From Rhodospirillales bacterium (lineage in GTDB: Bacteria > Pseudomonadota > Alphaproteobacteria > ATCC43930 > CGMCC-115725): DNA of 64,000 nt. Below, piece after piece: positions 1 through 64,000 of the stretch. The translations under genes were made by a program, and so were the position numbers. The notes beneath the pieces are model-generated. The model saw nothing but the letters and a program-made list of their open reading frames with translations, had not been told where the DNA came from and did no database searches. The stretch lies in assembly GCA_028288725.1 (NCBI GenBank), contig JAQGIC010000116.1, positions 1 through 64,000 of the forward strand, written 5' to 3'. How positions within the stretch are numbered: the stretch's first letter is position 1; each line of letters starts with the position of its first letter.

Positions 1-257
1 ACGAATATGTCCTGACCGGGATGGGTCGGGATTTCCGGCCGGTGCTCTGGTCGATCCTGGCCTTCGGCAACAAGCATTTCGCGCCCGAGGGCCCGGCCGT
101 GCAGATCGTCGACAGTGCCACCGGCGCCGTGGCCGATCCGATCCTGGTCGACCGCGCCACCGGCCGGCCGCTGACCGAAGCGACCCATCGCCCGGCCGCC
201 GGCCCCGCCGCCGACGACCGCGTGCGCCGCCGCTATGCGCCGCGCGCCGACGCCTAA
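1..257 (+). CDS. HxlR-family transcriptional regulator, C-terminal part (5' end outside window)
   Basis: The open frame enters the window at base 3 (E-Y-V-L-T) and stops with TAA at 255-257, so only about 84 C-terminal residues are present. The residues E-Y-V-L-T-x-x-G-R-D-F-R-P-V-L-W-S and G-N-K-H-F are nearly the same as in the complete HxlR protein at 2866-3375. This segment corresponds to the end of the winged helix-turn-helix domain plus a C-terminal extension. HxlR proteins are small DNA-binding regulators of redox, drug or aldehyde response genes. Its target is unknown because its upstream side lies outside the window. The family call is by comparison with the downstream paralogue. Confidence 0.75.
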   Translation, partial: EYVLTGMGRDFRPVLWSILAFGNKHFAPEGPAVQIVDSATGAVADPILVDRATGRPLTEATHRPAAGPAADDRVRRRYAPRADA

Positions 258-275
258 GCACCATGCTCTGGCGCC

Positions 276-295
276 TGTAGCCCAATTGGGCTACA
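276..295. promoter_or_regulatory. Perfect 20-bp palindrome, probable toxin-antitoxin operator
   Basis: TGTAGCCCAATTGGGCTACA is a perfect palindrome lying 24 bp before the antitoxin start codon. A -10-like TACAAT (292-297) overlaps its right arm, so a bound repressor would block the promoter. DinJ-type antitoxins autorepress through palindromes of this kind. No binding site is proven here. Confidence 0.6.
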
Positions 296-319
296 ATCGG
301 GCTGGAATGGAGAATTCGA

Positions 320-577
320 ATGGCTGCGAACACGGTTGTGCGGGCTCGCGTCAGTGAAGACGTTAAAGACCGAGCCACGGCCGTATTGGCCGGTCTGGGT
401 TTGACGGTTTCCGACGTGGTCCGGATTACGCTCACTCGGGTCGCCAAGGATGGCGCATTGCCGTTCGATTTGACCCCGAACAAGCTGACCGCGGACACCT
501 TGGCAAAGAGCGATCGTGGTGAGGATTTGCATGCGGCGGCGGATGCTGATGACTTGTTTGAGAAACTTGGCATCTAA
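320..577 (+). CDS. dinJ: RelB/DinJ-family antitoxin
   Basis: An 85-residue protein beginning M-A-A-N-T-V-V-R-A-R-V. The N-terminal half looks like a ribbon-helix-helix DNA-binding segment (V-R-A-R-V-S-E-D-V-K, then G-L-T-V-S-D-V-V-R-I), and the C-terminal half is an acidic stretch that would wrap the toxin. DinJ/RelB proteins neutralise a cognate YafQ/RelE RNase and repress their own operon. Its stop codon TAA shares a base with the ATG of the next gene, the usual coupling in toxin-antitoxin pairs. The palindrome at 276-295 is the likely operator. Confidence 0.85.
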   Translation: MAANTVVRARVSEDVKDRATAVLAGLGLTVSDVVRITLTRVAKDGALPFDLTPNKLTADTLAKSDRGEDLHAAADADDLFEKLGI

Positions 578-849
578 TGCGGCGGCTCGTTTATTCCGGC
601 CAATTCAAAAGAGATACCAAGCGGGCGGAAAAACGCGGCAAGGACATGGAGAAGCTTAAGAAGCTGGTCCGTCTGCTCGTGGCAGAGGAGCCCCTGTCGC
701 CGCGTTTCAAAGACCATCCGCTTAAAGGCGAATGGGTGAGTTTCCGGGATGCGCACATAGAGCCGGATTGGGTCTTGATCTATAAAGTTACGGACGACGA
801 GTTGCGCTTGGAACGCACCGGGACCCATGCGGACCTGTTCGATCAGTAG
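577..849 (+). CDS. yafQ: YafQ-family mRNA interferase toxin
   Basis: A 90-residue basic protein of the RelE superfamily. The residues known to matter in E. coli YafQ have plausible equivalents here with a constant offset of three: H47, H60, D64, H84 and F88, the last two in the end motif G-T-H-A-D-L-F. YafQ toxins cleave mRNA on the ribosome. The start overlaps the antitoxin stop by one base, so the pair is translationally coupled. All expected active-site residues are present, so the toxin looks intact. Confidence 0.85.
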   Translation: MRRLVYSGQFKRDTKRAEKRGKDMEKLKKLVRLLVAEEPLSPRFKDHPLKGEWVSFRDAHIEPDWVLIYKVTDDELRLERTGTHADLFDQ

Positions 850-863
850 CCTTCGATGACAAA

Positions 864-2765
864 CTACCAGCCGCCGCCCAGGGCCCGGTAAGAACTGACC
901 GCGGCGCGGGCCGTGTCGGCCCGGGTGCGGGCCTGGTCGTCCTGGGCCAGCAACAGCTGCCGGTCGGCATCGAGCACGTCGGTCAGGCCGATGGCGCCGC
1001 CCTGATAGGCTTCCTCGGACGTGTCGCGCGCCTTAGTCAGCGCGTCGATCTCCTGAGTCAGCTCCCGATTCTGGGCTTCGAGCTGCACCAGCGCGGTGAA
1101 GGAATTCTCCACATCTTCAGCGGCATGCAGCACCGATTTACGGTAGTGCGCGAGCGCCTCGGCATTGGCGCCGCGCGCGCCCGCGACCTCGGCATCGACC
1201 TTGCCGAAATCGAACAGGCGCCAGCGCAGACCCGCCGTCGCCTGCGGCTGGAACGCGCCGCCGGTGAACAGATGGCCGGCGCTCAGGCTCTCGAAGCCCA
1301 GCAGGCCCGATAGCGAGATCTTGGGATAATAGTCCGAGATCGCCGCGCCGATCCGCGCGTTGGCGGCGGCCAGACGGCGTTCGGCCGCGATCACGTCGGG
1401 ACGGCGGCGCAACAGGTCGCTGGCGTCCCGGCCCGATGTCACGCCCGGCACCGCCGGAACGGGCGCATCGGCCGTGAGGTCGATCGTGCCGGTGCCGGGC
1501 TGGACGGCCATCAGGACGTCGAGCCGGTTCTTCTGCGCCTCAAGCGCGGTGCGCAGGGGCGGGACCGTGGCGCGCGCCTGGGACAAGAGCGCCAGGGCCT
1601 GGGCGGTCTCGCGATCGGTCGCGGCCCCCCGACTCTGGCGCAGCCGGACCAGATCCAGCAGATGAGCATCGGTCGCGACCTGATCCTCAGCCAGCTTCAG
1701 CCGGGCCTGATCGCCGCGGATCTGGAAATAGGCGTCGGCCGCCTCGGCGACGACCGAGATGCGGACGCCCAGATTGTCGGCCTCGGCCGCGTCGGCCTCG
1801 GCGCCGGCCGCCTCGACACCGCGATGCAAGCCGCCGAACAGGTCGATTTCCCAGCTGGCGCCGACGCCGACATCATAGACGCTCTGGTCGCGATCGTAGC
1901 CCGGCAGATGACGGGCGACAGTGCCGAGCGGTCCTTCGGTCGATTGATGCAGCGGGCTGATGCCGGTCTGCAGGTCGCCGGTCGGCAGCAGGCGGGCGCC
2001 GGCCGCCTGGGCGGCGGCGCGGGATTGATCGACCCGGGCGAGCGAGGCGGCCAGGTCGAGATTCTGGTCCAGCGTGCGCTGGACGATCCGGGTCAGCACG
2101 GGGTCGTTGAAACCGGTCCACCAGCTGTCGAGCGCCGGGGCGGGGGCTGCCGGGCGCGCCGTGACCGCCTCGGCGCTGTGGAACGGCTGCAGGCTCGCCG
2201 TCGGCGCCTGATAGTCGGGACCGACCAGGCTGCAGGCGGCGACGCTGCAGCCCAGCGCCAGGCTGAGGGCCAAACGACGGGCGATCATGTCAAGCGCTCC
2301 CTTGAACGGCACGACCAGCTTGGCGACCAGGATCTGCAGGACCTCGTCGCGCTGGTTCAGCGTCTCGCTGCGCACGGTGACCATGCCGCGGTCGGGGCGC
2401 GAGCGGGACGGCCTGATCTCGGTCACTTCGCTCCGGACGCGCAGGACGTCGCCCGGACGGGTCGGCTTCGGCCAGGTGATCTCGGCGCCGGCGCCGACGA
2501 TGCCGCCGGAAAATGGCAAGCCGCTCTCGACGTTCAGCCGCATGGTGATCGCCGCCGTATGCCAGCCGCTGGCGGCAAGGCCGCCGAACAACGTGCCTTG
2601 CGCCGCCGCATCGTCCAGATGGAACGGCTGCGGATCGAACGCCGCCGCGAAGCCGACGATCTCGGCCGCATCGAGCGTGTGCGTCCCGCTTTCGAAGCGC
2701 TGGCCCACGTGAAGATCGTCCAGGAAGAGCCGCTGTCCCGCGCTCCGTCTGCCGGTTCCATCCAT
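864..2765 (-). CDS. MaoC-like domain fused in frame to a NodT-family efflux outer-membrane lipoprotein
   Basis: The frame is open for 633 codons. Residues 1-159 look like a MaoC/hot-dog dehydratase. From Met160 (ATG at 2286-2288) a complete outer-membrane factor follows, with its own signal peptide and lipobox (L-G-C-S-V-A-A-C, then S-L-V-G-P-D-Y), and two TolC-like repeats to the end. NodT/OprM proteins form the outer-membrane channel of tripartite pumps. The likely partners are EmrA and EmrB, encoded divergently at 3372-6085. An internal export signal behind a cytosolic domain makes a working fusion improbable. I expect translation to start at Met160 (474 residues), with the upstream gene having lost its stop by a frameshift or a sequencing indel. 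Confidence 0.75.
   Translation of the reverse strand: MDGTGRRSAGQRLFLDDLHVGQRFESGTHTLDAAEIVGFAAAFDPQPFHLDDAAAQGTLFGGLAASGWHTAAITMRLNVESGLPFSGGIVGAGAEITWPKPTRPGDVLRVRSEVTEIRPSRSRPDRGMVTVRSETLNQRDEVLQILVAKLVVPFKGALDMIARRLALSLALGCSVAACSLVGPDYQAPTASLQPFHSAEAVTARPAAPAPALDSWWTGFNDPVLTRIVQRTLDQNLDLAASLARVDQSRAAAQAAGARLLPTGDLQTGISPLHQSTEGPLGTVARHLPGYDRDQSVYDVGVGASWEIDLFGGLHRGVEAAGAEADAAEADNLGVRISVVAEAADAYFQIRGDQARLKLAEDQVATDAHLLDLVRLRQSRGAATDRETAQALALLSQARATVPPLRTALEAQKNRLDVLMAVQPGTGTIDLTADAPVPAVPGVTSGRDASDLLRRRPDVIAAERRLAAANARIGAAISDYYPKISLSGLLGFESLSAGHLFTGGAFQPQATAGLRWRLFDFGKVDAEVAGARGANAEALAHYRKSVLHAAEDVENSFTALVQLEAQNRELTQEIDALTKARDTSEEAYQGGAIGLTDVLDADRQLLLAQDDQARTRADTARAAVSSYRALGGGW
2289..2765 (-). 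other. MaoC-family dehydratase segment upstream of the NodT domain
   Basis: These 159 codons begin M-D-G-T-G-R-R-S and carry hot-dog features: the opening D-D-L-H-V-G-Q-R-F, then D-P-Q-P-F-H-L-D-D and G-L-A-A-S-G-W-H-T-A. MaoC proteins hydrate or dehydrate acyl-CoA double bonds. The start is supported by the purine-rich GAAGGAACG just upstream on the minus strand. In the frame one base away the sequence ends K-G-S-A-stop, with TGA five bases before the lipoprotein ATG, and a further frame gives an ATGA overlap. Two separate adjacent genes are therefore the likely ancestral state. The function beside an efflux operon is unclear. Confidence 0.6.
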
Positions 2766-2801
2766 CTCGCCGTTCCTTCGATCCAGATCGCATCATGTCA
2801 C

Positions 2802-2830
2802 TTGCATGAAGATAGTTACTGCTATATATG
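2802..2830 (+). promoter_or_regulatory. Candidate promoter of the hxlR-emrAB operon
   Basis: TTGCAT (2802-2807) and TATATG (2825-2830) are 17 bp apart in an AT-rich patch between the divergent MaoC/NodT and HxlR genes. A short inverted repeat (TCATG at 2793-2797, CATGA at 2805-2809) overlaps the -35 element and could bind the HxlR regulator. Inferred from sequence only. Confidence 0.4.
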
Positions 2831-2865
2831 ACTTTCACGATGATATCAACGGGGCGGTACCCGTC

Positions 2866-3375
2866 ATGCAGCACAAGAGCTTGGGCGAGATGCAATGCGC
2901 GATCGCCCGCAGCCTCGAACGGGTGGGCGAATGGTGGAGTATCCTCATTCTGCGCGACGCGTTTCAGGGCCTGACGCGCTTCGGCCAGTTCCAGGAAAGC
3001 CTGGACATCGCGCCAAACATGCTGACCCGCCGTCTGAACGGCCTGGTCGGGGCCGGCTTGCTGGAGCGGCGCCCCTACAGCCTGCGCCCGCTGCGCCATG
3101 AATATGTGCTGACCGCTCTCGGCCGGGACTTCCGGCCGGTGCTCTGGTCGCTGCTCGCCTGGGGCAACAAGCATTTCATGCCCGAAGGCCACACGGTCCA
3201 GATCGTCGATGCCGAAACCGGCGCCATCGCCGATCCCGTGCTGGTCGATCGACGGAGCGGCCGGGTCCTATTGTCCCCCGATTTCGAATCCGCGGCCGGA
3301 CCGGCCGCCAACGAACGGGTGCGCAAGCGCCAAGCCTTCGCGCGCGCCCACAGAGAGAATGAAGCCAAGCCATGA
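2866..3375 (+). CDS. HxlR-family transcriptional regulator of the efflux operon
   Basis: I take ATG 2866 (M-Q-H-K-S-L-G-E-M-Q-C-A-I) as the start because the candidate promoter at 2802-2830 lies inside the longer frame. The winged helix-turn-helix core has the HxlR pattern: C-A-I-A-R-S-L-E-R-V-G-E-W-W-S near residues 11-25, the recognition segment with I-A-P-N-M-L-T-R-R-L, then L-L-E-R-R-P-Y. About 70 C-terminal residues form an extension shared with the paralogue at the window start. The gene overlaps emrA (ATGA) and is divergent from the outer-membrane factor, so it probably controls the whole pump. Confidence 0.85.
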   Translation: MQHKSLGEMQCAIARSLERVGEWWSILILRDAFQGLTRFGQFQESLDIAPNMLTRRLNGLVGAGLLERRPYSLRPLRHEYVLTALGRDFRPVLWSLLAWGNKHFMPEGHTVQIVDAETGAIADPVLVDRRSGRVLLSPDFESAAGPAANERVRKRQAFARAHRENEAKP

Positions 3376-4475
3376 GCAGCCAAGTGATCGATCGGGGCGT
3401 GGTCGCCCTGCCCACCAAAGCCGCGGCCGGATCGCGCAAGCGCCTGTTGCTGGCCGGCGCGGCTCTGGTCGTACTATCCGCCGCCGCCTGGTACGGCCAT
3501 GACTGGTGGACGGTCGGGCGCTTCATCGAGAGCACCGACGATGCCTATGTCGGCGGCGATGTTACGGTGATCGCGCCCAAGGTCGCGGGCTTCGTCTCGC
3601 AAGTGGCGGTAATCGACAACCAGGCGGTCCAGGCCGGCGACCTGCTGGTCAAGCTCGACGATCGCGACTATCGGGCGGCACTGGCCAAGGCCGAGGCGGC
3701 CGTGGCGGGGCAACAGGCGACGCTCGCCAATCTGGATGCGACCCATCATCTGCAGCAGGCGCTGATCGCCCAGGCCCAGGCCGGCATCGCCGCCGCGGAT
3801 GCCGAGATCATCCGCGCCAAGGACGATCAGGTCCGTTTCCGCGATCTGGCCGTCCATGCCGCCGCCTCGGTCCAGACCGCACAAAGGGCGGATGCGGACT
3901 ATAAGCAGGCGATCGCCGCCGTCGACCGGGCCAAGGCGGTCGCCGATGCGGCGTCGCGCCAGCTCGACGTGATCGACACCCAGAAGCGCCAGGCCGAGGC
4001 TGCCCTGGCCGGCACCATCGCCGATCGCGACACGGCCCGGCTCAATCTCGGCTACACCGAATTGCACGCGCCGATCGACGGCACGGTCGGCAATCGCAGC
4101 GCTCGGCTCGGCGCGTTTGCGACCGTCGGCGCGCAGTTGATCTCGATCGTGCCGGCCCGCGGCCTGTGGGTCGATGCCAATTTCAAGGAAAACCAGTTGG
4201 CGAAGATGCAGCCCGGCCTGGCCGCGATCATCTCGGCCGACGTGCTGCCGGGCGAGGTGTTCCATGGCCATGTGCTGAGCCTGGCGCCGGCGACCGGCGC
4301 GCAGTTCAGCGTGCTGCCGCCGGAAAACGCCACGGGCAACTTCACCAAGATCGTGCAGCGCGTGCCGGTGCGCATCCTGCTCGACGGCGATGCGTCGCTG
4401 CTGGGCCGGCTGCGTCCGGGTCTGTCGGTCACCGCCGACGTCGACGAGCGTTCCGGCGCCAAGGGGACGCCGTGA
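3372..4475 (+). CDS. emrA: EmrA/HlyD-family membrane fusion protein of a drug efflux pump
   Basis: A 367-residue periplasmic adaptor. It has a basic N-terminus, one transmembrane helix (about residues 24-42), the first lipoyl half with S-T-D-D-A-Y-V-G-G (54-62), a long Ala/Gln-rich coiled-coil hairpin (about 95-215), then the second lipoyl half and a beta-barrel (L-H-A-P-I-D-G-T-V onward). EmrA bridges an inner-membrane MFS pump to an outer-membrane factor. The start overlaps the hxlR stop and the stop overlaps the GTG of emrB. The outer-membrane partner is probably the NodT protein encoded divergently. Confidence 0.88.
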   Translation: MSSQVIDRGVVALPTKAAAGSRKRLLLAGAALVVLSAAAWYGHDWWTVGRFIESTDDAYVGGDVTVIAPKVAGFVSQVAVIDNQAVQAGDLLVKLDDRDYRAALAKAEAAVAGQQATLANLDATHHLQQALIAQAQAGIAAADAEIIRAKDDQVRFRDLAVHAAASVQTAQRADADYKQAIAAVDRAKAVADAASRQLDVIDTQKRQAEAALAGTIADRDTARLNLGYTELHAPIDGTVGNRSARLGAFATVGAQLISIVPARGLWVDANFKENQLAKMQPGLAAIISADVLPGEVFHGHVLSLAPATGAQFSVLPPENATGNFTKIVQRVPVRILLDGDASLLGRLRPGLSVTADVDERSGAKGTP

Positions 4476-6085
4476 GCGCCGTCACCGCCCCCGACCGCTC
4501 CGCCGGCGCCGAAGCCGTCGCCGCGGCGCCGGCGGAGCTGTCGGGGGCGGCCAAGATCTTCGCGTTCGGCGTCATGTGCGTCGGCATGTTCATCGCCCTC
4601 CTCGACATCCAGATCGTCTCGGCCTCGCTTCGGGACATCGGCGGCGGCCTGTCGGCCGGTGCGGACGAGACCGCCTGGGTCCAGACCAGCTATCTCATCG
4701 CCGAGATCATCGTGATCCCGCTGTCCGGCTGGATGGCGCGGGTCATGTCGACGCGCTGGCTGTTCTGCGCCTCGGCCGCGGGCTTCACGCTGACCAGCCT
4801 GTTCTGCGGCTGGGCCTGGGACATCCAGAGCATGATCGCGTTCCGGGCGCTGCAGGGCTTCCTCGGCGGCTCGATGATCCCGATGGTGTTCACCTCGGCC
4901 TTCGCCTTCTTCAAGGGCCCGAAGATCGTGGTCGCCGCCGCGACGGTCGGTGCGCTCTCGTCGCTGGCCCCGACGCTCGGGCCGACGGTCGGCGGCTGGA
5001 TCACCGACAATTATTCCTGGCACTGGCTGTTCTTCATCAACCTGGTCCCGGGCATCTTCGTCGCCGTCGCGGTGCCGCTGCTGGTCAAGATCGACAAGCC
5101 CAACGTGAGCCTGCTCAAGGGGGCGGACTATTTCGGCATGGTCCTGATGGCGATCTTCCTCGGATGCCTCGAATATACGCTGGAAGAAGGGCCGCGCTGG
5201 AATTGGTTCGGCGACGAAACGATCCTTTCGACAGCTTGGATCGCCGGCATTACCGGCATCGGCTTCGTCTGGCGCAGCCTCGTCTATGCCAACCCGGTGG
5301 TCGATCTGCGCGCGCTCAAGAGCCGCAATTTCGCGCTCGGCTGCTTCTTCTCGTTCGTCACCGGCATCGGCATCTTCGCGACGATCTACCTGACGCCGGT
5401 GTTCCTGGGGCGCGTCCGCGGCTTCAGCGCGCTCGAAATCGGTCTGGCCGTCTTCACCACCGGCATTTTTCAGGTCAGCGCCATCCCGCTCTATACCTAT
5501 CTGGGCCGGCGGATCGATCTGCGCTGGCTGATGATGTTCGGGCTCGGCTGCTTCACGCTCAGCATGTGGAATTTCACGCCGATCACCCATGATTGGGGTT
5601 GGCGCGAGCTGCTGCTGCCCCAGGCGCTGCGCGGGTTCGCCCAGCAATTCGCCGTGGCGCCGACCGTGACCTTGACCTTGGGCGGCCTGGCGCCGGACAA
5701 GCTCAAGCTCGCCTCGGGGCTGTTCAACCTGATGCGCACGCTGGGCGGCGCCATCGGCATCGCCGGCTGCGGCACGATCCTGAACGATCGGCTGAACCTG
5801 CATTTCCTCCGCCTGGCCGAGCATCTGAATTCGACCAACCAGGCCATGGTCGGCCTGCTCGACCGGACCACGGCGGCCAATACGGTCGCGGTCGGCGGCA
5901 ATGCGGTGTTGGGTCACGAGATGGCGCTCGGCCGGCTCTGGTCGCTGACCATGCGCGAGGCGCTGACGCTGACCTTTTCCGATGCTTTTCTGGTGATCAT
6001 GGGCTGCTTCACCGTCGCGACCTTGATGGTGCCGCTGATGCGCAAGGTCGCCCCGCCCAAAGGCCCCTCGGCCGATGCCCATTGA
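4472..6085 (+). CDS. emrB: EmrB-type MFS multidrug transporter (DHA2 family)
   Basis: The start is GTG 4472, overlapping the emrA TGA as GTGA and giving 537 residues, close to the EmrB norm. Typical features are the first helix with G-M-F-I-A-L-L-D-I-Q-I-V-S-A-S-L, the motif-A region after helix 2, the motif-C-like G-P-T-V-G-G-W-I-T-D, and then W-H-W-L-F-F-I-N. About 14 membrane segments can be read. EmrB exports hydrophobic drugs by proton antiport through EmrA. Substrate specificity cannot be read from the sequence. Confidence 0.88.
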   Translation: MSAVTAPDRSAGAEAVAAAPAELSGAAKIFAFGVMCVGMFIALLDIQIVSASLRDIGGGLSAGADETAWVQTSYLIAEIIVIPLSGWMARVMSTRWLFCASAAGFTLTSLFCGWAWDIQSMIAFRALQGFLGGSMIPMVFTSAFAFFKGPKIVVAAATVGALSSLAPTLGPTVGGWITDNYSWHWLFFINLVPGIFVAVAVPLLVKIDKPNVSLLKGADYFGMVLMAIFLGCLEYTLEEGPRWNWFGDETILSTAWIAGITGIGFVWRSLVYANPVVDLRALKSRNFALGCFFSFVTGIGIFATIYLTPVFLGRVRGFSALEIGLAVFTTGIFQVSAIPLYTYLGRRIDLRWLMMFGLGCFTLSMWNFTPITHDWGWRELLLPQALRGFAQQFAVAPTVTLTLGGLAPDKLKLASGLFNLMRTLGGAIGIAGCGTILNDRLNLHFLRLAEHLNSTNQAMVGLLDRTTAANTVAVGGNAVLGHEMALGRLWSLTMREALTLTFSDAFLVIMGCFTVATLMVPLMRKVAPPKGPSADAH

Positions 6086-6097
6086 GGAGTGGCGCCG

Positions 6098-8308
6098 ATG
6101 ACCGGTCACAGCCCCCGCACGCAGCAACTGCTGCACGGCCCGATCGCTCGGACGCTGCTGCGGCTCGCCTGGCCGAACGTGCTGGTCATGCTGGCCCAGG
6201 CGTCGACCGGCCTGATCGAAACCTGGTGGATCTCGCGCCTCGGCACCGATGCGCTCGCGGGCATGGCTTTGGTGTTCCCGGGCGTCATGCTGATGCAGAT
6301 GGTGTCCGGCGGCGCCATGGGCGGGGGCATTTCGTCGGCGATCGCCCGCGCGCTCGGTGCCGGTCGGCGCGAGGAGGCCGACGCGCTGGTCCTGCATGCG
6401 TTGGTCATCAACGGCGTGCTGGGCGCGATCTTCGCAGCATTGCTGCTGCTGTTCGGGCCGTCGCTCTATCGGGCGCTCGGCGGCGAGGGCGCCTCGCTCG
6501 AGGCGGCCCTGCGCTATTCCAACGTCGTGTTCGCCGGCTGCATTCTGCTGTGGCTGATGAACGCGCTGGCCAGCGTCATCCGCGGCACCGGCAACATGCT
6601 GGTGCCGGCGCTGGTGATCTGCGGCGGCGTCGTGCTGCTGATCCCGCTGTCGCCCTGCCTGATCTTCGGCCTCGGGCCGTTTCCGGCCCTGGGTGTCGCC
6701 GGCGGCGGTGCCGCCCTCTTGCTCTATTATGCCGGCGGTGCCGCGGTGCTGGCCTGGTATATCGCGTCCGGCCGCAACCTCGCCCGCTTCCGACGGGTGC
6801 GTCTCCGTTGGCCGCCGTTCCGCAGTATCCTGGTCGTCGGTGCCGTCGCGGCGGTTTCCTCGCTGCAGACCAACCTGACCGTGGCGCTGACCACCGCGCT
6901 GGTCGCCCAGGACGGCGGCCCGGAAGCGGTCGCCGGCTATGGCACCGGCGCGCGGCTCGAATATCTGCTGGTGCCGCTCGTGTTCGGCTTCGGCGCGCCG
7001 CTGGTGGCCCTGGTCGGCACCAACATCGGCGCGGGCCAACCGCGGCGCGCCCTGAGGGTCGCCCTCATCGGCGGCGCCATGGCGTTCGCCGCGACCGAGG
7101 CGATCGGTCTCGCCGCGGCCCTGTGGCCCGAGGCCTGGCTCGGCCTGTTCGGCGCGGATCCGGGCATGTTGACGACGGGTGCGGCCTATCTGCGCAGCGT
7201 CGGCCCGGCCTATGGCTTCTTCGGGCTGGGGCTGGCGCTCTATTTCGCATCCCAGGGTGCCGGCAAGCTGTTCTGGCCGCTCGCGGCCGGCTTCATCCGC
7301 ATGATCATCGCCGTCGCCGGCGGCTGGCTGATGCTGCGTCTGACCGGCTCGCTCGGGTGGATGTTCGCGGCATTGGCGCTGGGATTAGCCGTCTATGGGC
7401 TGTCGCTCGCGGCGGCGGTCATGTCCGGTACCTGGTTCAAGCCCGCCCGCGCGGGGGTGGGCGCCGGTGCGGAACGCATCCGGCTCCAAACATATGATCT
7501 AAAGGCAGCTGGTGATGCCGCCGTCGACATACAGGATATGGCCGTTGACGAAGTCGGACGCGGAGGATGCCAGGAACACGGCGGCGCCGTTCAGCTCCTC
7601 GACCTTGCCCCAGCGCCGGGCCGGCGTCCGGCCCTTGAGCCAGGCCGAGAAACTCTCGTCATCGACCAGCGACCGGGTCAGCTCCGTCTCGAAATAGCCC
7701 GGCGCCAGGCCGTTGATCTGGAGGCCGAGCGGCGCCCAATCGGTACACATGCCTTTGGTCAGCATGACCAAGGCACCCTTGGACGCGGCATAGGGCGCGA
7801 TGTTCGGGCGGGCGAGCGCGCTCTGGACCGAACAGATATTGATGATCTTGCCGCGCCCGCGCGCGATCATATGCTTAGCGACGGCCTGGCCGACCAGGAA
7901 CACGCTGTCGAGGTTGGTGCGCATCAGCTCCGACCAGGTCTCCTCGGCGAAATCCTGCAAAGGCGCGCGGCGCTGGATGCCGGCGTTGTTGATCAGGATG
8001 TCGATCGGCCCGATATCGGTCTCGATCCGGTCGATCGCCGCGCGGGTCTCGGCACCGTCGGTGACGTCGAAGCCGGCGATCCCGGTCCGGTGCCCCTCGG
8101 CGTCGAGCGTCGCCTTCGCCGCCGCCAGCTTGGCGGCGTCCCGCCCGTTCAGGATCACCCGCGCGCCGGCGGCGGCCAACCCGCGGGCCAGGCTGAAGCC
8201 GATGCCCTGGCTCGATCCGGTGATCAGCGCGGTGCGGCCCTCCAGACTGAACGGGTTGGACATCGCGGCATCTCCTCTTGGGTTATGTATGAGTTATGCT
8301 ATCGGTAG
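6098..8308 (+). CDS. MATE-family efflux transporter whose frame lacks its own stop
   Basis: ATG 6098 sits eight bases after GAGGAG (6084-6089), so it is preferred to GTG 6089. Residues 1 to about 460 form a MATE transporter with twelve hydrophobic segments and the conserved openings R-T-L-L-R-L-A-W-P-N-V-L and A-L-V-F-P-G-V-M-L-M-Q-M. MATE pumps export cationic drugs with Na+ or H+. Homology ends around base 7480, but no stop follows in frame until TAG 8306-8308, so about 275 extra codons run antisense through the SDR gene. Either the true stop was lost by a frameshift or a sequence error, or a tail without family homology is translated. The neighbouring frame stops at TGA 7495-7497. Confidence 0.75.
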   Translation: MTGHSPRTQQLLHGPIARTLLRLAWPNVLVMLAQASTGLIETWWISRLGTDALAGMALVFPGVMLMQMVSGGAMGGGISSAIARALGAGRREEADALVLHALVINGVLGAIFAALLLLFGPSLYRALGGEGASLEAALRYSNVVFAGCILLWLMNALASVIRGTGNMLVPALVICGGVVLLIPLSPCLIFGLGPFPALGVAGGGAALLLYYAGGAAVLAWYIASGRNLARFRRVRLRWPPFRSILVVGAVAAVSSLQTNLTVALTTALVAQDGGPEAVAGYGTGARLEYLLVPLVFGFGAPLVALVGTNIGAGQPRRALRVALIGGAMAFAATEAIGLAAALWPEAWLGLFGADPGMLTTGAAYLRSVGPAYGFFGLGLALYFASQGAGKLFWPLAAGFIRMIIAVAGGWLMLRLTGSLGWMFAALALGLAVYGLSLAAAVMSGTWFKPARAGVGAGAERIRLQTYDLKAAGDAAVDIQDMAVDEVGRGGCQEHGGAVQLLDLAPAPGRRPALEPGRETLVIDQRPGQLRLEIARRQAVDLEAERRPIGTHAFGQHDQGTLGRGIGRDVRAGERALDRTDIDDLAAPARDHMLSDGLADQEHAVEVGAHQLRPGLLGEILQRRAALDAGVVDQDVDRPDIGLDPVDRRAGLGTVGDVEAGDPGPVPLGVERRLRRRQLGGVPPVQDHPRAGGGQPAGQAEADALARSGDQRGAALQTERVGHRGISSWVMYELCYR
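7499..8263 (-). CDS. idnO: Gluconate 5-dehydrogenase-like short-chain dehydrogenase
   Basis: A 254-residue classical SDR: cofactor motif T-G-S-S-Q-G-I-G (15-22), N-N-A-G (93-96), catalytic S146, Y159 and K163, and the C-terminal V-D-G-G-I. The overall pattern matches gluconate 5-dehydrogenases (IdnO/Gno), which reduce 5-ketogluconate to gluconate. The assignment is supported by the divergent L-idonate 5-dehydrogenase, since the two enzymes are consecutive steps of idonate catabolism. GAGGAG precedes the ATG. The shared operator at 8295-8312 probably co-regulates both genes. Confidence 0.8.
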   Translation of the reverse strand: MSNPFSLEGRTALITGSSQGIGFSLARGLAAAGARVILNGRDAAKLAAAKATLDAEGHRTGIAGFDVTDGAETRAAIDRIETDIGPIDILINNAGIQRRAPLQDFAEETWSELMRTNLDSVFLVGQAVAKHMIARGRGKIINICSVQSALARPNIAPYAASKGALVMLTKGMCTDWAPLGLQINGLAPGYFETELTRSLVDDESFSAWLKGRTPARRWGKVEELNGAAVFLASSASDFVNGHILYVDGGITSCL

Positions 8309-8312
8309 CATA
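8295..8312. promoter_or_regulatory. 18-bp GntR/IdnR-like operator between idnO and idnD
   Basis: TATGCTATCGGTAGCATA has perfect 7-base arms around TCGG. It closely resembles the gluconate-type LacI-family operators of enterobacteria (ATGTTA-N4-TAACAT as I recall them). It lies 20 bp before the idnD start and 31 bp before the idnO start. The regulator gene is not adjacent. Confidence 0.6.
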
Positions 8313-8332
8313 GGTTCTGGGGAGAGACGACC

Positions 8333-9358
8333 ATGAAGGCCTGCGTGATCCATGCACCGCACGACTTGCGGATCGAAGAGGCGGAGGTGCCGCCGCTCGG
8401 GGCCCATTCGGTCAAGCTGCGCATCGGCGCCGGCGGCATCTGCGGCTCGGATCTGCATTATTTCCAGCATGGCGGCTTCGGCACGGTCCGCATCAAGCAG
8501 CCGATGATCCTGGGGCACGAGGTCGCCGGCACGGTGATCGAGATCGGCGGCGCCGTGACCGCGGTCAAGCCGGGCGATCGGGCCGCGATCAACCCGAACC
8601 AGCCGTGCGGCGCCTGCGCCCAATGCCTGGCCGGCCGCGCCAACCTGTGCCTGGACGTGCGCTTCTACGGCAGCGCCATGCGCTTTCCCCATGTCCAGGG
8701 CGCCTTCCGCGAGATCCTGGTCGCCGAGGAGCGGCAGATCTTCACCATTCCCGACCATGTCAGCCTGGGTCAGGCCGCCTTTGCCGAGCCGCTCGCGGTC
8801 TGTCTGCACGCGGTGACGCGCGCGTCCTCGGTCGCCGGCAAGCGGGTGCTGGTGACCGGCGTCGGGCCGATCGGGGCGCTGACCATCCTGGCCGCCCGCT
8901 GCTTCGGTGCGCGCGAGATCGTCGCGACCGATGTCGCGGCCTTGCCGCTGAAGACGGCCAAGGCGGTCGGCGCCGACCGGGTCATCGATGTCGCGACCGA
9001 CACGTTGGCGGATTATGCCGCCAACAAGGGCACGTTCGACGTGCTGTTCGAATGTTCCGGCAATGCCCGGGCGCTCGCGGCCGGGCTCGATGCCGTGCGC
9101 CCCGGCGGCACGGTCGTGCAGCTGGGATTGGGCGGCGAGATGGGCCTGGCCATCAACACGATCGTGACCAAGGAGCTGGAGCTGCGCGGCAGCTTCCGCT
9201 TCCACGAGGAGTTCGGCTGGGCGGTCGATTACATCAGCCGCGGCCTGATCGACGTGACGCCGCTCTTGACCGAGACGATCCCGCTCGCCGAGGCGCAGCG
9301 CGCGTTCGAGCTGGCCGGGGACCGAGCTCAAGCGATGAAGGTGCAGCTGAGCTTTTGA
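8333..9358 (+). CDS. idnD: L-idonate 5-dehydrogenase (zinc-dependent MDR family)
   Basis: A 341-residue medium-chain dehydrogenase. Catalytic zinc ligands C37, H62 and E63 and the structural-zinc cysteines C92, C95, C98 and C106 are all present, followed by a Rossmann domain (V-T-G-V-G-P-I-G-A-L). The pattern G-G-I-C-G-S-D-L-H-Y-F-Q-H-G-G-F-G and the overall length fit L-idonate 5-dehydrogenase, which oxidises L-idonate to 5-ketogluconate. The divergent SDR would then form gluconate. GGGGAGAG precedes the start. A sorbitol dehydrogenase is a less likely alternative. Confidence 0.82.
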   Translation: MKACVIHAPHDLRIEEAEVPPLGAHSVKLRIGAGGICGSDLHYFQHGGFGTVRIKQPMILGHEVAGTVIEIGGAVTAVKPGDRAAINPNQPCGACAQCLAGRANLCLDVRFYGSAMRFPHVQGAFREILVAEERQIFTIPDHVSLGQAAFAEPLAVCLHAVTRASSVAGKRVLVTGVGPIGALTILAARCFGAREIVATDVAALPLKTAKAVGADRVIDVATDTLADYAANKGTFDVLFECSGNARALAAGLDAVRPGGTVVQLGLGGEMGLAINTIVTKELELRGSFRFHEEFGWAVDYISRGLIDVTPLLTETIPLAEAQRAFELAGDRAQAMKVQLSF

Positions 9359-9443
9359 CGAGCCAAACGACCGTTAGGTTGCGAGCCCCCCGGTCTTTGC
9401 CCATACTCGGGACCAAGCAATGAAGATCCGAGGGAGCGCCCGA

Positions 9444-11519
9444 ATGGCCACGCATTATCGTGCCTGCAACCTGTGCGAGGCGATCTGCGGCCTGGCGATC
9501 GAGGTCGAGGACGACCGGATCGTCTCGATCAAGGGCGACCCGGCCGATCCGTTCAGTCGCGGCCATATCTGCCCGAAGGCGGTGGCGCTGCAGGATATCC
9601 AGAACGATCCCGACCGGTTGCGCGGGCCGATGCGGCGCGATGGCAGCGAATGGCGCGCGATCGGCTGGGACGAGGCGTTCGCCTATGCCGCAGAGGGCAT
9701 CGCGGCCGTGATCCAGGCCCAGGGCGGCGACGCGGTCGCGACCTACCAGGGCAATCCGAACGTGCATAATTGGGGCATGATGACCCATGCCTCGGCCTAT
9801 CTGGGGCTGATCCGGACCCGGAACCGGTTCTCGGCGACGTCGGTCGACCAATTGCCGTTCCAGCTCGCGGCCTATTGGATGTATGGCCATCAGCTGCTGC
9901 TGCCGATCCCCGACATCGACAACACCGATTATTTCCTGATGCTGGGCGCCAATCCTTTGGTGTCGAACGGCAGCCTGATGACCGTGCCGGACGTGACCAA
10001 GCGGCTGAAGGCGATCCAGGCGCGCGGCGGCAAGCTGGTCGTGGTCGATCCGCGCCGGACCGAAACCGCGACGATCGCGAGCGAGCATCATTTCATCCGA
10101 CCCGGCACGGACGCGGCCTTCCTGCTGGGCCTGCTCTCGACTCTCCTCGACGAGGGGCTGGCCCGCCCGATCGACAATCTCGACGGCTTCGACACCGTCG
10201 CCCGGCACGTCCTGCCGTTCACCGCCGAGCGGGCGGCCAAGGTCACCGGCATTCCGGCGGACGAGATCCGCCGCATCGCCCGCGCCTTCGCGGCGGCACC
10301 GCGCGCGGTCTGCTATGGCCGGATGGGGGTCTCGACCCAGGAACATGGCACTTTGTGCCAATGGCTGATCCAGCTGATCAATATCGCGACCGGCAATCTC
10401 GATCGGGTCGGCGGCGCGCTCGTCACCAAGCCGGCGTTCGACATCGTCGGCGCTCCCGGCTCGCGGCCCGGCAGCTATGGCCGCTGGACCAGCCGCGTCG
10501 GTGGCCGGAGCGAGGTGCTGGGCGAATTGCCGGTGGCGGCGCTGGCCGAGGAGATGCTGACGCCCGGCGCCGGGCAGATCCGGGCCCTGATCACGCTGGC
10601 CGGCAATCCGGTGCTGTCGACCCCCAACGGCCGGCAGCTGGAGCAAGGCCTGGCCGGGCTCGATTTCATGATCTCGATCGATCCCTATCTGAATGAAACC
10701 ACGCGCCATGCCGACCTGATCCTGCCGCCGACCTCGGCACTGGAGCGCGATCACTACGACATGACGTTCAACCTGCTCGCCGTGCGCAATGTCGCGCGCC
10801 GGAATCCCCCGGTCCTGTCCAAGCCCGACGGCGCGCTCGACGATTGGCAGATCCTGGAGGGGCTGGGCGCGGCGCTGGCGGCGGCGCTCGGCCAGGAGCC
10901 GAAACGCCTGCCCAAGCCGGCCCGGATGCTGGATGCCGGCCTGAGGGCCGGCCCCTACGACCTGTCGCTGGAGGCGCTGCAGGCGGCACCCCACGGGCTT
11001 GATCTCGGGCCGCTCGAATCCTCGTTCCCGGCGCGCCTGGCCACAGCGAACAAGCGGATCGAATGTGCGCCGCCTCGATTGATCGCGGCGTTGGATGCGC
11101 TGGAGCAATCGCTGTTCGACGGCCCGGCACCCGAACTGGTATTGATCGGGCGGCGCCATATCCGCAGCAATAATTCCTGGATGCATAATTTCGAGCGCCT
11201 GGTGAAGGGCAAGCCGCGCTGCCAGTTGCTGATGCATCCCGACGATCTGGGCCGCTACGGCTTCGCCGAGGGCCAGCAGGTCCGGGTGACCTCGCGGGTC
11301 GGCAGCCTGGATGTCGAGGTCGCCGGCACGGACGAGGTCATGCCGGGCGTGGTCAGCCTGCCGCACGGCTGGGGCCATGGCCGCGTCGGCACGTCGCTCG
11401 CCGTGGCCCAGGCCCATGCCGGGGTCAGCGCCAACGACCTGACCGACGATACGTTCATCGATGCCGTCTCGGGCAACGCGGCCCTGAACGGCGTACCGGT
11501 CGCGGTCGCGGCAATCTAG
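9444..11519 (+). CDS. Molybdopterin oxidoreductase (DMSO reductase family) with N-terminal [4Fe-4S] motif
   Basis: I prefer ATG 9444 (M-A-T-H-Y-R-A-C), which follows GAGGGAGC, over ATG 9420. The protein has 691 residues. C8, C11, C15 and C43 make the cubane cluster site, followed by the molybdopterin-binding core (M-L-G-A-N-P-L-V-S-N-G-S and V-V-V-D-P-R-R-T-E-T-A) and the C-terminal dinucleotide-binding domain (H-P-D-D-L onward). Such enzymes transfer oxygen atoms or oxidise small substrates. No electron-transfer or chaperone subunit lies beside it, so it may be a soluble single-subunit enzyme. The substrate cannot be told. A hairpin module overlaps its stop. Confidence 0.82.
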   Translation: MATHYRACNLCEAICGLAIEVEDDRIVSIKGDPADPFSRGHICPKAVALQDIQNDPDRLRGPMRRDGSEWRAIGWDEAFAYAAEGIAAVIQAQGGDAVATYQGNPNVHNWGMMTHASAYLGLIRTRNRFSATSVDQLPFQLAAYWMYGHQLLLPIPDIDNTDYFLMLGANPLVSNGSLMTVPDVTKRLKAIQARGGKLVVVDPRRTETATIASEHHFIRPGTDAAFLLGLLSTLLDEGLARPIDNLDGFDTVARHVLPFTAERAAKVTGIPADEIRRIARAFAAAPRAVCYGRMGVSTQEHGTLCQWLIQLINIATGNLDRVGGALVTKPAFDIVGAPGSRPGSYGRWTSRVGGRSEVLGELPVAALAEEMLTPGAGQIRALITLAGNPVLSTPNGRQLEQGLAGLDFMISIDPYLNETTRHADLILPPTSALERDHYDMTFNLLAVRNVARRNPPVLSKPDGALDDWQILEGLGAALAAALGQEPKRLPKPARMLDAGLRAGPYDLSLEALQAAPHGLDLGPLESSFPARLATANKRIECAPPRLIAALDALEQSLFDGPAPELVLIGRRHIRSNNSWMHNFERLVKGKPRCQLLMHPDDLGRYGFAEGQQVRVTSRVGSLDVEVAGTDEVMPGVVSLPHGWGHGRVGTSLAVAQAHAGVSANDLTDDTFIDAVSGNAALNGVPVAVAAI

Positions 11520-11605
11520 AGGGCGATTCATATCTGAATCGCCCTCTGAATCAAATAATTAGAGCCTGATCCGATCAAACCGAGTCGGTTTGATCGGATC
11601 AGGCT
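11518..11605. repeat. Dispersed palindromic repeat, copy A (two hairpins)
   Basis: Module 1 is a 13-bp perfect stem (arms 11518-11530 and 11535-11547, loop TATC) that includes the oxidoreductase stop codon. Module 2 is a perfect stem of 21 bp (arms 11563-11583 and 11585-11605, one-base centre) ending one base before the DUF72 stop. Copies B to E elsewhere share both sequence and design. It lies between convergent genes and could end transcription from both sides, although there is no T-run. Confidence 0.8.
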
Positions 11606-12502
11606 TTAGGCGGCCTCGGCTCTGGCTACGCCCAGCCGGGCGGCCAGGCCGTCGGCGTCGAACGGGGCGCGGACCTTCATGTCATTGTCGAAATAGACAT
11701 AGACGTCCCGGGCCGCCTGGGGCGGACCGGCCCGATCGGAAATCCGCCGGATGCCCGTGCCGTGCGGCTCGCCGCCCCGCGCCCAGGCATCGATCCATCG
11801 GGCCCAATCGTCCAGTGCCTTGTCGTCGTAGCCGCTGGCGTAAAGCTGCTCGGAGCCGTGCAGCCGGCAATAGACGAAGTCGGCCGCCAGATCCATCAGG
11901 CGTGGCCATTCCACCGTGTCTGCGCAGACGAGCGCCACCTGGTGGGCGCGCAGCAGGTCGATGAAGTCCGGATCGACGAAGCTCTCGTGCCGGATCTCGA
12001 TCGCGTGGCGCATCGGACGCCTGGCGTCCGGCGTCAGGACGACCTCCTTCATCCGCGCGTCATGCCGGGCGGCGCACCGGCCGGCCGCCTCGGTGTCGTG
12101 CGGCAGCAGTGCCAGGAATGGTTCGATCAGGGCGCGGTCGTACCGGAAGCTGGGCGGAAACTGCCATAGGATCGGCCCCAGCTTGGTCCCGAGCTTCAGC
12201 AGGCCGGAGGCGAGGAAATTCGCCAGCGGCTCCTCGGGATCGCGCAGCCGGCGGATATGGGTGATGTAGCGCGGCGCCTTGACGGCGAAGACGAAATCCT
12301 CGGGCGTTTCCGCGGCCCAGCGCCCGAACACCGGCGGCCGCTGCGGCCCGTAGAAGGTGCCGTTGATCTCGATCGAGCGAAACCGGCGCGAAGCGAAAGA
12401 GAGTTCGTCCTTCTGGCGCAAGCCTTCGGGATAGAACACGCCGCGCCAGGGCGCGTAGCGCCAGCCGGAAATGCCGATCCTGATTTCGCCGCGCTTGGCC
12501 AT
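11606..12502 (-). CDS. yecE: DUF72 (YecE-family) protein
   Basis: A 298-residue TIM-barrel-like protein of the DUF72 family. It begins with the typical I-R-I-G-I-S-G-W-R-Y-A-P-W-R-G-V-F-Y-P and continues with E-I-N-G-T-F-Y, L-W-Q-F-P-P-S-F, E-I-R-H-E-S-F, Y-C-R-L-H-G, and the final V-Y-F-D-N-D segment. The biochemical function of the family is not settled. It is widespread and usually monocistronic, as here. It converges on the molybdopterin enzyme, with copy A of the palindromic repeat between them. Confidence 0.85.
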   Translation of the reverse strand: MAKRGEIRIGISGWRYAPWRGVFYPEGLRQKDELSFASRRFRSIEINGTFYGPQRPPVFGRWAAETPEDFVFAVKAPRYITHIRRLRDPEEPLANFLASGLLKLGTKLGPILWQFPPSFRYDRALIEPFLALLPHDTEAAGRCAARHDARMKEVVLTPDARRPMRHAIEIRHESFVDPDFIDLLRAHQVALVCADTVEWPRLMDLAADFVYCRLHGSEQLYASGYDDKALDDWARWIDAWARGGEPHGTGIRRISDRAGPPQAARDVYVYFDNDMKVRAPFDADGLAARLGVARAEAA

Positions 12503-12550
12503 CCGTATCCTCCGTCGGGGTGACGAAGGAACAACCGCGACCCGGCCCGA

Positions 12551-12757
12551 TCAGATCCGGCGGCGGCCGGGCAGGGACTTGGAGCCGGGGCCCATCAGGT
12601 ACCACAGCACGAAGCCCACGATCGGCAGCACTAGCACGATCAGGACCCAGACCAGTTTCGTGACCGGTTCGGCGCCGCTCTGCAGCGTGCCGACGATCGC
12701 CCAGATGACCAGCAGCAGGGTGATCAGACCGAGGAGGTCGTTGCCGAAGGTGAACAT
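12551..12757 (-). CDS. Small PLDc_N-type membrane protein
   Basis: ATG 12757 follows AGAAGGA by about eight bases and gives 68 residues. Two hydrophobic helices (L-L-G-L-I-T-L-L-L-V-I-W-A-I-V-G and L-V-W-V-L-I-V-L-V-L-P-I-V-G-F-V-L-W-Y-L) are separated by a short loop and followed by G-P-G-S and a basic tail. This is the pattern of the N-terminal membrane segment of cardiolipin synthases, found as a free-standing small protein in many bacteria. Function unknown. It lies just upstream of the DUF72 gene on the same strand. Confidence 0.75.
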   Translation of the reverse strand: MFTFGNDLLGLITLLLVIWAIVGTLQSGAEPVTKLVWVLIVLVLPIVGFVLWYLMGPGSKSLPGRRRI

Positions 12758-12872
12758 GCCGGTGTCCTTCTCGAAAAGCCCCATGGCTCTGAGAACGGCC
12801 CCCCGCCGATTTGGTTGCGGTATCGGGAGCGGCGACGGCCGCTCCCGACGGCTTGGGGCTAGAGACTGATTC

Positions 12873-12921
12873 AGAGTGCGATTCAGGCAGGAGGTCGATG
12901 TGGCCTCATGTCATCGCGCTC
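12873..12921. repeat. Dispersed palindromic repeat, copy E (module 1 only, inverted)
   Basis: AGAGTGCGATTCAG (12873-12886) and GGCCTCATGTCATCGCGCTC (12902-12921) match the reverse complement of module 1 in copy B. The two ends are joined by a different 15-base middle. It abuts the 3' end of the KgtP-like gene. Confidence 0.6.
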
Positions 12922-12925
12922 AGAT

Positions 12926-14251
12926 CTAGATCGCCCGCTCCATCTTGGAATTGGCCTTGGTGTCCGGGATGAAGATGTAGAACAAGAGCGAGACGAAGAT
13001 GCAGCCGGTCGCATACCAATAGAAGCCGGACTCGTTGCCGACGCTCTTGAACCAGAGGGCGATCGAGTCGACCGACCCGCCGAAGATGGCCGCGGTCAGC
13101 GCATAGGGAATGCCGACGCCCATGGCGCGCACCGCCGTCGGGAACATCTCGGCCTTCACCGTCGCGGTCAGCGCGGTATAGCCGCTGACGATCATCCAGG
13201 CGATGCAGATCAGCAGGAAGGCGAACAGCGGGCTCTTCGTCGTCTGCAGCGTGGTCAGCAGCGGATAGGTACCGAGCGTGCCGGCCAGGCCGAAGGCGAT
13301 CAGCATCGGCTTGCGGCCGATCTTGTCCGACAGCGCGCCATAGAGCGGCTGCAGGATGATCGCGAACAGCAGCGATCCGGCGGTCACCATCGTGGTCTGA
13401 TCGTCGGTCAGGCCGACCGACAGCTTCAAGAACTTCTGCATGTAAGTCGTATAGGTATAGAAGGCCGAGGTGCCGCCGATCGTGATGCCGACCACCAGGA
13501 TCATGGTCTTCCAGTTCTGGCCGAGCAGCGCCCACATGCTGTCCTTCTTGACGATCCTGTCGGCCTGCTTGAACAGTTCGGTCTCATGCATGTCGCGGCG
13601 CATGTAGAACGCATAGATCGAGATCAGCGCGCCGATGGCGAACGGAATGCGCCAGCCCCAGTCCTTGAGCTGGTCCGGCGTCAGGAAGACCTTCTGCAGC
13701 ACCAGCAACACCAGAAGGGCGGACAGCTGGCCGCCGATCAGCGTCACGTACCAGACGCCGGAATAGAAGCCGCGCCGGTTCGGGTGGGAGATCTCGCTCA
13801 GGTAGGTGGCGCTGGTGCCGTATTCGCCGCCCTGGCTCAGACCCTGCAGGATACGGGCGAGCGCCAGGATGGCCGGCGCGCCGACGCCGATCGTGGCATA
13901 GGTCGGCGTCACCGCGATCAGCAGAGAGCCGAAGCACATCAGCAGGACCGACATGGTGAGCGCGGTGCGACGGCCGTGCTTGTCGGCGAAATAGCCGAAG
14001 ATCACGCTGCCGATCGGCCGGACCAGGAACGCCACGGCGAACAGCGAGGCAGCCGCCAGCTGCTGGGCCGCCGGATCGCTTTTGGGAAAGAACGAGCCGG
14101 CGAAATAGAGCGCGAAGGCCGAATAGGCATAGACGTCGTACCATTCGATCAGATTGCCGACCGAGCCGACCAGGATCGCCTTCACCCGCTTGCGCGTGTC
14201 CGCCGCATCGAAACCGTCCGTCGTGACGGCAAAGTTCTCTTTGACGCTCAT
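12926..14251 (-). CDS. kgtP: KgtP-like MFS transporter (metabolite:H+ symporter family)
   Basis: A 441-residue 12-helix transporter. It is strikingly like E. coli alpha-ketoglutarate permease in G-N-L-I-E-W-Y-D-V-Y, D-K-H-G-R-R-T-A-L-T-M-S, R-I-L-Q-G-L-S-Q-G-G-E-Y-G-T-S-A-T-Y, Y-V-T-L-I-G-G-Q-L and K-A-E-M-F-P-T-A-V-R-A-M-G-V-G. The family imports dicarboxylates, betaines or shikimate with protons. 2-Oxoglutarate is the best guess, not proven. It is monocistronic and divergent from the Liv transporter. Confidence 0.78.
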   Translation of the reverse strand: MSVKENFAVTTDGFDAADTRKRVKAILVGSVGNLIEWYDVYAYSAFALYFAGSFFPKSDPAAQQLAAASLFAVAFLVRPIGSVIFGYFADKHGRRTALTMSVLLMCFGSLLIAVTPTYATIGVGAPAILALARILQGLSQGGEYGTSATYLSEISHPNRRGFYSGVWYVTLIGGQLSALLVLLVLQKVFLTPDQLKDWGWRIPFAIGALISIYAFYMRRDMHETELFKQADRIVKKDSMWALLGQNWKTMILVVGITIGGTSAFYTYTTYMQKFLKLSVGLTDDQTTMVTAGSLLFAIILQPLYGALSDKIGRKPMLIAFGLAGTLGTYPLLTTLQTTKSPLFAFLLICIAWMIVSGYTALTATVKAEMFPTAVRAMGVGIPYALTAAIFGGSVDSIALWFKSVGNESGFYWYATGCIFVSLLFYIFIPDTKANSKMERAI

Positions 14252-14373
14252 GTCGTCTCCCGTCTCTTCCCACGTTTTCTTTTATCGCCGCCGGAGTTTT
14301 TCAGCCCCGGCGCGTTATGCCAAGGGGGAAATGTCCATCGCGGCAGCATTCGTTGCGTTTGCCATAAAAAGCC

Positions 14374-14404
14374 GTGACAAGCCGGCGCCGCGTGCCGTTA
14401 TACT
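14374..14404 (+). promoter_or_regulatory. Weak candidate promoter of the first Liv operon
   Basis: GTGACA (14374-14379) and TATACT (14399-14404) have a 19-bp spacer, longer than ideal. The rest of 14252-14460 holds nothing else I can name. Confidence 0.25.
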
Positions 14405-14460
14405 TGGCAAAAGCCTAAGGCGAGAAAAGAACAAACCAATCGCTATACAGGGGGGAAACA

Positions 14461-15714
14461 ATGCAAAAAGTTCGTCCGCACGCAAAAGGCATCGCGCTGT
14501 CGCTGATCGCCGCCGGCACCGTTCTGGCGTTGCCCCTGGCCGCCCAGGCTGCGGACCCCATCAAGATTGGCGTGATCGCCGAGGCGGCTTCGATCGCCGG
14601 CGCCGCCATTCCGAACGCAGCCCAGATGGCGGCCGACGAAATCAACGCCAAGGGCGGCGTCGACGGCCGCAAGATCGAGATCGTCACTTACGACGACCAT
14701 AGTTCCTCGAGCGACGCGGTGCGCGCTTTCCAGCGCGCGGCATCGGACGACAAGGTGCATGCGGTCATCGCCAGCTATATCAGCGAGGTCGTGCTGGCGC
14801 TCGAGCCGTGGGCCGCCCGCCTGCATATGCCGATGGTGACGCCGGGCGCGGCGTCCAACGAGATCAGCCAGGTGATCAAGAAGGACTATGATCACAACAA
14901 ATATACCTTCCACGGCTACCTGACGTCGGCCTTCCTGGCGCTGTCGGTCTGCGACGCGGCCAAGGATCTGCTGGTCGCGAACCTGCACATGAAGACGGCC
15001 GTCGTCATGAGCGAGGATGCCGCCTGGACCACGCCGCTCGACGCCGGCTATCTCGAATGCCTGCCCAAGATCGGCATCAAGGTGCTGGATCATATCCGCT
15101 TCTCGCCGGACACGACCGACTTCACCCCGATCTTCAATAAGATCGAGGGCGAGAAGCCCGACGTCATCATCACCGGCATCAGCCATGTCGGCGTGCAGCC
15201 GACGGTGCAGTGGCAAAGCCAGCAGGTGCCGATCCCGATGTTCGGCATCGCGTCCCAGGCGACCTCCAGCACGTTCTGGAAGGATACCAACGGTGCCGCC
15301 GACGGCGTGCTGTTCCAGACCGTGGCGGCCCCGGGCGTGGCGGTGACGCCGATGGCCGTGCCCTTCACGGACAATTACACCAAGCGCTACGGCATCACGC
15401 CGGCCTATTGCGGCAATACGGCCTATGACGAGGTCTATTATATCGCCGACGCGATCAAGCGGGCCGGCTCGACCGACCCGGACAAGCTGGTGGCCGCGCT
15501 CGAAAAGACCGACTATGTCGGCACGATCGGCCGCGTCCAGTTCTACGGCAAGGATGACGCCTTCCCCCATGCCATGAAGCAGGGCACCGACTTCGTCTCG
15601 GGTCTGCTCGTGCAATGGCAGGACGGCAAGCAGGTGACGGTCTGGCCGACCGCCGTCGCCAACGCCAAGCTGAAGTTCCCGGGCTTCGTCAAGCTGCAGC
15701 AGGCGTCGAACTAA
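14461..15714 (+). CDS. Branched-chain amino acid-type ABC transporter, substrate-binding protein
   Basis: A 417-residue precursor with a signal peptide (cleavage likely after A-A-Q-A near residue 30). It starts the mature fold with I-K-I-G-V-I-A-E-A-A-S-I-A-G, as in LivJ-type type-1 periplasmic binding proteins, and continues with M-A-A-D-E-I-N-A-K-G-G-V. AGGGGGGAAAC lies directly before the ATG. A strong hairpin follows the gene, so the binding protein is probably made in excess over the permeases downstream. The substrate need not be an amino acid. Amides and aromatic acids also use this family. Confidence 0.85.
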   Translation: MQKVRPHAKGIALSLIAAGTVLALPLAAQAADPIKIGVIAEAASIAGAAIPNAAQMAADEINAKGGVDGRKIEIVTYDDHSSSSDAVRAFQRAASDDKVHAVIASYISEVVLALEPWAARLHMPMVTPGAASNEISQVIKKDYDHNKYTFHGYLTSAFLALSVCDAAKDLLVANLHMKTAVVMSEDAAWTTPLDAGYLECLPKIGIKVLDHIRFSPDTTDFTPIFNKIEGEKPDVIITGISHVGVQPTVQWQSQQVPIPMFGIASQATSSTFWKDTNGAADGVLFQTVAAPGVAVTPMAVPFTDNYTKRYGITPAYCGNTAYDEVYYIADAIKRAGSTDPDKLVAALEKTDYVGTIGRVQFYGKDDAFPHAMKQGTDFVSGLLVQWQDGKQVTVWPTAVANAKLKFPGFVKLQQASN

Positions 15715-15730
15715 CCGCGCTTATCGACAA

Positions 15731-15761
15731 CGATATCCGGCCTTTCAAGGGCCGGATATCG
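15731..15761 (+). terminator. Hairpin between the binding protein and permease genes
   Basis: Twelve-bp perfect arms (15731-15742 and 15750-15761) around a seven-base loop, without a clear T-run. In this position it probably causes partial termination or stabilises the upstream mRNA. Confidence 0.6.
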
Positions 15762-15834
15762 TCGTTCGCCGTTCCCTCATTCCCATCGGAATTGACCAGG
15801 CCAGCCGGCTTGGTCGGAATCGTCAGCGGGGCCC

Positions 15835-16710
15835 ATGCTCGGACTTCAAATCCTCATCGACGGATTCGCCATCAGCTCGCTCTATGCGCTGGGCGCGACC
15901 GGCTTCACCCTGATGTTCGGCGTCTCGGGCGTCCTCAACCTGTCCCATGGCTCGATCATGGTCGCAGCGGCGGTCGCGGCCTGGGTCATCGCGGGCTATC
16001 TGGGCGGCAACCCCTATCTGGGCGCGCTCGGCGGGGTCGGCTTCGGGCTGATCATGGCCTATGCGACCTATTTCACCGTGGTCCGGCCGATCCAGCGCTC
16101 CAAGGCGATCCCCAAGGAGGAAACCGAGATCTTCGTGCTCACCGGCACCTTGCTGTGGGGCATCATGATCCAGGAGGCGATCGCGTATTTCTACACGAGC
16201 AATCCCAAGACGGTGCGGCCGCTGGTGCCGGGCGTGTTCAATTTCCTGGGCGTGCGCACGCCGCTGAACGAGGTCGCGACGGCGATCATCTGCTGGGCGG
16301 TCATCGGGCTGTTGTGGCTGCTGGTCAACCGCACCCGGTCGGGCAAGGTGCTGCTCGCCGCCTCGATCAACCCGCGCGGCGTGACGCTGCTGGGCTTCGA
16401 ACTGTCCAGCGTCTATATCCTGGTCTGGACGATCTACGGCATCCTGGCCGGCATCGCCGGCGTGCTGCTGGCCATGTTCCTGGGCGTCAGCTCCGACGGC
16501 GTCGGCGCGCTGACCGCCAGCGCCTTCTCGATCGTCGTCCTGGGCGGGTTGGGCAGCGTCTCCGGCTCGCTCATCGCCGCCTATGTGGTCGGTTACATGG
16601 AAACCCTCACCGCCTATCTGATCTCGCCGGCCTATCGCACCATTCCCGTCCTGCTGCTGCTCGTGCTGGTGGTCTATATCCGCCCGCAGGGCCTGCTCGG
16701 CCGGCGCTAG
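15835..16710 (+). CDS. livH: Liv-type ABC transporter permease LivH
   Basis: A 291-residue inner-membrane permease with about eight hydrophobic segments. It has the LivH opening L-Q-I-L-I-D-G-F-A-I-S-S-L-Y-A-L-G-A-T-G and the N-L-S-H-G-S motif, and the cytoplasmic loop contains A-A-S-I-N-P-R-G-V-T-L-L-G. It would form a heterodimer with LivM and dock on the fused ATPase encoded downstream. It ends just before an AGGGAGGG ribosome-binding site for livM. Confidence 0.88.
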   Translation: MLGLQILIDGFAISSLYALGATGFTLMFGVSGVLNLSHGSIMVAAAVAAWVIAGYLGGNPYLGALGGVGFGLIMAYATYFTVVRPIQRSKAIPKEETEIFVLTGTLLWGIMIQEAIAYFYTSNPKTVRPLVPGVFNFLGVRTPLNEVATAIICWAVIGLLWLLVNRTRSGKVLLAASINPRGVTLLGFELSSVYILVWTIYGILAGIAGVLLAMFLGVSSDGVGALTASAFSIVVLGGLGSVSGSLIAAYVVGYMETLTAYLISPAYRTIPVLLLLVLVVYIRPQGLLGRR

Positions 16711-16724
16711 AGGGAGGGCATCAG

Positions 16725-17654
16725 ATGATCGGTCGTCTCTTCTCCGCCCGCCTGACCTGGGTGGCGCTTGCCATCCTGGTCATCGGCGCCACCCTGCCGC
16801 TCTATGTCACCGGCTACATCCTCGGCATCCTGACGCTGGCCTATTATTTCGGCGTGTTCGCCATGGCCTGGGACCTGCTGTTCGGCTTCGCCGGCGAGGT
16901 CAATTTCGGTCCGACCTTCCTGGTCGGGCTCGGCGCCTATACCGCCGGCATCATCAATGCCAACTGGGGATGGCCGATGGCCGCCTGCGTGCTGGCCGGC
17001 GCGTTGATGGCGGTGGGCGGCGGCGTGCTGCTGGCCTTGCCGGCGCTCAAGCTCAAGGGGCCGTATTTCGGCCTGGTCACGCTGGTCGCCGTCCTGCTGC
17101 TGCAGAATTTCATCGTGATCTTCGCCGGCATCACCGGCGGCGAGATCGGCCTCACCGTGCCCGACGTGCTGTTCATCGATGATGCGGCCAACTATGAATT
17201 CGCGCTGGGCTTCATGGCGCTGAGCGGCGCCATCCTGTTCGGCCTGTCGCGCTCGCCGATCGGCCTCATCCTGCAGGCCAGCGGTCAGGATGCGGTCGAG
17301 ACCGCGGCGCTGGGCTTCAATGTCGCCAAGCACAAGCTCGCCGCCTTCTGCGTCAGCGCGTTCTTCTCCGGCACCGCCGGCGCCTTGATGATCTTCTATC
17401 TGGGCACCGCCTCGGTCGGCACGGTGGTCGATATCGCGGTCGGCGTGCAGGTCATCATCGCGGCGGTGCTGGGCGGCCGGCGCACCATCCTGGGTGCCGC
17501 GGTCGGCGCCATCTTCCTGATCCTGGCGGGCGAGGCGCTGCGCCCGTTGGGCGAACTCAGCACCTTCGTGGTCTCGGCCGTGGCGCTCGCCGTGATCCTG
17601 TTCTTCCCGAACGGCTTCATCGGCAGTCTGCTGCGCGTGGGAGAGCGGTCATGA
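16725..17654 (+). CDS. livM: Liv-type ABC transporter permease LivM
   Basis: ATG 16725 follows AGGGAGGG (16711-16718) and gives 309 residues. It has the LivM signature G-F-A-G-E-V-N-F-G-P-T-F-L-V-G-L-G-A-Y and the loop A-S-G-Q-D-A-V-E-T-A-A-L-G-F-N, with about nine membrane segments. The stop overlaps the start of the ATPase gene (ATGA), so translation of permease and ATPase is coupled. Confidence 0.87.
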   Translation: MIGRLFSARLTWVALAILVIGATLPLYVTGYILGILTLAYYFGVFAMAWDLLFGFAGEVNFGPTFLVGLGAYTAGIINANWGWPMAACVLAGALMAVGGGVLLALPALKLKGPYFGLVTLVAVLLLQNFIVIFAGITGGEIGLTVPDVLFIDDAANYEFALGFMALSGAILFGLSRSPIGLILQASGQDAVETAALGFNVAKHKLAAFCVSAFFSGTAGALMIFYLGTASVGTVVDIAVGVQVIIAAVLGGRRTILGAAVGAIFLILAGEALRPLGELSTFVVSAVALAVILFFPNGFIGSLLRVGERS

Positions 17655-19117
17655 GCGCGCCTCTGCTCGAAGTTTCCGGCCTGACCAAACGGTTCGGCGG
17701 TCTGGTCGCGGTCAAGGGCATCGGCCTCGAGATCCGGCCCGGCGAAATTCTGGGCCTGATCGGCCCGAACGGCTCCGGCAAATCGACCGTGATGAAACTG
17801 ATCATGGGGATCGAGCGGCCGAACGCCGGCATGGTCAAGGTCGAAGGCGTCGATGTCGCCGGCTGGCCGTCGCACCGGATCGCCCGCCAAGGCGTCGGCA
17901 TCGTGTTCCAGCATTCCCGGCCGCTGCACCGCCAGACGGTGCTGGAGAACATCAAGCTGGCCCTGCTGCCCGACAGCCTGATCCGCCTGTTCGCCGATCC
18001 CGAGGTCGAGAGCAAGGCCATCGCCATCGCCGAGCGCGTCGGCCTGGGCGCGGTGCTGCACCGCCGGCCCGCGACCCTGCCTTTCGCCGATCTCAGGCGG
18101 ATGGAACTGGCCAAGGCCGTGGCGCGCGATCCCAAGATCGTGCTGGTCGACGAGCCGTTCGCGGGCCTGACCTCGGGCGAGGTCCACGATTTCTCCAACC
18201 TCATCCGCAGCTTCCGCGAGGAAGGCCGCGCGGTCCTGCTGGTCGACCACAATGTCAAAAGCGTCTCGGCCCTGGTCGACCGGGTCAAGGCCATGTACCT
18301 GGGCGAGCATATCGCCGAGGGCACGGCCGAAGAGGTGATGCGGGACGAGACGGTGCGCCGGGTCTATCTGGGCGGCGCCATCACCACGGCGGCCCGCCCC
18401 GAGGCGAGCTTCAAGGATGCCGAGCCGCTGTTGAAGGTCGAGGATGTCGGCGTGCTCTACGGCAAGGCCCAGGCGCTGGAAAAAGTCTCGATCCACGTGC
18501 ACGAGGGCGAGTTCGTCTCGGTCGTGGGCTTGAACGGCGCCGGCAAGACCACTTTGTTCAATGCCATTTCCGGTCTGGTGCCCTATTCGGGCACGATCGG
18601 CTGGGGCGGGACGGCGCTCGCCGGGCGCACGCCGGCCGCGATCGCGCGGGATGGCATCGTGCAATGCCCGGAAACGCGCGAACTGTTCGGCGACATGAGC
18701 GTGCGCGAGAACCTGGATCTGGGGGGGCAGCACCTGTCGAAGGCGGAGCGGCTGGAACGGACCGAATGGCTGTTCGAGCTGTTTCCCATCATCAAGGCGC
18801 GCCAGCCGCAGGCCGCGAAGACGCTCAGCGGCGGCGAGCAGCAGATGCTGGCGATCGCGCGCGCGCTCATGATGAAGCCGCGCCTGTTGATCCTGGACGA
18901 ACCGACGCTCGGCCTGGCGCCGGTCATCCTGGAACAGCTGTCGAAGGCGCTGGAAAAGCTGCGCCAGACGACCTCGATCACCGTGCTGCTGGGCGAACAG
19001 AACGTCACCTTCGCACTGCCCCACGCCGACCGGGTCTATGTGCTGGAACATGCCCGCATCATCTGGGAAGGCGACCCCGGGCGCTTCGCCAAGGAGGCGG
19101 GGGCGGGGCTGCTGTAG
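17651..19117 (+). CDS. Fused LivG-LivF ABC transporter ATPase (two nucleotide-binding domains)
   Basis: A 488-residue protein that joins two ATPase domains usually encoded separately. Domain 1 (about 1-245): Walker A G-P-N-G-S-G-K-S (38-45), Walker B V-L-V-D-E-P, H200, but a poor signature L-P-F-A-D-L-R (143-149) where LSxGx is expected. Domain 2 (about 260-488): Walker A G-L-N-G-A-G-K-T (293-300), signature L-S-G-G-E (392-396), Walker B L-I-L-D-E-P. One polypeptide would power both LivH and LivM. The degenerate first signature suggests one of the two ATP sites may be weak, as in other asymmetric ABC transporters. Confidence 0.87.
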   Translation: MSAPLLEVSGLTKRFGGLVAVKGIGLEIRPGEILGLIGPNGSGKSTVMKLIMGIERPNAGMVKVEGVDVAGWPSHRIARQGVGIVFQHSRPLHRQTVLENIKLALLPDSLIRLFADPEVESKAIAIAERVGLGAVLHRRPATLPFADLRRMELAKAVARDPKIVLVDEPFAGLTSGEVHDFSNLIRSFREEGRAVLLVDHNVKSVSALVDRVKAMYLGEHIAEGTAEEVMRDETVRRVYLGGAITTAARPEASFKDAEPLLKVEDVGVLYGKAQALEKVSIHVHEGEFVSVVGLNGAGKTTLFNAISGLVPYSGTIGWGGTALAGRTPAAIARDGIVQCPETRELFGDMSVRENLDLGGQHLSKAERLERTEWLFELFPIIKARQPQAAKTLSGGEQQMLAIARALMMKPRLLILDEPTLGLAPVILEQLSKALEKLRQTTSITVLLGEQNVTFALPHADRVYVLEHARIIWEGDPGRFAKEAGAGLL

Positions 19118-19123
19118 GGCGGC

Positions 19124-19720
19124 TTACCCGCGGAACTGCGCCACCAGCCGGCGGGCGATCGTCTCGGGCCCGTCGCCGCCGGGCCGATACCAGGCGAGCG
19201 TCCAGTTGAGCGCGCCCAGCAGGGCCAGGCGCAGGAACTGCCGATCCTGGTGGGGGCCGAGCGGCAGGGCCGCGACCAGATCGCGGAACGTCGCTTCATA
19301 CCGGTCCCGCTCGCGGATCAACTCGGCCCGGGCCGCACCGGACGACGCCGGCCAGCCGGCGATGACGGCGGCGGCATAGCCGCGCTTGTCGAGCAGCGTG
19401 CCGAGATGGGCGGCGGCGGCGGCCTCGAGCCGGGTCCAGGGCTCGGTCTCGCCGGCGATCGCGGCCTGAACCGCCTCCAGCATCTGCTCCATGCCGAGGG
19501 TGTAGACCGCGACCAGCAGGTCCTCTTTCGAGGGGAAATGATAATAGAGCGAGCCCGGCAGCATGCCGACCGCCGTGGCGATGTCGCGCATCGAGGTACT
19601 GTCATAGCCGCGGGCGCCGAACAGCCGGGCGGCCTCGTCGAGCAGCAGGGTCCGGCGATTGTCCGGCCGGACGAGCCCATCCTGTTGCAACATGTTCGTG
19701 CTCTTGGGTCTTCTGGACAT
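19124..19720 (-). CDS. TetR-family transcriptional regulator
   Basis: I place the start at ATG 19720 (M-S-R-R-P-K-S-T-N). The longer frame adds 25 residues without support. The helix-turn-helix is clear: R-R-T-L-L-L-D-E-A-A-R-L-F-G-A-R-G-Y, then T-S-M-R-D-I-A-T-A-V-G and S-L-Y-Y-H-F-P-S-K-E-D-L. The C-terminal half is the ligand-binding part. It converges on the Liv operon, with stop codons seven bases apart. It could control that transporter or something upstream. No ligand can be inferred. Confidence 0.85.
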   Translation of the reverse strand: MSRRPKSTNMLQQDGLVRPDNRRTLLLDEAARLFGARGYDSTSMRDIATAVGMLPGSLYYHFPSKEDLLVAVYTLGMEQMLEAVQAAIAGETEPWTRLEAAAAAHLGTLLDKRGYAAAVIAGWPASSGAARAELIRERDRYEATFRDLVAALPLGPHQDRQFLRLALLGALNWTLAWYRPGGDGPETIARRLVAQFRG

Positions 19721-19842
19721 GAGGGGCAAGCGTTCCGGAGGGGCTGAAGGCGGCAGGATGGCGCCCATGTTAAAGGAGCCTAAGGCTTTCCGCACGATTA
19801 TGATGGCCGCGACGGTCTTGGCCCGGGACGTGATGTGATGAA

Positions 19843-20097
19843 CCGCGCGAACAAGAATATTTCAAAAGGTTCCGAAACCTGACCGGCATCCTGGTTGCGG
19901 GCAACCTCAACAGCACGCCCCACCAGAATGGTGAATTTCATGCCGGGACCTTTACTGGCACGCTGCCCAGTGCCGCGCCCGCGCCGGCGCCGCAGTTCGG
20001 CAGCAGCCCTTTCATCGGCGTGATCCCGGCGGGGGCTCTGCTGCTCGGTCTGCGCGGCCACCGCCGCCGGGCCACCCCACGCCCTGGAGCGCGATGA
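19843..20097 (+). pseudogene. Start-less frame with PEP-CTERM-like tail (possible gene remnant)
   Basis: An open frame without a convincing start codon begins after a TGA near 19839 and reads through to TGA 20095-20097. It ends in a Pro/Ala-rich linker (P-A-P-A-P-Q-F-G-S-S-P), then F-I-G-V-I-P-A-G-A-L-L-L-G-L and an Arg-rich tail. This is the shape of PEP-CTERM/VPxxA sorting signals: linker, hydrophobic helix, basic end. Upstream residues include V-A-G-N-L-N-S-T-P-H. I read it as the 3' end of a lost surface-protein gene. Chance is possible. The rest of 19721-20195 shows only repeat copy B. Confidence 0.3.
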
Positions 20098-20195
20098 TAT
20101 GAGGCCTGCTCGGCCTCATATCTGAATCGCACTCTAATCAAATATTTAGAGACTGATTCACCGATCAAACCGAGCCGGTTTGATCGGATCAGGCT
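20091..20195. repeat. Dispersed palindromic repeat, copy B (two modules)
   Basis: Module 1 has perfect 11-bp inner arms (20096-20106 and 20112-20122), extended by outer bases that pair with ATCGCACTCT. Module 2 has perfect 12-bp inner arms (20161-20172 and 20176-20187) plus outer arms AGAGACTGAT and ATCAGGCTCT with one mismatch. It ends exactly before the dehydrogenase stop, the same spacing logic as copy A. Confidence 0.8.
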
Positions 20196-21098
20196 CTACC
20201 CGCTCACGCTCCGCACGATATCGATCGCCCGCCGCAGCAGCGTTTCGGAGGCTTCCGGCGTCCGGAATGCCGCATGCGCGGTCAAGGTTACGTTCGCCAC
20301 GCGCGTCAAAGGATGATCGGCCGCCAGCGGCTCGCTGGTGAACACGTCCAGCCCGGCATGGCGCAGATGGCCGCTCTCCAGGGCCGCGATCAGCGCCGCC
20401 TCGTCGACCAGCGCGCCGCGCGCCGTGTTGACCAGGATGGCGCCGGGCTTGAGCCTGGCCAGCTCGGCCGCCCCCAGCATGCCGCGCGTCTCATCGTTGA
20501 GCGCCAGATGCAGCGACAGGATATCGGCGGACGCCAGCAGCTCGTCGCGGGTGACCAGCGGCACCGGCGCGTCGGGCACGGGCGAGCGGTTCCAGGCGAC
20601 GACCTTCATGCCGAGCCCCTGCGCCATCCGCGCCACCTCCAGCCCGATGCCGCCCAGTCCCAAGAGGCCCAGCACCTTGCCCTGCAGCTGCATGCCGCCC
20701 AACGGCTGCCAAGTCCCCCGGCGCAACGCCCCGTCCATGGTCGCGACCGACTTCGCGGCGGCAAAGATCAGCGCCATCGTATGTTCGGCCACGGCGCGGT
20801 CGCCATAGCCCTTGATGGTATGGACCGTCACGCCGAGCTGTTTCAGCTCGGCGACGTTCATGTAGCTGGCGGCGCCCACGCCCAGGAACACGACATGGCG
20901 CAGGTCGGGGCATTGGGCGATCACGTCGGTCGGCAGATGGGAATGATCGTCGATCAGCACCTGATAGCCCGCGACCAGCGGCGGAATGGCGCTCGGCACC
21001 TGGGCCAGGTTGACCGTGATCGCCGGATCGTCGGCGCGATGCACGCGGCGGAACACCGGCTCCATCTGCGGATTGCAATCGATGAATATCGTTTTCAT
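20196..21098 (-). CDS. D-2-hydroxyacid dehydrogenase (NAD-dependent, phosphoglycerate dehydrogenase-like)
   Basis: ATG 21098 follows GGAG and gives 300 residues. The NAD-binding motif G-L-G-G-I-G (147-152) and the catalytic triad R227 (N-T-A-R-G), E256 (S-E-P-L) and H275 are all present. The family reduces 2-keto acids to D-2-hydroxy acids, or oxidises 3-phosphoglycerate, hydroxypyruvate and similar substrates. The protein lacks an ACT regulatory domain, so it is probably not the main serA. It is divergent from leuA, with which it shares a 450-base control region. Confidence 0.82.
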   Translation of the reverse strand: MKTIFIDCNPQMEPVFRRVHRADDPAITVNLAQVPSAIPPLVAGYQVLIDDHSHLPTDVIAQCPDLRHVVFLGVGAASYMNVAELKQLGVTVHTIKGYGDRAVAEHTMALIFAAAKSVATMDGALRRGTWQPLGGMQLQGKVLGLLGLGGIGLEVARMAQGLGMKVVAWNRSPVPDAPVPLVTRDELLASADILSLHLALNDETRGMLGAAELARLKPGAILVNTARGALVDEAALIAALESGHLRHAGLDVFTSEPLAADHPLTRVANVTLTAHAAFRTPEASETLLRRAIDIVRSVSG

Positions 21099-21188
21099 GG
21101 GGGCGGCTCCGATATCGGCGAGGCTTGGTCTTAAATGATCAAAGCAGCTCGGCTGCGGCAGCAATATTACAAATCGACATTGCAGACA

Positions 21189-21214
21189 TTCGGTTTGTTT
21201 CGGCTGAAACCGAA
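21189..21214. promoter_or_regulatory. Inverted repeat upstream of the leuA promoter
   Basis: TTCGGTTT (21189-21196) and AAACCGAA (21207-21214) are perfect 8-bp arms 10 bp apart, ending nine bases before a consensus TTGACA. Spacing fits a dimeric repressor or activator site. The protein that binds is unknown. Confidence 0.4.
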
Positions 21215-21222
21215 CTCCAAGG

Positions 21223-21228
21223 TTGACA
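21223..21228 (+). promoter_or_regulatory. Candidate -35 element of leuA (TTGACA)
   Basis: A perfect TTGACA. The -10 region about 17 bp downstream is poor (GAAATG). Transcription from here would give a leader of about 290 nt carrying the leader peptide at 21260. Confidence 0.4.
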
Positions 21229-21259
21229 GGGAAACCGGGTTCATGGAAATGCTTGTCGC

Positions 21260-21292
21260 ATGATTACCGGGATCGCCCTGCTTCGACTTTAA
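21260..21292 (+). CDS. Putative leuA leader peptide (MITGIALLRL)
   Basis: A ten-codon open frame, ATG 21260 to TAA 21290-21292, reading M-I-T-G-I-A-L-L-R-L. It has three Leu codons (CTG, CTT, CTT) and two Ile codons. GGAAA lies about ten bases before the ATG. A perfect hairpin begins two bases after the stop. A short Leu-rich frame, an immediate hairpin and then leuA form the usual layout of leucine attenuation in proteobacteria: a ribosome stalled at Leu codons would change the folding of the downstream RNA. That it regulates leuA is inference. Confidence 0.55.
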   Translation: MITGIALLRL

Positions 21293-21294
21293 GA

Positions 21295-21318
21295 CCCGAC
21301 CTCTCGCGAGGGGTCGGG
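21295..21318 (+). promoter_or_regulatory. Leader hairpin after the leucine leader peptide
   Basis: Ten pairs (one G-T) close a four-base loop: arms 21295-21304 and 21309-21318. It starts two bases after the leader stop codon. It could be the pause hairpin or the attenuator stem. No T-run follows. Confidence 0.5.
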
Positions 21319-21453
21319 CCGTTGGTATGTCGTCTGCCGGTGTTTGGAATCCTGGAAATTCTCATGTATACGAACGCAATTGTCGATCGTCTCCGATCTC
21401 GCCCCCGTGCGAGCGGCGACATGTGGGTCTGCTTCGAGCTCACCCTGCGACTT

Positions 21454-21469
21454 CCCGGCGGCCGCCGGG
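21454..21469. promoter_or_regulatory. GC palindrome in the distal leuA leader
   Basis: CCCGGCGGCCGCCGGG is a perfect 16-bp palindrome about 80 bases before leuA. GGGCTGCCCGCCGGC next to it could pair alternatively with the same bases, as expected for a terminator/antiterminator switch. A second short frame, M-W-V-C-F-E-L-T-L-R-L-P (ATG 21421), overlaps it. Confidence 0.35.
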
Positions 21470-21549
21470 CCTGAGGGCTGCCCGCCGGCTGTAGCCTTGC
21501 CTCGTTCGCACATTCCTTTCCGACGAATTGCCGAGTTCGAGTTGATCCC

Positions 21550-23220
21550 ATGTTGACCAATCCCGCTGCCAAATACCGCGCCTTCCCGCCCGTCCAGCTG
21601 CCGGACCGGACTTGGCCGTCCAAGACGATCACCCAGCCGCCGATCTGGTTGTCGACCGACCTGCGCGACGGCAATCAGGCGCTGATCGAGCCGATGGACG
21701 GCGAGCGCAAGCGCCGCTTCTTCGATCTCCTGGTCAAATCCGGCTTCAAGGAAATCGAGGTGGGCTTTCCGTCGGCCTCGCAGACCGAATTCGATTTCGT
21801 GCGCGAGCTGATCGAGGGCGACCGGATCCCGAAGGATGTCTGGATCCAGGTGCTGACCCAGGCCCGGCCCGAACTGATCGAGCGGACGTTCGAGGCGCTC
21901 AAAGGGGCGCCGCGCGCGATCGTGCATTTCTACGGCGCCACCGCGCCCAATTTCCGCCGCATCGTGTTCGGCCAGGACAAGCCCGGCACGGTGGCGCTGG
22001 CCGTCGCCGCCGCCAAGCAGATCAAGGAGCTGGCCCGCAGCCGGCCCGAGACCGACTGGCGCTTCGAATACTCGCCCGAGGTGTTCAGCGGCACCGAACT
22101 GGATTTCGCGGTCGAGATCTGCGACGCCGTGCTCGACGTCTATCAGCCGACCCCGGCCAACAAGGTCATCCTCAACCTGCCGGCCACGGTCGAGATGTCG
22201 ACGCCGAACATCTATGCCGACCAGATCGAATGGTTCGGCCGGCATGTCAGCCGGCGGGATTCGGTCATCATCAGCGTGCATCCGCATAATGACCGGGGCA
22301 CCGGCGTCGCCGCGGCCGAGCTCGCCGTCATGGCCGGCGCCGACCGGGTCGAGGGTTGCCTGTTCGGCAATGGCGAGCGGACCGGCAATGTCGATATCGT
22401 GACGCTGGCACTCAATCTGTACACGCAGGGCGTCTCGCCCGCGCTCGATTTCTCCGACATGCAGTCCGTGGTCAAGACGGTCGAATACTGCAACCAGCTG
22501 CCGGTGCATCCGCGCCATCCCTATGCCGGCGATCTGGTGTTCACCGCCTTTTCCGGCTCGCACCAGGACGCGATCAAGAAGGGCTTCGCCGATCTCGAAG
22601 GGCGCAACGACCAGCATTGGGAACTGCCCTATCTGCCGATCGATCCGGCCGATATCGGCTGTTCGTACGAGGCGGTGATCCGGGTCAACAGCCAGTCGGG
22701 CAAGGGCGGCGTCGCCTGGCTCCTGGAGCAGGACCGCGGGCTGAAACTGCCGCGCCGGCTGCAGATGGCCTTCAGCAAGGTGGTCCAGGAAATTTCCGAC
22801 CGGACCGGCAAGGAACAGACCGCCGCCGATATCTGGGACGCGTTCCGCCGGACCTACCACCTCGACGGGAGCCCGCGCATCCAGCTGATCGATCATCAGG
22901 AGACCGGCACAGCCAAGCAGCGCACGGTCATCGCGCGCATCCTGCTCGACGGGCGCGAGCAGACCGTGTCGGGCCAGGGCAACGGCCCGATCTCGGCCTT
23001 CATTGACGCGATCCGCCAGGCCTGCGGCGTCACGCTCGACCTGGTCGACTATCAGGAGCATACGCTGCGTGCCGGCGCCGACGCGCAAGCCGCTTCCTAT
23101 ATCGAGTTCAAGGGGGCGGATGGGGCGACCATCTTCGGCGTCGGCCTGGACGAGGATATCGCGACCAGTTCGTTGAAGGCGGTGGCGAGCGCCGCCAACA
23201 CCGCGCTGGGCGGCAAGTAG
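21550..23220 (+). CDS. leuA: 2-isopropylmalate synthase
   Basis: A 556-residue LeuA of the long proteobacterial class (LeuA2-like). The HMGL-type TIM barrel carries [10 protein letters not shown] (35-44, catalytic R39 and metal ligand D40), the metal motif H-P-H-N-D-R-G-T-G and [10 protein letters not shown]-terminal LeuA regulatory (dimer) domain follows from about residue 420. It condenses acetyl-CoA with 2-oxoisovalerate, the committed step of leucine synthesis, and is normally feedback-inhibited by leucine. Transcription is probably attenuated through the leader peptide at 21260. A GC-rich hairpin follows the stop. Confidence 0.93.
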
Positions 23221-23226
23221 GGAAAT

Positions 23227-23258
23227 GGGCTCCGCGTCGTTCGAACGGCGCGGAGCCC
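23227..23258 (+). terminator. Hairpin terminator after leuA
   Basis: Outer 10-bp arms (23227-23236 and 23249-23258) enclose the inner palindrome CGTTCGAACG. It separates the convergent leuA and lipoprotein genes. No long T-run. Confidence 0.6.
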
Positions 23259-23267
23259 CTGGCCTTC

Positions 23268-23816
23268 TCAGCAGGTCTTGGCTTTGGTGCAGGCCTCGAC
23301 TTCGGCGAGCTTGCGCAGATAGCCCTGGATATAGAGGGCCGGCACGGTGACCACGATGGCGCCGTGTCGCCCTTCCAGCCGGATGTTCATGCCCGTGCCG
23401 GCATGGCTCGCCAGATAGCCGTCGGGGAAAATCACGGCCACTTCCTCGTGGGAAAACTCGTTGACGCCGGCGGCTCGGACCCTGCTGAACGCCTTGGTCG
23501 CGAGCGGTTGCGCCCGGTCGTCGTGTGCGGTCTCGAATGCATTCAAGACATTGGGTTCGTCATGGCTCACGTAGAGCCATGCGACGCTTTTTCCGCTCCT
23601 GTCCACCTGGCCGGCCAAATGCTTCGATTGAACCAGGGTAGGGAAGGCGGAATCGGACAGCGTCGCGCCGACCACATCGGTCATGCCGGCGTATTGATCA
23701 TGGGAAATCACCGTGCCGTCATAGGCTTTCTGCGGGCTATCGATCCCGGTGCGGCAGCCGGAGATCGAAAGCGCGGTGACGAGTGAGACGAGCGGGTGCC
23801 GAAAGCGCTTGAGCAT
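23268..23816 (-). CDS. Putative lipoprotein of unknown function
   Basis: From ATG 23816 the protein is 182 residues. It has a basic N-terminus (M-L-K-R-F-R-H), a hydrophobic stretch and a lipobox L-S-I-S-G-C, so it should be lipidated at the cysteine near residue 21. The mature part has no motif I recognise. It includes D-G-T-V-I-S-H-D-Q-Y-A-G-M-T and V-A-W-L-Y-V-S-H-D-E-P and ends with two Cys (C-T-K-A-K-T-C). It converges on leuA and shows no obvious operon partner. Confidence 0.65.
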   Translation of the reverse strand: MLKRFRHPLVSLVTALSISGCRTGIDSPQKAYDGTVISHDQYAGMTDVVGATLSDSAFPTLVQSKHLAGQVDRSGKSVAWLYVSHDEPNVLNAFETAHDDRAQPLATKAFSRVRAAGVNEFSHEEVAVIFPDGYLASHAGTGMNIRLEGRHGAIVVTVPALYIQGYLRKLAEVEACTKAKTC

Positions 23817-23905
23817 GGAAATCCGTCCGGGCAAAGACGCGAGTGGGCCCGAGGGCCTATCACCTTCGATTGAATCAGAAGGATCGCCTTCCGGTCAACT
23901 CTCAA

Positions 23906-25141
23906 TCATTCGGGTGACAGCAGATCCGCCAGCGTCAGCGCCACCACCTTGGTCGCTTTCCTCAGATCCTCCAGCACCAGATTCTCGTCGGCCCGATGGC
24001 CGTTCGCTTCCAGGAGCGAGCGCGGGCCGGCGCCATAGAGCACCGACGGAATCCCGGCACCGCTATAGAGCCGGGCGTCGGTATAGATCGGCACGCCGTC
24101 GGCCGGGATCGCCTCGCCCAGGATGGTCTGGGCATTGCGCTGCAAGGCCGCGACCAGCTTTTCCTGGCCGGGCAGCGGCTGCAGCGGGCGGGCCATGAGC
24201 ACGCGGCGGACCTTGACGGCGATGCCCGGAAGCCGCGCCGCCGCCGTCTCGATCGCGGCGATCAGGTCGCGCTCGACAATCTCCGGATTCTCCTCCGGGA
24301 TCATGCGCCGATCGACCCGGAAGGTGACCAGGTCGGGCACGACATTGGTGTTGATGCCGCCCTCGATCAGCCCCACGACCAGGGTCGGATGGCCGATGCC
24401 GGGCACGGTGGACCTGGTCGTCTCGTAGCCCTCGCGCAGGGCGTAAAGGCTGGTCAGCAGGCTGGTCGCCGCTTCCAGCGCATCGACGCCGGTGTCGGGC
24501 CGGGCGGCATGGGCCGACTTGCCCTCGACCCGCACTTCCAGATGCAGGCAGCCGTTATGGGCGATCACGACGTTATAGGCGAAGCCGGCGCTGATGACGT
24601 AGTCGGGTTTGCTCAAGCCCATCTCGATCAGGCGGCCGGGGCCGATCATGCCGCCGACCTCCTCGTCATAGGTGAAATGCAGCTCGACCGTGCCCAGCAA
24701 CGGCGCGCCGCTGGCGATCAGCGCCTCGAGCGCAAAGGCGTAGGTCGCAAAATCGGATTTCGACACGGCGACGCCGCGGCCATACATGCGCCCGTCGCGA
24801 ATCTCGGCGCCGTAGGGATCGCTCGACCAGCCTTCGCCCGGCGCCACCACGTCGCCATGGGCGTTGAGCGCGATGACCGGGCCGGGGCCGAAGCGGTGGC
24901 GCACGATCAGGTTGGTGGCGCTCTTCATGCCGTTGGCGGCGACCGCGTCGGCCGGCACCGGATCGCGCTCGACCGCGAAGCCCAGCGCCTCCAGCAACTG
25001 GCCGGCCCGAACGCCGTGCGGCGCGCAATCGCCGGGCGGATTGTCCGACGGCACCTTGACCAACTCGGCGAGGAACCGGACCGCTTCCTGATGATGCTGA
25101 TCGATGTGGGCGGCAAGTATCAGGGCGAGATCGGACTTCAC
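23906..25141 (-). CDS. M20-family metallopeptidase (ArgE/DapE-like deacylase)
   Basis: A 411-residue M20 hydrolase. Metal ligands H95 and D97 (N-A-H-G-D), the catalytic base in Y-D-E-E-V-G-G (160-161) and a dimerisation domain are visible. Where most M20 enzymes have G-R-G-x-x-D, this protein has G-R-G-V-A-V-S-K-S-D (121-130), so the usual metal-bridging Asp is displaced. I recall this variant in a group of M20 proteins, but it needs checking. Members remove acyl groups from N-acyl amino acids. The start overlaps the stop of the carbamoylase-like gene upstream (same operon). Confidence 0.8.
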   Translation of the reverse strand: MKSDLALILAAHIDQHHQEAVRFLAELVKVPSDNPPGDCAPHGVRAGQLLEALGFAVERDPVPADAVAANGMKSATNLIVRHRFGPGPVIALNAHGDVVAPGEGWSSDPYGAEIRDGRMYGRGVAVSKSDFATYAFALEALIASGAPLLGTVELHFTYDEEVGGMIGPGRLIEMGLSKPDYVISAGFAYNVVIAHNGCLHLEVRVEGKSAHAARPDTGVDALEAATSLLTSLYALREGYETTRSTVPGIGHPTLVVGLIEGGINTNVVPDLVTFRVDRRMIPEENPEIVERDLIAAIETAAARLPGIAVKVRRVLMARPLQPLPGQEKLVAALQRNAQTILGEAIPADGVPIYTDARLYSGAGIPSVLYGAGPRSLLEANGHRADENLVLEDLRKATKVVALTLADLLSPE

Positions 25142-26394
25142 GGGCGGCTCCTCGACGGGGAAATTCTGGGCGTAAAATTTCGAATGAAACGGGCGAGCAC
25201 GCGGGCGCCGGTTTCGGCATCCTCCGCCGTGATCGCCTCGGCGGGATTGTGGCTGATGCCGCCTTTGCAGCGCACGAAGATCATGGCGATCTCGGCGATG
25301 GCGCCCACCGCCATGCCGTCATGGCCGGCACCGCTCGGCAGGCTGCGCAAGGACAGCGCCTCGCCTTCGATCGCATCGCGGATCTGATCGGCCAGCCACG
25401 GCGCGCAGGGAGTGGACGCCGCGTCATGGGTCTTGCTCGCGGCGAGCGTCACGCCGCGACGCCGGGCGATCTCGTCGAATCCCGCCAGCAGGTCGGCGAG
25501 CGCCACCGCCCGCCGCTCGTCGGCCGGGGCGCGCAGGTCGACGGTGAAGCGCGCCAGCCCGGGCACGACATTGATGGCACCCGGTCCGGCCTCGATCCGG
25601 CCGACCGTGCCGACCAGTTCCGGCTCGGCCGCCGCGCGCCGCTCGATCAGCAGCATGCATTCGGCCGCCGCCGCCAGCGCGTCGCGCCGGCCCGCCATCG
25701 GCACGGTGCCGGCATGGCCGGCCATGCCCTCGATCTCGACGGCGAGCCGTGTCGCCCCGCTGATCGCGGTGACGCAGCCGACCGCCAGACCTTCCGCCTC
25801 CAGCACCGGTCCCTGTTCGATATGCAGCTCGACATAGCCCAGAAAATCCTCGCGCCGGCGCGCCGCGGTCGGAATCCGGGCGGGATCGAGCCCGAACCGG
25901 ACCAGGGCCTCGGCCATGCTGACCCCGTCGGGATCGGTCCGGCCCAGCACGGTCGGGTCGAAGGTGCCGGCGAGCGCACGGCTGCCGAGCAGGGTGGCGC
26001 CGAAGCGCGTGCCCTCCTCGTCGGCGAAACCGACGACCTCGATGGCGAAGGGCTGGGGCGCGTTCCTCGCGGCCAGATCGGCGACGCAGGCGATCGAGCT
26101 CACCACGCCCAGCATGCCGTCATACCGGCCGGCATCGACCACCGTGTCCAGGTGGGAACCCAGCAGCAGCGCCGGCAGGCCGGGCGCGTCGCCCTCGTAG
26201 CGGCCGATGACATTGCCGATCGCGTCGGTCCGCGTGCTCATGCCGGCGGCCCGCATCCACTCCGCCACGAGCGCGTTGGCGCGCGCATGCTCCGGGGTCA
26301 GGAACCGCCGGACGAGCGCGTCCGGCCGCTCGCTCAATTGGGCCAGTTGATCCAGCCGGGCCATCAGCCCGGCGCCGTCGAGGGCATTGCTCAT
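25138..26394 (-). CDS. Zn-dependent amidohydrolase/carbamoylase (allantoate amidohydrolase-like)
   Basis: ATG 26394 overlaps the TGA of the upstream regulator (ATGA) and gives 418 residues. H81 (G-S-H-L-D-T), D92 (Y-D-G-M-L-G-V) and E126/E127 (D-E-E-G-T-R-F) fit the bimetal centre of the AllC/HyuC family, whose members split N-carbamoyl groups from amino acids or allantoate. G-H-D-G-M-A and C-K-G-G-I-S-H-N-P-A-E are typical C-terminal motifs. It forms an operon with the RpiR regulator and the M20 peptidase. The divergent transporter may bring in the substrate. Substrate choice is open. Confidence 0.82.
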   Translation of the reverse strand: MSNALDGAGLMARLDQLAQLSERPDALVRRFLTPEHARANALVAEWMRAAGMSTRTDAIGNVIGRYEGDAPGLPALLLGSHLDTVVDAGRYDGMLGVVSSIACVADLAARNAPQPFAIEVVGFADEEGTRFGATLLGSRALAGTFDPTVLGRTDPDGVSMAEALVRFGLDPARIPTAARRREDFLGYVELHIEQGPVLEAEGLAVGCVTAISGATRLAVEIEGMAGHAGTVPMAGRRDALAAAAECMLLIERRAAAEPELVGTVGRIEAGPGAINVVPGLARFTVDLRAPADERRAVALADLLAGFDEIARRRGVTLAASKTHDAASTPCAPWLADQIRDAIEGEALSLRSLPSGAGHDGMAVGAIAEIAMIFVRCKGGISHNPAEAITAEDAETGARVLARFIRNFTPRISPSRSRP

Positions 26395-27257
26395 AGTTCG
26401 TCCAGATCCTCGTGCAGCGCCTCGATATGGGCGAGCCGCCGGCGCCCGGCCGCTCCCATGCGGTCCAGCAGGCCGGCGCTCAGCAGATGCAGCAGTGCCA
26501 TCGGCGCCACATGATTGTCGAGCGGCGACAGGCTCACGGTCTCGCAGGCGAAGCGCCAGGCGGCGCCGGTGGCCTCGTCCGGCGAATGGGCGTCGCCGAT
26601 CCACAGGATGCCGACGCCGGCCGCCGTCGCCGCCGCCATGATGCGTTTCAGGACCGGCACGCGACGCCGGATCGCCAGCACGACCAGCAGATCCCCCGCG
26701 GCGAGACTGGTCAGCGTCTCGCCGAGCGTCTCGCCGGCCCCGGGCAGCAGATGCACCCGGTCGCGCACCTGGATGAACTGCCAGCGGGCATAGCCGGCCA
26801 GATACTGGTTGTTGCGATAGCCCACCAGCCAGACCGACCGGGCCTTGGCCAGCGCCTCTATCGCGCCCTCGAGCGCCGCCGGGTCCAGGTCGGGCAGCAG
26901 CTTCTGGATATTGCCGATGCAGCGATCGACATGGGCCGACCAGATCGGCAGGCCGGCGGCATCCGCCTCCTTGCGCAGGCGATAGAGCGGCGAGCCGCCG
27001 TCGCTGGCGCTGCGCGAGGCGAGCCGGGCCGCCTCGTAGCTGGCAAAGCCCAGCCGCCGGACCAGGCGCGTCACCGTCACCTTGGGCACGCCGGCGAGAC
27101 CGGCCAGCTCCGTGGCGCTATAGCTGGCGAGCTCGCCCGGGAAATCCAGGATCGCGTCGGCCAGCCGCCGTTCGGTCCGGCTCAGCCTGTCGTAGCGCGC
27201 GCGGATCTCGCCGGTCAGGGTCTTCGCGGCGGGGACGATGGAAGGGATCAGAAGCAT
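26391..27257 (-). CDS. RpiR-family transcriptional regulator (HTH + SIS domain)
   Basis: ATG 27257 gives 288 residues. The longer open frame upstream runs through the promoter region. An N-terminal RpiR helix-turn-helix (L-S-R-T-E-R-R-L-A-D-A-I, then L-A-G-V-P-K-V-T-V-T-R-L-V-R-R-L-G-F) precedes a SIS sugar-isomerase-like domain (V-W-L-V-G-Y-R-N-N-Q-Y-L-A) for ligand sensing. It heads the hydrolase operon and is divergent from the amino-acid ABC genes, so it probably regulates both. The 172-bp gap (27258-27429) is AT-rich around 27298-27335 but has no clear palindrome. Confidence 0.85.
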   Translation of the reverse strand: MLLIPSIVPAAKTLTGEIRARYDRLSRTERRLADAILDFPGELASYSATELAGLAGVPKVTVTRLVRRLGFASYEAARLASRSASDGGSPLYRLRKEADAAGLPIWSAHVDRCIGNIQKLLPDLDPAALEGAIEALAKARSVWLVGYRNNQYLAGYARWQFIQVRDRVHLLPGAGETLGETLTSLAAGDLLVVLAIRRRVPVLKRIMAAATAAGVGILWIGDAHSPDEATGAAWRFACETVSLSPLDNHVAPMALLHLLSAGLLDRMGAAGRRRLAHIEALHEDLDEL

Positions 27258-27429
27258 TTGCCTATTCGTTGGGCGGCGATTCCGGCGAAATTGCCTGAAA
27301 CTTAGATTCCATATTCGATCATAATTGAAACTCTCGTAGCAAAACAGCGGCCAACCGGCCAGGGCGCCGGTTGGCATGTCGCTTGAAACGCTACAGCCTG
27401 TTGCCGGTTTTGTGAGGAGCCCTTTCGTG

Positions 27430-28233
27430 ATGATGCGCATTCGCCGTTGTGCGGCCGTCGCCGCCGCCGCTGTTTCCCTCGCCCTGGTCTTGAGCCCCGC
27501 CGCCCGGGCCGAAGGCAACTCGCTCGACGACATCATCAAGGCCGGTGTGCTCAAGGTCGCCGTCCCGCAGGATTTTCCGCCGTTCGGCTCGGTCGGTACC
27601 GACCTGAAGCCGGAAGGCTATGACGTCGATGTGGCGACGCTGCTCGCCAAGGATCTGGGCGTGAAGATCGAACTGGTGCCGGTGACCAGCGCCAACCGCG
27701 TGCCCTACCTGCAGACCAAGAAGGTCGATCTCGTCATCTCCAGCCTGGGCGTGACCCCGGATCGGGCGAAGACCATGAGTTTCTCCGAACCCTATGCGCC
27801 TTATTTTTCCGGCGTGTTCGGCCATGGCGATGTCAAGGTCGCGGCCCCTGCCGACCTCTCGGGCAAGACCATCGGCGTCGCGCGCGGCACGCTCGACGAT
27901 CTGTCGCTGACCAAGCTGGCACCGGCCGATGCGGTCATCAAGCGCTACGATGACCAGGCCGCCGCCGCCCAGGCCGTGATCTCGGGCCAGGTTCAATTGA
28001 TCGCGTCGGGCAATGTCGCGATCGCGGCGCTGAACAAGGAAAATCCGGGCAAGTCGCTCGACGAGAAATTCATCATCAAGCAGTCGCCCTGCTCGATCGG
28101 CATCCGCCGCGGCGAGCCGGACCTGCTGCAATGGGTCAATGCCGCGATCTATTCCCACAAGCTCGACGGCTCGCTCGACGAGATGTCGGTGAAGTGGTTC
28201 GGCGCCAAGCTGCCGGCGTTCCCCGTGCTCTGA
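27430..28233 (+). CDS. Polar amino acid-type ABC transporter, substrate-binding protein
   Basis: ATG 27430 (or GTG 27427) follows GAGGAG. The 267-residue precursor has a signal peptide ending near A-A-R-A. The mature part has the family-3 solute-binding pattern: L-K-V-A-V-P-Q-D-F-P-P-F-G, G-Y-D-V-D-V-A-T-L-L-A, V-I-S-S-L-G-V-T-P-D-R-A-K-T-M-S-F-S-E-P-Y. It is followed directly by two permease genes and is divergent from an operon of amide hydrolases, so its ligand may be an N-carbamoyl or N-acyl amino acid. Confidence 0.83.
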   Translation: MMRIRRCAAVAAAAVSLALVLSPAARAEGNSLDDIIKAGVLKVAVPQDFPPFGSVGTDLKPEGYDVDVATLLAKDLGVKIELVPVTSANRVPYLQTKKVDLVISSLGVTPDRAKTMSFSEPYAPYFSGVFGHGDVKVAAPADLSGKTIGVARGTLDDLSLTKLAPADAVIKRYDDQAAAAQAVISGQVQLIASGNVAIAALNKENPGKSLDEKFIIKQSPCSIGIRRGEPDLLQWVNAAIYSHKLDGSLDEMSVKWFGAKLPAFPVL

Positions 28234-28256
28234 TCCCAAGGTTCGGGAGCGCGCCC

Positions 28257-28919
28257 ATGACCTATATTTTCCAGTTCGGCGACGTGTTCAAATATACCGA
28301 CACGCTGCTGATGGGCGCGCTCACGACCCTGGTGTTGACGGTCGCCACGACCATCATCGGTGTCGCGATCGGCATTCTGGGCGCGGCCGGGCGCACGTCC
28401 GGATCGCGGCTCTGGGGGCGGTGCGCGCTGGGCTATGTCGAATTCATCCGCAACACGCCCTTCATCATCCAGCTGTTCTTCGTCTATTTCGGCCTGCCCA
28501 GCTTCGGGCTGAAGCTGTCGGCCGAGACGGCGGCGGTAATCGCGCTGTCGCTCAGCCTCGGCGCCTATGCGACCGAGATCATTCGCGCCGGCATCGAGGG
28601 TGTGCCCAAGGGCCAGCGCGAGGCGGGCGCCGCCCTGGGGCTGACCGGTCGGCAGATCTTCTTCCTGATCGTGCTGAAGCCTGCGATCGCCAAAGTCTAT
28701 CCGGCGCTGACCAGCCAGATCGTGCTGGTCATGCTGGGATCCGCCGCGGTATCGCAGATCGCGGCCGAGGATCTGACCTTCGCCGCGCAATATATCCAGG
28801 CGCAGAATTTCCGCAGCTTCGAGGTCTATCTGGTCACGACCTTCGCCTATCTGGTGCTGGCGGTGCTGTTGCGTCATGCCTGCCGGCTGGTCGGCCGGCG
28901 CGTGTTCCGCATGGCTTGA
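28257..28919 (+). CDS. Amino acid ABC transporter permease (HisM/GlnP type), first subunit
   Basis: From ATG 28257 the protein has 220 residues and about five membrane helices. It carries Y-V-E-F-I-R-N-T-P-F-I-I-Q-L-F-F-V-Y-F and the EAA loop E-I-I-R-A-G-I-E-G-V-P-K-G-Q-R-E-A-G-A-A-L-G that contacts the ATPase. It belongs with the binding protein before it and the permease after it. Confidence 0.85.
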   Translation: MTYIFQFGDVFKYTDTLLMGALTTLVLTVATTIIGVAIGILGAAGRTSGSRLWGRCALGYVEFIRNTPFIIQLFFVYFGLPSFGLKLSAETAAVIALSLSLGAYATEIIRAGIEGVPKGQREAGAALGLTGRQIFFLIVLKPAIAKVYPALTSQIVLVMLGSAAVSQIAAEDLTFAAQYIQAQNFRSFEVYLVTTFAYLVLAVLLRHACRLVGRRVFRMA

Positions 28920-28930
28920 GGCAGGGCACG

Positions 28931-29587
28931 ATGCATCATTTCACCTTCCTCGACATCGTCTGGGCGCTGATCGGAGCGGCCAAATGGACGGTGCTGCTGT
29001 CGCTGATCGCCTTTGCGGGCGGGACGGTCGTCGGGCTGCTGATCCTGGTCCTGCGGGTCTCCGGCCAACGTCCGCTGGTGGAGGCGACCAGGCTCTATAT
29101 CGAGTTCTTTCAGGGCACGCCGCTGCTGATGCAGCTGTTCCTCAGCTTCTTCGGCCTGGCGCTGTTCGGCATCGACGTATCGCCGCTCAGCGCCGCCGCG
29201 GTCGGCCTCACCCTGTTCGCCAGCGCCTATCTGGCCGAGATCTGGCGCGGCGCGGTCGAGGCGATCCCCCATGGGCAATGGGAGGCCGCGCGCAGCCTGG
29301 CGCTGGGCTTCGGCAAGCAGCTGCGTCTGGTCATCCTGCCCCAGGCCCTCAGGCTCGCGATTCCGCCGACGGTGGGGTTTTCGGTCCAGATCGTAAAGGG
29401 GACGGCGCTCGCCTCGATCATCGGCTTTCTCGAGGTGACCAAGGCCGGCTCGGTCATCACCAACGTCACCTTCCAGCCCTTCACGGTCTATGGCCTGGTC
29501 GCCGTCATCTATTTCGGCCTGTGCTTCCCGCTGTCGGCGGCGAGCAAATGGCTGGAAAAGCGCCTGGCGATCGGTCGCAGCCACTAG
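28931..29587 (+). CDS. Amino acid ABC transporter permease, second subunit
   Basis: A 218-residue paralogue of the preceding permease, with L-Y-I-E-F-F-Q-G-T-P-L-L-M-Q-L-F and the loop E-I-W-R-G-A-V-E-A-I-P-H-G-Q-W-E-A-A-R-S-L. The two would form the membrane channel. No ATP-binding subunit follows. The next 200 bases hold repeat copy C and then unrelated genes, so the ATPase must be encoded elsewhere or shared. Confidence 0.85.
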   Translation: MHHFTFLDIVWALIGAAKWTVLLSLIAFAGGTVVGLLILVLRVSGQRPLVEATRLYIEFFQGTPLLMQLFLSFFGLALFGIDVSPLSAAAVGLTLFASAYLAEIWRGAVEAIPHGQWEAARSLALGFGKQLRLVILPQALRLAIPPTVGFSVQIVKGTALASIIGFLEVTKAGSVITNVTFQPFTVYGLVAVIYFGLCFPLSAASKWLEKRLAIGRSH

Positions 29588-29589
29588 GC

Positions 29590-29764
29590 GCGATGATATG
29601 AGGCCCAATCGGCCTCATTTGAATCGCCTTCTAAATCAGATATTTAGAGCCTGTTCCGTTCGGATCGCTTGATCCGAGCGACAAGGGCCGAAGGCAACGC
29701 CCAAGGGGCGGTATTTCGCGCCAGATAAATAACGTCTGACCGAAATCCGAATCGGATTTCGGTC
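29590..29764. repeat. Dispersed palindromic repeat, copy C (divergent)
   Basis: Module 1 (GCGATGATATGAGGCC with 8-bp perfect inner arms 29598-29605 and 29611-29618) closely matches copy B. Module 2 begins TATTTAGAGCCTG like the others but then carries a different 7-bp stem (29660-29666 and 29671-29677). A third, perfect 13-bp stem (29738-29750 and 29752-29764) closes the region. It fills most of the 212-base gap after the permease gene. Confidence 0.7.
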
Positions 29765-29799
29765 TAGCGATATCGCGGCCGACCTGCCACCTTCCGGCT

Positions 29800-30426
29800 A
29801 TGTCTTTCGTCCCGCTCCGGTCCGGCCTCGCCCTGCTTGCCCTCCTCTCCGTCGCGGCGCAGGCCGCCGATGCCGTCGATCCGCGTTTCCTGGCGCTGCT
29901 GAAGAGCGACGGTCATCGGGCCGCGGTCCTGAAGGTGGCGACCGATCAAGCCGCCGGACTGCCCGGCGCCTGTGCCACGGCGCGCCTTCAGCCGATCGGC
30001 GAGATCGAATTCTTCCTGCCGCCTCAGACCGACGGCGGCGGCCGGATCATCCACGGTCTGTGGCGCGAGCAATTGGCATCGGTCGGCTGCGGCACGGTCG
30101 TACTGTTGAACGTGTTCTCGCTGGCGGGGCCCAGCGGCGAGCCGAAGCTGCTGGGCGGCCTGCCGGGCACGACCCGGGCCGATCCGGTGCTGCAGAAGGA
30201 AGGCTTGCCGATCGCCGTACGCGGCCTGCCGGCAAAGGCCGCCGCCTGCCACGATATCCGGGTCGTCGATACCGCCCTGTCGAGCGATGCGCCCAAGGAC
30301 CGGATGACCCCCTGGCGCGAAAATTGGACGGTGCTCGCGTGCGACGAGGCCTACCAGGTCCCGCTGCGCTTCACGCCGACCGCCGATGGTGCGACCATCG
30401 CGGTCGATGAGACGCCCCCTTCATAA
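29800..30426 (+). CDS. Exported protein of unknown function
   Basis: A 208-residue protein with a signal peptide (L-A-L-L-A-L-L-S-V-A-A-Q-A, cleavage near residue 22). The rest is unrecognised. It has four cysteines that could form disulfides (in G-A-C-A-T, S-V-G-C-G-T, A-A-C-H-D and L-A-C-D-E) and a repeated sense of beta-strands, consistent with a small periplasmic domain. No Shine-Dalgarno sequence is evident before the ATG. A VOC protein gene follows 11 bases later and may be co-transcribed. Confidence 0.6.
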   Translation: MSFVPLRSGLALLALLSVAAQAADAVDPRFLALLKSDGHRAAVLKVATDQAAGLPGACATARLQPIGEIEFFLPPQTDGGGRIIHGLWREQLASVGCGTVVLLNVFSLAGPSGEPKLLGGLPGTTRADPVLQKEGLPIAVRGLPAKAAACHDIRVVDTALSSDAPKDRMTPWRENWTVLACDEAYQVPLRFTPTADGATIAVDETPPS

Positions 30427-30437
30427 GGTCAAATCCC

Positions 30438-30839
30438 ATGCCCGCCATTGCGATGGATCATTTCACCATCCTGACCGAGGATATCGCGGCCACGGTCGCG
30501 TTCTATAGCGACATCCTGGGGCTGGAATCCGGTCGCCGCCCGCCGTTCGATTTTCCGGGCGCATGGCTCTACGGCGGCGGTCGGCCGATCCTGCACGTGG
30601 TCGGCGGCCGGCCGCTGCCCGAGGATCCGCAGGGCGTGCTCGATCATATGGCGTTCAGCGCCACGGGTCTGCGCGACACCGTCGGCCGGCTGGACAAGCG
30701 CAAGGTCGCGTACGACCTGCAGCATCTGCCGGGCAGCAGCCTGTGGCAGTTGTTCTTCTTCGACCCGAGCGGGGCGCGCGTCGAGCTGGATTTCCGCGGC
30801 GAGGAAAAGGCGCCGGAAGGCTGGCGCGACGGGGACTGA
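30438..30839 (+). CDS. Glyoxalase/VOC-family protein
   Basis: A 133-residue protein with two beta-alpha-beta-beta-beta units. M-D-H-F-T-I-L-T-E-D-I begins unit 1 (H8 a probable metal ligand), V-L-D-H-M-A-F-S begins unit 2 (second His), and R-V-E-L-D-F supplies the closing Glu. The spacing fits the vicinal-oxygen-chelate fold of dioxygenases, glyoxalases and fosfomycin-resistance-type enzymes. F-F-F-D-P-S-G-A is typical. The substrate is unknown. Confidence 0.8.
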   Translation: MPAIAMDHFTILTEDIAATVAFYSDILGLESGRRPPFDFPGAWLYGGGRPILHVVGGRPLPEDPQGVLDHMAFSATGLRDTVGRLDKRKVAYDLQHLPGSSLWQLFFFDPSGARVELDFRGEEKAPEGWRDGD

Positions 30840-31766
30840 TCAGAGATCCAGTTCCCAATTCTCGCCGACAAGATCCTGGCCGAAGCTTTGGTGAGGTTCG
30901 CTGGCGATCAGGCGAAAGCCGGCCCGATCATAGATCCCGCGGGCTGCGGTCAGGATATCATTGGTCCAGAGTGTAATCCTGTCATAGCCCCGGGCCCGGG
31001 CGAACTGGATGCATTCCTCGGTCAGGCGGCGGCCCAGCCCCAGGCCGCGTGCCGACGGCTCGACCAGCAGCAGGCGGAGTTTCGCGACCTGGTCGGACTG
31101 ACGGACCAGGAAGACGGACCCGATCCTGTCGCCGCCTTGTTCGGCGATCCAGGCCCGTTCGCGCGCCGGGTCGAATTCCCGAAGGAACTTGGCGCCGATT
31201 TCGGCGACCAGCGCCTCGAAGCTCTGGTCCCAGCCGAACTCCTGATGGTAGAGCGCGCCGTGGCGTTCGATGACCCAGCCGATATCGCCCGGACCATGCG
31301 GGCGTAAGCGATAGGGTGCCGCGTCGGCCGGCGGGTTCAGGATCGCTTCGATCTCGGCCATGGCGCCTGACAGGCGAACCTGTGCGCGGAGGTCGAGCTT
31401 GGCCAGCATCGCGGCCACTTCGGCGCTTGATCTTTCGTTCAACGGCGCAAAGGCAGCCTGACCGGCATCGGTCAAGGCCAGGTAGCTCTGTCGACCGTCC
31501 TGGGGCGATCGGCGCCGCTCGACGAAGCCTTGGGTTTCGAAGCTGCGCAGCATGCGGCTCAGATAGCCGGCATCGAGGCCAAGATCCCGGCCGAGGTCCG
31601 TCGCGGTCGCGTCTACGCGATGGGCCAGTTCATAGAGCACGCGGGATTCGGCGAGCGAGAAGGGGCTGGCCAGCAAGCCCTCCCGCAACACGCCGATCTG
31701 GCGCGTATAGAATCGGTTGAAGCGGCGCACCGCGCCGATCCGTTCGGCGAGACCCTGTTCCGTCAT
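30840..31766 (-). CDS. MarR-family regulator fused to a GNAT acetyltransferase
   Basis: ATG 31766 gives 308 residues. Residues 1 to about 150 are a MarR winged helix (L-A-E-S-R-V-L-Y-E-L-A-H, then A-T-D-L-G-R-D-L-G-L-D-A-G-Y-L-S-R-M-L, then V-E-R-R-R-S-P-Q-D-G-R). Residues of about 160-308 are a GNAT domain with the acetyl-CoA loop L-R-L-L-L-V-E-P-S-A-R-G-L-G-L-G-R-R-L. This two-domain type is common. The acetyl target is usually unknown. A 33-bp near-palindrome lies 34 bases upstream and overlaps a candidate promoter, so autoregulation is likely. The gene converges on the VOC gene end to end. Confidence 0.85.
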   Translation of the reverse strand: MTEQGLAERIGAVRRFNRFYTRQIGVLREGLLASPFSLAESRVLYELAHRVDATATDLGRDLGLDAGYLSRMLRSFETQGFVERRRSPQDGRQSYLALTDAGQAAFAPLNERSSAEVAAMLAKLDLRAQVRLSGAMAEIEAILNPPADAAPYRLRPHGPGDIGWVIERHGALYHQEFGWDQSFEALVAEIGAKFLREFDPARERAWIAEQGGDRIGSVFLVRQSDQVAKLRLLLVEPSARGLGLGRRLTEECIQFARARGYDRITLWTNDILTAARGIYDRAGFRLIASEPHQSFGQDLVGENWELDL

Positions 31767-31799
31767 GACCCGCACTCCCAAGGGCACGGCGACAGAATC

Positions 31800-31832
31800 A
31801 CGGAGATAATTGACGGAGTCAACTATCTCCGT
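31800..31832. promoter_or_regulatory. 33-bp near-palindrome upstream of the MarR-GNAT gene
   Basis: Fifteen-base arms (31800-31814 and 31818-31832) with one mismatch and a GGA centre. The inner part TTGACGGAGTCAA is itself symmetric. On the minus strand TTGACT (31817-31822) and GATTCT (31794-31799) are 17 bp apart, so the operator covers the -35. It also ends seven bases from the kup stop and may serve as a terminator for kup. Confidence 0.55.
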
Positions 31833-31838
31833 CTCGAT

Positions 31839-33782
31839 TCAGATCTCCAGACGGAATCCCACCTCGATCACCTGCTTCTGCGGCAGATGGAAATAGTCGG
31901 CGGCGCGCATCGACATGCGGTGCATGAAGTTGAACGCCTCCCACACGGGGCCGCTCAGCGCCGAATCCTTGGTCCGGCGCACCAAGCTCTCGTGGCCGAC
32001 GTAGTAGTGCAGCGTGTCCCGGCAGAAATCCAAGCCCAGCTTGTGGCAGGCCCTCAGTGCGGCCGGGATGTCGGCACGCTGCATGAAGCCGATGCGCACG
32101 CTGACACGATGGAAGCCGTGGCCCAGCTCCTGGATTTCCAGCCGCTCGGCCACCGGTACGCGCGGCCGGCGCGTCGGCAGGACCGTCAGCAGGATGACAT
32201 GTTCGTGCAGCACCCGGTTATGCTCGATGTGATGCAGGATCATCGGCGAGGCGCGCTCGGACATGCGCGTCACGAAGATGCCGCAGCCGGGCAGGCGGGC
32301 GACCAGCATGTTGTCGACCTGCGCCATGAAATCGGCGAAGGGCATGGAATCCTCGCTCAGCCGCTTCTGCACCTCGATGTTGCCCAGGCGCCAGGACAGC
32401 ATGATGAAGCAGACGCCGCCGCCGATCGCCAGCGGCAGCCAGCCGCCTTCGGTCAGCTTGGTCGCATTGGCGGCGAAGAAGGTCGCGTCGATCGCGGCGA
32501 ACACCATGATCAGCGGCCAGGCGGCGAAGGGCGGCCAATGCCATTTGTCGCGCATGACCCGATAGAGCAGGATCGTCGTGATCAGCATGGTGCCCGACAC
32601 GGCGATGCCATAGGCCGATGCCAGCGCATCCGAGCTTTTGAACAGCACGACCACGATCAAGGTCGCGATCATCAGCAACCAATTGACCAGCGCGATATAG
32701 ATCTGGCCATAGGCATGGATGGAGGTCGGCACCACCGGCATGCGCGGCGACAGGCGCATCTGGATCGCCTGGCGGGTCAGCGAGAACACGCCGGAAATCA
32801 GCGCCTGACTGGCGATCACCGTCGCCATCGCGGCCAGCACGATCATCGGCGCCAGCGCCCAGCCGGGGACCATCTTGTAGAACGGATTGTCGACCGCTTC
32901 CGGATGCTCGAGCATCAGGGCGCCCTGACCGAAATAGCACAGCAGAAGCGACGGCATGACCAGCCCGTACCAGGCGCGGCGGATCGCGGTGGCGCCGACA
33001 TGGCCCATGTCGGCGTAAAGCGCCTCGCCGCCGGTCAGGGCCAGAAACACGGCGCCGAACACGGCGAACGAGACGGCCGGATCGTCCGCCAGGAAATTGT
33101 AGGCCTGGCGCGGATCGAGGGCCAGCAGGATCCCCGGGGCGTGGATGATGCTGATGATGCCGAACACCGATATCGCGCCGAACCACACGCACATGATCGG
33201 CCCGAACAGGCGGCCGATTTCCGCCGTGCCCCGGCGCTGGATCAGGAACAGTCCGACCAGTATCACCAGGGTCAGCGGGATGACCCAGGGTTCGAGCGCC
33301 GGTGCGATGACCTTGATGCCTTCGAGCGCCGACAGCACCGAGATGGCCGGCGTGATGACGCCGTCGCCATAGAGCAGCGCCGCGCCCGCGACGCCCAGCA
33401 GCACCAGGATCGGCAGCCGGCGCTTGACGTCGCCCTTGGCGATGACGAGGGACAGCAGCGCCAGAATGCCGCCCTCGCCCTCATTGTCGGCGCGCAACAC
33501 AATGGCGACATATTTGAAGGCGACGATCAGCGTCAAGGCCCAGAACACCAGGCTGACGATGCCCAGCACGTCCTCGGGTGTCGGCACGGCATCGCCGGTC
33601 GCCTTGAGGGCGACCTGCAAGGCGTAGAGCGGCGAGGTGCCGATATCGCCGAACACGATGCCCAGCGCGGTCAGCGCCGCCAGCCACCAGGGGCCGTGCG
33701 CGCTGTGACTTTGGCTGTCGGCGTCCAGGGCGTGAAGCTCGTGTGCGGCCGCCGACTGGCGGGCGAGAGTATCGGTGCTCAT
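31839..33782 (-). CDS. kup: Low-affinity potassium uptake protein Kup
   Basis: A 647-residue KUP/HAK potassium:proton symporter with about twelve helices. Family motifs include A-L-G-I-V-F-G-D-I-G-T-S-P-L-Y-A-L near residue 40, L-L-Y-G-D-G-V-I-T-P-A-I-S-V-L-S-A and T-G-G-E-A-L-Y-A-D-M-G-H. A cytosolic tail of about 180 residues ends the protein. Kup supplies K+ at ordinary concentrations. The window also holds the high-affinity kdpFABC system. The gene seems monocistronic. The 183-base gap upstream (33783-33965) shows no motif I can name. Confidence 0.93.
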   Translation of the reverse strand: MSTDTLARQSAAAHELHALDADSQSHSAHGPWWLAALTALGIVFGDIGTSPLYALQVALKATGDAVPTPEDVLGIVSLVFWALTLIVAFKYVAIVLRADNEGEGGILALLSLVIAKGDVKRRLPILVLLGVAGAALLYGDGVITPAISVLSALEGIKVIAPALEPWVIPLTLVILVGLFLIQRRGTAEIGRLFGPIMCVWFGAISVFGIISIIHAPGILLALDPRQAYNFLADDPAVSFAVFGAVFLALTGGEALYADMGHVGATAIRRAWYGLVMPSLLLCYFGQGALMLEHPEAVDNPFYKMVPGWALAPMIVLAAMATVIASQALISGVFSLTRQAIQMRLSPRMPVVPTSIHAYGQIYIALVNWLLMIATLIVVVLFKSSDALASAYGIAVSGTMLITTILLYRVMRDKWHWPPFAAWPLIMVFAAIDATFFAANATKLTEGGWLPLAIGGGVCFIMLSWRLGNIEVQKRLSEDSMPFADFMAQVDNMLVARLPGCGIFVTRMSERASPMILHHIEHNRVLHEHVILLTVLPTRRPRVPVAERLEIQELGHGFHRVSVRIGFMQRADIPAALRACHKLGLDFCRDTLHYYVGHESLVRRTKDSALSGPVWEAFNFMHRMSMRAADYFHLPQKQVIEVGFRLEI

Positions 33783-33965
33783 GTAATTTCGCGATCCTCA
33801 GGACGCGCGGAAGATGCTCGGCCGCGGCAACTTAGCGCCAGCGTGCGCTGCATCATAGCCCGTTCACACGTCGGTTTCATTGCCTCAAACGGGCGTTCTC
33901 GGATCTTTTCTTTCGCATCGCCGCCATATGGCGTTGTTTCGGCTCGTTTGTCCCGCGTTGCGTGA

Positions 33966-34616
33966 TCACCGGCGCCGGGCGAGCATCAAACCGTCGCCGA
34001 TGGGCAGCAGGCTCATATCGACCCGTTCATCCGCATGAATCTTGGCATTGAGCATGCGCAGCGCCAGGGTGTCCGGCTGCATGTCGGTCATGTCGGCCAC
34101 GGCACCGCTCCACAGCATATTATCGAGCGCCAGCACGCCGCCCGGCCGGACCAGCTTCAGGCAGGCCTCGTAATAGGCATCGTAATTCGTCTTGTCGGCA
34201 TCGATGAAGGCCAGATCGAAGCTGTCGGGCGCGAACCCGGCGAGCGTGTCCAGCGCCGGTCCCAGATGCAGCCGGATCTTGGCCTGGACGCCGGCCTCGT
34301 CCCAATAGCGCCGGCCGATATCGGTCCAGCCGCGATCGACGTCGCAGGCGTCCAACCGCCCGTCCGGCGGCAGCGCCAGGGCCATGGCGAGCGCCGAATA
34401 GCCGGTGAAGGTGCCGATCTCCAGCACTCGGCGGGCGCCCAGCATGCCGACCAGGAACCCCAGGAACTGGCCTTGATCCGGGCCGATCTGCATGCCGGCG
34501 GCCGGCAATTGGCGCGTCTCCTCGCGCAGGCGGGCCTGCAAGGCGGTCTCGCGCGTTCCGACCGCGATGACATAGTCGTCGGCTGCCTTGCCCCAGAACG
34601 TGATCTGCTTCGCCAT
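33966..34616 (-). CDS. O-methyltransferase (CCoAOMT/COMT-like, SAM-dependent)
   Basis: A 216-residue class I methyltransferase. The SAM motif V-L-E-I-G-T-F-T-G-Y-S-A-L, the acidic D-A-C-D-V-D-R and the metal-site motif L-A-F-I-D-A-D-K-T-N-Y are those of the small bacterial catechol/caffeoyl-CoA-type O-methyltransferases. The acceptor is probably a catechol-like or related small molecule, but cannot be named. The gene begins 25 bases after the stop of the phosphodiesterase gene on the same strand and may be the last gene of that operon. Confidence 0.83.
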   Translation of the reverse strand: MAKQITFWGKAADDYVIAVGTRETALQARLREETRQLPAAGMQIGPDQGQFLGFLVGMLGARRVLEIGTFTGYSALAMALALPPDGRLDACDVDRGWTDIGRRYWDEAGVQAKIRLHLGPALDTLAGFAPDSFDLAFIDADKTNYDAYYEACLKLVRPGGVLALDNMLWSGAVADMTDMQPDTLALRMLNAKIHADERVDMSLLPIGDGLMLARRR

Positions 34617-34641
34617 ATGCGCCCCTTCGGTTGCCGCGAGC

Positions 34642-35457
34642 TTAGTCGATCAGCACGCCATTCTCGAAGAACGGAAACGGCCCGGGCCAATCGCCGACCG
34701 CGGCGGTATGGCTGATCAGACCCGCGGACGGCTGGTACCAATGCAATTGATAGCCGGGCGGTTCCAGGCTGAAGGCCGAGGGCGCGTCGGGCCGCAGATC
34801 GAGGGCGACCGAATGGGCGGTCGCTGGCGCGGTCGAGGCGAGCGTGCCGGCGAAGCGGGTCTGGATCGCCCGGTGCAGATGGCCGGACAGCACGCGCTCG
34901 ACTTGGACGTGCCGGCCGATCACGCCGGCCAAGCCCGCCGCATCCTCCAGCCCGATCTTGTCCATATGGCCGATTCCGGTGGTGAAGGGTGGGTGATGCA
35001 CCGCGACGAGGGTCGGCCGGTCCGGCTGTTCAGCGAGGCGCCGGTCGAGCCAATCGAGCTGGGCCGCGCCGAGCCGGCCGCCGCCCTGGCCGTCGATCAG
35101 GCTGTCGAGCGCCAGGAGGCGCAGGGGGAAGTCCTCGATGGCATAGTGAATGTGCCCGTCCGTGCCCAGGTAGCGATGGTCGGGGAAGCCCGCCCGCAAG
35201 GGCGCGCGTGCGTCGTGATTGCCGGGCATCAGGAACAAAGGCAGGCGGATCGACGACAAGATCTCGCGCAGCAGGCCATATTCCTCGGGCCGGCCGGCAT
35301 CGACCAGGTCGCCGGTGACCAGGACCAGGTCGGGCGCCGGCGACACGGCCAGCACGGCCCTGACCGCCGTCTCGAGGCATTGCGCCGTATCGACCTTGCG
35401 ATAGGCCAGCCGACCGCGCGGCTTGATATGCAGGTCGGTGATCTGGGCGAGCAGCAT
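34642..35457 (-). CDS. Calcineurin-like metallophosphoesterase (cAMP/glycerophosphodiester phosphodiesterase type)
   Basis: A 271-residue protein with the complete metallophosphoesterase motif set: I-T-D-L-H (D8, H10), V-T-G-D-L-V-D, P-G-N-H-D, V-H-H-P-P-F and S-G-H-L-H. This layout is shared by CpdA and the GpdQ group, which hydrolyse cyclic nucleotides or glycerophosphodiesters. It starts three bases after the stop of an ABC ATPase gene, as the last or next-to-last gene of an ABC operon. I therefore suspect it cleaves an imported phosphodiester. CpdA-type cAMP turnover is the alternative. Confidence 0.82.
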   Translation of the reverse strand: MLLAQITDLHIKPRGRLAYRKVDTAQCLETAVRAVLAVSPAPDLVLVTGDLVDAGRPEEYGLLREILSSIRLPLFLMPGNHDARAPLRAGFPDHRYLGTDGHIHYAIEDFPLRLLALDSLIDGQGGGRLGAAQLDWLDRRLAEQPDRPTLVAVHHPPFTTGIGHMDKIGLEDAAGLAGVIGRHVQVERVLSGHLHRAIQTRFAGTLASTAPATAHSVALDLRPDAPSAFSLEPPGYQLHWYQPSAGLISHTAAVGDWPGPFPFFENGVLID

Positions 35458-35460
35458 GCG

Positions 35461-36498
35461 TTACCTCCGGGCGAGCACGATGAGGGCGGCGGGATCGAGC
35501 GCCAATGCGACGATCGTCCCGGGCACGGGCGCCTCGCGCGCGCCGACATCGACCGTGATCAGGCGATCGCCCACGACCGTCACGGCCAGCCGGGTGCGGT
35601 CGCCCAGGAATTGCGCCGCCTGTACGGTCGCGGCAAGGCAGCCGGGTGCCGCCGGTTCGGCGGCAAGCGCCGCCGCGTCGGGGCGGATCACGACATCGAC
35701 CGCGCCGTCGGCTCCGGCCCAGGGCAGCATGGCGCCGGCGACGCTCAGCATGCCACCGGCGATCTCGCCGGGCAGCGGGCTGGTCGTGCCGATGAATTCG
35801 GCAACGAAACGATCGGCCGGCGCAAACCAGATGTCCTGCGGACTGCCGATCTGGGCGATGCGGCCCTTGCTCATGACCACGATCCGATCGCCCAGCGCCA
35901 TGGCCTCGGCCTGGTCGTGGGTTACATAGACGGTGGTAATGCCGAGCCCGCGCAGCAGGCTGTCGATCTCGACCCTCAGCTGCTCGCGCAGCTTGGCGTC
36001 GAGCGCCGTCAGCGGTTCGTCGAGCAGCAGCACGTCGGGCTTGACCGCGATGGCGCGCGCCAGCGCCACGCGCTGGCGCTGGCCGCCGGACAATTGCCCG
36101 ATCGCCCGGTCGCGCAGCTCCGCGATCCGCATCATGTCGAGCATGTCGCCGACCCGCCGGCGCCGTTCCGTCGAAGCCACGCCGCGGATCTTCAGGCCAT
36201 AACCGATATTCTCGGCCACGCTCATGTTCGGGAACAGGGCATAGGACTGGAACACCATGCCGACATTGCGCCGCTCGATCGGCAGGTCGGTGACGTCGCG
36301 CGCGCCGAACCGGACGCGGCCGCCTGCGTCGGGGAGCTCCAGCCCCGCGATCAGGCGCAGCGTCGTGGTCTTGCCTCAGCCGGACGGGCCCAGCAGCACG
36401 ATCGTCTCGCCCGCACGGATGGCGAGATCGAGCGGTTCCAGCACCTGGGTCCGGCCATAGTGCTTGGCGCAGGCGTCGAGGCGGATCGGCACGGTCAT
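35461..36498 (-). pseudogene. ABC transporter ATPase (PotA/FbpC type) interrupted by TGA in Walker A
   Basis: The gene starts at ATG 36498, overlapping the permease stop, and would encode 345 residues. Codons 1-40 read to I-V-L-L-G-P-S-G. Codon 41 is TGA (36376-36378) exactly where the family has Cys or Ala, and the frame continues G-K-T-T-T-L-R-L-I-A-G. All later motifs are intact: V-F-Q-S-Y-A-L-F-P, L-S-G-G-Q-R-Q-R-V-A-L-A-R-A, L-L-L-D-E-P, H-D-Q-A-E-A-M, and a TOBE domain. A single third-base change (TGC to TGA) explains it. It is either a recent nonsense mutation, a sequencing error or readthrough. Without readthrough the transporter lacks its motor. Confidence 0.85.
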
Positions 36499-37319
36499 AC
36501 GGTGTCCTCGGGAAGGGCCTTCATCCGGCGCGGGCGTCCCAGCATCTGCAGCGCCACCAGCAACGGCACGATCAGCACGAAGAAGACCAGCGTATAGGCG
36601 CTGCCGATTTCCAGCCGCAGCGAGGCATAGGCATCGGCCAATCCCACCGGCAGGGTCTTGGTCAGCGGCGTATGCAGCAGCCAGGTCAGATTGAACTCGC
36701 CGATCGAGAGCGTCACGACGGTCAGCGCGCCGGCCAGGATGCCCGAGCGGCAATTGGGCAGCACGACGTCGAAGAAGCGCCGGAAGAATCCCGCGCCCAG
36801 GCTGGCGGCCCCCTCTTCCAGCGTCGCGAGATCGCTCGACGCCATTACGGCCAGCACGGCGCGGATCATGAAGGGCAGCGTGAACAGCACATGGCCGGCC
36901 AGGATGAACCAGGCGGTCTGGCGAAAGCCGCCCCAGCCGTTGTAGGCGATGACCATGGCGAGCGCCAGGGCGAGGCCGGGTACTGCGATCGGCAGTACCA
37001 GCGCTTCCTCGGCCAGGCGCGCCAGCCGGCCGGGTGCCCGGGCCAGGCCATAGGCGGCCGGCACGCCGATCAGCAGGGTCACCGCCAGGCAACCGATGGC
37101 GATCTCGATCGACAGCAGGATCGCCGGCCAATAGAGCGTCAGCACCTGACCGACCCAATCGAGCGTCAGGCCGCTTTTCAGGACGCCGGTGAAGATGTTG
37201 CGGGTGACGCCGGCCAGCATGGATTGCAGGATCGGCACGCCCAGAAAACCCGAGACCGCCAAGGTCAGGCCCAGTTGCAGCCAGAAGCCCAGCGAGCGTT
37301 TAGCCGAATTTCGAGCCAT
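36495..37319 (-). CDS. ABC transporter permease, second subunit (Fe3+/polyamine/phosphonate type)
   Basis: ATG 37319 gives 274 residues. GTG 37331, overlapping the previous stop as GTGA, is an alternative start. Six membrane helices and the inner-membrane component loop E-E-G-A-A-S-L-G-A-G-F-F-R-R-F-F-D-V-V-L-P are typical of the PotC/FbpB-like family. It lies between the first permease and the ATPase with overlapping ends. It would form a heterodimer with the first permease. Confidence 0.82.
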   Translation of the reverse strand: MARNSAKRSLGFWLQLGLTLAVSGFLGVPILQSMLAGVTRNIFTGVLKSGLTLDWVGQVLTLYWPAILLSIEIAIGCLAVTLLIGVPAAYGLARAPGRLARLAEEALVLPIAVPGLALALAMVIAYNGWGGFRQTAWFILAGHVLFTLPFMIRAVLAVMASSDLATLEEGAASLGAGFFRRFFDVVLPNCRSGILAGALTVVTLSIGEFNLTWLLHTPLTKTLPVGLADAYASLRLEIGSAYTLVFFVLIVPLLVALQMLGRPRRMKALPEDTV

Positions 37320-37327
37320 ATATCGGA

Positions 37328-38146
37328 TCACCCCGCCGCCGCGACGCCGGCGCCCGCGGCCTGGCGGGCGAGCGCCAAGGCGGCCCAGGTGACGGCACCC
37401 AGCAGCAGGCTCAGGCCCGCGGCGGCGGCCAGATTCACGCCCAGGGTAAATTCCGTGTAGATCACCATCGGCAGCACGTCGATCCGGGTCGCCAGCGTGA
37501 AGGCGGTGCCGAACGCGCCCATCGATGTGGCGAAGCTGACGGCGCCGGCCGCGATCAGGGCTGGCCGGAGCCCCGGCAGAATGACGTCGAGGAACACGCG
37601 CCACGGGCTGGCGCCCAGGCTGCGCGCGGCCTCTTCCAACTGCGGGTCCAGCTTTTCGGCCGACGCCATGACGGTCAGCACCACGCGCGGGATCGAGAAA
37701 TAGACATAGCCCAGGAACAGCCCGGCCATGGAATAGGCGAACACGATCCGCTCGCCGCCCAGCATCTGCGACACCTGGCCGATCATTCCCTGGCGGCCGG
37801 CCAGAAGGATGACCATAAAGCCCACGACCACGCCCGGAAATGCCAGCGGCAGGGTCAGGATCGACACCAGGAACGCACGGCCCGGAAAGCGGTTGCGCGC
37901 CAGGAACAGGCCGGGAATGCCGCCCAGCACCAGGGTCGCGGCGGTGACGGCGATCGACAGGATCAGGGTTTCCGCCAGGCTGGTCAGGTGCCGCGCGTCG
38001 GCGAGCGCCACGCCGTAGCCGGCCCAGCCGTCCGGGCCCTCGCCGCCGGCGATCACCAGCCGGACCAGCGGCAGGACGAAGAAGGCCAGGAAAAAGAGTC
38101 CCGCCGGCAGGATCATCAAGGCCGCGATCATCCTGCCGCGCGGCAT
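37328..38146 (-). CDS. ABC transporter permease, first subunit (PotB-like)
   Basis: ATG 38146 gives 272 residues. It starts one base after the stop codon of the binding-protein gene. Six helices are visible and the EAA loop reads L-E-E-A-A-R-S-L-G-A-S-P-W-R-V-F-L-D-V-I-L-P. This is a standard first permease of iron, polyamine or phosphonate importers. Confidence 0.82.
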   Translation of the reverse strand: MPRGRMIAALMILPAGLFFLAFFVLPLVRLVIAGGEGPDGWAGYGVALADARHLTSLAETLILSIAVTAATLVLGGIPGLFLARNRFPGRAFLVSILTLPLAFPGVVVGFMVILLAGRQGMIGQVSQMLGGERIVFAYSMAGLFLGYVYFSIPRVVLTVMASAEKLDPQLEEAARSLGASPWRVFLDVILPGLRPALIAAGAVSFATSMGAFGTAFTLATRIDVLPMVIYTEFTLGVNLAAAAGLSLLLGAVTWAALALARQAAGAGVAAAG

Positions 38147-38147
38147 G

Positions 38148-39161
38148 CTAGTGAACCTCGGCCTGATAGCGCTCGATGAACGCCTTCTGGGCCGTCGCCA
38201 GCGCCGCCAGATCCAGCGGCTTGGAACGGGCATAGTCGCTGGCCGGCAGGAACTTGGCCGCCAGCTCCGGCGTCAGCACCGAGGCGCGGACCGGGCGCAG
38301 ATAGGCCTGCGCCCAGAGCTGCTGGCCCTTTTCCGACAGCACGAAATCCAGCACCTTCCTGGCGTTCTCCGGATGCGGGTCATGGGCGACCATCGCCATC
38401 ACATAGGGGAAGGTCACGGTGCCTTCGGCCGGAATGACGAACACGACCGGTGCCTTGTCCTTGTACATGGCGCGATAGGCGTCGAAGTCATAGTCGAGCA
38501 GGATCGGAATTTCGCCGGACAGCACGCGGGCATAGGCCGTCTGCTTCGGCACGATCGGCTCGTTCTTGGCCAGCGCCTTGAAATAGGCGATCGAGGGTTC
38601 GTAATTCTTGTAATTGCCGCCCATCGCCTCGTTGACCGCGGTGGCGCCGACGAAGCCGACGGCGGCGCTGGTCGGGTCCAGATAGCCCACCATGCCCTTG
38701 TACTCGGGCTTCAACAGGTCCTTCCAGGATTGCGGCACGGGCTTGCCGCCCAGCGCGTCCTTGTTGACCATGAAGCCCAACGTCCCGCTGTGGATGGTGA
38801 ACCAATAGCCGTCCGCGTCTTTGAGGTCGGCCGGCAGCTCGTCGAAGCCCTTGGGCTTGTAGGGCTGGGTCAGGCCCTGATCCTTGGCCTGGATGCCGAC
38901 CTGGCCGCCCAGATAGAGCACGTCGGCGACCGGATTGGCCTTCTCGGCGATGACGGCGGCGATCGCCTGCCCGCTGTTCTTGTTGTCGAACGGCACGCTG
39001 ATGCCGGTCGCGTCCTTGATCGCCTTGATCTGGGCCGCCCAATCGGCCCATTCCGGCGGGCAATTATAGCAGATCGCGGTTTCCTCGGCTTGGGCCGTCC
39101 CCGTAAGCCGGGTCAGCAACGCACCGGCGATGACCAGCGCGCCCAGGCTTTGTTTCAGCAT
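38148..39161 (-). CDS. ABC transporter extracellular solute-binding protein (family 1, AfuA/PhnS-like)
   Basis: ATG 39161 lies eight bases after AAGGGGAG. The in-frame GTG at 39170 would be too close to it. The 337-residue precursor has a signal peptide ending near G-T-A-Q-A. Downstream I see C-Y-N-C-P-P-E-W-A-D-W (two Cys close together), G-Y-L-D-P-T-S-A-A-V and L-L-D-Y-D-F-D-A-Y. The fold is that of Fe3+, polyamine or 2-aminoethylphosphonate binding proteins. The phosphodiesterase at the end of the operon makes a phosphorylated ligand plausible. Confidence 0.8.
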   Translation of the reverse strand: MLKQSLGALVIAGALLTRLTGTAQAEETAICYNCPPEWADWAAQIKAIKDATGISVPFDNKNSGQAIAAVIAEKANPVADVLYLGGQVGIQAKDQGLTQPYKPKGFDELPADLKDADGYWFTIHSGTLGFMVNKDALGGKPVPQSWKDLLKPEYKGMVGYLDPTSAAVGFVGATAVNEAMGGNYKNYEPSIAYFKALAKNEPIVPKQTAYARVLSGEIPILLDYDFDAYRAMYKDKAPVVFVIPAEGTVTFPYVMAMVAHDPHPENARKVLDFVLSEKGQQLWAQAYLRPVRASVLTPELAAKFLPASDYARSKPLDLAALATAQKAFIERYQAEVH

Positions 39162-39179
39162 GTCCGTCACTCCCCTTTT

Positions 39180-40199
39180 TCAGCGTCCCGGCGGCAGCGA
39201 TCCGCCGGGACGCAGTTCGTATGGCAGCAGAATCCGTTCGGGTGCGGCGCCCTCGATGCGCGCCAGCAGATGCAGGAAGGCGCGGCGGCCCATCTCGTGG
39301 CTCGGCTGCGCGATCGTGGCCAGGCTGGGTGCCGTCAGCCGGCCGACCGGGATGCCGTCGAACCCGACGATGGCGACGTCGTCCGGCACGCGCAGACCGG
39401 CCTCGCGCAGCAGCGCCATGACGCGCAGCGCCAGCAGGTCGGTCGAGCAGAACAGGCCGGTCGGCCGGTCCGGGCCGGTCAGGAGCCGTCTGGTCGGCCC
39501 ATCGACCTCGGGCGCGTCGAAACCCAGTTCGATCAGGGCGACCTGGCTCAATCCGGCCTCGGCCAGGGCCTCGCCGAAACCGCGGTAGCGCTGCTTGGAC
39601 CGGTCCGACGCGGCAAAGCGTCCGGCGACCATGGCCAGCCGGGTGCGGCCGGCCGCGATCAGCGCGCGGGTGGCGTCGCGCCCCGCGGCGATATTGTCGA
39701 TGGTGGCGCTCGACCGATCGGCCCGATCCGGCTGGTTATAGACCAGCACATAGGGCATGCCCTCGCGGTCCAGGCCGTCGAGCGTGGCGCTCCGGTCGGC
39801 ATCCGCCACGGTCAGGACCAGCCCGCCGACGCGATGCGACAGCAGATGCTCGATCGCTTGGTTCTCGCGCTCGGCTTCATAGGCGCTCGACGCGATCAGC
39901 ACGGACCAGCCGGCCTCGCGGGCCGCATCCTGGATGCCGGCGACGCTTTCGGCGAAGACGGGATTGGCCAGGCTCGGCACCAGCACGCCGACGGTGCGGC
40001 TGGTGCCGGCGCGCAATTCCCGACCGGTGCGGTTGGCCCGAAAGCCCAGCGCCTGCACCGCCGCCTGAACCTTCTTCGCCGTTTCGGACGCGATCGGCGC
40101 GCGACCGTTCAAGGCGCGCGATACGGTCGCGATCGACACCCCGGCCTCGGCCGCGACGTCGCGAATGGTCGGTTTGGAAGATGCTGCCCGGGTCCGCAT
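39180..40199 (-). CDS. LacI-family transcriptional regulator
   Basis: ATG 40199 gives 339 residues. The LacI helix-turn-helix is clear (T-I-R-D-V-A-A-E-A-G-V-S-I-A-T-V-S-R-A-L-N-G, residues about 11-32). The hinge and a periplasmic-binding-like effector domain follow (V-G-V-L-V-P-S-L-A-N-P-V-F-A, then V-G-F-D-G-I-P-V-G). It heads the ABC/phosphodiesterase operon and should respond to its substrate or product. A LacI-type box lies 45 bases upstream. Its last codons form a 12-bp perfect stem (39183-39194 and 39202-39213). Confidence 0.87.
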   Translation of the reverse strand: MRTRAASSKPTIRDVAAEAGVSIATVSRALNGRAPIASETAKKVQAAVQALGFRANRTGRELRAGTSRTVGVLVPSLANPVFAESVAGIQDAAREAGWSVLIASSAYEAERENQAIEHLLSHRVGGLVLTVADADRSATLDGLDREGMPYVLVYNQPDRADRSSATIDNIAAGRDATRALIAAGRTRLAMVAGRFAASDRSKQRYRGFGEALAEAGLSQVALIELGFDAPEVDGPTRRLLTGPDRPTGLFCSTDLLALRVMALLREAGLRVPDDVAIVGFDGIPVGRLTAPSLATIAQPSHEMGRRAFLHLLARIEGAAPERILLPYELRPGGSLPPGR

Positions 40200-40244
40200 G
40201 GGAGCGCACTCTAAGGTCGATCGATGACTCTGAGATGACGAACT

Positions 40245-40256
40245 GAAAACGTTTAC
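40245..40256. promoter_or_regulatory. LacI-type operator (GAAAACGTTTAC)
   Basis: GAAAACGTTTAC is one base from the perfect LacI-family palindrome with central CG and lies upstream of the LacI gene. It overlaps the first codons of the SDR remnant, so it could also be chance coding sequence. Confidence 0.45.
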
Positions 40257-40449
40257 GACGACGCCAAGGCTGCCGCGGTCTGTGCGGGTGCCGACGCGCT
40301 CACGCCGGAGGATATCGCCGATGCCGTCCATCGGGTGGCGAGCCGGCCGGCGCGGCTCAACGTCGATACCCTGGAGATCATGCCGGACCCTGGAGATCAT
40401 GCCGGTCTGCCAGGCCTCGGGCCCGCTCGCGATCAAACGACAAGGTTAA
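40251..40449 (+). pseudogene. Remnant of a short-chain dehydrogenase gene with a 19-bp tandem duplication
   Basis: The frame reads V-Y-D-D-A-K-A-A-A-V-C, L-T-P-E-D-I-A-D-A-V, then R-P-A-R-L-N-V-D-T-L-E-I-M-P, the standard C-terminus of YdfG-type SDRs. ACCCTGGAGATCATGCCGG then occurs twice in tandem (40368-40386 and 40387-40405). The second copy shifts the frame, in which V-C-Q-A-S-G-P-L-A-I-K-R-Q-G and TAA follow. No N-terminal part exists upstream, where the LacI gene begins. About 55 codons of a lost gene remain. Confidence 0.75.
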
Positions 40450-40544
40450 TTTAATCTTGCTCAGGCTTGCTCTCGATCGTGATCTCTGGTTTCAATCGCG
40501 ATGACGCGCACAGTTTTGCTATGTGCGCGCTCGAGGGTAAGCAC

Positions 40545-41585
40545 ATGTCCGGCACGATGTTTTCTCAGGAAATCGATAGCGAAGCGATTTTCGGTGTCTG
40601 GCGCATGGACACCGAGACCCAGGATCTGCTGAAGGCCGCCCGATCGGCTACCGCCACGGCGCTCGACGGGTTCGAGGCCCGGGTGACGCGTCTGGAGGAG
40701 GGCGAGGCGACCATCGCGGCCCTGCTGGCCGATCGTGTGGAGCGTGCCCGCGTGCTGGATACGCTTCGGCAGCATTGGCGCGATCTGTTCGGCCAGGGCC
40801 CGTCCGAAGCGGCCCTCGCCCGGGCCGCCCAGATCGGTCGCCGCCATTTCGAGGTCGCGGTTCAGCCGCGCCATTATCTGGCGCTCTGCCAATTGCTGTC
40901 CAAGATCGTCACCGACGCGCTGATCGAGGATCCGGACTTCGATACGCCGCAGGCGGTCGATGCGGTCGGCCGTGTGGTGATGATGGATGCCGAGGTCGTG
41001 CTGGGTTCCTACTACGGCAGCCTGGCCGACCTGGTCAGCTACGAGGCGCACTCCGAGACGCGCAGCCTCAAGGACCGGGTCAGCGTTCTCGAGGATATGG
41101 CGTTCATCGACGCGCTGACCGGCCTGTTCAACCGGCGCTATTTCGATCGTTCCGTCGCGGTCGAGATTTCGCGCGCCAACCGCGAGCACACGCCGCTCAG
41201 CCTGCTGGTGTGCGATATCGACCGGTTCAAGGCGATCAATGACGGCTGGGGCCATCCGGTGGGCGATCGGGTGCTGCACACATTGGCGGGGGTCCTGGCC
41301 GACATGGGGCGCAAGACCGATATCGTCGCCCGCTTCGGCGGCGAGGAATTCTGCTTCGTGCTGCCCAACACCAAACCCGAATGGGCGCGCCTGGTGGCGG
41401 AGCGGGTACGGGCCAGGGTCGAGGCGACGCCGATCGAGATCGAGCAGGGCGCCCTGCTGAACGTGACCATCAGCATCGGCATCGGCACCTACCGGGCCGG
41501 CGATACGGTCGCGCAATTGCTGCTCCGGGCCGACGAGGCGCTCTATCGTGCCAAGCGGCTCGGGCGCAACTGCGTTTCGGACTGA
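40545..41585 (+). CDS. Diguanylate cyclase with globin-type sensor domain
   Basis: ATG 40545 follows GAGGG by seven bases (346 residues). Residues 1 to about 170 are helical and resemble globin-coupled sensors: H-W-R-D-L-F-G-Q-G (77-85), then I-G-R-R-H-F-E-V-A-V-Q-P-R-H-Y-L (97-112) with H101 as probable proximal haem ligand. A GGDEF domain follows: active site G-G-E-E-F (265-269) and inhibitory site R-K-T-D (256-259). It should make cyclic di-GMP under control of O2 or another gas and be product-inhibited. The haem assignment is inference. The GGDEF call is firm. Confidence 0.85.
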   Translation: MSGTMFSQEIDSEAIFGVWRMDTETQDLLKAARSATATALDGFEARVTRLEEGEATIAALLADRVERARVLDTLRQHWRDLFGQGPSEAALARAAQIGRRHFEVAVQPRHYLALCQLLSKIVTDALIEDPDFDTPQAVDAVGRVVMMDAEVVLGSYYGSLADLVSYEAHSETRSLKDRVSVLEDMAFIDALTGLFNRRYFDRSVAVEISRANREHTPLSLLVCDIDRFKAINDGWGHPVGDRVLHTLAGVLADMGRKTDIVARFGGEEFCFVLPNTKPEWARLVAERVRARVEATPIEIEQGALLNVTISIGIGTYRAGDTVAQLLLRADEALYRAKRLGRNCVSD

Positions 41586-41766
41586 GCGGATCGACCATCC
41601 CCCGGCCGGCGCCGCGATGCGCGGCCATGGCGCGACCGGGCTCGCGAAGTTCTGGAAACTGCAATTGCAGGATTTTCCGGACGGCAGGCCCCTGAACCGG
41701 CCGCTGGGTACTGTCTTTCTCCTAAAAGCTGCTGTAGATTATATTCAATCGCAACTTCAGGTCGAG

Positions 41767-43167
41767 ATGGCGATGAGCGATCGGCGGCGATCCGATGCGG
41801 GAACTCTGCGGGTGGAACGGGTCCTGATCGGCCCGATCGTTCCGACCTTGCTCGCCCTCGCGGCGCCGATGGTCCTGGTCCTGACGGTTCAGGCCGGCAT
41901 CAATCTGGTCGAGACCCATTTCATCGGCGGGTTGGGGGTCGAGCCGCTGGCCGGTGCCGCCATGGTGTTTCCGATCATCATGCTGATGCAGATGGTGGCG
42001 TCGGGCGGTCTTGGCGGCGGGATCGCCTCGGCGATCGCCCGCTCCGTCGGGGCCGGCGAGCGAGATCGGGCGTCGGCGCTGGTCGGTCACGGCCTGATCC
42101 TGGCGACCTTGTGCGGATCGGTCAGCACCATGCTGGGCCTCGCCATCGGCCCGATGATCTATCGAACCTTCGACGGCTCGGCGACGACGCTTCAGGCGGC
42201 CATCGACTATTCCGATACGGTCTTCGCCGGTGCTGTGCTGCTGTGGTGGTCGAATGCGTTGGCGTCGTCCTTGCGCGGCAGCGGCGAGATGCTGGCGACG
42301 GCGGCGATCATTCTCGTGTCGGCGATCACGGCGGTGGTGCTGTCGCCGTGCCTGATCCTGGGCTTGGGCCCGTTTCCGCGGCTGGGCATGGTCGGCGCCG
42401 GCCTCGCGATCCTGTCCTACTACGGCCTCTGCACGCTCGGGTTCCTGGGCTGGCTGGGGCTGGTCGGCACCGGCTGGCGACGCCTGGTCGGCTTCGAGCG
42501 CGACCTGTTCGCCGAGATTCTCTCGGTCGGCGGCCTGTCGACGATCATGGCCCTGCAGTCCGCGCTGGCGGTCATCATCGTGACCGGTCTGGCCAGCGGC
42601 TACGGCAGCCTGGTCCTGGCCGGCTATGGCATCGGGTCGCGGCTCGACGCGTTGCTCGTCCCGCCGATCTTCGGGCTGGGCGCCGCCACCGTGACCATGG
42701 TCGGGATCAATGTCGGCGCCGGCCAGACCCGGCGGGCGGAGCAGATCGCCTGGATCGGCGCGCTGATCGCCGCCGTCGTCCTGGAGACCCTGGGTTTGCT
42801 TGCCGCCGCATTTCCCCGCGCGTGGCTGGGCCTGTTCACCGACGATGCGGCCGTGCTGAAGACCGGCGCCCGCTATCTGCACGCGGTGGCACCGTTCTAC
42901 GGCTGTCTGGGCGTCGGCACGATCCTGCATTTCGCGGCGATCGGCGCCGGCTGTCCGCGCGGTCCCCTGTTCGGCATCACTGCCCGCTTCCTGGTCGCGG
43001 CCGGGGGCGGCGCCATGGTGGCCGGCCTCCTGCACGGCACCCCGCGTCAATTGTTCGCCATGGTCGCGGGCGGTCTGGTCGCCTTCGCCATCATCAATGC
43101 GGTTTTCGTCCTGCGCGGCTCGCTCGGCGCCGCGCCGGTCAGCCCGGCAGCAGGCCGCCGGCCATAA
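41767..43167 (+). CDS. MATE-family efflux transporter (second copy)
   Basis: ATG 41767 (or 41773) gives 466 residues, a normal MATE length. Twelve hydrophobic segments and motifs shared with the first MATE pump (A-M-V-F-P-I-I-M-L-M-Q-M, G-G-I-A-S-A-I-A-R, L-S-P-C-L-I-L-G-L-G-P-F-P) show they are paralogues. The upstream 181 bases hold an AT-rich stretch around 41730-41760 that may be the promoter. Its last 29 bases overlap, tail to tail, the SDR gene on the other strand, much as the first MATE gene converges on an SDR. Confidence 0.85.
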   Translation: MAMSDRRRSDAGTLRVERVLIGPIVPTLLALAAPMVLVLTVQAGINLVETHFIGGLGVEPLAGAAMVFPIIMLMQMVASGGLGGGIASAIARSVGAGERDRASALVGHGLILATLCGSVSTMLGLAIGPMIYRTFDGSATTLQAAIDYSDTVFAGAVLLWWSNALASSLRGSGEMLATAAIILVSAITAVVLSPCLILGLGPFPRLGMVGAGLAILSYYGLCTLGFLGWLGLVGTGWRRLVGFERDLFAEILSVGGLSTIMALQSALAVIIVTGLASGYGSLVLAGYGIGSRLDALLVPPIFGLGAATVTMVGINVGAGQTRRAEQIAWIGALIAAVVLETLGLLAAAFPRAWLGLFTDDAAVLKTGARYLHAVAPFYGCLGVGTILHFAAIGAGCPRGPLFGITARFLVAAGGGAMVAGLLHGTPRQLFAMVAGGLVAFAIINAVFVLRGSLGAAPVSPAAGRRP

Positions 43168-43879
43168 AGCCGCCGTCGACCACCAGGGTGTGGCCGGTCA
43201 CGTAGCCGCTCTCGTCACCGGCCAGATAGAGCGCCGCCGCCGCCACGTCCCCGGGCGTGCCGTAGCGGCCCATGGGGTTGCGCTCGGTCCAGGCGCGTCG
43301 CTCGGCCGGGCTGTGCATCGCCGCGACCAGCGGCGTGTCGATCGGACCGGGGGCGAGCGCGTTGACCCGGATGCCGGCGCCGGCAAGTTCGACCGCCATG
43401 ACCTCGGTCAGCGTCACGATACCGCCCTTGGAGGCGCCATAGGCCGCCCGGCCGACATTGCCGCGCAGGCCCGAGACCGAGGCGATATTGACGATGGCGC
43501 CGCCGCGGCCGGCCGCGATCATCGCCCGGGCCGCGGCCTGTCCCATCAGGAACGTGCCGCGCAGATTGATCGCCAGGATCCGGTCGAGCAGGGCCGCCGG
43601 GGTTTCCAGGAACGGCACGCTATGGCCGATGCCGGCCGAATTGACCAGCAGGTCGAGCCGGCCATGCCGCCCCACGACGGCCTCGACCAGACGCCCGATC
43701 GAGCCCTCATCGCCGATGTCGGTTTCATGGAATAAGCCGGGCAGCGGATCGGGCGGCGGCTTCAGATCGGCGATCGTGACCGCCGCCCCTTCGTCGGCGA
43801 AGCGGCGCGCGATCGCGGCGCCGAGGCCGCTCGCACCGCCGGTGATGATCGCCACCTTGCCATCGAGCCGCATTGCCAT
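43139..43879 (-). CDS. SDR-family oxidoreductase
   Basis: A 246-residue classical SDR: T-G-G-A-S-G-L-G (13-20), N-S-A-G (80-83), catalytic S134 or S136, Y147 and K151, and the C-terminal V-V-D-G-G-F-M. D38 after the second strand (I-A-D-L-K) suggests NAD preference. Family members oxidise alcohols, sugars or 3-hydroxyacyl substrates. The substrate cannot be assigned. It is divergent from an acyl-CoA synthetase gene across repeat copy D, so a role in fatty or aromatic acid turnover is possible. Confidence 0.82.
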   Translation of the reverse strand: MAMRLDGKVAIITGGASGLGAAIARRFADEGAAVTIADLKPPPDPLPGLFHETDIGDEGSIGRLVEAVVGRHGRLDLLVNSAGIGHSVPFLETPAALLDRILAINLRGTFLMGQAAARAMIAAGRGGAIVNIASVSGLRGNVGRAAYGASKGGIVTLTEVMAVELAGAGIRVNALAPGPIDTPLVAAMHSPAERRAWTERNPMGRYGTPGDVAAAALYLAGDESGYVTGHTLVVDGGFMAGGLLPG

Positions 43880-43888
43880 CCTCCCCTG

Positions 43889-44020
43889 GCGCGATAGGAG
43901 GGCTGTTTCGCCTCATATCTGAGTCGACGACACCTTGTCGCGACCAATCGCCCTCTAAATCATATAGTTAGAGACTGATTTGCCGATCAAACCGCATCGC
44001 TTTGATCGGATCAGGCTCTG
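43889..44020. repeat. Dispersed palindromic repeat, copy D (with an insertion in module 1)
   Basis: Module 1 begins GCGATAGGAGGGC and contains CCTCATATCTGA as in copy B. About 22 extra bases able to fold as a small hairpin (43923-43944) interrupt it before ATCGCCCTCT. Module 2 has TTAGAGACTGATT, perfect 9-bp arms (43983-43991 and 44001-44009) and ATCAGGCTCT. Unlike the other copies it sits between two divergent gene starts. Confidence 0.7.
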
Positions 44021-44087
44021 GGATCGGGTTTTGTTGACGTCATTGAACGGCGGTTCACGCCGGCAAAGCAAGGGGAGGGGTCGGACC

Positions 44088-45668
44088 ATGCCCAAAGTGA
44101 TGAATCTCGGACGGTTGCTGACCCAGACCGCCGGGCGCTGGCCGGATCGCGCGGGCTTGGTGCAGGGCGATCGGACCTGGTCGTGGGCGGAGCTCGACCG
44201 GCGGACCGACGCGATGGTGGCGGCCTTGCGCCGGCGCGGCATCGGGCCGGGCGACCGGGTCATGATCCATGCCCGCAACGGCAATGCGATGTTCGAGAGC
44301 CTGTGGGCCGCCTTCAAGCTGGGGGCGGTCTGGGTGCCGACCAACTTCCGCCTGACCCCGCCCGAGGTCGCCTATCTGGCCGAGGCGAGCGGCGCCCGGG
44401 CGATGATCTATGATCGTGGGTTCGAGGCCCATGCCGATGCGGCGCGTGCGTCGCAGCCGGCTCTGGGCCTGCTGCTCGCGATCGGGACGCCCCGCGCCGG
44501 CGAGCAGGCCCATGAGGCGCTCGCGACCGAGCCGTTCGACCCGGCCGAGGCCGAGCCGGCCGAGGTCGAGTATGACGATACGCTCTGGTTCTTCTATACC
44601 TCGGGCACGACCGGACGGCCCAAGGCGGCGATGCTGACCCATGGCCAGATGGCCTTCGTCGTGACCAATCACCTGGCCGACCTGATGCCGGGCCTGAATG
44701 ATGCGGACGCCTCGCTGGTGATCGCGCCCTTGAGCCATGGCGCCGGCATCCATGCGCTGGCCCAGGTCGCGCGCGGCGCCCCGAGCATTCTTCCATCGAG
44801 CGACCGGTTCGACGGGGCCGAGGCCTGGCGGCTGATTGAACGGCACCGCATCAGCAACATGTTCACGGTGCCCAGCATCCTGACCATGCTGGTCGACCAT
44901 CCGGAGGTGGATAGGGTCGATCATTCGTCCCTGCGTCACGTCATCTATGCCGGGGCGCCGATGTACCGGACCGACCAGAAGCGCGCGCTGGAAAAGCTCG
45001 GCCCCGTCATCGTGCAATATTACGGGCTGGGTGAAGTGACCGGCAACATCACGGTGCTGGCGCCGGCGCTGCATTCGCTCGACGACGAGGCGAGCCCGGC
45101 GCCGATCGCCAGCTGCGGCGTCGCCCGGACCGGCATGGAGATCGGCATTCTGGACGCGGACGGACGCCGCCTGCCGCCCGGCACCGGCGGCGAGATCTGC
45201 GTGCGCGGCCCGGCGGTGTTCAAGGGCTATTTCGACAATCCGGCGGCCAATGAGAAGGCGTTCGCCCATGGCTGGTTCCATACCGGCGACCTGGGCCAGC
45301 TCGACAGCCGCGGCTTCCTCACCATCACCGGCCGGGCGTCGGACATGTATATCTCCGGCGGCTCCAACATCTATCCGCGCGAGATCGAGGAGCTGCTGCT
45401 GATCCATCCGGCCGTGGCCGAGGCGGCGGTGGTGGGCGTGCCGCACGCCAAATGGGGCGAGGCCGGTATCGCGGTGCTGGTGCTGCGTCCCGGCGTCCGG
45501 GCCGACGAGGCGGAGATGCTGGCGTTCCTCGACGGCAAGCTGGCCCGCTACAAGCGGCCGGCGCGGGTGGTGTTCTGGCCTGATTTGCCGAAATCCGGCT
45601 ATGGCAAGGTGCCGAAGGCGCTGGTGCGCCAGCATCTGGGCGAGCGCGGCGAGGATCTGCTGGATTAG
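44088..45668 (+). CDS. AMP-dependent acyl-CoA synthetase/ligase
   Basis: ATG 44088 follows AGGGGAGGGG. The 526-residue protein has the ANL-superfamily motifs: the P-loop Y-T-S-G-T-T-G-R-P-K, Y-Y-G-L-G-E-V-T-G, H-T-G-D-L-G, the hinge G-R-A-S-D-M-Y-I-S-G-G, and the catalytic Lys in K-S-G-Y-G-K-V near the end. It should activate a fatty or other carboxylic acid to its CoA ester. The specificity (medium-chain fatty acid versus aromatic or bile-acid-like) cannot be read. A terminator hairpin follows. Confidence 0.87.
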   Translation: MPKVMNLGRLLTQTAGRWPDRAGLVQGDRTWSWAELDRRTDAMVAALRRRGIGPGDRVMIHARNGNAMFESLWAAFKLGAVWVPTNFRLTPPEVAYLAEASGARAMIYDRGFEAHADAARASQPALGLLLAIGTPRAGEQAHEALATEPFDPAEAEPAEVEYDDTLWFFYTSGTTGRPKAAMLTHGQMAFVVTNHLADLMPGLNDADASLVIAPLSHGAGIHALAQVARGAPSILPSSDRFDGAEAWRLIERHRISNMFTVPSILTMLVDHPEVDRVDHSSLRHVIYAGAPMYRTDQKRALEKLGPVIVQYYGLGEVTGNITVLAPALHSLDDEASPAPIASCGVARTGMEIGILDADGRRLPPGTGGEICVRGPAVFKGYFDNPAANEKAFAHGWFHTGDLGQLDSRGFLTITGRASDMYISGGSNIYPREIEELLLIHPAVAEAAVVGVPHAKWGEAGIAVLVLRPGVRADEAEMLAFLDGKLARYKRPARVVFWPDLPKSGYGKVPKALVRQHLGERGEDLLD

Positions 45669-45671
45669 GTT

Positions 45672-45709
45672 CGATAAAAAAGAAGGGCCCGGTGTTCGAC
45701 ACCGGGCCC
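45672..45709 (-). terminator. Intrinsic terminator between acyl-CoA synthetase and porin genes
   Basis: A perfect 11-bp stem (45685-45695 and 45699-45709) with a TCG loop. On the minus strand it is followed by CTTCTTTTTTATCG, so it is a canonical terminator for the porin gene. It may also work the other way. Confidence 0.85.
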
Positions 45710-45765
45710 CTAAGCATCCCCGGCCTGCCGTCTGCTAGGGCGGCCGATGGGATGATCTCGATCGT

Positions 45766-47409
45766 CTAGAAGTGGATGATCGCGTCCGCCGCGACCATCA
45801 CGGTGTAGTTCTTGTTGCCGGGGATGCCGGCGTTCGCATTGCCGTTGAACGCCTTGGCATCGATCGAGCGATCCCAGTCGATCTCCGGACGGACCTCGAT
45901 CTGCGGCGACAGCCAATGCTGCAGGCCGAGGCCGAAGTTGACGTAGCGAGCCTTGGTGCCGGTGCGCTGGCCCTGGGCGTCGTCATAATACTCCGGACGG
46001 AACGAAATATTATCCAGCGGCGAGATTTGATAGTTGAGGTAGGCGACGGCGCCGAACGCCTCGGCGCGGCAGGTCAGTTCTTTCGGGTTATGGCAGTTCG
46101 CCAGATTGGGTGCGTTGAACGGGACATATTGCGGCGAGAACGGCGTCCCGCCATTGGCGACGGCAGCCTGGACGACCGGGTTGTTCAGGTTCGGCACGCC
46201 GGTCTGGTGGATATCGTACGCCTCGAATGATAGGTGCCACTTGTCGTTGAATTTGTGGTAGTAGGTGAAACCGTACCACTGCAGATTGTTGTAGCCGTAC
46301 GACCCGTTGTTGATACCGTCCATGCAGGGATAGATCGTGTCGTCGCCATCGTTCCAGGTATAGCGGATGCAGGCGGTGAAGGACGGCTTGGCACCCGGAT
46401 CTTTCTTGAAGCTGTTGCCGGGATAGAGCGGATTCGGGTCCGGATTATGGACGCTCTCGCCGACGTGCCAGAGGGTCGATTCCGTGCCGACGTTCACGCC
46501 GACCTGCACCATCAGGTTCTTGGTCACGGCCAACGTGGCCTGCAACCCTTCATTGGTGTAGTTGTCGAACGTGTACATCATCGAATGGGTGTACATGTAG
46601 TTGTTCGGCGCGAGCTGCGCCTCGATGTCCGGCACCGAGATGTAGCGCCCCAGCCGGAACAGCAGGCCTTCGGCCACCTGCGGGACATAAACCTCGCCAT
46701 AGACCATCGGGAAGTCGTAGCCGTTGACGGAGTTCTTCTTGAGCAGCTGGTAGCTCGCCAGGCCGTAGGAGGTCGTGTAGCGATAATTCTCGCCATAGAT
46801 CGCCGACAGGCGCATGCCCCAGTCGATATGATCGGTCTGGACCGTATCCGGCAGGCGCTCGAAATAGACCACCACCTGGTCCAGCTGCACCGTGTTCGGC
46901 GTATAGGCATAGGCGATCGGCGCGTTGCCGCCCGGTCGCGTCGTGTTGCTGCTGACATTGCCGCCGACATTGCCCCAGCCGTAGATCTGGAAATTATTGT
47001 CCGCCATCCACTTGCCGAAGGAGGTGTTCGCGATCGCCGTCATGAACGGGCTGTCGACCGAGCCCGGCCGCGTCACGCCGATCGAGGTGGTGCCGCCGTA
47101 CGGCCATTCGGTGAATGGCATCGGCGGCGTCGTTTCCGGCGTGGCCGGCCAATCGGCGCGCCGTGAGGCGGGGGCGCTCGGATCGCTCGGCCCCGAGGCC
47201 TGGCCCATCTCCAGCTTGTAGTAGTTCACGAAGCGGGACGGGACATCGTCACCCAGATAGGTGTCGAGGCAACCGTAGTCCTTATAGGGATCGACGGCGC
47301 CGGTGCAGCTTGCATCCGCATGTGCCGTTTCCGGCAAAGTGGAAAGGAAAAACGCGGGGACGAGCGCCAGTGCCAGTGGCACCGCGCGGGTCCGAAACGG
47401 TCCGGTCAT
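45766..47409 (-). CDS. Outer-membrane beta-barrel porin (BBP2/OmpL-like)
   Basis: ATG 47409 starts a signal peptide (V-P-L-A-L-A-L-V-P-A-F-F-L, cleavage near A-H-A). The 547-residue protein is rich in Tyr, Asn and Gly with alternating beta-strand patterns and ends in a C-terminal Phe (D-A-I-I-H-F), the outer-membrane assembly signal. Elements such as F-Q-I-Y-G-W-G-N-V-G-G-N and Y-I-S-V-P-D-I-E-A-Q fit the putative beta-barrel porin-2 family, thought to be channels for small solutes. It is monocistronic with its own terminator. Confidence 0.75.
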   Translation of the reverse strand: MTGPFRTRAVPLALALVPAFFLSTLPETAHADASCTGAVDPYKDYGCLDTYLGDDVPSRFVNYYKLEMGQASGPSDPSAPASRRADWPATPETTPPMPFTEWPYGGTTSIGVTRPGSVDSPFMTAIANTSFGKWMADNNFQIYGWGNVGGNVSSNTTRPGGNAPIAYAYTPNTVQLDQVVVYFERLPDTVQTDHIDWGMRLSAIYGENYRYTTSYGLASYQLLKKNSVNGYDFPMVYGEVYVPQVAEGLLFRLGRYISVPDIEAQLAPNNYMYTHSMMYTFDNYTNEGLQATLAVTKNLMVQVGVNVGTESTLWHVGESVHNPDPNPLYPGNSFKKDPGAKPSFTACIRYTWNDGDDTIYPCMDGINNGSYGYNNLQWYGFTYYHKFNDKWHLSFEAYDIHQTGVPNLNNPVVQAAVANGGTPFSPQYVPFNAPNLANCHNPKELTCRAEAFGAVAYLNYQISPLDNISFRPEYYDDAQGQRTGTKARYVNFGLGLQHWLSPQIEVRPEIDWDRSIDAKAFNGNANAGIPGNKNYTVMVAADAIIHF

Positions 47410-47503
47410 GGAATTTACTCGCACCACTTGCTTGTTGAAGCGCGTAATCACCATGTCGACGCATGAAAAATCCATACGGTCTTGCCGCTAATTTCATCAA
47501 TTG

Positions 47504-47516
47504 CGCGATAATCGCG
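47504..47516. promoter_or_regulatory. Palindrome upstream of the porin gene
   Basis: CGCGATAATCGCG has perfect 6-bp arms around one A, about 95 bases before the porin start. On the minus strand TTGATG and TATGGAT follow at promoter-like spacing. Possible operator, unproven. Confidence 0.35.
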
Positions 47517-47544
47517 AAATTTTCATGCAGTTTTTATTCGGGCG

Positions 47545-48000
47545 TTACGCCGCCAAGCCATGTTCCCGCGCCGGATTCTGACGGATCGGCACGGATTCGG
47601 CGCTGCCGGTCCAGCAGCGCCAGTCGTCGGCCGCCTGGAGCACCCGATTGCGCCGGATCTCCCGGGGCGGGGTCTGGTCGAAGCGCCGTTCGATCCGGTC
47701 GGCCAGACGGCAGGCGGCGAGCGTGGCGACATGCGGGTCTTCGTCTCCGGCATGGGCGGCCAGCAGCAGCCAGCCGATCGACATGTCGAGGTTTTCCGTC
47801 GGGTCCGCCTCATATTCCAGAGCCAGCACCTGGCCGGCCAGATAATCGCGCTCGGCGGCCAGCAGACCCAGGCGCCACGGATCGCCGGGCGCGATTTCCG
47901 GCGTCCGCGCGATCAATGCGGCGTGGAGCGCGCGGAGCGCGTCCGCCGCGACCGGCTGCGGGCCGATCGCGAGATGGAAAGCATGCTCGAAACGTGACAT
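47545..48000 (-). CDS. Hypothetical cytosolic protein
   Basis: ATG 48000 follows AAGGAAG on the minus strand and gives 151 residues. The sequence is Ala/Arg-rich and appears helical (A-D-A-L-R-A-L-H-A-A-L-I-A, A-E-R-D-Y-L-A-G-Q-V-L-A-L-E, L-D-M-S-I-G-W-L-L-L-A-A-H-A), without signal peptide or membrane segment. I recognise no family. It lies upstream of the porin gene in the same direction, but 135 bases separate them. Confidence 0.6.
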   Translation of the reverse strand: MSRFEHAFHLAIGPQPVAADALRALHAALIARTPEIAPGDPWRLGLLAAERDYLAGQVLALEYEADPTENLDMSIGWLLLAAHAGDEDPHVATLAACRLADRIERRFDQTPPREIRRNRVLQAADDWRCWTGSAESVPIRQNPAREHGLAA

Positions 48001-48263
48001 CTCCGACTTCCTTGATTGAGATCCGCCGGCCGCTGAGAAGCAGACGCCAGGCGATCGGCGGTACAAAGCCATGGGACCGTCTCAAAAATCCATGCATCTC
48101 TCGTCAGGGCTGCGTGAAAGTCCGATCAAATCCAACCGCGCGCCTTTCTATATTTCACGTGAATTTCACGAAACGGGCGAAAGGCCCCTCTCGTTTTTTT
48201 ATGGTGCTTCGTTCTAAGAACTGCATCGGCTCAGAACTTGCTGGGCCGTCGTGGAAAGACAAT

Positions 48264-48566
48264 ATGATGCGCAGCGCAATTTTCGGATTTTTCGGGCTGC
48301 TCGCTGTTCAGGCGCCAGCCGTGGCCGCCCCGTCGGCGGCGTGCGACGCCGTCGGCAATGACTGGCGCACTGCGGCTTTCTCGTCGCCGGCGAAGCCGGC
48401 CCAGGCCCGGGTCGCCGGCAGCGCCGGTTACCAGGCGAGCGGAGCGGAATACCGGCAGATGATGCAGGCGATCCGCCATGTCTGCGAATCCCAGGATCAG
48501 ACCGTCGCCGTTCGACAGGCAGCGGTGGCGGAAGGGTTGCTCCATCACGCCAAGGGCGGTCTCTGA
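48264..48566 (+). CDS. Small secreted protein of unknown function
   Basis: ATG 48264 begins a 100-residue protein with a signal peptide (M-M-R-S-A-I-F-G-F-F-G-L-L-A-V, cleavage near A-V-A-A). The mature part of about 80 residues has two cysteines (A-A-C-D-A, H-V-C-E-S) and is mostly helical. GAAAGA is a weak ribosome site. The upstream 263 bases (48001-48263) hold TTCACGTGAA at 48154-48163, a palindrome of unknown meaning. A clear intrinsic terminator follows. No family recognised. Confidence 0.6.
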   Translation: MMRSAIFGFFGLLAVQAPAVAAPSAACDAVGNDWRTAAFSSPAKPAQARVAGSAGYQASGAEYRQMMQAIRHVCESQDQTVAVRQAAVAEGLLHHAKGGL

Positions 48567-48592
48567 GGCCGCCGCACGGCCGGAACGATACG

Positions 48593-48622
48593 ACGGCGGC
48601 CTTCGGGCCGCCGTTCGTTTTT
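48593..48622 (+). terminator. Intrinsic terminator after the small secreted protein
   Basis: A nine-bp perfect stem (48593-48601 and 48606-48614) closed by a stable TTCG tetraloop and followed by TCGTTTTTAT. This is a textbook rho-independent terminator. Confidence 0.88.
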
Positions 48623-48751
48623 ATGGGTTTTTGATTCCGCGCGCCCAAAGCTCGTCTCGATTTTTCACGGGCCGCCACCCTAATCCAGAGCCTGGAGATT
48701 TCTGACCGCCGCGATGGCGGTCTCGCTCCGCAGGCGGAGTCCTTTACCGAC

Positions 48752-48835
48752 ATGTTCGATGTGATCTGGCTGGCCTTGACCCTGGGCCTATTCGGCGTTG
48801 GCCTCGCCTATCTCGCGGCCTGCGACCGCGTTTAG
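48752..48835 (+). CDS. 27-residue membrane protein upstream of kdpF
   Basis: The open frame reads M-F-D-V-I-W-L-A-L-T-L-G-L-F-G-V-G-L-A-Y-L-A-A-C-D-R-V, a single membrane helix ending in A-C-D-R-V. It stops 11 bases before the kdpF start. I recall similar tiny proteins ending in CDRL/V ahead of kdp genes in other proteobacteria, usually unannotated, so it is probably part of the kdp operon. GGAG lies about 13 bases upstream. Its role is unknown. An accessory KdpF-like subunit is possible. Confidence 0.6.
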   Translation: MFDVIWLALTLGLFGVGLAYLAACDRV

Positions 48836-48846
48836 GGAGCATCCCC

Positions 48847-48936
48847 ATGCTGTTCGACTACATCCTCGGCGGCGTCGTCTCGGTCGGCCTTCTCGGCTAC
48901 CTGGTGTACGCGCTGATCCATCCCGAACGCTTCTAG
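48847..48936 (+). CDS. kdpF: K+-transporting ATPase subunit KdpF
   Basis: A 29-residue single-helix protein: M-L-F-D-Y-I-L-G-G-V-V-S-V-G-L-L, then Y-A-L-I-H-P-E-R-F. D-Y-I-L-G-G, the length and the final P-E-R-F are the KdpF hallmarks. KdpF is a lipid-like stabiliser of the KdpABC complex in the inner membrane. It lies 105 bases before kdpA. Confidence 0.88.
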   Translation: MLFDYILGGVVSVGLLGYLVYALIHPERF

Positions 48937-49041
48937 CGTGCTCGTCATTCGGATCATCCATCCGGATGACCTGCGCCAGATCGATAATGTTTGCCGTGAT
49001 TCGATGACGCGTCGTCGCATCGCGGTTTGAGGGACGCCGGC

Positions 49042-50772
49042 ATGACCTTCAACGGAATTTTCCAGATCGCGATCTTTTGTATCGTGATCATCGCGCTCAC
49101 CCGGCCGCTCGGCGGCTATATGACGCGTGTCTTCAAGGGCGAGAAGACCTTCCTCTCGCCGATCTTCCGCCCGATCGAAGGGCTGCTCTACAAGGTGGCC
49201 GGCGTCGATCCCAACGCCGAGCAGGATTGGCTGGTCTATGGCGCGGCCATGCTGCTGTTCAGCCTGGCCGGTGCCCTGTCGCTCTACGGGCTGATGCGGT
49301 TCCAGGACGTGCTGCCGCTCAATCCGCAAGGGCAAGCGGCGCTGACCCCGGATCTGGCGCTCAACACGGCGATCAGCTTCGTGACCAACACGAACTGGCA
49401 GAGCTATTCCGGCGAAAGCACCATGAGCTATCTGACCCAGATGCTGGGTCTGACGGTGCATAATTTCCTGTCGGCCGCGACCGGCGTGGCGCTGGCGCTC
49501 GCCCTTATCCGTGGTTTCGCCCGGCGCTCGTCCAAGACGATCGGCAATTTCTGGGTCGATATGACCCGCTGCACCTTCTACATCCTGCTGCCGATCTCGT
49601 TCGTCTACGCGCTGGTGCTGTGCTGGCAGGGCGTGCCGCAGACGCTCGGCGCCTACGTCGATGCGACCACGCTCGAGGGCGTGAAGCAGACGATCGCGCT
49701 CGGCCCGGTCGCCTCGCAAGAGGCGATCAAGATGCTCGGCACCAATGGTGGCGGCTTCTTCAATGCGAACTCGGCCCATCCGTTCGAGAATCCGACCGCG
49801 CTCACCAACTTCCTGCAGATCATTTCGATCTTCTCGATCGGGGCGGCACTCACCAACGTGTTCGGCCGCATGGTCGGGGCGGAGAAGCAGGGCTGGGCGA
49901 TCTTCGGCGTCATGGGCATCCTGTTCCTGGCCGGCGTCGCCGTGATCTATCCGGTCGAGGCCGGCGGTAATCCGATGATCGGCGCCATGGGCGTCGACCA
50001 GCACGCGAGCCTGTTGCAGGCCGGCGGCAATATGGAAGGCAAGGAAGTCCGCTTCGGTATCGCCAACTCGGCCCTGTTCGCGACGGTGACGACCGATGCC
50101 TCCTGCGGCGCCGTGAATTCGATGCACGACAGCTTCATGCCCTTGGCCGGCATGATCCCGATGATCAATATCCAGCTGGGCGAGATCATCTTCGGCGGCG
50201 TCGGCTCGGGTCTTTACGGCATGCTGATGTTCGCCATCATCGCGGTCTTCGTCGCCGGGCTGATGGTCGGGCGCACGCCGGAATATCTGGGCAAAAAGCT
50301 CGAGGCACGCGAGGTCAAGATGGCGATGCTCGCCATTCTGATCCTGCCGCTGTCGATCCTGGGCTTCACGGCGGTTGCCGCCGTGTTGCCGGAGACGGCG
50401 CTGGTCGGGCTCAACAACGCCGGGCCGCACGGCTTCTCCGAGGTGCTCTATGCCTATACGTCTGCGACCGGCAACAACGGCAGCGCGTTCGCGGGCTTGA
50501 GCGCCAATACGGTCTTCTGGAACGTGACCCTGGCGATCGCGATGTTCGTCGGCCGCTTCCTGTTCATCGTGCCGATGCTCGCGGTCGCGGGCTCGCTTGG
50601 CGCCAAGAAGATCGTGCCGCCCTCGGTCGGCACCTTCCCGACCGACGGCCCGCTGTTCGTCGGTCTGCTGATCGGCGTCATCCTGATCGTCGGCGGTCTC
50701 ACCTTCTTCCCGGCGCTGGCGCTCGGTCCCGTGGTCGAGCATCTGGCCCTGTCGGCCGGCAGCCTGTTTTAG
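49042..50772 (+). CDS. kdpA: K+-transporting ATPase subunit KdpA
   Basis: ATG 49042 follows GAGGGA by seven bases and gives 576 residues. KdpA is the channel-like K+-selective subunit with four pore loops. Selectivity segments are visible: [34 protein letters not shown] and [11 protein letters not shown]. The complex is made when K+ is scarce. No kdpDE sensor genes follow in the operon, so control must come from elsewhere. A short GTG frame at 48938-49030 between kdpF and kdpA is probably not a gene. Confidence 0.95.
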
Positions 50773-50790
50773 CCCGGAGCACATAAGATC

Positions 50791-52881
<2,091 letters not shown>

Positions 52882-52893
52882 AGGAATCCCGTC

Positions 52894-53490
52894 ATGTTGA
52901 AGGAAATCCGTCCGGCCATCGTCATGATCGTGCTCATGACCGCGATCACGGGCGTCGTCTATCCCTATGCCGTGACCGGTGCCGCCAAGGTCCTGTTCCC
53001 GCATCAGGCCGAAGGCAGCCTGATCGAGAAGGACGGCAAGGTGATCGGCTCCAGTCTGATCGGCCAGAACTTCACCGGCGATCAGTATTTCCACGGCCGG
53101 CCGTCGGCGACGACCGACGCGGATCCGAACGACCCGACCAAGACCGTGCCGGCGCCCTACAAGGCCGATGCTTCGACCGGGTCGAACTACGGCCCGACCT
53201 CTCAGGCGCTGATGGACCGGGTCAAGGGCGATGTCGCGAGTTTGAAGGGCGACACGGATGCGGCCGTGCCGGTCGATCTGGTGACCGCGTCGGCTTCCGG
53301 TCTCGATCCGGACGTGACGCCGGCCGGTGCCCTGTTCCAGGCCGGGCGGGTCGCCAAGGCGCGCAATCTGACGGTGGCGCAGGTCAAGGACCTGATCGCG
53401 TCCCATGTCGAGGGACGCACCGGCGGCATCCTGGGCGAACCGCATGTCAATGTGCTGGCGCTCAACCTGGCGCTGGACGACATCAAATAG
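52894..53490 (+). CDS. kdpC: K+-transporting ATPase subunit KdpC
   Basis: A 198-residue protein with one N-terminal membrane helix ([16 protein letters not shown]) and a periplasmic domain with the KdpC motifs [30 protein letters not shown] and [22 protein letters not shown] precedes the start. It closes the operon, and a strong hairpin follows about 85 bases later. Confidence 0.95.
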
Positions 53491-53575
53491 CGTCTACGAC
53501 CACAAGTCCCCTCGCGGTAACGTGATTCGTCTTTGGATGCGGCCGGTCTAATTCTACCGTTCATGTGTTGATCAA

Positions 53576-53607
53576 ACGGCGCGTCCGGTCTTGTCCGGAC
53601 GCGCCGT
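53576..53607 (+). terminator. Terminator hairpin after kdpC
   Basis: A 13-bp perfect stem (53576-53588 and 53595-53607) with a six-base loop, followed by CCTTCTTGG. It ends 16 bases before the next start codon. Confidence 0.75.
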
Positions 53608-53623
53608 CCTTCTTGGATGAAGC

Positions 53624-54838
53624 ATGACGGCGACGGCGATTCCCATGACGAAGCCCGCGAAGATGCGCGATCCGCGGCTCGATTTCTTCCGCGGCATAGC
53701 GATGTTCGTGATCCTGGTCAGCCACACGCGCACCGACTGGCTGTCGGACTGGATCCCCGCGCGCTTCGGCCTTTCCGATGCGGCGGCCATGTTCGTGTTC
53801 ATCTCGGGCTATGCCGGCGGCATGGCCTTCGGCGGGGTCTACAAGCGGGCCGGCTGGCTGCTCGGCACGGCGCGCATCGGCTTGCGTATCTGGCAGCTTT
53901 ATATCGCCCAGATGGCGATCGTGCTGGTCGTCGCCGCGGTTGCGGTCGCGGCCAACCGGTTCATCCCGGGCGAGGATGACTATCGCTCGATCCTGCAGCT
54001 CGATCTGCTGTTCCAGGACCCGTCGGCGGCGCTGCTCGGCATCGCGACGCTGACCTATGTGCCGCATTATCTCGATATTCTGCCGGTCTACATGGTCGTG
54101 CTGTCGCTGGTGCCGATCGCGATCCTGCTCGCCCGGTTCGTCCATCCGCTGGCGGTGCTGGGGGCGTCGGTCGCCCTCTGGGCGCTCGCCAACGCGTTCG
54201 AATGGAACCTGCCGGGCGATGCGAGCGAGCCGCGCGGCTGGTTCTTCGATCCGTTCTGCTGGCAGATCCTGTTTTTCACCGGCTTCTCGCTGTCGATGAA
54301 ATGGCTGAGGCCGCCGCCGGCCGACCGCCGCGTCTTCTGGGCCGCCGTCGCCTCTATCCTGTTCGGCGTCGCGGTCACGGTGCCGGCGATCTACCAGACC
54401 GTGCCCGGCCTGGACGGGATGCAGGCCTGGATCGTCGATCATGCCGACAAGACCTTTCTCGATCCGCTGCAGATTCTGCATTTCTTCGCGACCGCCTATG
54501 TCGCCGTCTATGTGCTGATCGACCGTCTGCACCTGATTCAGCACCCCTATGTCCGCCCGATGGTGAAGTGCGGGCAGCAGGCGCTGTCGCTGTTCCTCGC
54601 CGGCATCATCCTGGCCGACCTCGGCGGCATGGCGTTCGATCGGATGGGTAGCGGGCTGGGCGCTCAGATTTTGATAAACGGCATCTGCTTCGCCGCGCTG
54701 TTCGCCATCGCCTATGGCGTCGCCTGGATCAAAGCCGCACCGTGGAACAAGCCGAAGCTGGTTCCGGCGACGGACAAGGCCGCCGAACCGCCGGCCAATA
54801 GCCGGACCACGATCCTGCCTTCGATTTCGGTCCGCTGA
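53624..54838 (+). CDS. OpgC-domain membrane acyltransferase-like protein
   Basis: A 404-residue protein with about ten membrane helices. It opens with R-D-P-R-L-D-F-F-R-G-I-A-M-F-V-I-L-V-S-H, the OpgC/acyltransferase-3-type active-site region (R, D and H). The family adds succinyl or similar groups to osmoregulated periplasmic glucans or other envelope glycans. The Pro/Lys-rich tail (about residues 375-404) is cytosolic. No opgGH genes are nearby. It precedes the redox-like operon but is separated by 33 bases. Confidence 0.8.
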   Translation: MTATAIPMTKPAKMRDPRLDFFRGIAMFVILVSHTRTDWLSDWIPARFGLSDAAAMFVFISGYAGGMAFGGVYKRAGWLLGTARIGLRIWQLYIAQMAIVLVVAAVAVAANRFIPGEDDYRSILQLDLLFQDPSAALLGIATLTYVPHYLDILPVYMVVLSLVPIAILLARFVHPLAVLGASVALWALANAFEWNLPGDASEPRGWFFDPFCWQILFFTGFSLSMKWLRPPPADRRVFWAAVASILFGVAVTVPAIYQTVPGLDGMQAWIVDHADKTFLDPLQILHFFATAYVAVYVLIDRLHLIQHPYVRPMVKCGQQALSLFLAGIILADLGGMAFDRMGSGLGAQILINGICFAALFAIAYGVAWIKAAPWNKPKLVPATDKAAEPPANSRTTILPSISVR

Positions 54839-54871
54839 CCGCTACAGTCGTTTCGGATGGGAGCGGACGGC

Positions 54872-55084
54872 ATGGGGACGGCTCAGATCATCGTTGCGGG
54901 TGCGGGGCTTTACGGCGCGATCGGTCTCGCCGTGGCGCTCGGTTTCGTCAGCCTGGGGCTTCATCGCGCCATGCCCGACGCCGGCCCGGTCACCTGGGGT
55001 GCGCGCATCCTGCTGCTGCCGGGTGCGGCGCTGCTGTGGCCCTGGGTGCTGCGCCGGTGGCGCGCGGGCGGGGCCCATCCATGA
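54872..55084 (+). CDS. Small membrane protein, first gene of the Rieske operon
   Basis: ATG 54872 lies after GGGAG and gives 70 residues with two hydrophobic helices (I-I-V-A-G-A-G-L-Y-G-A-I-G-L-A-V-A-L-G-F and A-R-I-L-L-L-P-G-A-A-L-L-W-P-W-V-L). The conserved-looking L-P-G-A-x-L-L-W-P-W-V-L-R-R-W recalls small proteins found beside membrane oxidoreductases, but I cannot name the family. Its stop overlaps the next ATG, so it is co-translated with the downstream redox genes. Confidence 0.65.
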   Translation: MGTAQIIVAGAGLYGAIGLAVALGFVSLGLHRAMPDAGPVTWGARILLLPGAALLWPWVLRRWRAGGAHP

Positions 55085-55224
55085 AGCGGCGGCATCGCCG
55101 CTGGCACCGGCGCATCTGGCTGATCCTGCCCTGTCTGATCGGGGCGGTCCTGCTGGCGGCGCTGGTCCTGCGGCCGGCGGCGCCGATCGGCAACGGTCCC
55201 CTGATCAGCGGGAGCGCACGATGA
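55081..55224 (+). CDS. Small single-helix membrane protein of the Rieske operon
   Basis: A 47-residue protein with a very basic start (M-K-R-R-H-R-R-W-H-R-R) and one helix (I-W-L-I-L-P-C-L-I-G-A-V-L-L-A-A-L-V-L). It overlaps its neighbours by ATGA at both ends. Such tiny subunits often stabilise membrane enzyme complexes. No family recognised. Confidence 0.6.
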   Translation: MKRRHRRWHRRIWLILPCLIGAVLLAALVLRPAAPIGNGPLISGSAR

Positions 55225-56291
55225 ACGCCGGCTTTCGGGCGGTTCAGTGGAACAACCACAAACGCCGATACGACATGCTGCTGGTCGTCGGTATCCTGCT
55301 CTATCTCACCGGCTTTTCGCTGCTGGGCCCTCTGCTGCTGCCGTCCGACCATCCGGTGACGCCGGAGATCGTCCGAACCCGCGCGCTCGGCAGTTGCGGG
55401 CTGCTGATGCTGGTCTTGATCCTGGCAATCGGGCCGCTCGCCCGGCTCGATCGGCGCTTCCTGCCGCTGCTCTATAACCGTCGGCATTTCGGCGTGGCGA
55501 CCTGCCTGGTCGCTCTCGCCCATGCCTGGTCGGCGATCGACTGGTACCACGGCCTGGGCCGGCTGCCGCCGCTGGTTTCTCTGCTGTTCAGCAATGCGAA
55601 CTACGGCAGTTTTCTGGGCTTCCCGTTCGAGCTGCTGGGCTTGGCGGCGCTCGTCATCCTGGTCGTGATGGCGGTCACCAGCCACGATTTCTGGCTGGCC
55701 TTTCTGACGCCGCCCGTCTGGAAGGCGATCCATATGGCGGTCTATGCCGCCTTCGGCCTGCTAGTGCTGCACGTGGCGCTGGGCGTGATGCAGGCCGAAC
55801 GCTCGCCGATCGTGCCGATCCTCCTGGGCGGCGCCGTGCTGATGCTGGGCGGGCTGCACATCGCGGCGGCAGGGCGCGAGCGCGCGACCGACGAACGCGC
55901 GCCCACGGCCGATGCGCATGGCTGGCTGATGGTCGGCACGATCGACGAGCTGCTGGCCTCGCTGCCCGACGGACAGGCGCGGATCGTGGTGCCGCAGAGC
56001 GGCGAGCGCATCGCCGTGTTCCGCAACGGCGGGACCCTGTCGGCGATCGTCAATGTCTGCGCGCATCAGAACGGACCGCTCGGCGAGGGCCGGATCATCG
56101 ACGGCTGCGTCACCTGCCCCTGGCACGGCTTCCAGTTCCGGCCCGAGGATGGCTGCGCGCCGGCTCCCTTCACCGACAAGATCGCGACCTACCGCCTGAA
56201 GCGTGAAGCCGGGGCCGTCCTGGTCGATCCCAGCCCGTTGCCGCCCGGGACGCGCGTCGAGCCGCTTGAGTTCGGAACATCCCATGGCTGA
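55221..56291 (+). CDS. MsrQ/ferric reductase-like haem membrane domain fused to a Rieske [2Fe-2S] domain
   Basis: ATG 55221 overlaps the previous stop (356 residues). Residues of about 15-215 hold six hydrophobic helices with a haem-b-like pattern: R-R-H-F-G-V-A-T-C-L-V-A-L-A-H (H101), and W-K-A-I-H (H171) to L-V-L-H (H184). Residues of about 235-350 are a Rieske domain: C280-A-H282 and C299-P-W-H302 bind the cluster. The layout suggests transmembrane electron transfer between haem and a [2Fe-2S] centre. The topology and partner are inference. Neighbouring small membrane proteins and the Cys/His protein downstream may belong to the same complex. Confidence 0.78.
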   Translation: MNAGFRAVQWNNHKRRYDMLLVVGILLYLTGFSLLGPLLLPSDHPVTPEIVRTRALGSCGLLMLVLILAIGPLARLDRRFLPLLYNRRHFGVATCLVALAHAWSAIDWYHGLGRLPPLVSLLFSNANYGSFLGFPFELLGLAALVILVVMAVTSHDFWLAFLTPPVWKAIHMAVYAAFGLLVLHVALGVMQAERSPIVPILLGGAVLMLGGLHIAAAGRERATDERAPTADAHGWLMVGTIDELLASLPDGQARIVVPQSGERIAVFRNGGTLSAIVNVCAHQNGPLGEGRIIDGCVTCPWHGFQFRPEDGCAPAPFTDKIATYRLKREAGAVLVDPSPLPPGTRVEPLEFGTSHG

Positions 56292-57024
56292 CCCGGAGCC
56301 GCCGTTCTATGTCGGCTATCTGAAGCTGCCGCGCGACCTCAGGGGCTTCCTGGTCGCGCTGGTGTCGATCCTGCTCGTCGTCGATGGCGGTCTGGCCATC
56401 CTCGCCTTCGCGGCACAGCCGCCGCATGCGAGCGGCGACTGGGGCAGCGACGAGGCCGTCTACACGGGACAGTTCCAGGCCAGGCCCTATCCGCTCGTGC
56501 GGCTGTTCCCCGCCGGCGGCAGGCCCGCGAGCGTGGTCCTGCTGGTCGGCGAGGGCAAGGACGGGCCGCCGACCGGGATGGACGAACTGGACGGTGCCAT
56601 GGTCGAAGCGCGCGGCTATCCGATCCGGCGCGGCGATCTGGCCGTGCTGCAGATCGACAACCCCCCGGTCCGGCAGGATGCCTCGCGCATGGCGCCGTTG
56701 CCGCAGGGGCCGGCGGAGCCCGCGACGCTAACGGGCGAGATCGTCGATTCCAAATGCTATGCCGGCGCCATGAACCCGGGCGAGGGCAAGGCGCATGAGG
56801 CTTGCGGCTCGTTCTGCCTCTATGGCGGCATTCCGGCCTTGTTCGTGACCCGCGGTGCCGACGGCGGCGCGCGCTGGTACCTGATGGCGGCGCCCGGCGG
56901 CGGCCCGGTCGGCGACGCGGCGCGGGCGCTGGTCGGACGCCCGCTCCGGCTGACGGGGACGATCCGGCGCGGCGACGGGCTGGCCACCTTTACCGTCGCC
57001 CCCGATCAACTGGCGGCCAACTGA
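56284..57024 (+). CDS. Membrane-anchored protein with a Cys/His motif, Rieske operon
   Basis: ATG 56284 overlaps the Rieske gene by eight bases (246 residues). One membrane helix (about 21-44) anchors a periplasmic part. Residues 151-184 carry a striking cluster: G-E-I-V-D-S-K-C158-Y, G-A-M-N-P-G-E-G-K, H171, C174, C178 and G-G-I-P. I recall this C/H cluster as conserved in otherwise unnamed proteins. It could bind a metal or form disulfides. The function is unknown, and operon position suggests a partner of the haem/Rieske protein. Confidence 0.65.
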   Translation: MADPEPPFYVGYLKLPRDLRGFLVALVSILLVVDGGLAILAFAAQPPHASGDWGSDEAVYTGQFQARPYPLVRLFPAGGRPASVVLLVGEGKDGPPTGMDELDGAMVEARGYPIRRGDLAVLQIDNPPVRQDASRMAPLPQGPAEPATLTGEIVDSKCYAGAMNPGEGKAHEACGSFCLYGGIPALFVTRGADGGARWYLMAAPGGGPVGDAARALVGRPLRLTGTIRRGDGLATFTVAPDQLAAN

Positions 57025-57902
57025 TGCGCCGCCTGCTCGCCCTGTTGCTGTGCCTGCTCGCGGCACCGGCGCTCGCCGGGCCGTCGCAGATCCTCCGGAC
57101 CGAGGAGGCGCCCAGCGCCGCCCTGGGCCATCCGCTGGGCTTCGCCCTTTATCTGCCGCCCGACTACGACCAGGGGCACGAGCGGTTGCCGGTCGTCTAT
57201 CTGCTGCACGGCGCCCTGGGCGGGGCGCTGGATTGGGTCGATCAGGGCCACCTGCAGGACATCGTCGACCGGCTGATCGCGCATCATCGCCTGCCGCCGG
57301 TGATTGTCGTCATGCCCGAGGGCGGGCCCAACTCCTGGTACATGGACTCGGCCGTCGACGGGTCGGGCAATGTCGCGACCGCGATCGAGCAGGATCTGCC
57401 GGCCTATATCGAACGCACCTGGCGGGCGCGCACCGATCGCCGCGGCCGGGTCATCGCGGGCTATTCGATGGGCGGCTATGGCGCGCTGCGCTTTGCCTTG
57501 ATGGCACCGGACCGCTACGCCGCCGCGGCCTCGATGAGCGGCGCGTTCTGGACCCAGGTGACGCCCGATACCCGGTTCGACGAGCACATCCAGCATGTCT
57601 TCGAAGGCGCGTTCGGTCGGCCGTTCGACGCGCGGCGCTTCGTTGCCGCCAACCCGATGACCCTGGCCGGGACGATGCGCCGTGACGGGCCGATTCCGGC
57701 GATCTACCTGACCTGTGGGCGGCAGGACCGCTACCACCTGGACCGCGAGCAGGCGATCATGGCCCGGCGTCTCGTCGCCATGCGCGTCCCGGTCGAGACC
57801 GCGCTGACGCCGGGCGATCACGACTGGGATACCTGGTCGGCCGCCTTGCCCGCCGTGCTGCAGTTCCTCGCCCGCTCTTTTGCTGCCGCGCCGAAAAGCT
57901 AG
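57024..57902 (+). CDS. Secreted esterase (alpha/beta hydrolase, esterase D family)
   Basis: The ATG overlaps the previous TGA. The 292-residue precursor has a signal peptide (L-L-A-L-L-L-C-L-L-A-A-P-A-L-A). The fold is that of putative esterases: V-V-Y-L-L-H-G-A-L-G (oxyanion region), nucleophile S148 in G-Y-S-M-G-G-Y-G-A, and a catalytic His in P-G-D-H-D-W-D-T-W. Related enzymes include S-formylglutathione hydrolase, antigen 85 and feruloyl esterases. Being exported, it probably acts on periplasmic esters. Why it ends a redox-like operon is unclear. Confidence 0.82.
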   Translation: MRRLLALLLCLLAAPALAGPSQILRTEEAPSAALGHPLGFALYLPPDYDQGHERLPVVYLLHGALGGALDWVDQGHLQDIVDRLIAHHRLPPVIVVMPEGGPNSWYMDSAVDGSGNVATAIEQDLPAYIERTWRARTDRRGRVIAGYSMGGYGALRFALMAPDRYAAAASMSGAFWTQVTPDTRFDEHIQHVFEGAFGRPFDARRFVAANPMTLAGTMRRDGPIPAIYLTCGRQDRYHLDREQAIMARRLVAMRVPVETALTPGDHDWDTWSAALPAVLQFLARSFAAAPKS

Positions 57903-57993
57903 GCTGCAACAAGGCTTGGCTGCGGGATCGATTGGCGGGGCCCCCTGAGATTGCTATGGTCGCAGCGCTCCCCTCCTAGAGGTTTTCCCCTTC

Positions 57994-58890
57994 ATGATTA
58001 AGTCGCTGCCGGGCGCTGTTCGGCGATTTCTTGCTCAGTCCTTGATCAGGGCGCCGGCACTGCAGCGTCTGCTCGGAAAATCGCGCATTGCTGTCTCCGG
58101 TTCGAATGGGCAAAAATTCGTGCCGAATTTAGACGAGTGGATTCATTCGCACTATTACACCGTGGTTGACGACGCCGCGCACTTCTGCGGCGATATTATC
58201 CGTGGGAAAAGCATTCTCAATGTCGGCTGCGGTGAGATGCTGACGGATTTCGGTCTTCTGCGACTGGATCCCCACAGCATCACCGGCATCGATATTTCGC
58301 CGAAGCCGCCGGGCCATCTGGAACAGGTCCGGGCCAAGCTGGCGGGAAACGGCATCCAGGTGCCGCCAAGCCATGCCGACAAGCTGAGCTTCGTCTGCTA
58401 CGACGGCGAGAATTTCCCCTTTGCCGATGGGCATTTCGAACTGATCTTTTCCTGGTCGGCTTTCGAGCACGTCGCGAATGTGCCTCGGGTTCTGGCGGAG
58501 ATCTCGCGCGTGTTGAAGCCGGGCGGCCACGCCTTCGTCCAGGTCTACCCCTGGTTCCATTGCCTGCACGGCAGCCATCTGACGGATTGGATCGCCGAGC
58601 CTTATTTCCAGCTTCGGCGTCCGGTCGAATGGGTGCGGACGGAACTGGAAAGGCAGGCCGCCCTCCGGCCTGCCGAAGCCGATTTCATCCTGGGGCATAT
58701 GTTCCCGGAATACCGGTCCCTCAACAAAAAATCCGCCCGGCAATTTTATGCTGAGGCCCGAAACGCGGGGTTCCAGGTGATCAAGGCCAAGTTGATCACC
58801 TATGAGCAGGATCTTTCCGCGGCGCCGGCCGACACGGACTTCGCCGATCTGATGATCTTCGGCACCATGATGCTGCTGAAGAAGCCATAG
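57994..58890 (+). CDS. SAM-dependent methyltransferase (type 11)
   Basis: A 298-residue class I methyltransferase with I-L-N-V-G-C-G-E-M-L-T-D-F-G (SAM loop), I-D-I-S-P-K, F-P-F-A-D-G-H-F-E-L-I-F-S-W-S-A-F-E-H-V and R-V-L-K-P-G-G-H-A-F-V-Q-V. The first 140 bases use more A/T-ending codons than the neighbours (AAA, TTT, TTA), hinting at different ancestry, perhaps polysaccharide biosynthesis. The acceptor is unknown. It is flanked by unrelated genes. Confidence 0.8.
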   Translation: MIKSLPGAVRRFLAQSLIRAPALQRLLGKSRIAVSGSNGQKFVPNLDEWIHSHYYTVVDDAAHFCGDIIRGKSILNVGCGEMLTDFGLLRLDPHSITGIDISPKPPGHLEQVRAKLAGNGIQVPPSHADKLSFVCYDGENFPFADGHFELIFSWSAFEHVANVPRVLAEISRVLKPGGHAFVQVYPWFHCLHGSHLTDWIAEPYFQLRRPVEWVRTELERQAALRPAEADFILGHMFPEYRSLNKKSARQFYAEARNAGFQVIKAKLITYEQDLSAAPADTDFADLMIFGTMMLLKKP

Positions 58891-58954
58891 GACCATCCGT
58901 GTTGCGGTCCATGGCGCCGTTGTGCAGGGCAGATGCCGCGGCTATGACGACGGG

Positions 58955-59818
58955 ATGAAGCCGCCAGTCGACATAAATCCGCCTTTGCCGATCGGCGTCT
59001 TCGATTCCGGTGTCGGCGGCCTCACCGTGCTGGGCGCCCTGCAGCGCCGCTTGCCGGGCGAGGCGATGATCTATCTGGGCGATACCGCCCGGGTGCCCTA
59101 TGGCCCGAAAAGTCCAGAGACCGTCGCCGCCTACGCCGACGAGGCGGCGGCGCATCTGGTCGCCGAGGGCATCAAGCTGCTGGTCGTCGCCTGCAATACG
59201 GCGACGGTCCATGCGCTCGCCGGCTTGCAGCGCCGATATCCCACCTTGCCGATCGTCGGCGTGGTCGAACCGGGTGCCGCGGCGGCGGCCATCGCATCCA
59301 GAAGCGGCCGGATCGCGGTCATCGCGACCGAGGGCACGGTGCGATCCGGCGCCTATGACGCGGCGATCAAGCGGCTGCGGCCCGAGGCCAAGGTGGTGTC
59401 GCGCGCTTGTGGCATGCTGGTGGCGCTGGCCGAGGAAGGCTGGGCCGGGGATATCGTGGCCGAGGCGGTGCTGCGCCGCTATCTGGGGCCGATGTTCGAA
59501 CAGGATCCGCATGCGGCGCCGGATTGCCTGGTGCTGGGCTGCACGCATTTTCCGCTGTTCACGGCGGCGATCCGCACGATGTTCGGCCCATGGGTGACGC
59601 TGGTCGACAGTTCGGCGACCGTGGCCGAAGCGGTCGCGGCCCTGCTGTCCGCGCGCGGTCTTGCCCGGCCCGCCGGGACGGCCGTGGCGGCGACCCGCTA
59701 TCTGGTGACCGACGGCCCGGACCGCTTCGCCTTGATCGCCTCGCGCTTTCTGGGTCAGCGGATCGAGCCCGCCGCGGTCGAGCGCATCGCGCTGCCCGCG
59801 CGGACCAAAGATGCTTGA
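58955..59818 (+). CDS. murI: Glutamate racemase
   Basis: ATG 58955 gives 287 residues. The two catalytic cysteines are C80 (V-V-A-C-N-T-A) and C196 (L-G-C-T-H-F-P-L), and D17 lies in F-D-S-G-V-G-G. MurI makes D-glutamate for peptidoglycan in the cytosol. The gene is monocistronic here and ends against a flagellin gene on the other strand. Confidence 0.93.
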   Translation: MKPPVDINPPLPIGVFDSGVGGLTVLGALQRRLPGEAMIYLGDTARVPYGPKSPETVAAYADEAAAHLVAEGIKLLVVACNTATVHALAGLQRRYPTLPIVGVVEPGAAAAAIASRSGRIAVIATEGTVRSGAYDAAIKRLRPEAKVVSRACGMLVALAEEGWAGDIVAEAVLRRYLGPMFEQDPHAAPDCLVLGCTHFPLFTAAIRTMFGPWVTLVDSSATVAEAVAALLSARGLARPAGTAVAATRYLVTDGPDRFALIASRFLGQRIEPAAVERIALPARTKDA

Positions 59819-59834
59819 CGGAAGGCGGACGGGA

Positions 59835-59848
59835 AGGGGTTAACCCCT
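59835..59848. terminator. Short palindrome between murI and flagellin genes
   Basis: AGGGGTTAACCCCT is a perfect 14-bp palindrome with a few T residues on either side, lying between convergent genes. A weak bidirectional terminator is possible. Confidence 0.35.
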
Positions 59849-59864
59849 CTTCGTGGGTCCGAGC

Positions 59865-60824
59865 TTACTTCAGCAGGTTCAGGATCGACTGGTTCTGCTG
59901 ACCCGACACGGACAGCGACTGGATGCCGATCTGCTGGCGCAGCGCCAGGGCCTGCGAGTTGGCCGCCTCGGTATTGAGATCGGCCAGCGTCAGCTTGTCG
60001 CCGCCCTGGGACAGGGCGTTGGTGTAGGAGGCGGTGAAGGTCGAGCGGGCCTGCAGGATCGAGACGCTGATGCCGAGCTGCGCGCTGATCGCCTGGTTCT
60101 GGGCGATCGCGGCGTCGATGCGGTTATTCGACGCGGCGAAGATCGCCTCGGCCTGGGACACCTTGATGGTGACGCCGCCGACGGTCGCCCCGGTGCCGAG
60201 GTTGAGCGCCGAGAAGCCGCCGACGCCGATGCCGCCCGCACCGGAGAAGATCACGTTGGAGAATTGCAGCGTGCCGTCGGGCTTGAAGGCGCCGGTGACG
60301 CCGGTAAAGAGCGAGTTGCTGTTGCCGACGCCGGTCGCGGCGAGATTGAAGCCGGTGATCTTCAACGTCGCAGCCGTGCGTTCGGAAAACTGGGTCGTCA
60401 GCTGTGCCGACGACGAGGTCAGGATGTTGAGGCCCTGATAGGTCGCATCCTTGACCAGCTGGGCCAACTGCTTGGCGATGCTGTTGAAATCGGTCGTCGC
60501 CGCAACACGCTGGGACAGCGTGGAGCTGCGGGCCCCTTCCAGCACGGCCTTGAGCTGCTTCAGCAGACCGTCGACGGCCGAGGTTGCCGTCAGCGCGGTG
60601 GACACGGCCGACACGCTCTGATCGATGCTGCTCTTGGTGGTGGTCAGTGCCGCCGACCGGTCATAGAGCGATGTGGAGCGGAAATACGCGACCGCATCGT
60701 CGGTAACGCCATTCACCTTCTTGCCGGTATTGAGGCGCTCCTGGGTCCGGCTGAACAGAGACGCAGCGTTCTGCAGCTGAAGCAAGGTGTTCTTCTGTAC
60801 GGCGGTCAGGGTAATGTCGGACAT
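59865..60824 (-). CDS. fliC: Flagellin
   Basis: A 319-residue flagellin. The conserved N-terminal D0/D1 helices (L-Q-N-A-A-S-L-F-S-R-T-Q-E-R-L-N-T-G-K-K) and C-terminal helices (N-R-I-D-A-A-I, L-A-L-R-Q-Q-I-G, S-I-L-N-L-L-K) frame a short variable centre. Its size matches the small flagellins of alphaproteobacteria. It would be exported and polymerise into the filament. AAAGGAAG precedes the start. No flaF, flbT or other flagellar gene lies next to it. Confidence 0.9.
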   Translation of the reverse strand: MSDITLTAVQKNTLLQLQNAASLFSRTQERLNTGKKVNGVTDDAVAYFRSTSLYDRSAALTTTKSSIDQSVSAVSTALTATSAVDGLLKQLKAVLEGARSSTLSQRVAATTDFNSIAKQLAQLVKDATYQGLNILTSSSAQLTTQFSERTAATLKITGFNLAATGVGNSNSLFTGVTGAFKPDGTLQFSNVIFSGAGGIGVGGFSALNLGTGATVGGVTIKVSQAEAIFAASNNRIDAAIAQNQAISAQLGISVSILQARSTFTASYTNALSQGGDKLTLADLNTEAANSQALALRQQIGIQSLSVSGQQNQSILNLLK

Positions 60825-61204
60825 GGCACGCTTCCTTTAAGGACTGGATCCGACACCCCGTCCATTCCTGGCGAGCGCGAACCTGGGCTTGACACCACGC
60901 TCGGTACGTACCGTTGACGTTTCCGTCCGGGCTTTTCCCGGCTGGAACGGCAACGGAACGGGCCGAGCCTTTCATCAGTCCAAACGGCAAGGGGTGTGCC
61001 ACCGCCCTGGAACGGAGGCTGGTTTCAGGTTAAGTTATTGATGACATAGCGTTATTTATGAATTTAACCGCTCGGAGACTCGCTGTTCGATGCGCGGGCT
61101 CCAGGGTCGGATTTTCCGGCCTCGGCAAAAAATTCCGGGTGCGGAGCGGGTCGTTCCGGCAGTTTCTGCTGGGCACGCCCCGGAATTTCGACCGGGAAGA
61201 CATG
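60825..61204. other. Flagellin upstream region, no gene seen
   Basis: About 380 bases without a credible gene. The first 200 are probably the flagellin 5' leader. An AT-rich island at 61028-61069, bounded by GGTTAA and TTAACC, is the most likely promoter area. No sigma-28 or sigma-54 consensus is clear. Confidence 0.4.
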
Positions 61205-61237
61205 AAAAAAGCGGGCGGCATTTCTGCCGCCCGCTTT
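61205..61237 (-). terminator. Intrinsic terminator of the PotD-like gene
   Basis: A perfect 13-bp stem (61208-61220 and 61225-61237) with loop TTTC. Read on the minus strand the stem runs into six T residues (61205-61210). A canonical terminator 23 bases after the gene. Confidence 0.88.
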
Positions 61238-61260
61238 CATTTCGAGAGTTGCCTTGAGGG

Positions 61261-62472
61261 TTACTTGGTCTTGCCGCTGCCGATTTCCTCGTCCCACTTG
61301 TGGAACGCGGCGACCATCGTATTGGGTTCGAGCGGCGTCTCGATCTTGTTGTTCTTGATCAGGGCGTCATATTCCGGACGGCCATATTCCGCGATCGCAT
61401 CCTGGCTTTCCTTCGGCGCCATGCTCAGCGGCACATCCTTGACCGCCGGGCCCGGATAGAAATAACCCTCGTCCCAGGCATAGGCCTGGGCATGCGGCGT
61501 CATCATGAAGGCGATCACGTCGAGCGCCACCGCCAGATGGTCGGGCGCGATGCCCTTGGGGATGGCCAGATATTGCGCGTCGCTAACCCAGTGGAAGCCC
61601 TTGAGCGTGCCGACCTTGGCGCTCTTCGGCACGGTGCCGAGGACGCGCGGGTTGATGTCCCAGCCGGTCGTGCTGACGATCATGTCGAGCGATCCCTCGC
61701 CCAGCTGCTTCATCGTGACGCCCGTGCCCGACGGGTAATACTCGATATATTGACCGAGCTCCTTCAGATAGGCCCATGTCTTGTCCCAGCCCTTGACCGG
61801 ATCCTTGGGGTCCTTGTCCCCCAGAATATAAGGCAGGCCCATCAGGAAGGTCCGGCCGGGACCGGAGTTGGCCGGTCGCGCGTACATGAAGCGGTTGGGA
61901 TGTGCCTTGACCCAGGCCAGCAATCCTTCGGCGCTGGTCGGCACGTCCTTGACCCGCTCCGGCGCGTATTCGATCAGCGGGCCCGACGGATAATACACGA
62001 CGGTGACGCCATAGCCCTGGCCGAGCTTGTGCATGTCGAGCGCGGCCGGCAGATAGTTCGCATCGAGGTTCGGCAGCTTGCTGCCGAAGTCCGGATCGAG
62101 CTTCAGCCAGAGATTCTGGTCGATGCCGGCGGCCAGGCCGTCGAGGCCGGTCAGCACGATATCGATATCGAGATGGTTCGCGTCCTGCTGGGCCTTGATC
62201 TTGCCGGCCAGTTCAGGCGCCGGCGCCTTGGTGTAGTTGAATTTGGTGACCCGGTCGGCATGGGCCTTGCGGTAATCCTCAAAACCCTTCTGGGTCAGGG
62301 CCAGAGCGCCGCCGACATCGATGATGTTGATCGTCTGCGCCGCCGCCGGCAGCGGCGGGGCGTCCGCCGCCCGCGCGTGCGGGACGCCGGCGACCAGTAG
62401 TGCGCCCAACGCCACGCCGGCCAGCGCCCGGCGCGTCAATTCAGTTCCCCGGTTCATTCCGTGGCTAGCCAT
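61261..62472 (-). CDS. ABC transporter extracellular solute-binding protein (PotD-like)
   Basis: ATG 62472 lies after GGGGGAGGGA and gives 403 residues. The longer frame has no support. The signal peptide is twin-Arg-like (T-R-R-A-L-A-G-V-A-L-G-A-L-L, cleavage near A-R-A). The mature part has I-N-I-I-D-V-G-G-A-L, V-V-Y-Y-P-S-G-P-L-I-E and F-M-M-T-P-H-A-Q-A-Y, in line with family-1 binding proteins for polyamines, iron or organic acids. No permease follows. It stands alone with its own terminator, divergent from a Liv operon. Confidence 0.75.
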   Translation of the reverse strand: MASHGMNRGTELTRRALAGVALGALLVAGVPHARAADAPPLPAAAQTINIIDVGGALALTQKGFEDYRKAHADRVTKFNYTKAPAPELAGKIKAQQDANHLDIDIVLTGLDGLAAGIDQNLWLKLDPDFGSKLPNLDANYLPAALDMHKLGQGYGVTVVYYPSGPLIEYAPERVKDVPTSAEGLLAWVKAHPNRFMYARPANSGPGRTFLMGLPYILGDKDPKDPVKGWDKTWAYLKELGQYIEYYPSGTGVTMKQLGEGSLDMIVSTTGWDINPRVLGTVPKSAKVGTLKGFHWVSDAQYLAIPKGIAPDHLAVALDVIAFMMTPHAQAYAWDEGYFYPGPAVKDVPLSMAPKESQDAIAEYGRPEYDALIKNNKIETPLEPNTMVAAFHKWDEEIGSGKTK

Positions 62473-62706
62473 AGAAATCCCTCCCCCAATGGTTCTTGGT
62501 ACGTCAAAATCCGGCCGCAGCTCTAAGGCTGCGTGCGTTCGGGTGCGACGGTTCCATCTTTCCGCTGCCTGGTCAATTGGTAATGCGGTCTGGCCAATTT
62601 GGCGGCGGCAAGATGTACGATGTTTTTGCTTGATCTCCGCTCGGCATCGCGAGACCGTAAAGTCAGACAAAAGAACAAAAGTTCTGTCATCAGGGGGGAA
62701 AGATCA

Positions 62707-63843
62707 ATGTCGATAAGGCATACGACTGTCTGCGCGATCATCGCGCTGGCGCTGGGCTGCGCGGTTGCCCAGGCGGCGTCCGCGGGCGAGATCAAGATCG
62801 GCATGGTGACGCCGATCACAGGCCCGGCCGCCGAATCCGGCAAATACGCCCAGATCGGCGCGAAGCTGGCGATCGACGAAATCAATGCGGCCGGCGGCGT
62901 GAACGGCAACACGCTCACCCTCGTGGTCGAGGACGATCAAACGACCAATCCCGGCGCGGTCGCCGCCTTTTCGCGCCTGGCCAGCCAGAGCGATATTTCG
63001 GCCTTCCTGGGCTCGATCCGTTCGACCCAGGTCGATGCGATGTCGCCGGACATCACCAAGCTCGGCAAGCCGGTCTTCATCGGCGGCACCGCGCCGCAGC
63101 TTACCCATCAGGGCAATCAGTGGCTGTTCCGCTGCCGGCCGAACGACAGCTATTCCGCGCGCGTGATCGCCGACTTCGGCGTCGATACGCTGGGCCTGAA
63201 GAAATGGGCGATCGTGCATTCGACCGATGCCTTCGGCACCGGCGGCATGACCGCGCTGACCGCGGCGCTCAAGTCCCACGGGCTCGAACCGACGCTGGTC
63301 CAGGGCTATCCCAATCAGTCGCCGGACTTCTCGGCCGTCGTGCTGGCGGTGAAATCTTCCGGCGCCGACGTCATCGGCAGCTATTTCACGTTCGAGAACG
63401 ACCTGGGCATCTTTGCCAAGCAGCTGAAGCAGTTCGGCGTCCAGGCGAAATGGGTCGGCTCGCCGTCGATCTCGACCTCGACCGCGCTCAAGCTCGCCGG
63501 ACCGACCCTGAACGGCACCTACGGCATCGCCGATTTTGCCGCGGATTCAAGCCCGGAAGCCAAGGCGTTCGCCGCGAAATACGAAGCCGTCGCCCACGCG
63601 TCGGCCGATAACTTCTCGTCCTGGACCTTCGATGCGGTCCATATCGCCGCCAAGGCGATGACCGACGCCAAATCGACCGAGCCGGCGAAGGTGCGCGAAG
63701 CGATCCTGGCGATCAAGGGCTACAAGGGCGTCGAGGGCACCTATACCTTCGACCAGAACGGCGACGGGCTGCACGGTTACAACATCGTCAAGAACGACGG
63801 CGGCAAGATCGTGTTCGACAAGCACGTCGACTACGCCGACTGA
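62707..63843 (+). CDS. Liv-type ABC transporter, substrate-binding protein (second system)
   Basis: ATG 62707 follows CAGGGGGGAAAG, nearly the same leader as the first Liv binding protein. The 378-residue precursor has a signal peptide ending near A-S-A. It then reads I-K-I-G-M-V-T-P-I-T-G-P-A-A, with L-A-I-D-E-I-N-A-A-G-G-V-N-G as in LivJ. It is only distantly similar to the first Liv protein and probably binds another ligand. A hairpin separates it from its permease gene. Confidence 0.85.
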   Translation: MSIRHTTVCAIIALALGCAVAQAASAGEIKIGMVTPITGPAAESGKYAQIGAKLAIDEINAAGGVNGNTLTLVVEDDQTTNPGAVAAFSRLASQSDISAFLGSIRSTQVDAMSPDITKLGKPVFIGGTAPQLTHQGNQWLFRCRPNDSYSARVIADFGVDTLGLKKWAIVHSTDAFGTGGMTALTAALKSHGLEPTLVQGYPNQSPDFSAVVLAVKSSGADVIGSYFTFENDLGIFAKQLKQFGVQAKWVGSPSISTSTALKLAGPTLNGTYGIADFAADSSPEAKAFAAKYEAVAHASADNFSSWTFDAVHIAAKAMTDAKSTEPAKVREAILAIKGYKGVEGTYTFDQNGDGLHGYNIVKNDGGKIVFDKHVDYAD

Positions 63844-63852
63844 TCGGCCCGC

Positions 63853-63876
63853 CGGGCGGGGCCAAGGCTCCGCCCG
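63853..63876 (+). terminator. GC-rich hairpin after the second Liv binding protein
   Basis: Eleven-base arms (63853-63863 and 63866-63876) with one G-T pair; the innermost bases would form the loop. A partial terminator or mRNA stabiliser between the binding protein and permease genes, like the one at 15731. Confidence 0.55.
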
Positions 63877-63905
63877 CTCCTCCCTGTTCATCTTCGAGGA
63901 AGCCG

Positions 63906-64000
63906 ATGGCAATCTTTCTGCAGCTGTTGTTTACCGGCATCGGCATCGGGGCGGTCTATTCCCTGGTGGCGCTGGGTTTCGTCCTGATCTATCGCGCGAC
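63906..64000 (+). CDS. livH: Liv-type ABC permease LivH, N-terminal part (3' end outside window)
   Basis: The frame reads M-A-I-F-L-Q-L-L-F-T-G-I-G-I-G-A-V-Y-S-L, then V-A-L-G-F-V-L-I-Y, the first helix of a LivH permease, and is cut at the window end after 31 codons. GAGGAAG precedes the ATG. It follows the binding protein of the second Liv system. Confidence 0.8.
   Translation, partial: MAIFLQLLFTGIGIGAVYSLVALGFVLIYRA

Follow-up and report, generated by a model that had tools for sequence, protein, structure and literature searches.

A conserved gene module centered on a ferric-reductase-domain-Rieske fusion protein is found in at least four bacterial phyla and may encode an inner-membrane electron-transfer complex

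The window, a stretch of 64,000 nucleotides of contig JAQGIC010000116.1 from a Rhodospirillales bacterium, carries five genes on the + strand at positions 54872 to 57902. Each gene starts with ATG and, as judged from the translations and the start and stop codons, successive genes overlap by 4, 4, 8, and 1 bases, in agreement with the overlaps of 1 to 8 bases reported in the preliminary description of this DNA. As an OpgC-family gene ends 33 bases upstream of the first of these genes on the same strand, the operon may extend beyond these positions, and the OpgC-family gene is probably co-transcribed with TM70 and the genes that follow. The features are as follows.

53624-54838, + strand: OpgC-like membrane acyltransferase, upstream of TM70
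54872-55084, + strand: TM70, membrane protein of 70 aa with two helices (by eye)
55081-55224, + strand: TM47, 47 aa with a single helix (by eye)
55221-56291, + strand: FUS, 356 aa, ferric-reductase domain plus Rieske domain
55485-55487, + strand: H89 of FUS, an extra invariant His beside R87-R88
56058-56126, + strand: C280, H282, C299, and H302 of FUS, the Rieske cluster ligands
56284-57024, + strand: CH, 246 aa, anchored, with a C-x12-H-x2-C-x3-C site
57024-57902, + strand: EST, putative secreted esterase of 292 aa (PF00756)

FUS matches the Pfam families Ferric_reduct (PF01794; 1.3e-10) and Rieske (2.8e-14), confirming the proposed joining of a haem-type six-helix domain to a Rieske domain. 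The six-helix ferric-reductase domain, of the MsrQ/STEAP type, spans about residues 10 to 215, and the Rieske [2Fe-2S] domain, with a Rieske fold and the C-x-H plus C-x2-H ligand pattern, spans about residues 235 to 335. The seven ligands listed previously (H101, H171, H184, C280, H282, C299, and H302) are all present, and none of them varies across the 60 locus rows (58 distinct loci) or the 22 further loci; the same is true of H89 and H155. FUS is expected to bind haem and its Rieske domain to hold a cluster. In the predicted structure of a natural FUS-CH fusion (L036), the six-helix part resembles STEAP4 (Z 15.5, rmsd 4.2, 207 aligned) and NOX5, and the Rieske part resembles the ferredoxins of toluene and biphenyl dioxygenase (Z about 15, rmsd about 2). 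Quinol oxidation of the bc1 type was set aside, since this domain looks like a Rieske protein of the ferredoxin type. About a dozen residues precede helix 1 of FUS in this model, and a single helix (369-396) separates the Rieske domain from the CH part, from which it would follow that the two lie on opposite sides of the membrane.

CH has one membrane anchor (residues 17-43) followed by two predicted beta domains, read as tandem OB-like domains, the second of which holds C158, H171, C174, and C178. This Cys/His motif is intact in the full-length L036 and L104 sequences and is replaced by C-Q-S-S in the Opitutales (L030 and L031). Neither CH, TM70, nor TM47 of the window gave a Pfam or NCBIfam match above cut-off. 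The commonest Pfam match of CH was DUF5818, found below threshold in three of the 21 CH members, with a best E of 0.09, and not in CH of the window itself. Structure searches with CH returned a best Foldseek E of 0.01 and a best Z of 7.8, confined to residues 51-135 in the first beta domain; most of the top fold rows were OB proteins, all of them weak (Z at most 7.8). Assignment of CH to a known family was accordingly rejected, and as these OB-type matches were weak, with no E below 0.01, no structural relative is claimed for CH.

The two small membrane proteins carry recognizable signatures, R..LL.PG..LLWP..L.RW in TM70 and an N-terminal R.HR..H in TM47. TM70 is located upstream of FUS in 56 of the 58 distinct loci and in all 22 further loci; TM47 was detected in 53 of the 58, using a model for which 20 of these loci provided the seeds, and in 16 of the 22. 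At several loci in other phyla TM47 is lengthened to about 150-180 aa by an added, presumably periplasmic part.

A genomic neighborhood search of the kind suggested for the fusion and CH was performed, and TM70 and CH were found to flank FUS in all 22 loci outside the model-building set. The 60 rows include two (L107 and L123) with a FUS identical to that of L033 and L035, respectively, and the 58 distinct loci still include near-copies (L030/L031, L023/L025, and six rhizobial rows). From the first set, 25 of 34 loci were used, L037-L045 being left out as they matched the Rieske domain only; L008-L010 were replaced by longer stretches from the same genomes, L011 was left out, and three of the five plasmid matches were taken into the locus set. 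Three loci are partial: L032 stops inside CH, L103 stops before CH, and L024 begins inside FUS. CH is present in 53 of the 58 distinct loci. Among 337 alphaproteobacterial genomes, 16 contained FUS and 15 a full-length CH, and all 15 CH genes adjoin FUS; likewise, all five plasmid records with FUS hold CH next to it. Single-frame FUS-CH fusions occur in L033, L036, L094, L095, and L104 (sequences) and in L160 and L173 (model matches), and TM70 and TM47 are fused in a single frame in L116, L118, L119, and L122. The module was identified in Alphaproteobacteria, Gemmatimonadota, Planctomycetota, and Verrucomicrobiota, at least four phyla, and its distribution is patchy, as FUS was present in 5 of 61 genomes comprising that of the window and 60 relatives. 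These data support TM70, TM47, FUS, and CH as a widely conserved gene unit.

The earlier view that all five genes form one unit is supported for these four, through their order in distant phyla and the natural fusions, but not for the esterase. EST matches PF00756 at 6.4e-34, and searches at the chosen cut-offs recovered it from no locus other than those of the window and a congener (2 of 60 locus rows and none of the 22 further loci). It was rejected as a member of the system and looks like a local passenger outside the conserved module. Three other neighbors were rejected as core parts: OpgC genes lie near the module in 12 of 60 rows and 0 of 22 further loci, genes for TPP proteins in 14 of 60 rows, and CoA-transferase genes in 10 of 60. 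OpgC recurs near the module, on the opposite strand, in Rhizobiaceae and in L108/L109. OlsB/OlsA-like genes immediately follow CH in 11 of the 15 Gemmatimonadota loci, in the planctomycete locus L035, and in 3 of the 22 further loci. None of these neighbors (OpgC, TPP, CoA-transferase, or OlsB/OlsA-like) points to electron transfer. Overall, the outer neighbors differ between clades.

A different class of neighbor is enriched around the module. In 820 kb flanking the 58 loci, 14 other Rieske genes were found against 2.0 expected under a Poisson test that ignores shared ancestry and takes its background from 12 genomes of our choosing, where Rieske genes were counted by PF00355, the flanks being counted with a home-made model whose seeds included six neighbor proteins. 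Thirteen of the 14 are of the Rieske-FMN_red, Rieske-glutamate-synthase-like, or Rieske-pyruvate-oxidase-like kind. Such Rieske-tagged flavoenzymes lie near 11 of the 22 further loci and 22 of 80 loci overall, with none near the window locus. Their recurrence suggests an electron source for the module.

We consider it reasonably probable that TM70, TM47, FUS, and CH assemble into a single electron-transfer complex in the inner membrane that belongs to the ferric-reductase-domain superfamily, with electrons running from Rieske to haem b to CH. At loci that encode them nearby, cytosolic Rieske-tagged flavoenzymes would be the donors. The Rieske [2Fe-2S] domain of FUS, which belongs to the Rieske-ferredoxin type, would take up electrons in the cytosol and hand them to a haem b held in the six-helix domain by H101, H171, and H184; from there they would reach, in the periplasm, the second beta domain of CH. 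The Cys/His site of CH may be a metal-binding site, with copper as a first guess, or a redox thiol center; secreted relatives of this site domain adjoin SCO1/SenC in 6 of 10 loci, which hints at periplasmic copper or thiol chemistry. TM70 and TM47 would be small structural or assembly subunits. As one clade of the drawn tree, comprising four loci (L012, L014, L015, and L117), has no CH at FUS, CH cannot be the sole acceptor. More tentatively, the module might serve as a general Rieske bus, in which Rieske-tagged enzymes of the NADPH-FMN reductase, glutamate synthase, and pyruvate oxidase types all feed one haem-Rieske conduit to a periplasmic OB-like Cys/His protein.

A special case of the electron-transfer complex is a STEAP-like bacterial metalloreductase, in which FUS would reduce periplasmic Cu(II) or Fe(III) and CH would receive the metal or act as a chaperone passing it on. 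The haem domain is nearest to STEAP in fold, the C-H-C-C set of CH is conserved, and the SCO1/SenC genes beside the secreted relatives of its site domain fit here as well. A CopD-family gene also lies downstream of FUS on the same strand in two of three annotated rhizobial plasmid loci (about 1 kb away in L047 and 6.6 kb in L048), but apart from these two no metal-handling gene stood out among those of the recurrent neighbors that were named, and STEAP2-4 run on an NADPH-binding domain and FAD, not on a Rieske domain; we regard this version as rather doubtful. The MsrQ-type haem ligands and Arg of FUS could also belong to an MsrPQ-like periplasmic repair system feeding CH, or a partner, that reduces oxidized cysteine, methionine, or envelope-lipid damage. 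The envelope-modifying neighbors (OpgC and the OlsB/OlsA-like acyltransferases) would suit such a role, as would an ECF sigma/NrsF-type pair and a chlorite dismutase-family gene found downstream in four close rhizobial loci. However, these stress-type neighbors are limited to that one close group, and no MsrP or other catalytic reductase was noticed beside the module in a survey not directed at MsrP, so that repair seems unlikely.

Rieske domains commonly supply oxygenases. FUS might power hydroxylation or desaturation in lipid or glycan biosynthesis, with CH holding the substrate, and the OlsB/OlsA-like genes after CH and the OpgC genes in 12 of 60 rows are in line with this. These neighbors vary by clade, though, and are missing at many loci, and no oxygenase is prominent among the named neighbors, making this an improbable explanation. 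That the genes form no functional unit and are a cluster assembled by chance or preserved by drift would fit the shifting outer neighbors, but with all 22 out-of-sample loci retaining the order, CH-FUS co-localization in 15 of 15 cases, and the natural fusions, it can hardly be credited.

If the proposed electron-transfer complex is right, it would be a transmembrane electron route present in four phyla and, save for its central domain pair, unnamed in the literature searched. Ferric-reductase-type proteins would gain both a new way in for electrons, through Rieske, and a new way out, through an OB-like Cys/His protein, and a function would be on offer for the orphans TM70, TM47, and CH and for three kinds of Rieske-tagged flavoenzyme. 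Were the Rieske bus true, the ferric-reductase-type membrane domain would have a further power source beside flavin reductases and quinols, and CH would stand for a class of OB-like Cys/His redox proteins that is new to the periplasm. Given their small size, the four genes could be expressed and tested together.

YedZ fusions were reportedly treated by von Rozycki in 2004. No description of the four-gene module was found in the open-licence PMC literature, where a subscription paper would not appear. The earlier statement that no named system has this composition therefore stands for the module in that literature but not for its haem-Rieske pair: available excerpts of a 2013 survey (Zhang et al., PMC3591440) name Rieske as one of the domains joined to ferric-reductase domains, and the legend to its Figure 3 lists Rieske and FMN for model M4. 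The proteins of that survey share the domain pair with FUS, and its excerpts describe neither CH, TM70, TM47, nor the gene module; those of PMC10715153 and PMC5676040 hold nothing on a Rieske fusion.

Among known systems, FUS shares with MsrQ (YedZ, the haem subunit of MsrPQ) the PF01794 six-helix domain and, as given in excerpts of PMC3591440, the mark of three conserved His with Arg replacing the first haem His. H91, H151, and H164 of Escherichia coli MsrQ align with H101, H171, and H184 of FUS, and R77-R78 with R87-R88. The label "MsrQ-like" thus suits the membrane part but goes no further, as the NCBIfam MsrQ model NF003831 scores FUS at 30 bits, far below its cut-off of 130, and no msrP adjoins the module in the window, where the flanks are OpgC and the esterase. 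MsrP is also absent from the neighbor families named at the relatives' loci, a partial naming not directed at MsrP. Unlike MsrQ, FUS has a C-terminal Rieske domain, the partners TM70, TM47, and CH, and an invariant H89, a position occupied by Leu in E. coli MsrQ. Among solved structures, STEAP4 comes nearest in fold to the membrane part, as judged on the L036 fusion model; FUS lacks the N-terminal NADPH oxidoreductase domain of STEAP2-4, bearing instead its C-terminal Rieske domain within a bacterial multi-gene module. NOX and the long ferric reductases possess FAD/NADPH-binding domains and a full canonical set of four haem His, whereas FUS has three of these His, the first position being taken by Arg in the MsrQ alignment, and no FNR-type domain by Pfam. 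For CH, DUF5818 is the commonest, albeit sub-threshold, Pfam likeness. The secreted OB-like proteins near SCO1/SenC have the C..H..C...C pattern in common with it, but they have no membrane anchor, match the second domain only, and do not adjoin FUS. Finally, the Rieske ferredoxins of aromatic dioxygenases (BphA3, CarAc, and the toluene dioxygenase ferredoxin) resemble the C-terminal domain of FUS in fold and in cluster motif; that domain, unlike them, is tethered to a haem membrane domain.

The preliminary description of an overlapping five-gene run at positions 54872 to 57902 of the window was borne out: all five genes lie on the forward strand, every start is ATG, and successive genes overlap by 4, 4, 8, and 1 bases.

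Genes of the run at 54872 to 57902, in order
First, + strand: TM70, tiny membrane protein, 70 aa; no Pfam or NCBIfam match above cut-off
Second, + strand: TM47, tiny membrane protein, 47 aa; no Pfam or NCBIfam match above cut-off
Third, + strand: FUS, haem-type domain joined to a Rieske domain, 356 aa; Pfam Ferric_reduct and Rieske
Fourth, + strand: CH, membrane-anchored Cys/His-site protein, 246 aa; no Pfam or NCBIfam match above cut-off
Fifth, + strand: EST, putative secreted esterase, 292 aa; esterase family match

An OpgC-family gene on the same strand ends 33 bases upstream of the run. Also upstream (49027 to 53490), kdpA-, kdpB-, and kdpC-like genes (potassium ATPase) were recognized by eye from translations.

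FUS was found in 5 of 61 genomes (the window's own and 60 relatives), and the module TM70-TM47-FUS-CH is therefore patchy. Profile searches identified FUS in 16 of 337 alphaproteobacterial genomes and 15 of 150 from Gemmatimonadota, the phylum of a Longimicrobiales locus. In 84,980 species genomes, a protein scan gave 34 loci, of which 25 were used (the other nine matched in the Rieske domain only), and three of five plasmid records were fetched. The first set comprised 60 locus rows (58 distinct in FUS, some of these near-copies) and included one contig labelled Synechococcus (L032). All 22 loci outside this set, from searches of Planctomycetota (FUS in 16 of 199 genomes), Verrucomicrobiota (5 of 194), and Pseudomonadota (7 of 349, all seven of the window's class), formed the out-of-sample set.

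Among the 58 distinct first-set loci, TM70 lies upstream of FUS in 56, the exceptions being L024, which starts inside FUS, and L035, which is without TM70. CH lies downstream in 53; L103 ends before CH, and the four loci without it (L012, L014, L015, and L117) group as a single clade in the drawn tree. TM47 was found in 53, using a model whose seeds came from 20 of the same loci. At 22 of 22 out-of-sample loci, FUS is flanked by co-oriented TM70 and CH genes, with CH 2 to 72 bases from FUS, and TM47 was detected at 16. A genome-wide check of 337 genomes from Alphaproteobacteria, sampled as before, found full-length CH (E below 1e-70) in 15; all 15 also carry FUS, with the CH match 5 to 56 bases after it, and the sole FUS genome without CH was the source of L117 (G417). 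Eight weaker matches covered the second CH domain alone and were located elsewhere. FUS and CH share a single open frame in L033, L036, L094, L095, and L104, at no fewer than three places in the tree and with the CH motif intact, and also, by model matches, in L160 and L173. Similarly, TM70 and TM47 form a single protein in L116, L118, L119, and L122, which are one clade, and both models match open frames of equal length in L178, L179, and L180.

Of the five-gene unit originally proposed, flanking, co-localization, and fusions thus uphold TM70-TM47-FUS-CH. EST, found only in the window and a congener (2 of 60 rows, 0 of 22 further loci), was rejected as a member. OpgC occurs near 12 of 60 first-set rows and 0 of 22 out-of-sample loci; in Rhizobiaceae and L108/L109, OpgC, TPP enzyme, and CoA-transferase genes lie on the opposite strand. 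In L035 and 11 of the 15 Gemmatimonadota loci, CH is followed by OlsB-like and OlsA-like acyltransferase genes that score below curated cut-offs. The surroundings vary by clade, so the module is constant and its surroundings modular. In L097 (1 to 4228) and other Gemmatimonadota loci, the run behind CH comprises OlsB-like, OlsA-like, DinB-like, TANGO2, and hydrolase/VTT genes. In a Rhizobium locus (L046:12915-14665), genes for an ECF sigma factor, a DUF1109 (NrsF-like) anti-sigma factor, and a chlorite dismutase-family protein lie 2 to 4 kb downstream of the module.

The ligands first listed for FUS (H101, H171, and H184; C280, H282, C299, and H302 in the Rieske domain) are present and, together with R87, R88, H89, and H155, invariant in 60 of 60 rows and 22 of 22 further loci. 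H101, H171, and H184 align with H91, H151, and H164 of Escherichia coli MsrQ, and R87-R88 with its R77-R78, whereas H89 faces a leucine. Zhang et al. (2013; PMC3591440) take replacement of the first haem histidine with arginine as the defining mark of the YedZ/STEAP group, and by this mark FUS belongs to that branch. The same paper names Rieske as one of the domains joined to ferric-reductase domains; this pairing was therefore already known, which narrows the novelty initially claimed. In CH, C158, H171, C174, and C178 are kept in 22 of 22 out-of-sample loci and throughout the first set, where the exceptions are L030 and L031 (C-Q-S-S), both from Opitutales. The motif is present in the printed sequences of L036 and L104; CH of L032 is cut short.

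A structure model of the natural fusion L036, built from 36 rows, had a pLDDT of 84.5 and a pTM of 0.79. The closest fold to its membrane part was STEAP4 (Z 15.5, rmsd 4.2, 207 aligned), with other STEAP and NOX chains also among the closest, and its Rieske part most resembled dioxygenase ferredoxins (Z about 15, rmsd about 2). The window's CH model (pLDDT 90.3) has one helix (17 to 43) followed by two beta domains; fold matches were weak, OB-type, and confined to the first domain (Z ≤ 7.8), and from strand order we read the second as possibly OB-like. Judged from its basic N-terminus and six long helices, FUS probably holds its Rieske domain in the cytosol; the L036 model adds a single helix ahead of the CH portion, which would put CH in the periplasm.

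The 820 kb flanking the 58 loci hold 14 other Rieske genes, candidate electron sources, in 11 loci; about 2.0 would be expected, given 133 Rieske genes other than FUS in 12 author-chosen genomes (about 55 Mb). The Poisson value of 2.6e-8 ignores shared ancestry and compares counts from different models, a home-made one partly seeded from these neighbours for the flanks and PF00355 for the background. Six are fused to glutamate-synthase-type domains, four to pyruvate-oxidase-like TPP domains, and three to NADPH-dependent FMN reductase domains; the remaining one is a small protein (L023). In L117 a Rieske-FMN reductase gene takes the place of CH. Eleven of 22 out-of-sample loci also carry other Rieske genes, with the glutamate-synthase type in 10 (split across two frames in L175, on the opposite strand in L161 and L163), the pyruvate-oxidase type in six, and the FMN-reductase type in one. 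Overall, 22 of 80 loci have Rieske-fused enzyme neighbours, counting a contig-end partial gene in L017 and excluding the L023 small protein; the window's own locus has none. The N-terminal Rieske and pyruvate-oxidase-like TPP enzyme recurs beside the module (L029:4080-6056, L024, L116, L119, L165, L167, L169, and L178 to L180), as does the N-terminal Rieske with a glutamate-synthase-type domain (L029:6078-7709, L035:5853-7499, and others), for which the L029 protein matched no curated NCBIfam model at its cut-off. The window's genome also encodes a Rieske domain (CPH...CNWH) with a long C-terminal part of no assigned kind (G000:C75:19639-19971, L002).

In all 10 loci examined, a second small protein accompanied a secreted relative of the domain that holds the CH site, and a SCO1/SenC relative came next in six (Pfam assignment made on L060). 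These six are L060:1474-3002, L061:1456-2984, L138, L141, L142, and L144; L137, L139, L140, and L143 have the pair without SCO1/SenC. The first protein of this secreted pair carries a D.WC...H..CA.WCA.GGIP-like pattern and is OB-like by eye. SCO1/SenC proteins serve in periplasmic copper and thiol redox handling. The arrangement has the look of a so far undescribed copper/redox cluster of the periplasm. CopD-family genes lie downstream of the module at two annotated rhizobial plasmid loci (L047:10094-10510 and L048:15681-16097). The SCO1/SenC and CopD neighbours are no more than hints of the module's electron sink.

On balance, we favor TM70-TM47-FUS-CH as a transmembrane electron-transfer complex, a reading we hold to be reasonably probable; any particular substrate is proposed with far less confidence. 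Electrons would enter at the cytosolic Rieske domain, and their route would end at the periplasmic Cys/His protein. So read, the module would work like MsrQ and like STEAP proteins, yet it lies outside both MsrQ and STEAP as defined.
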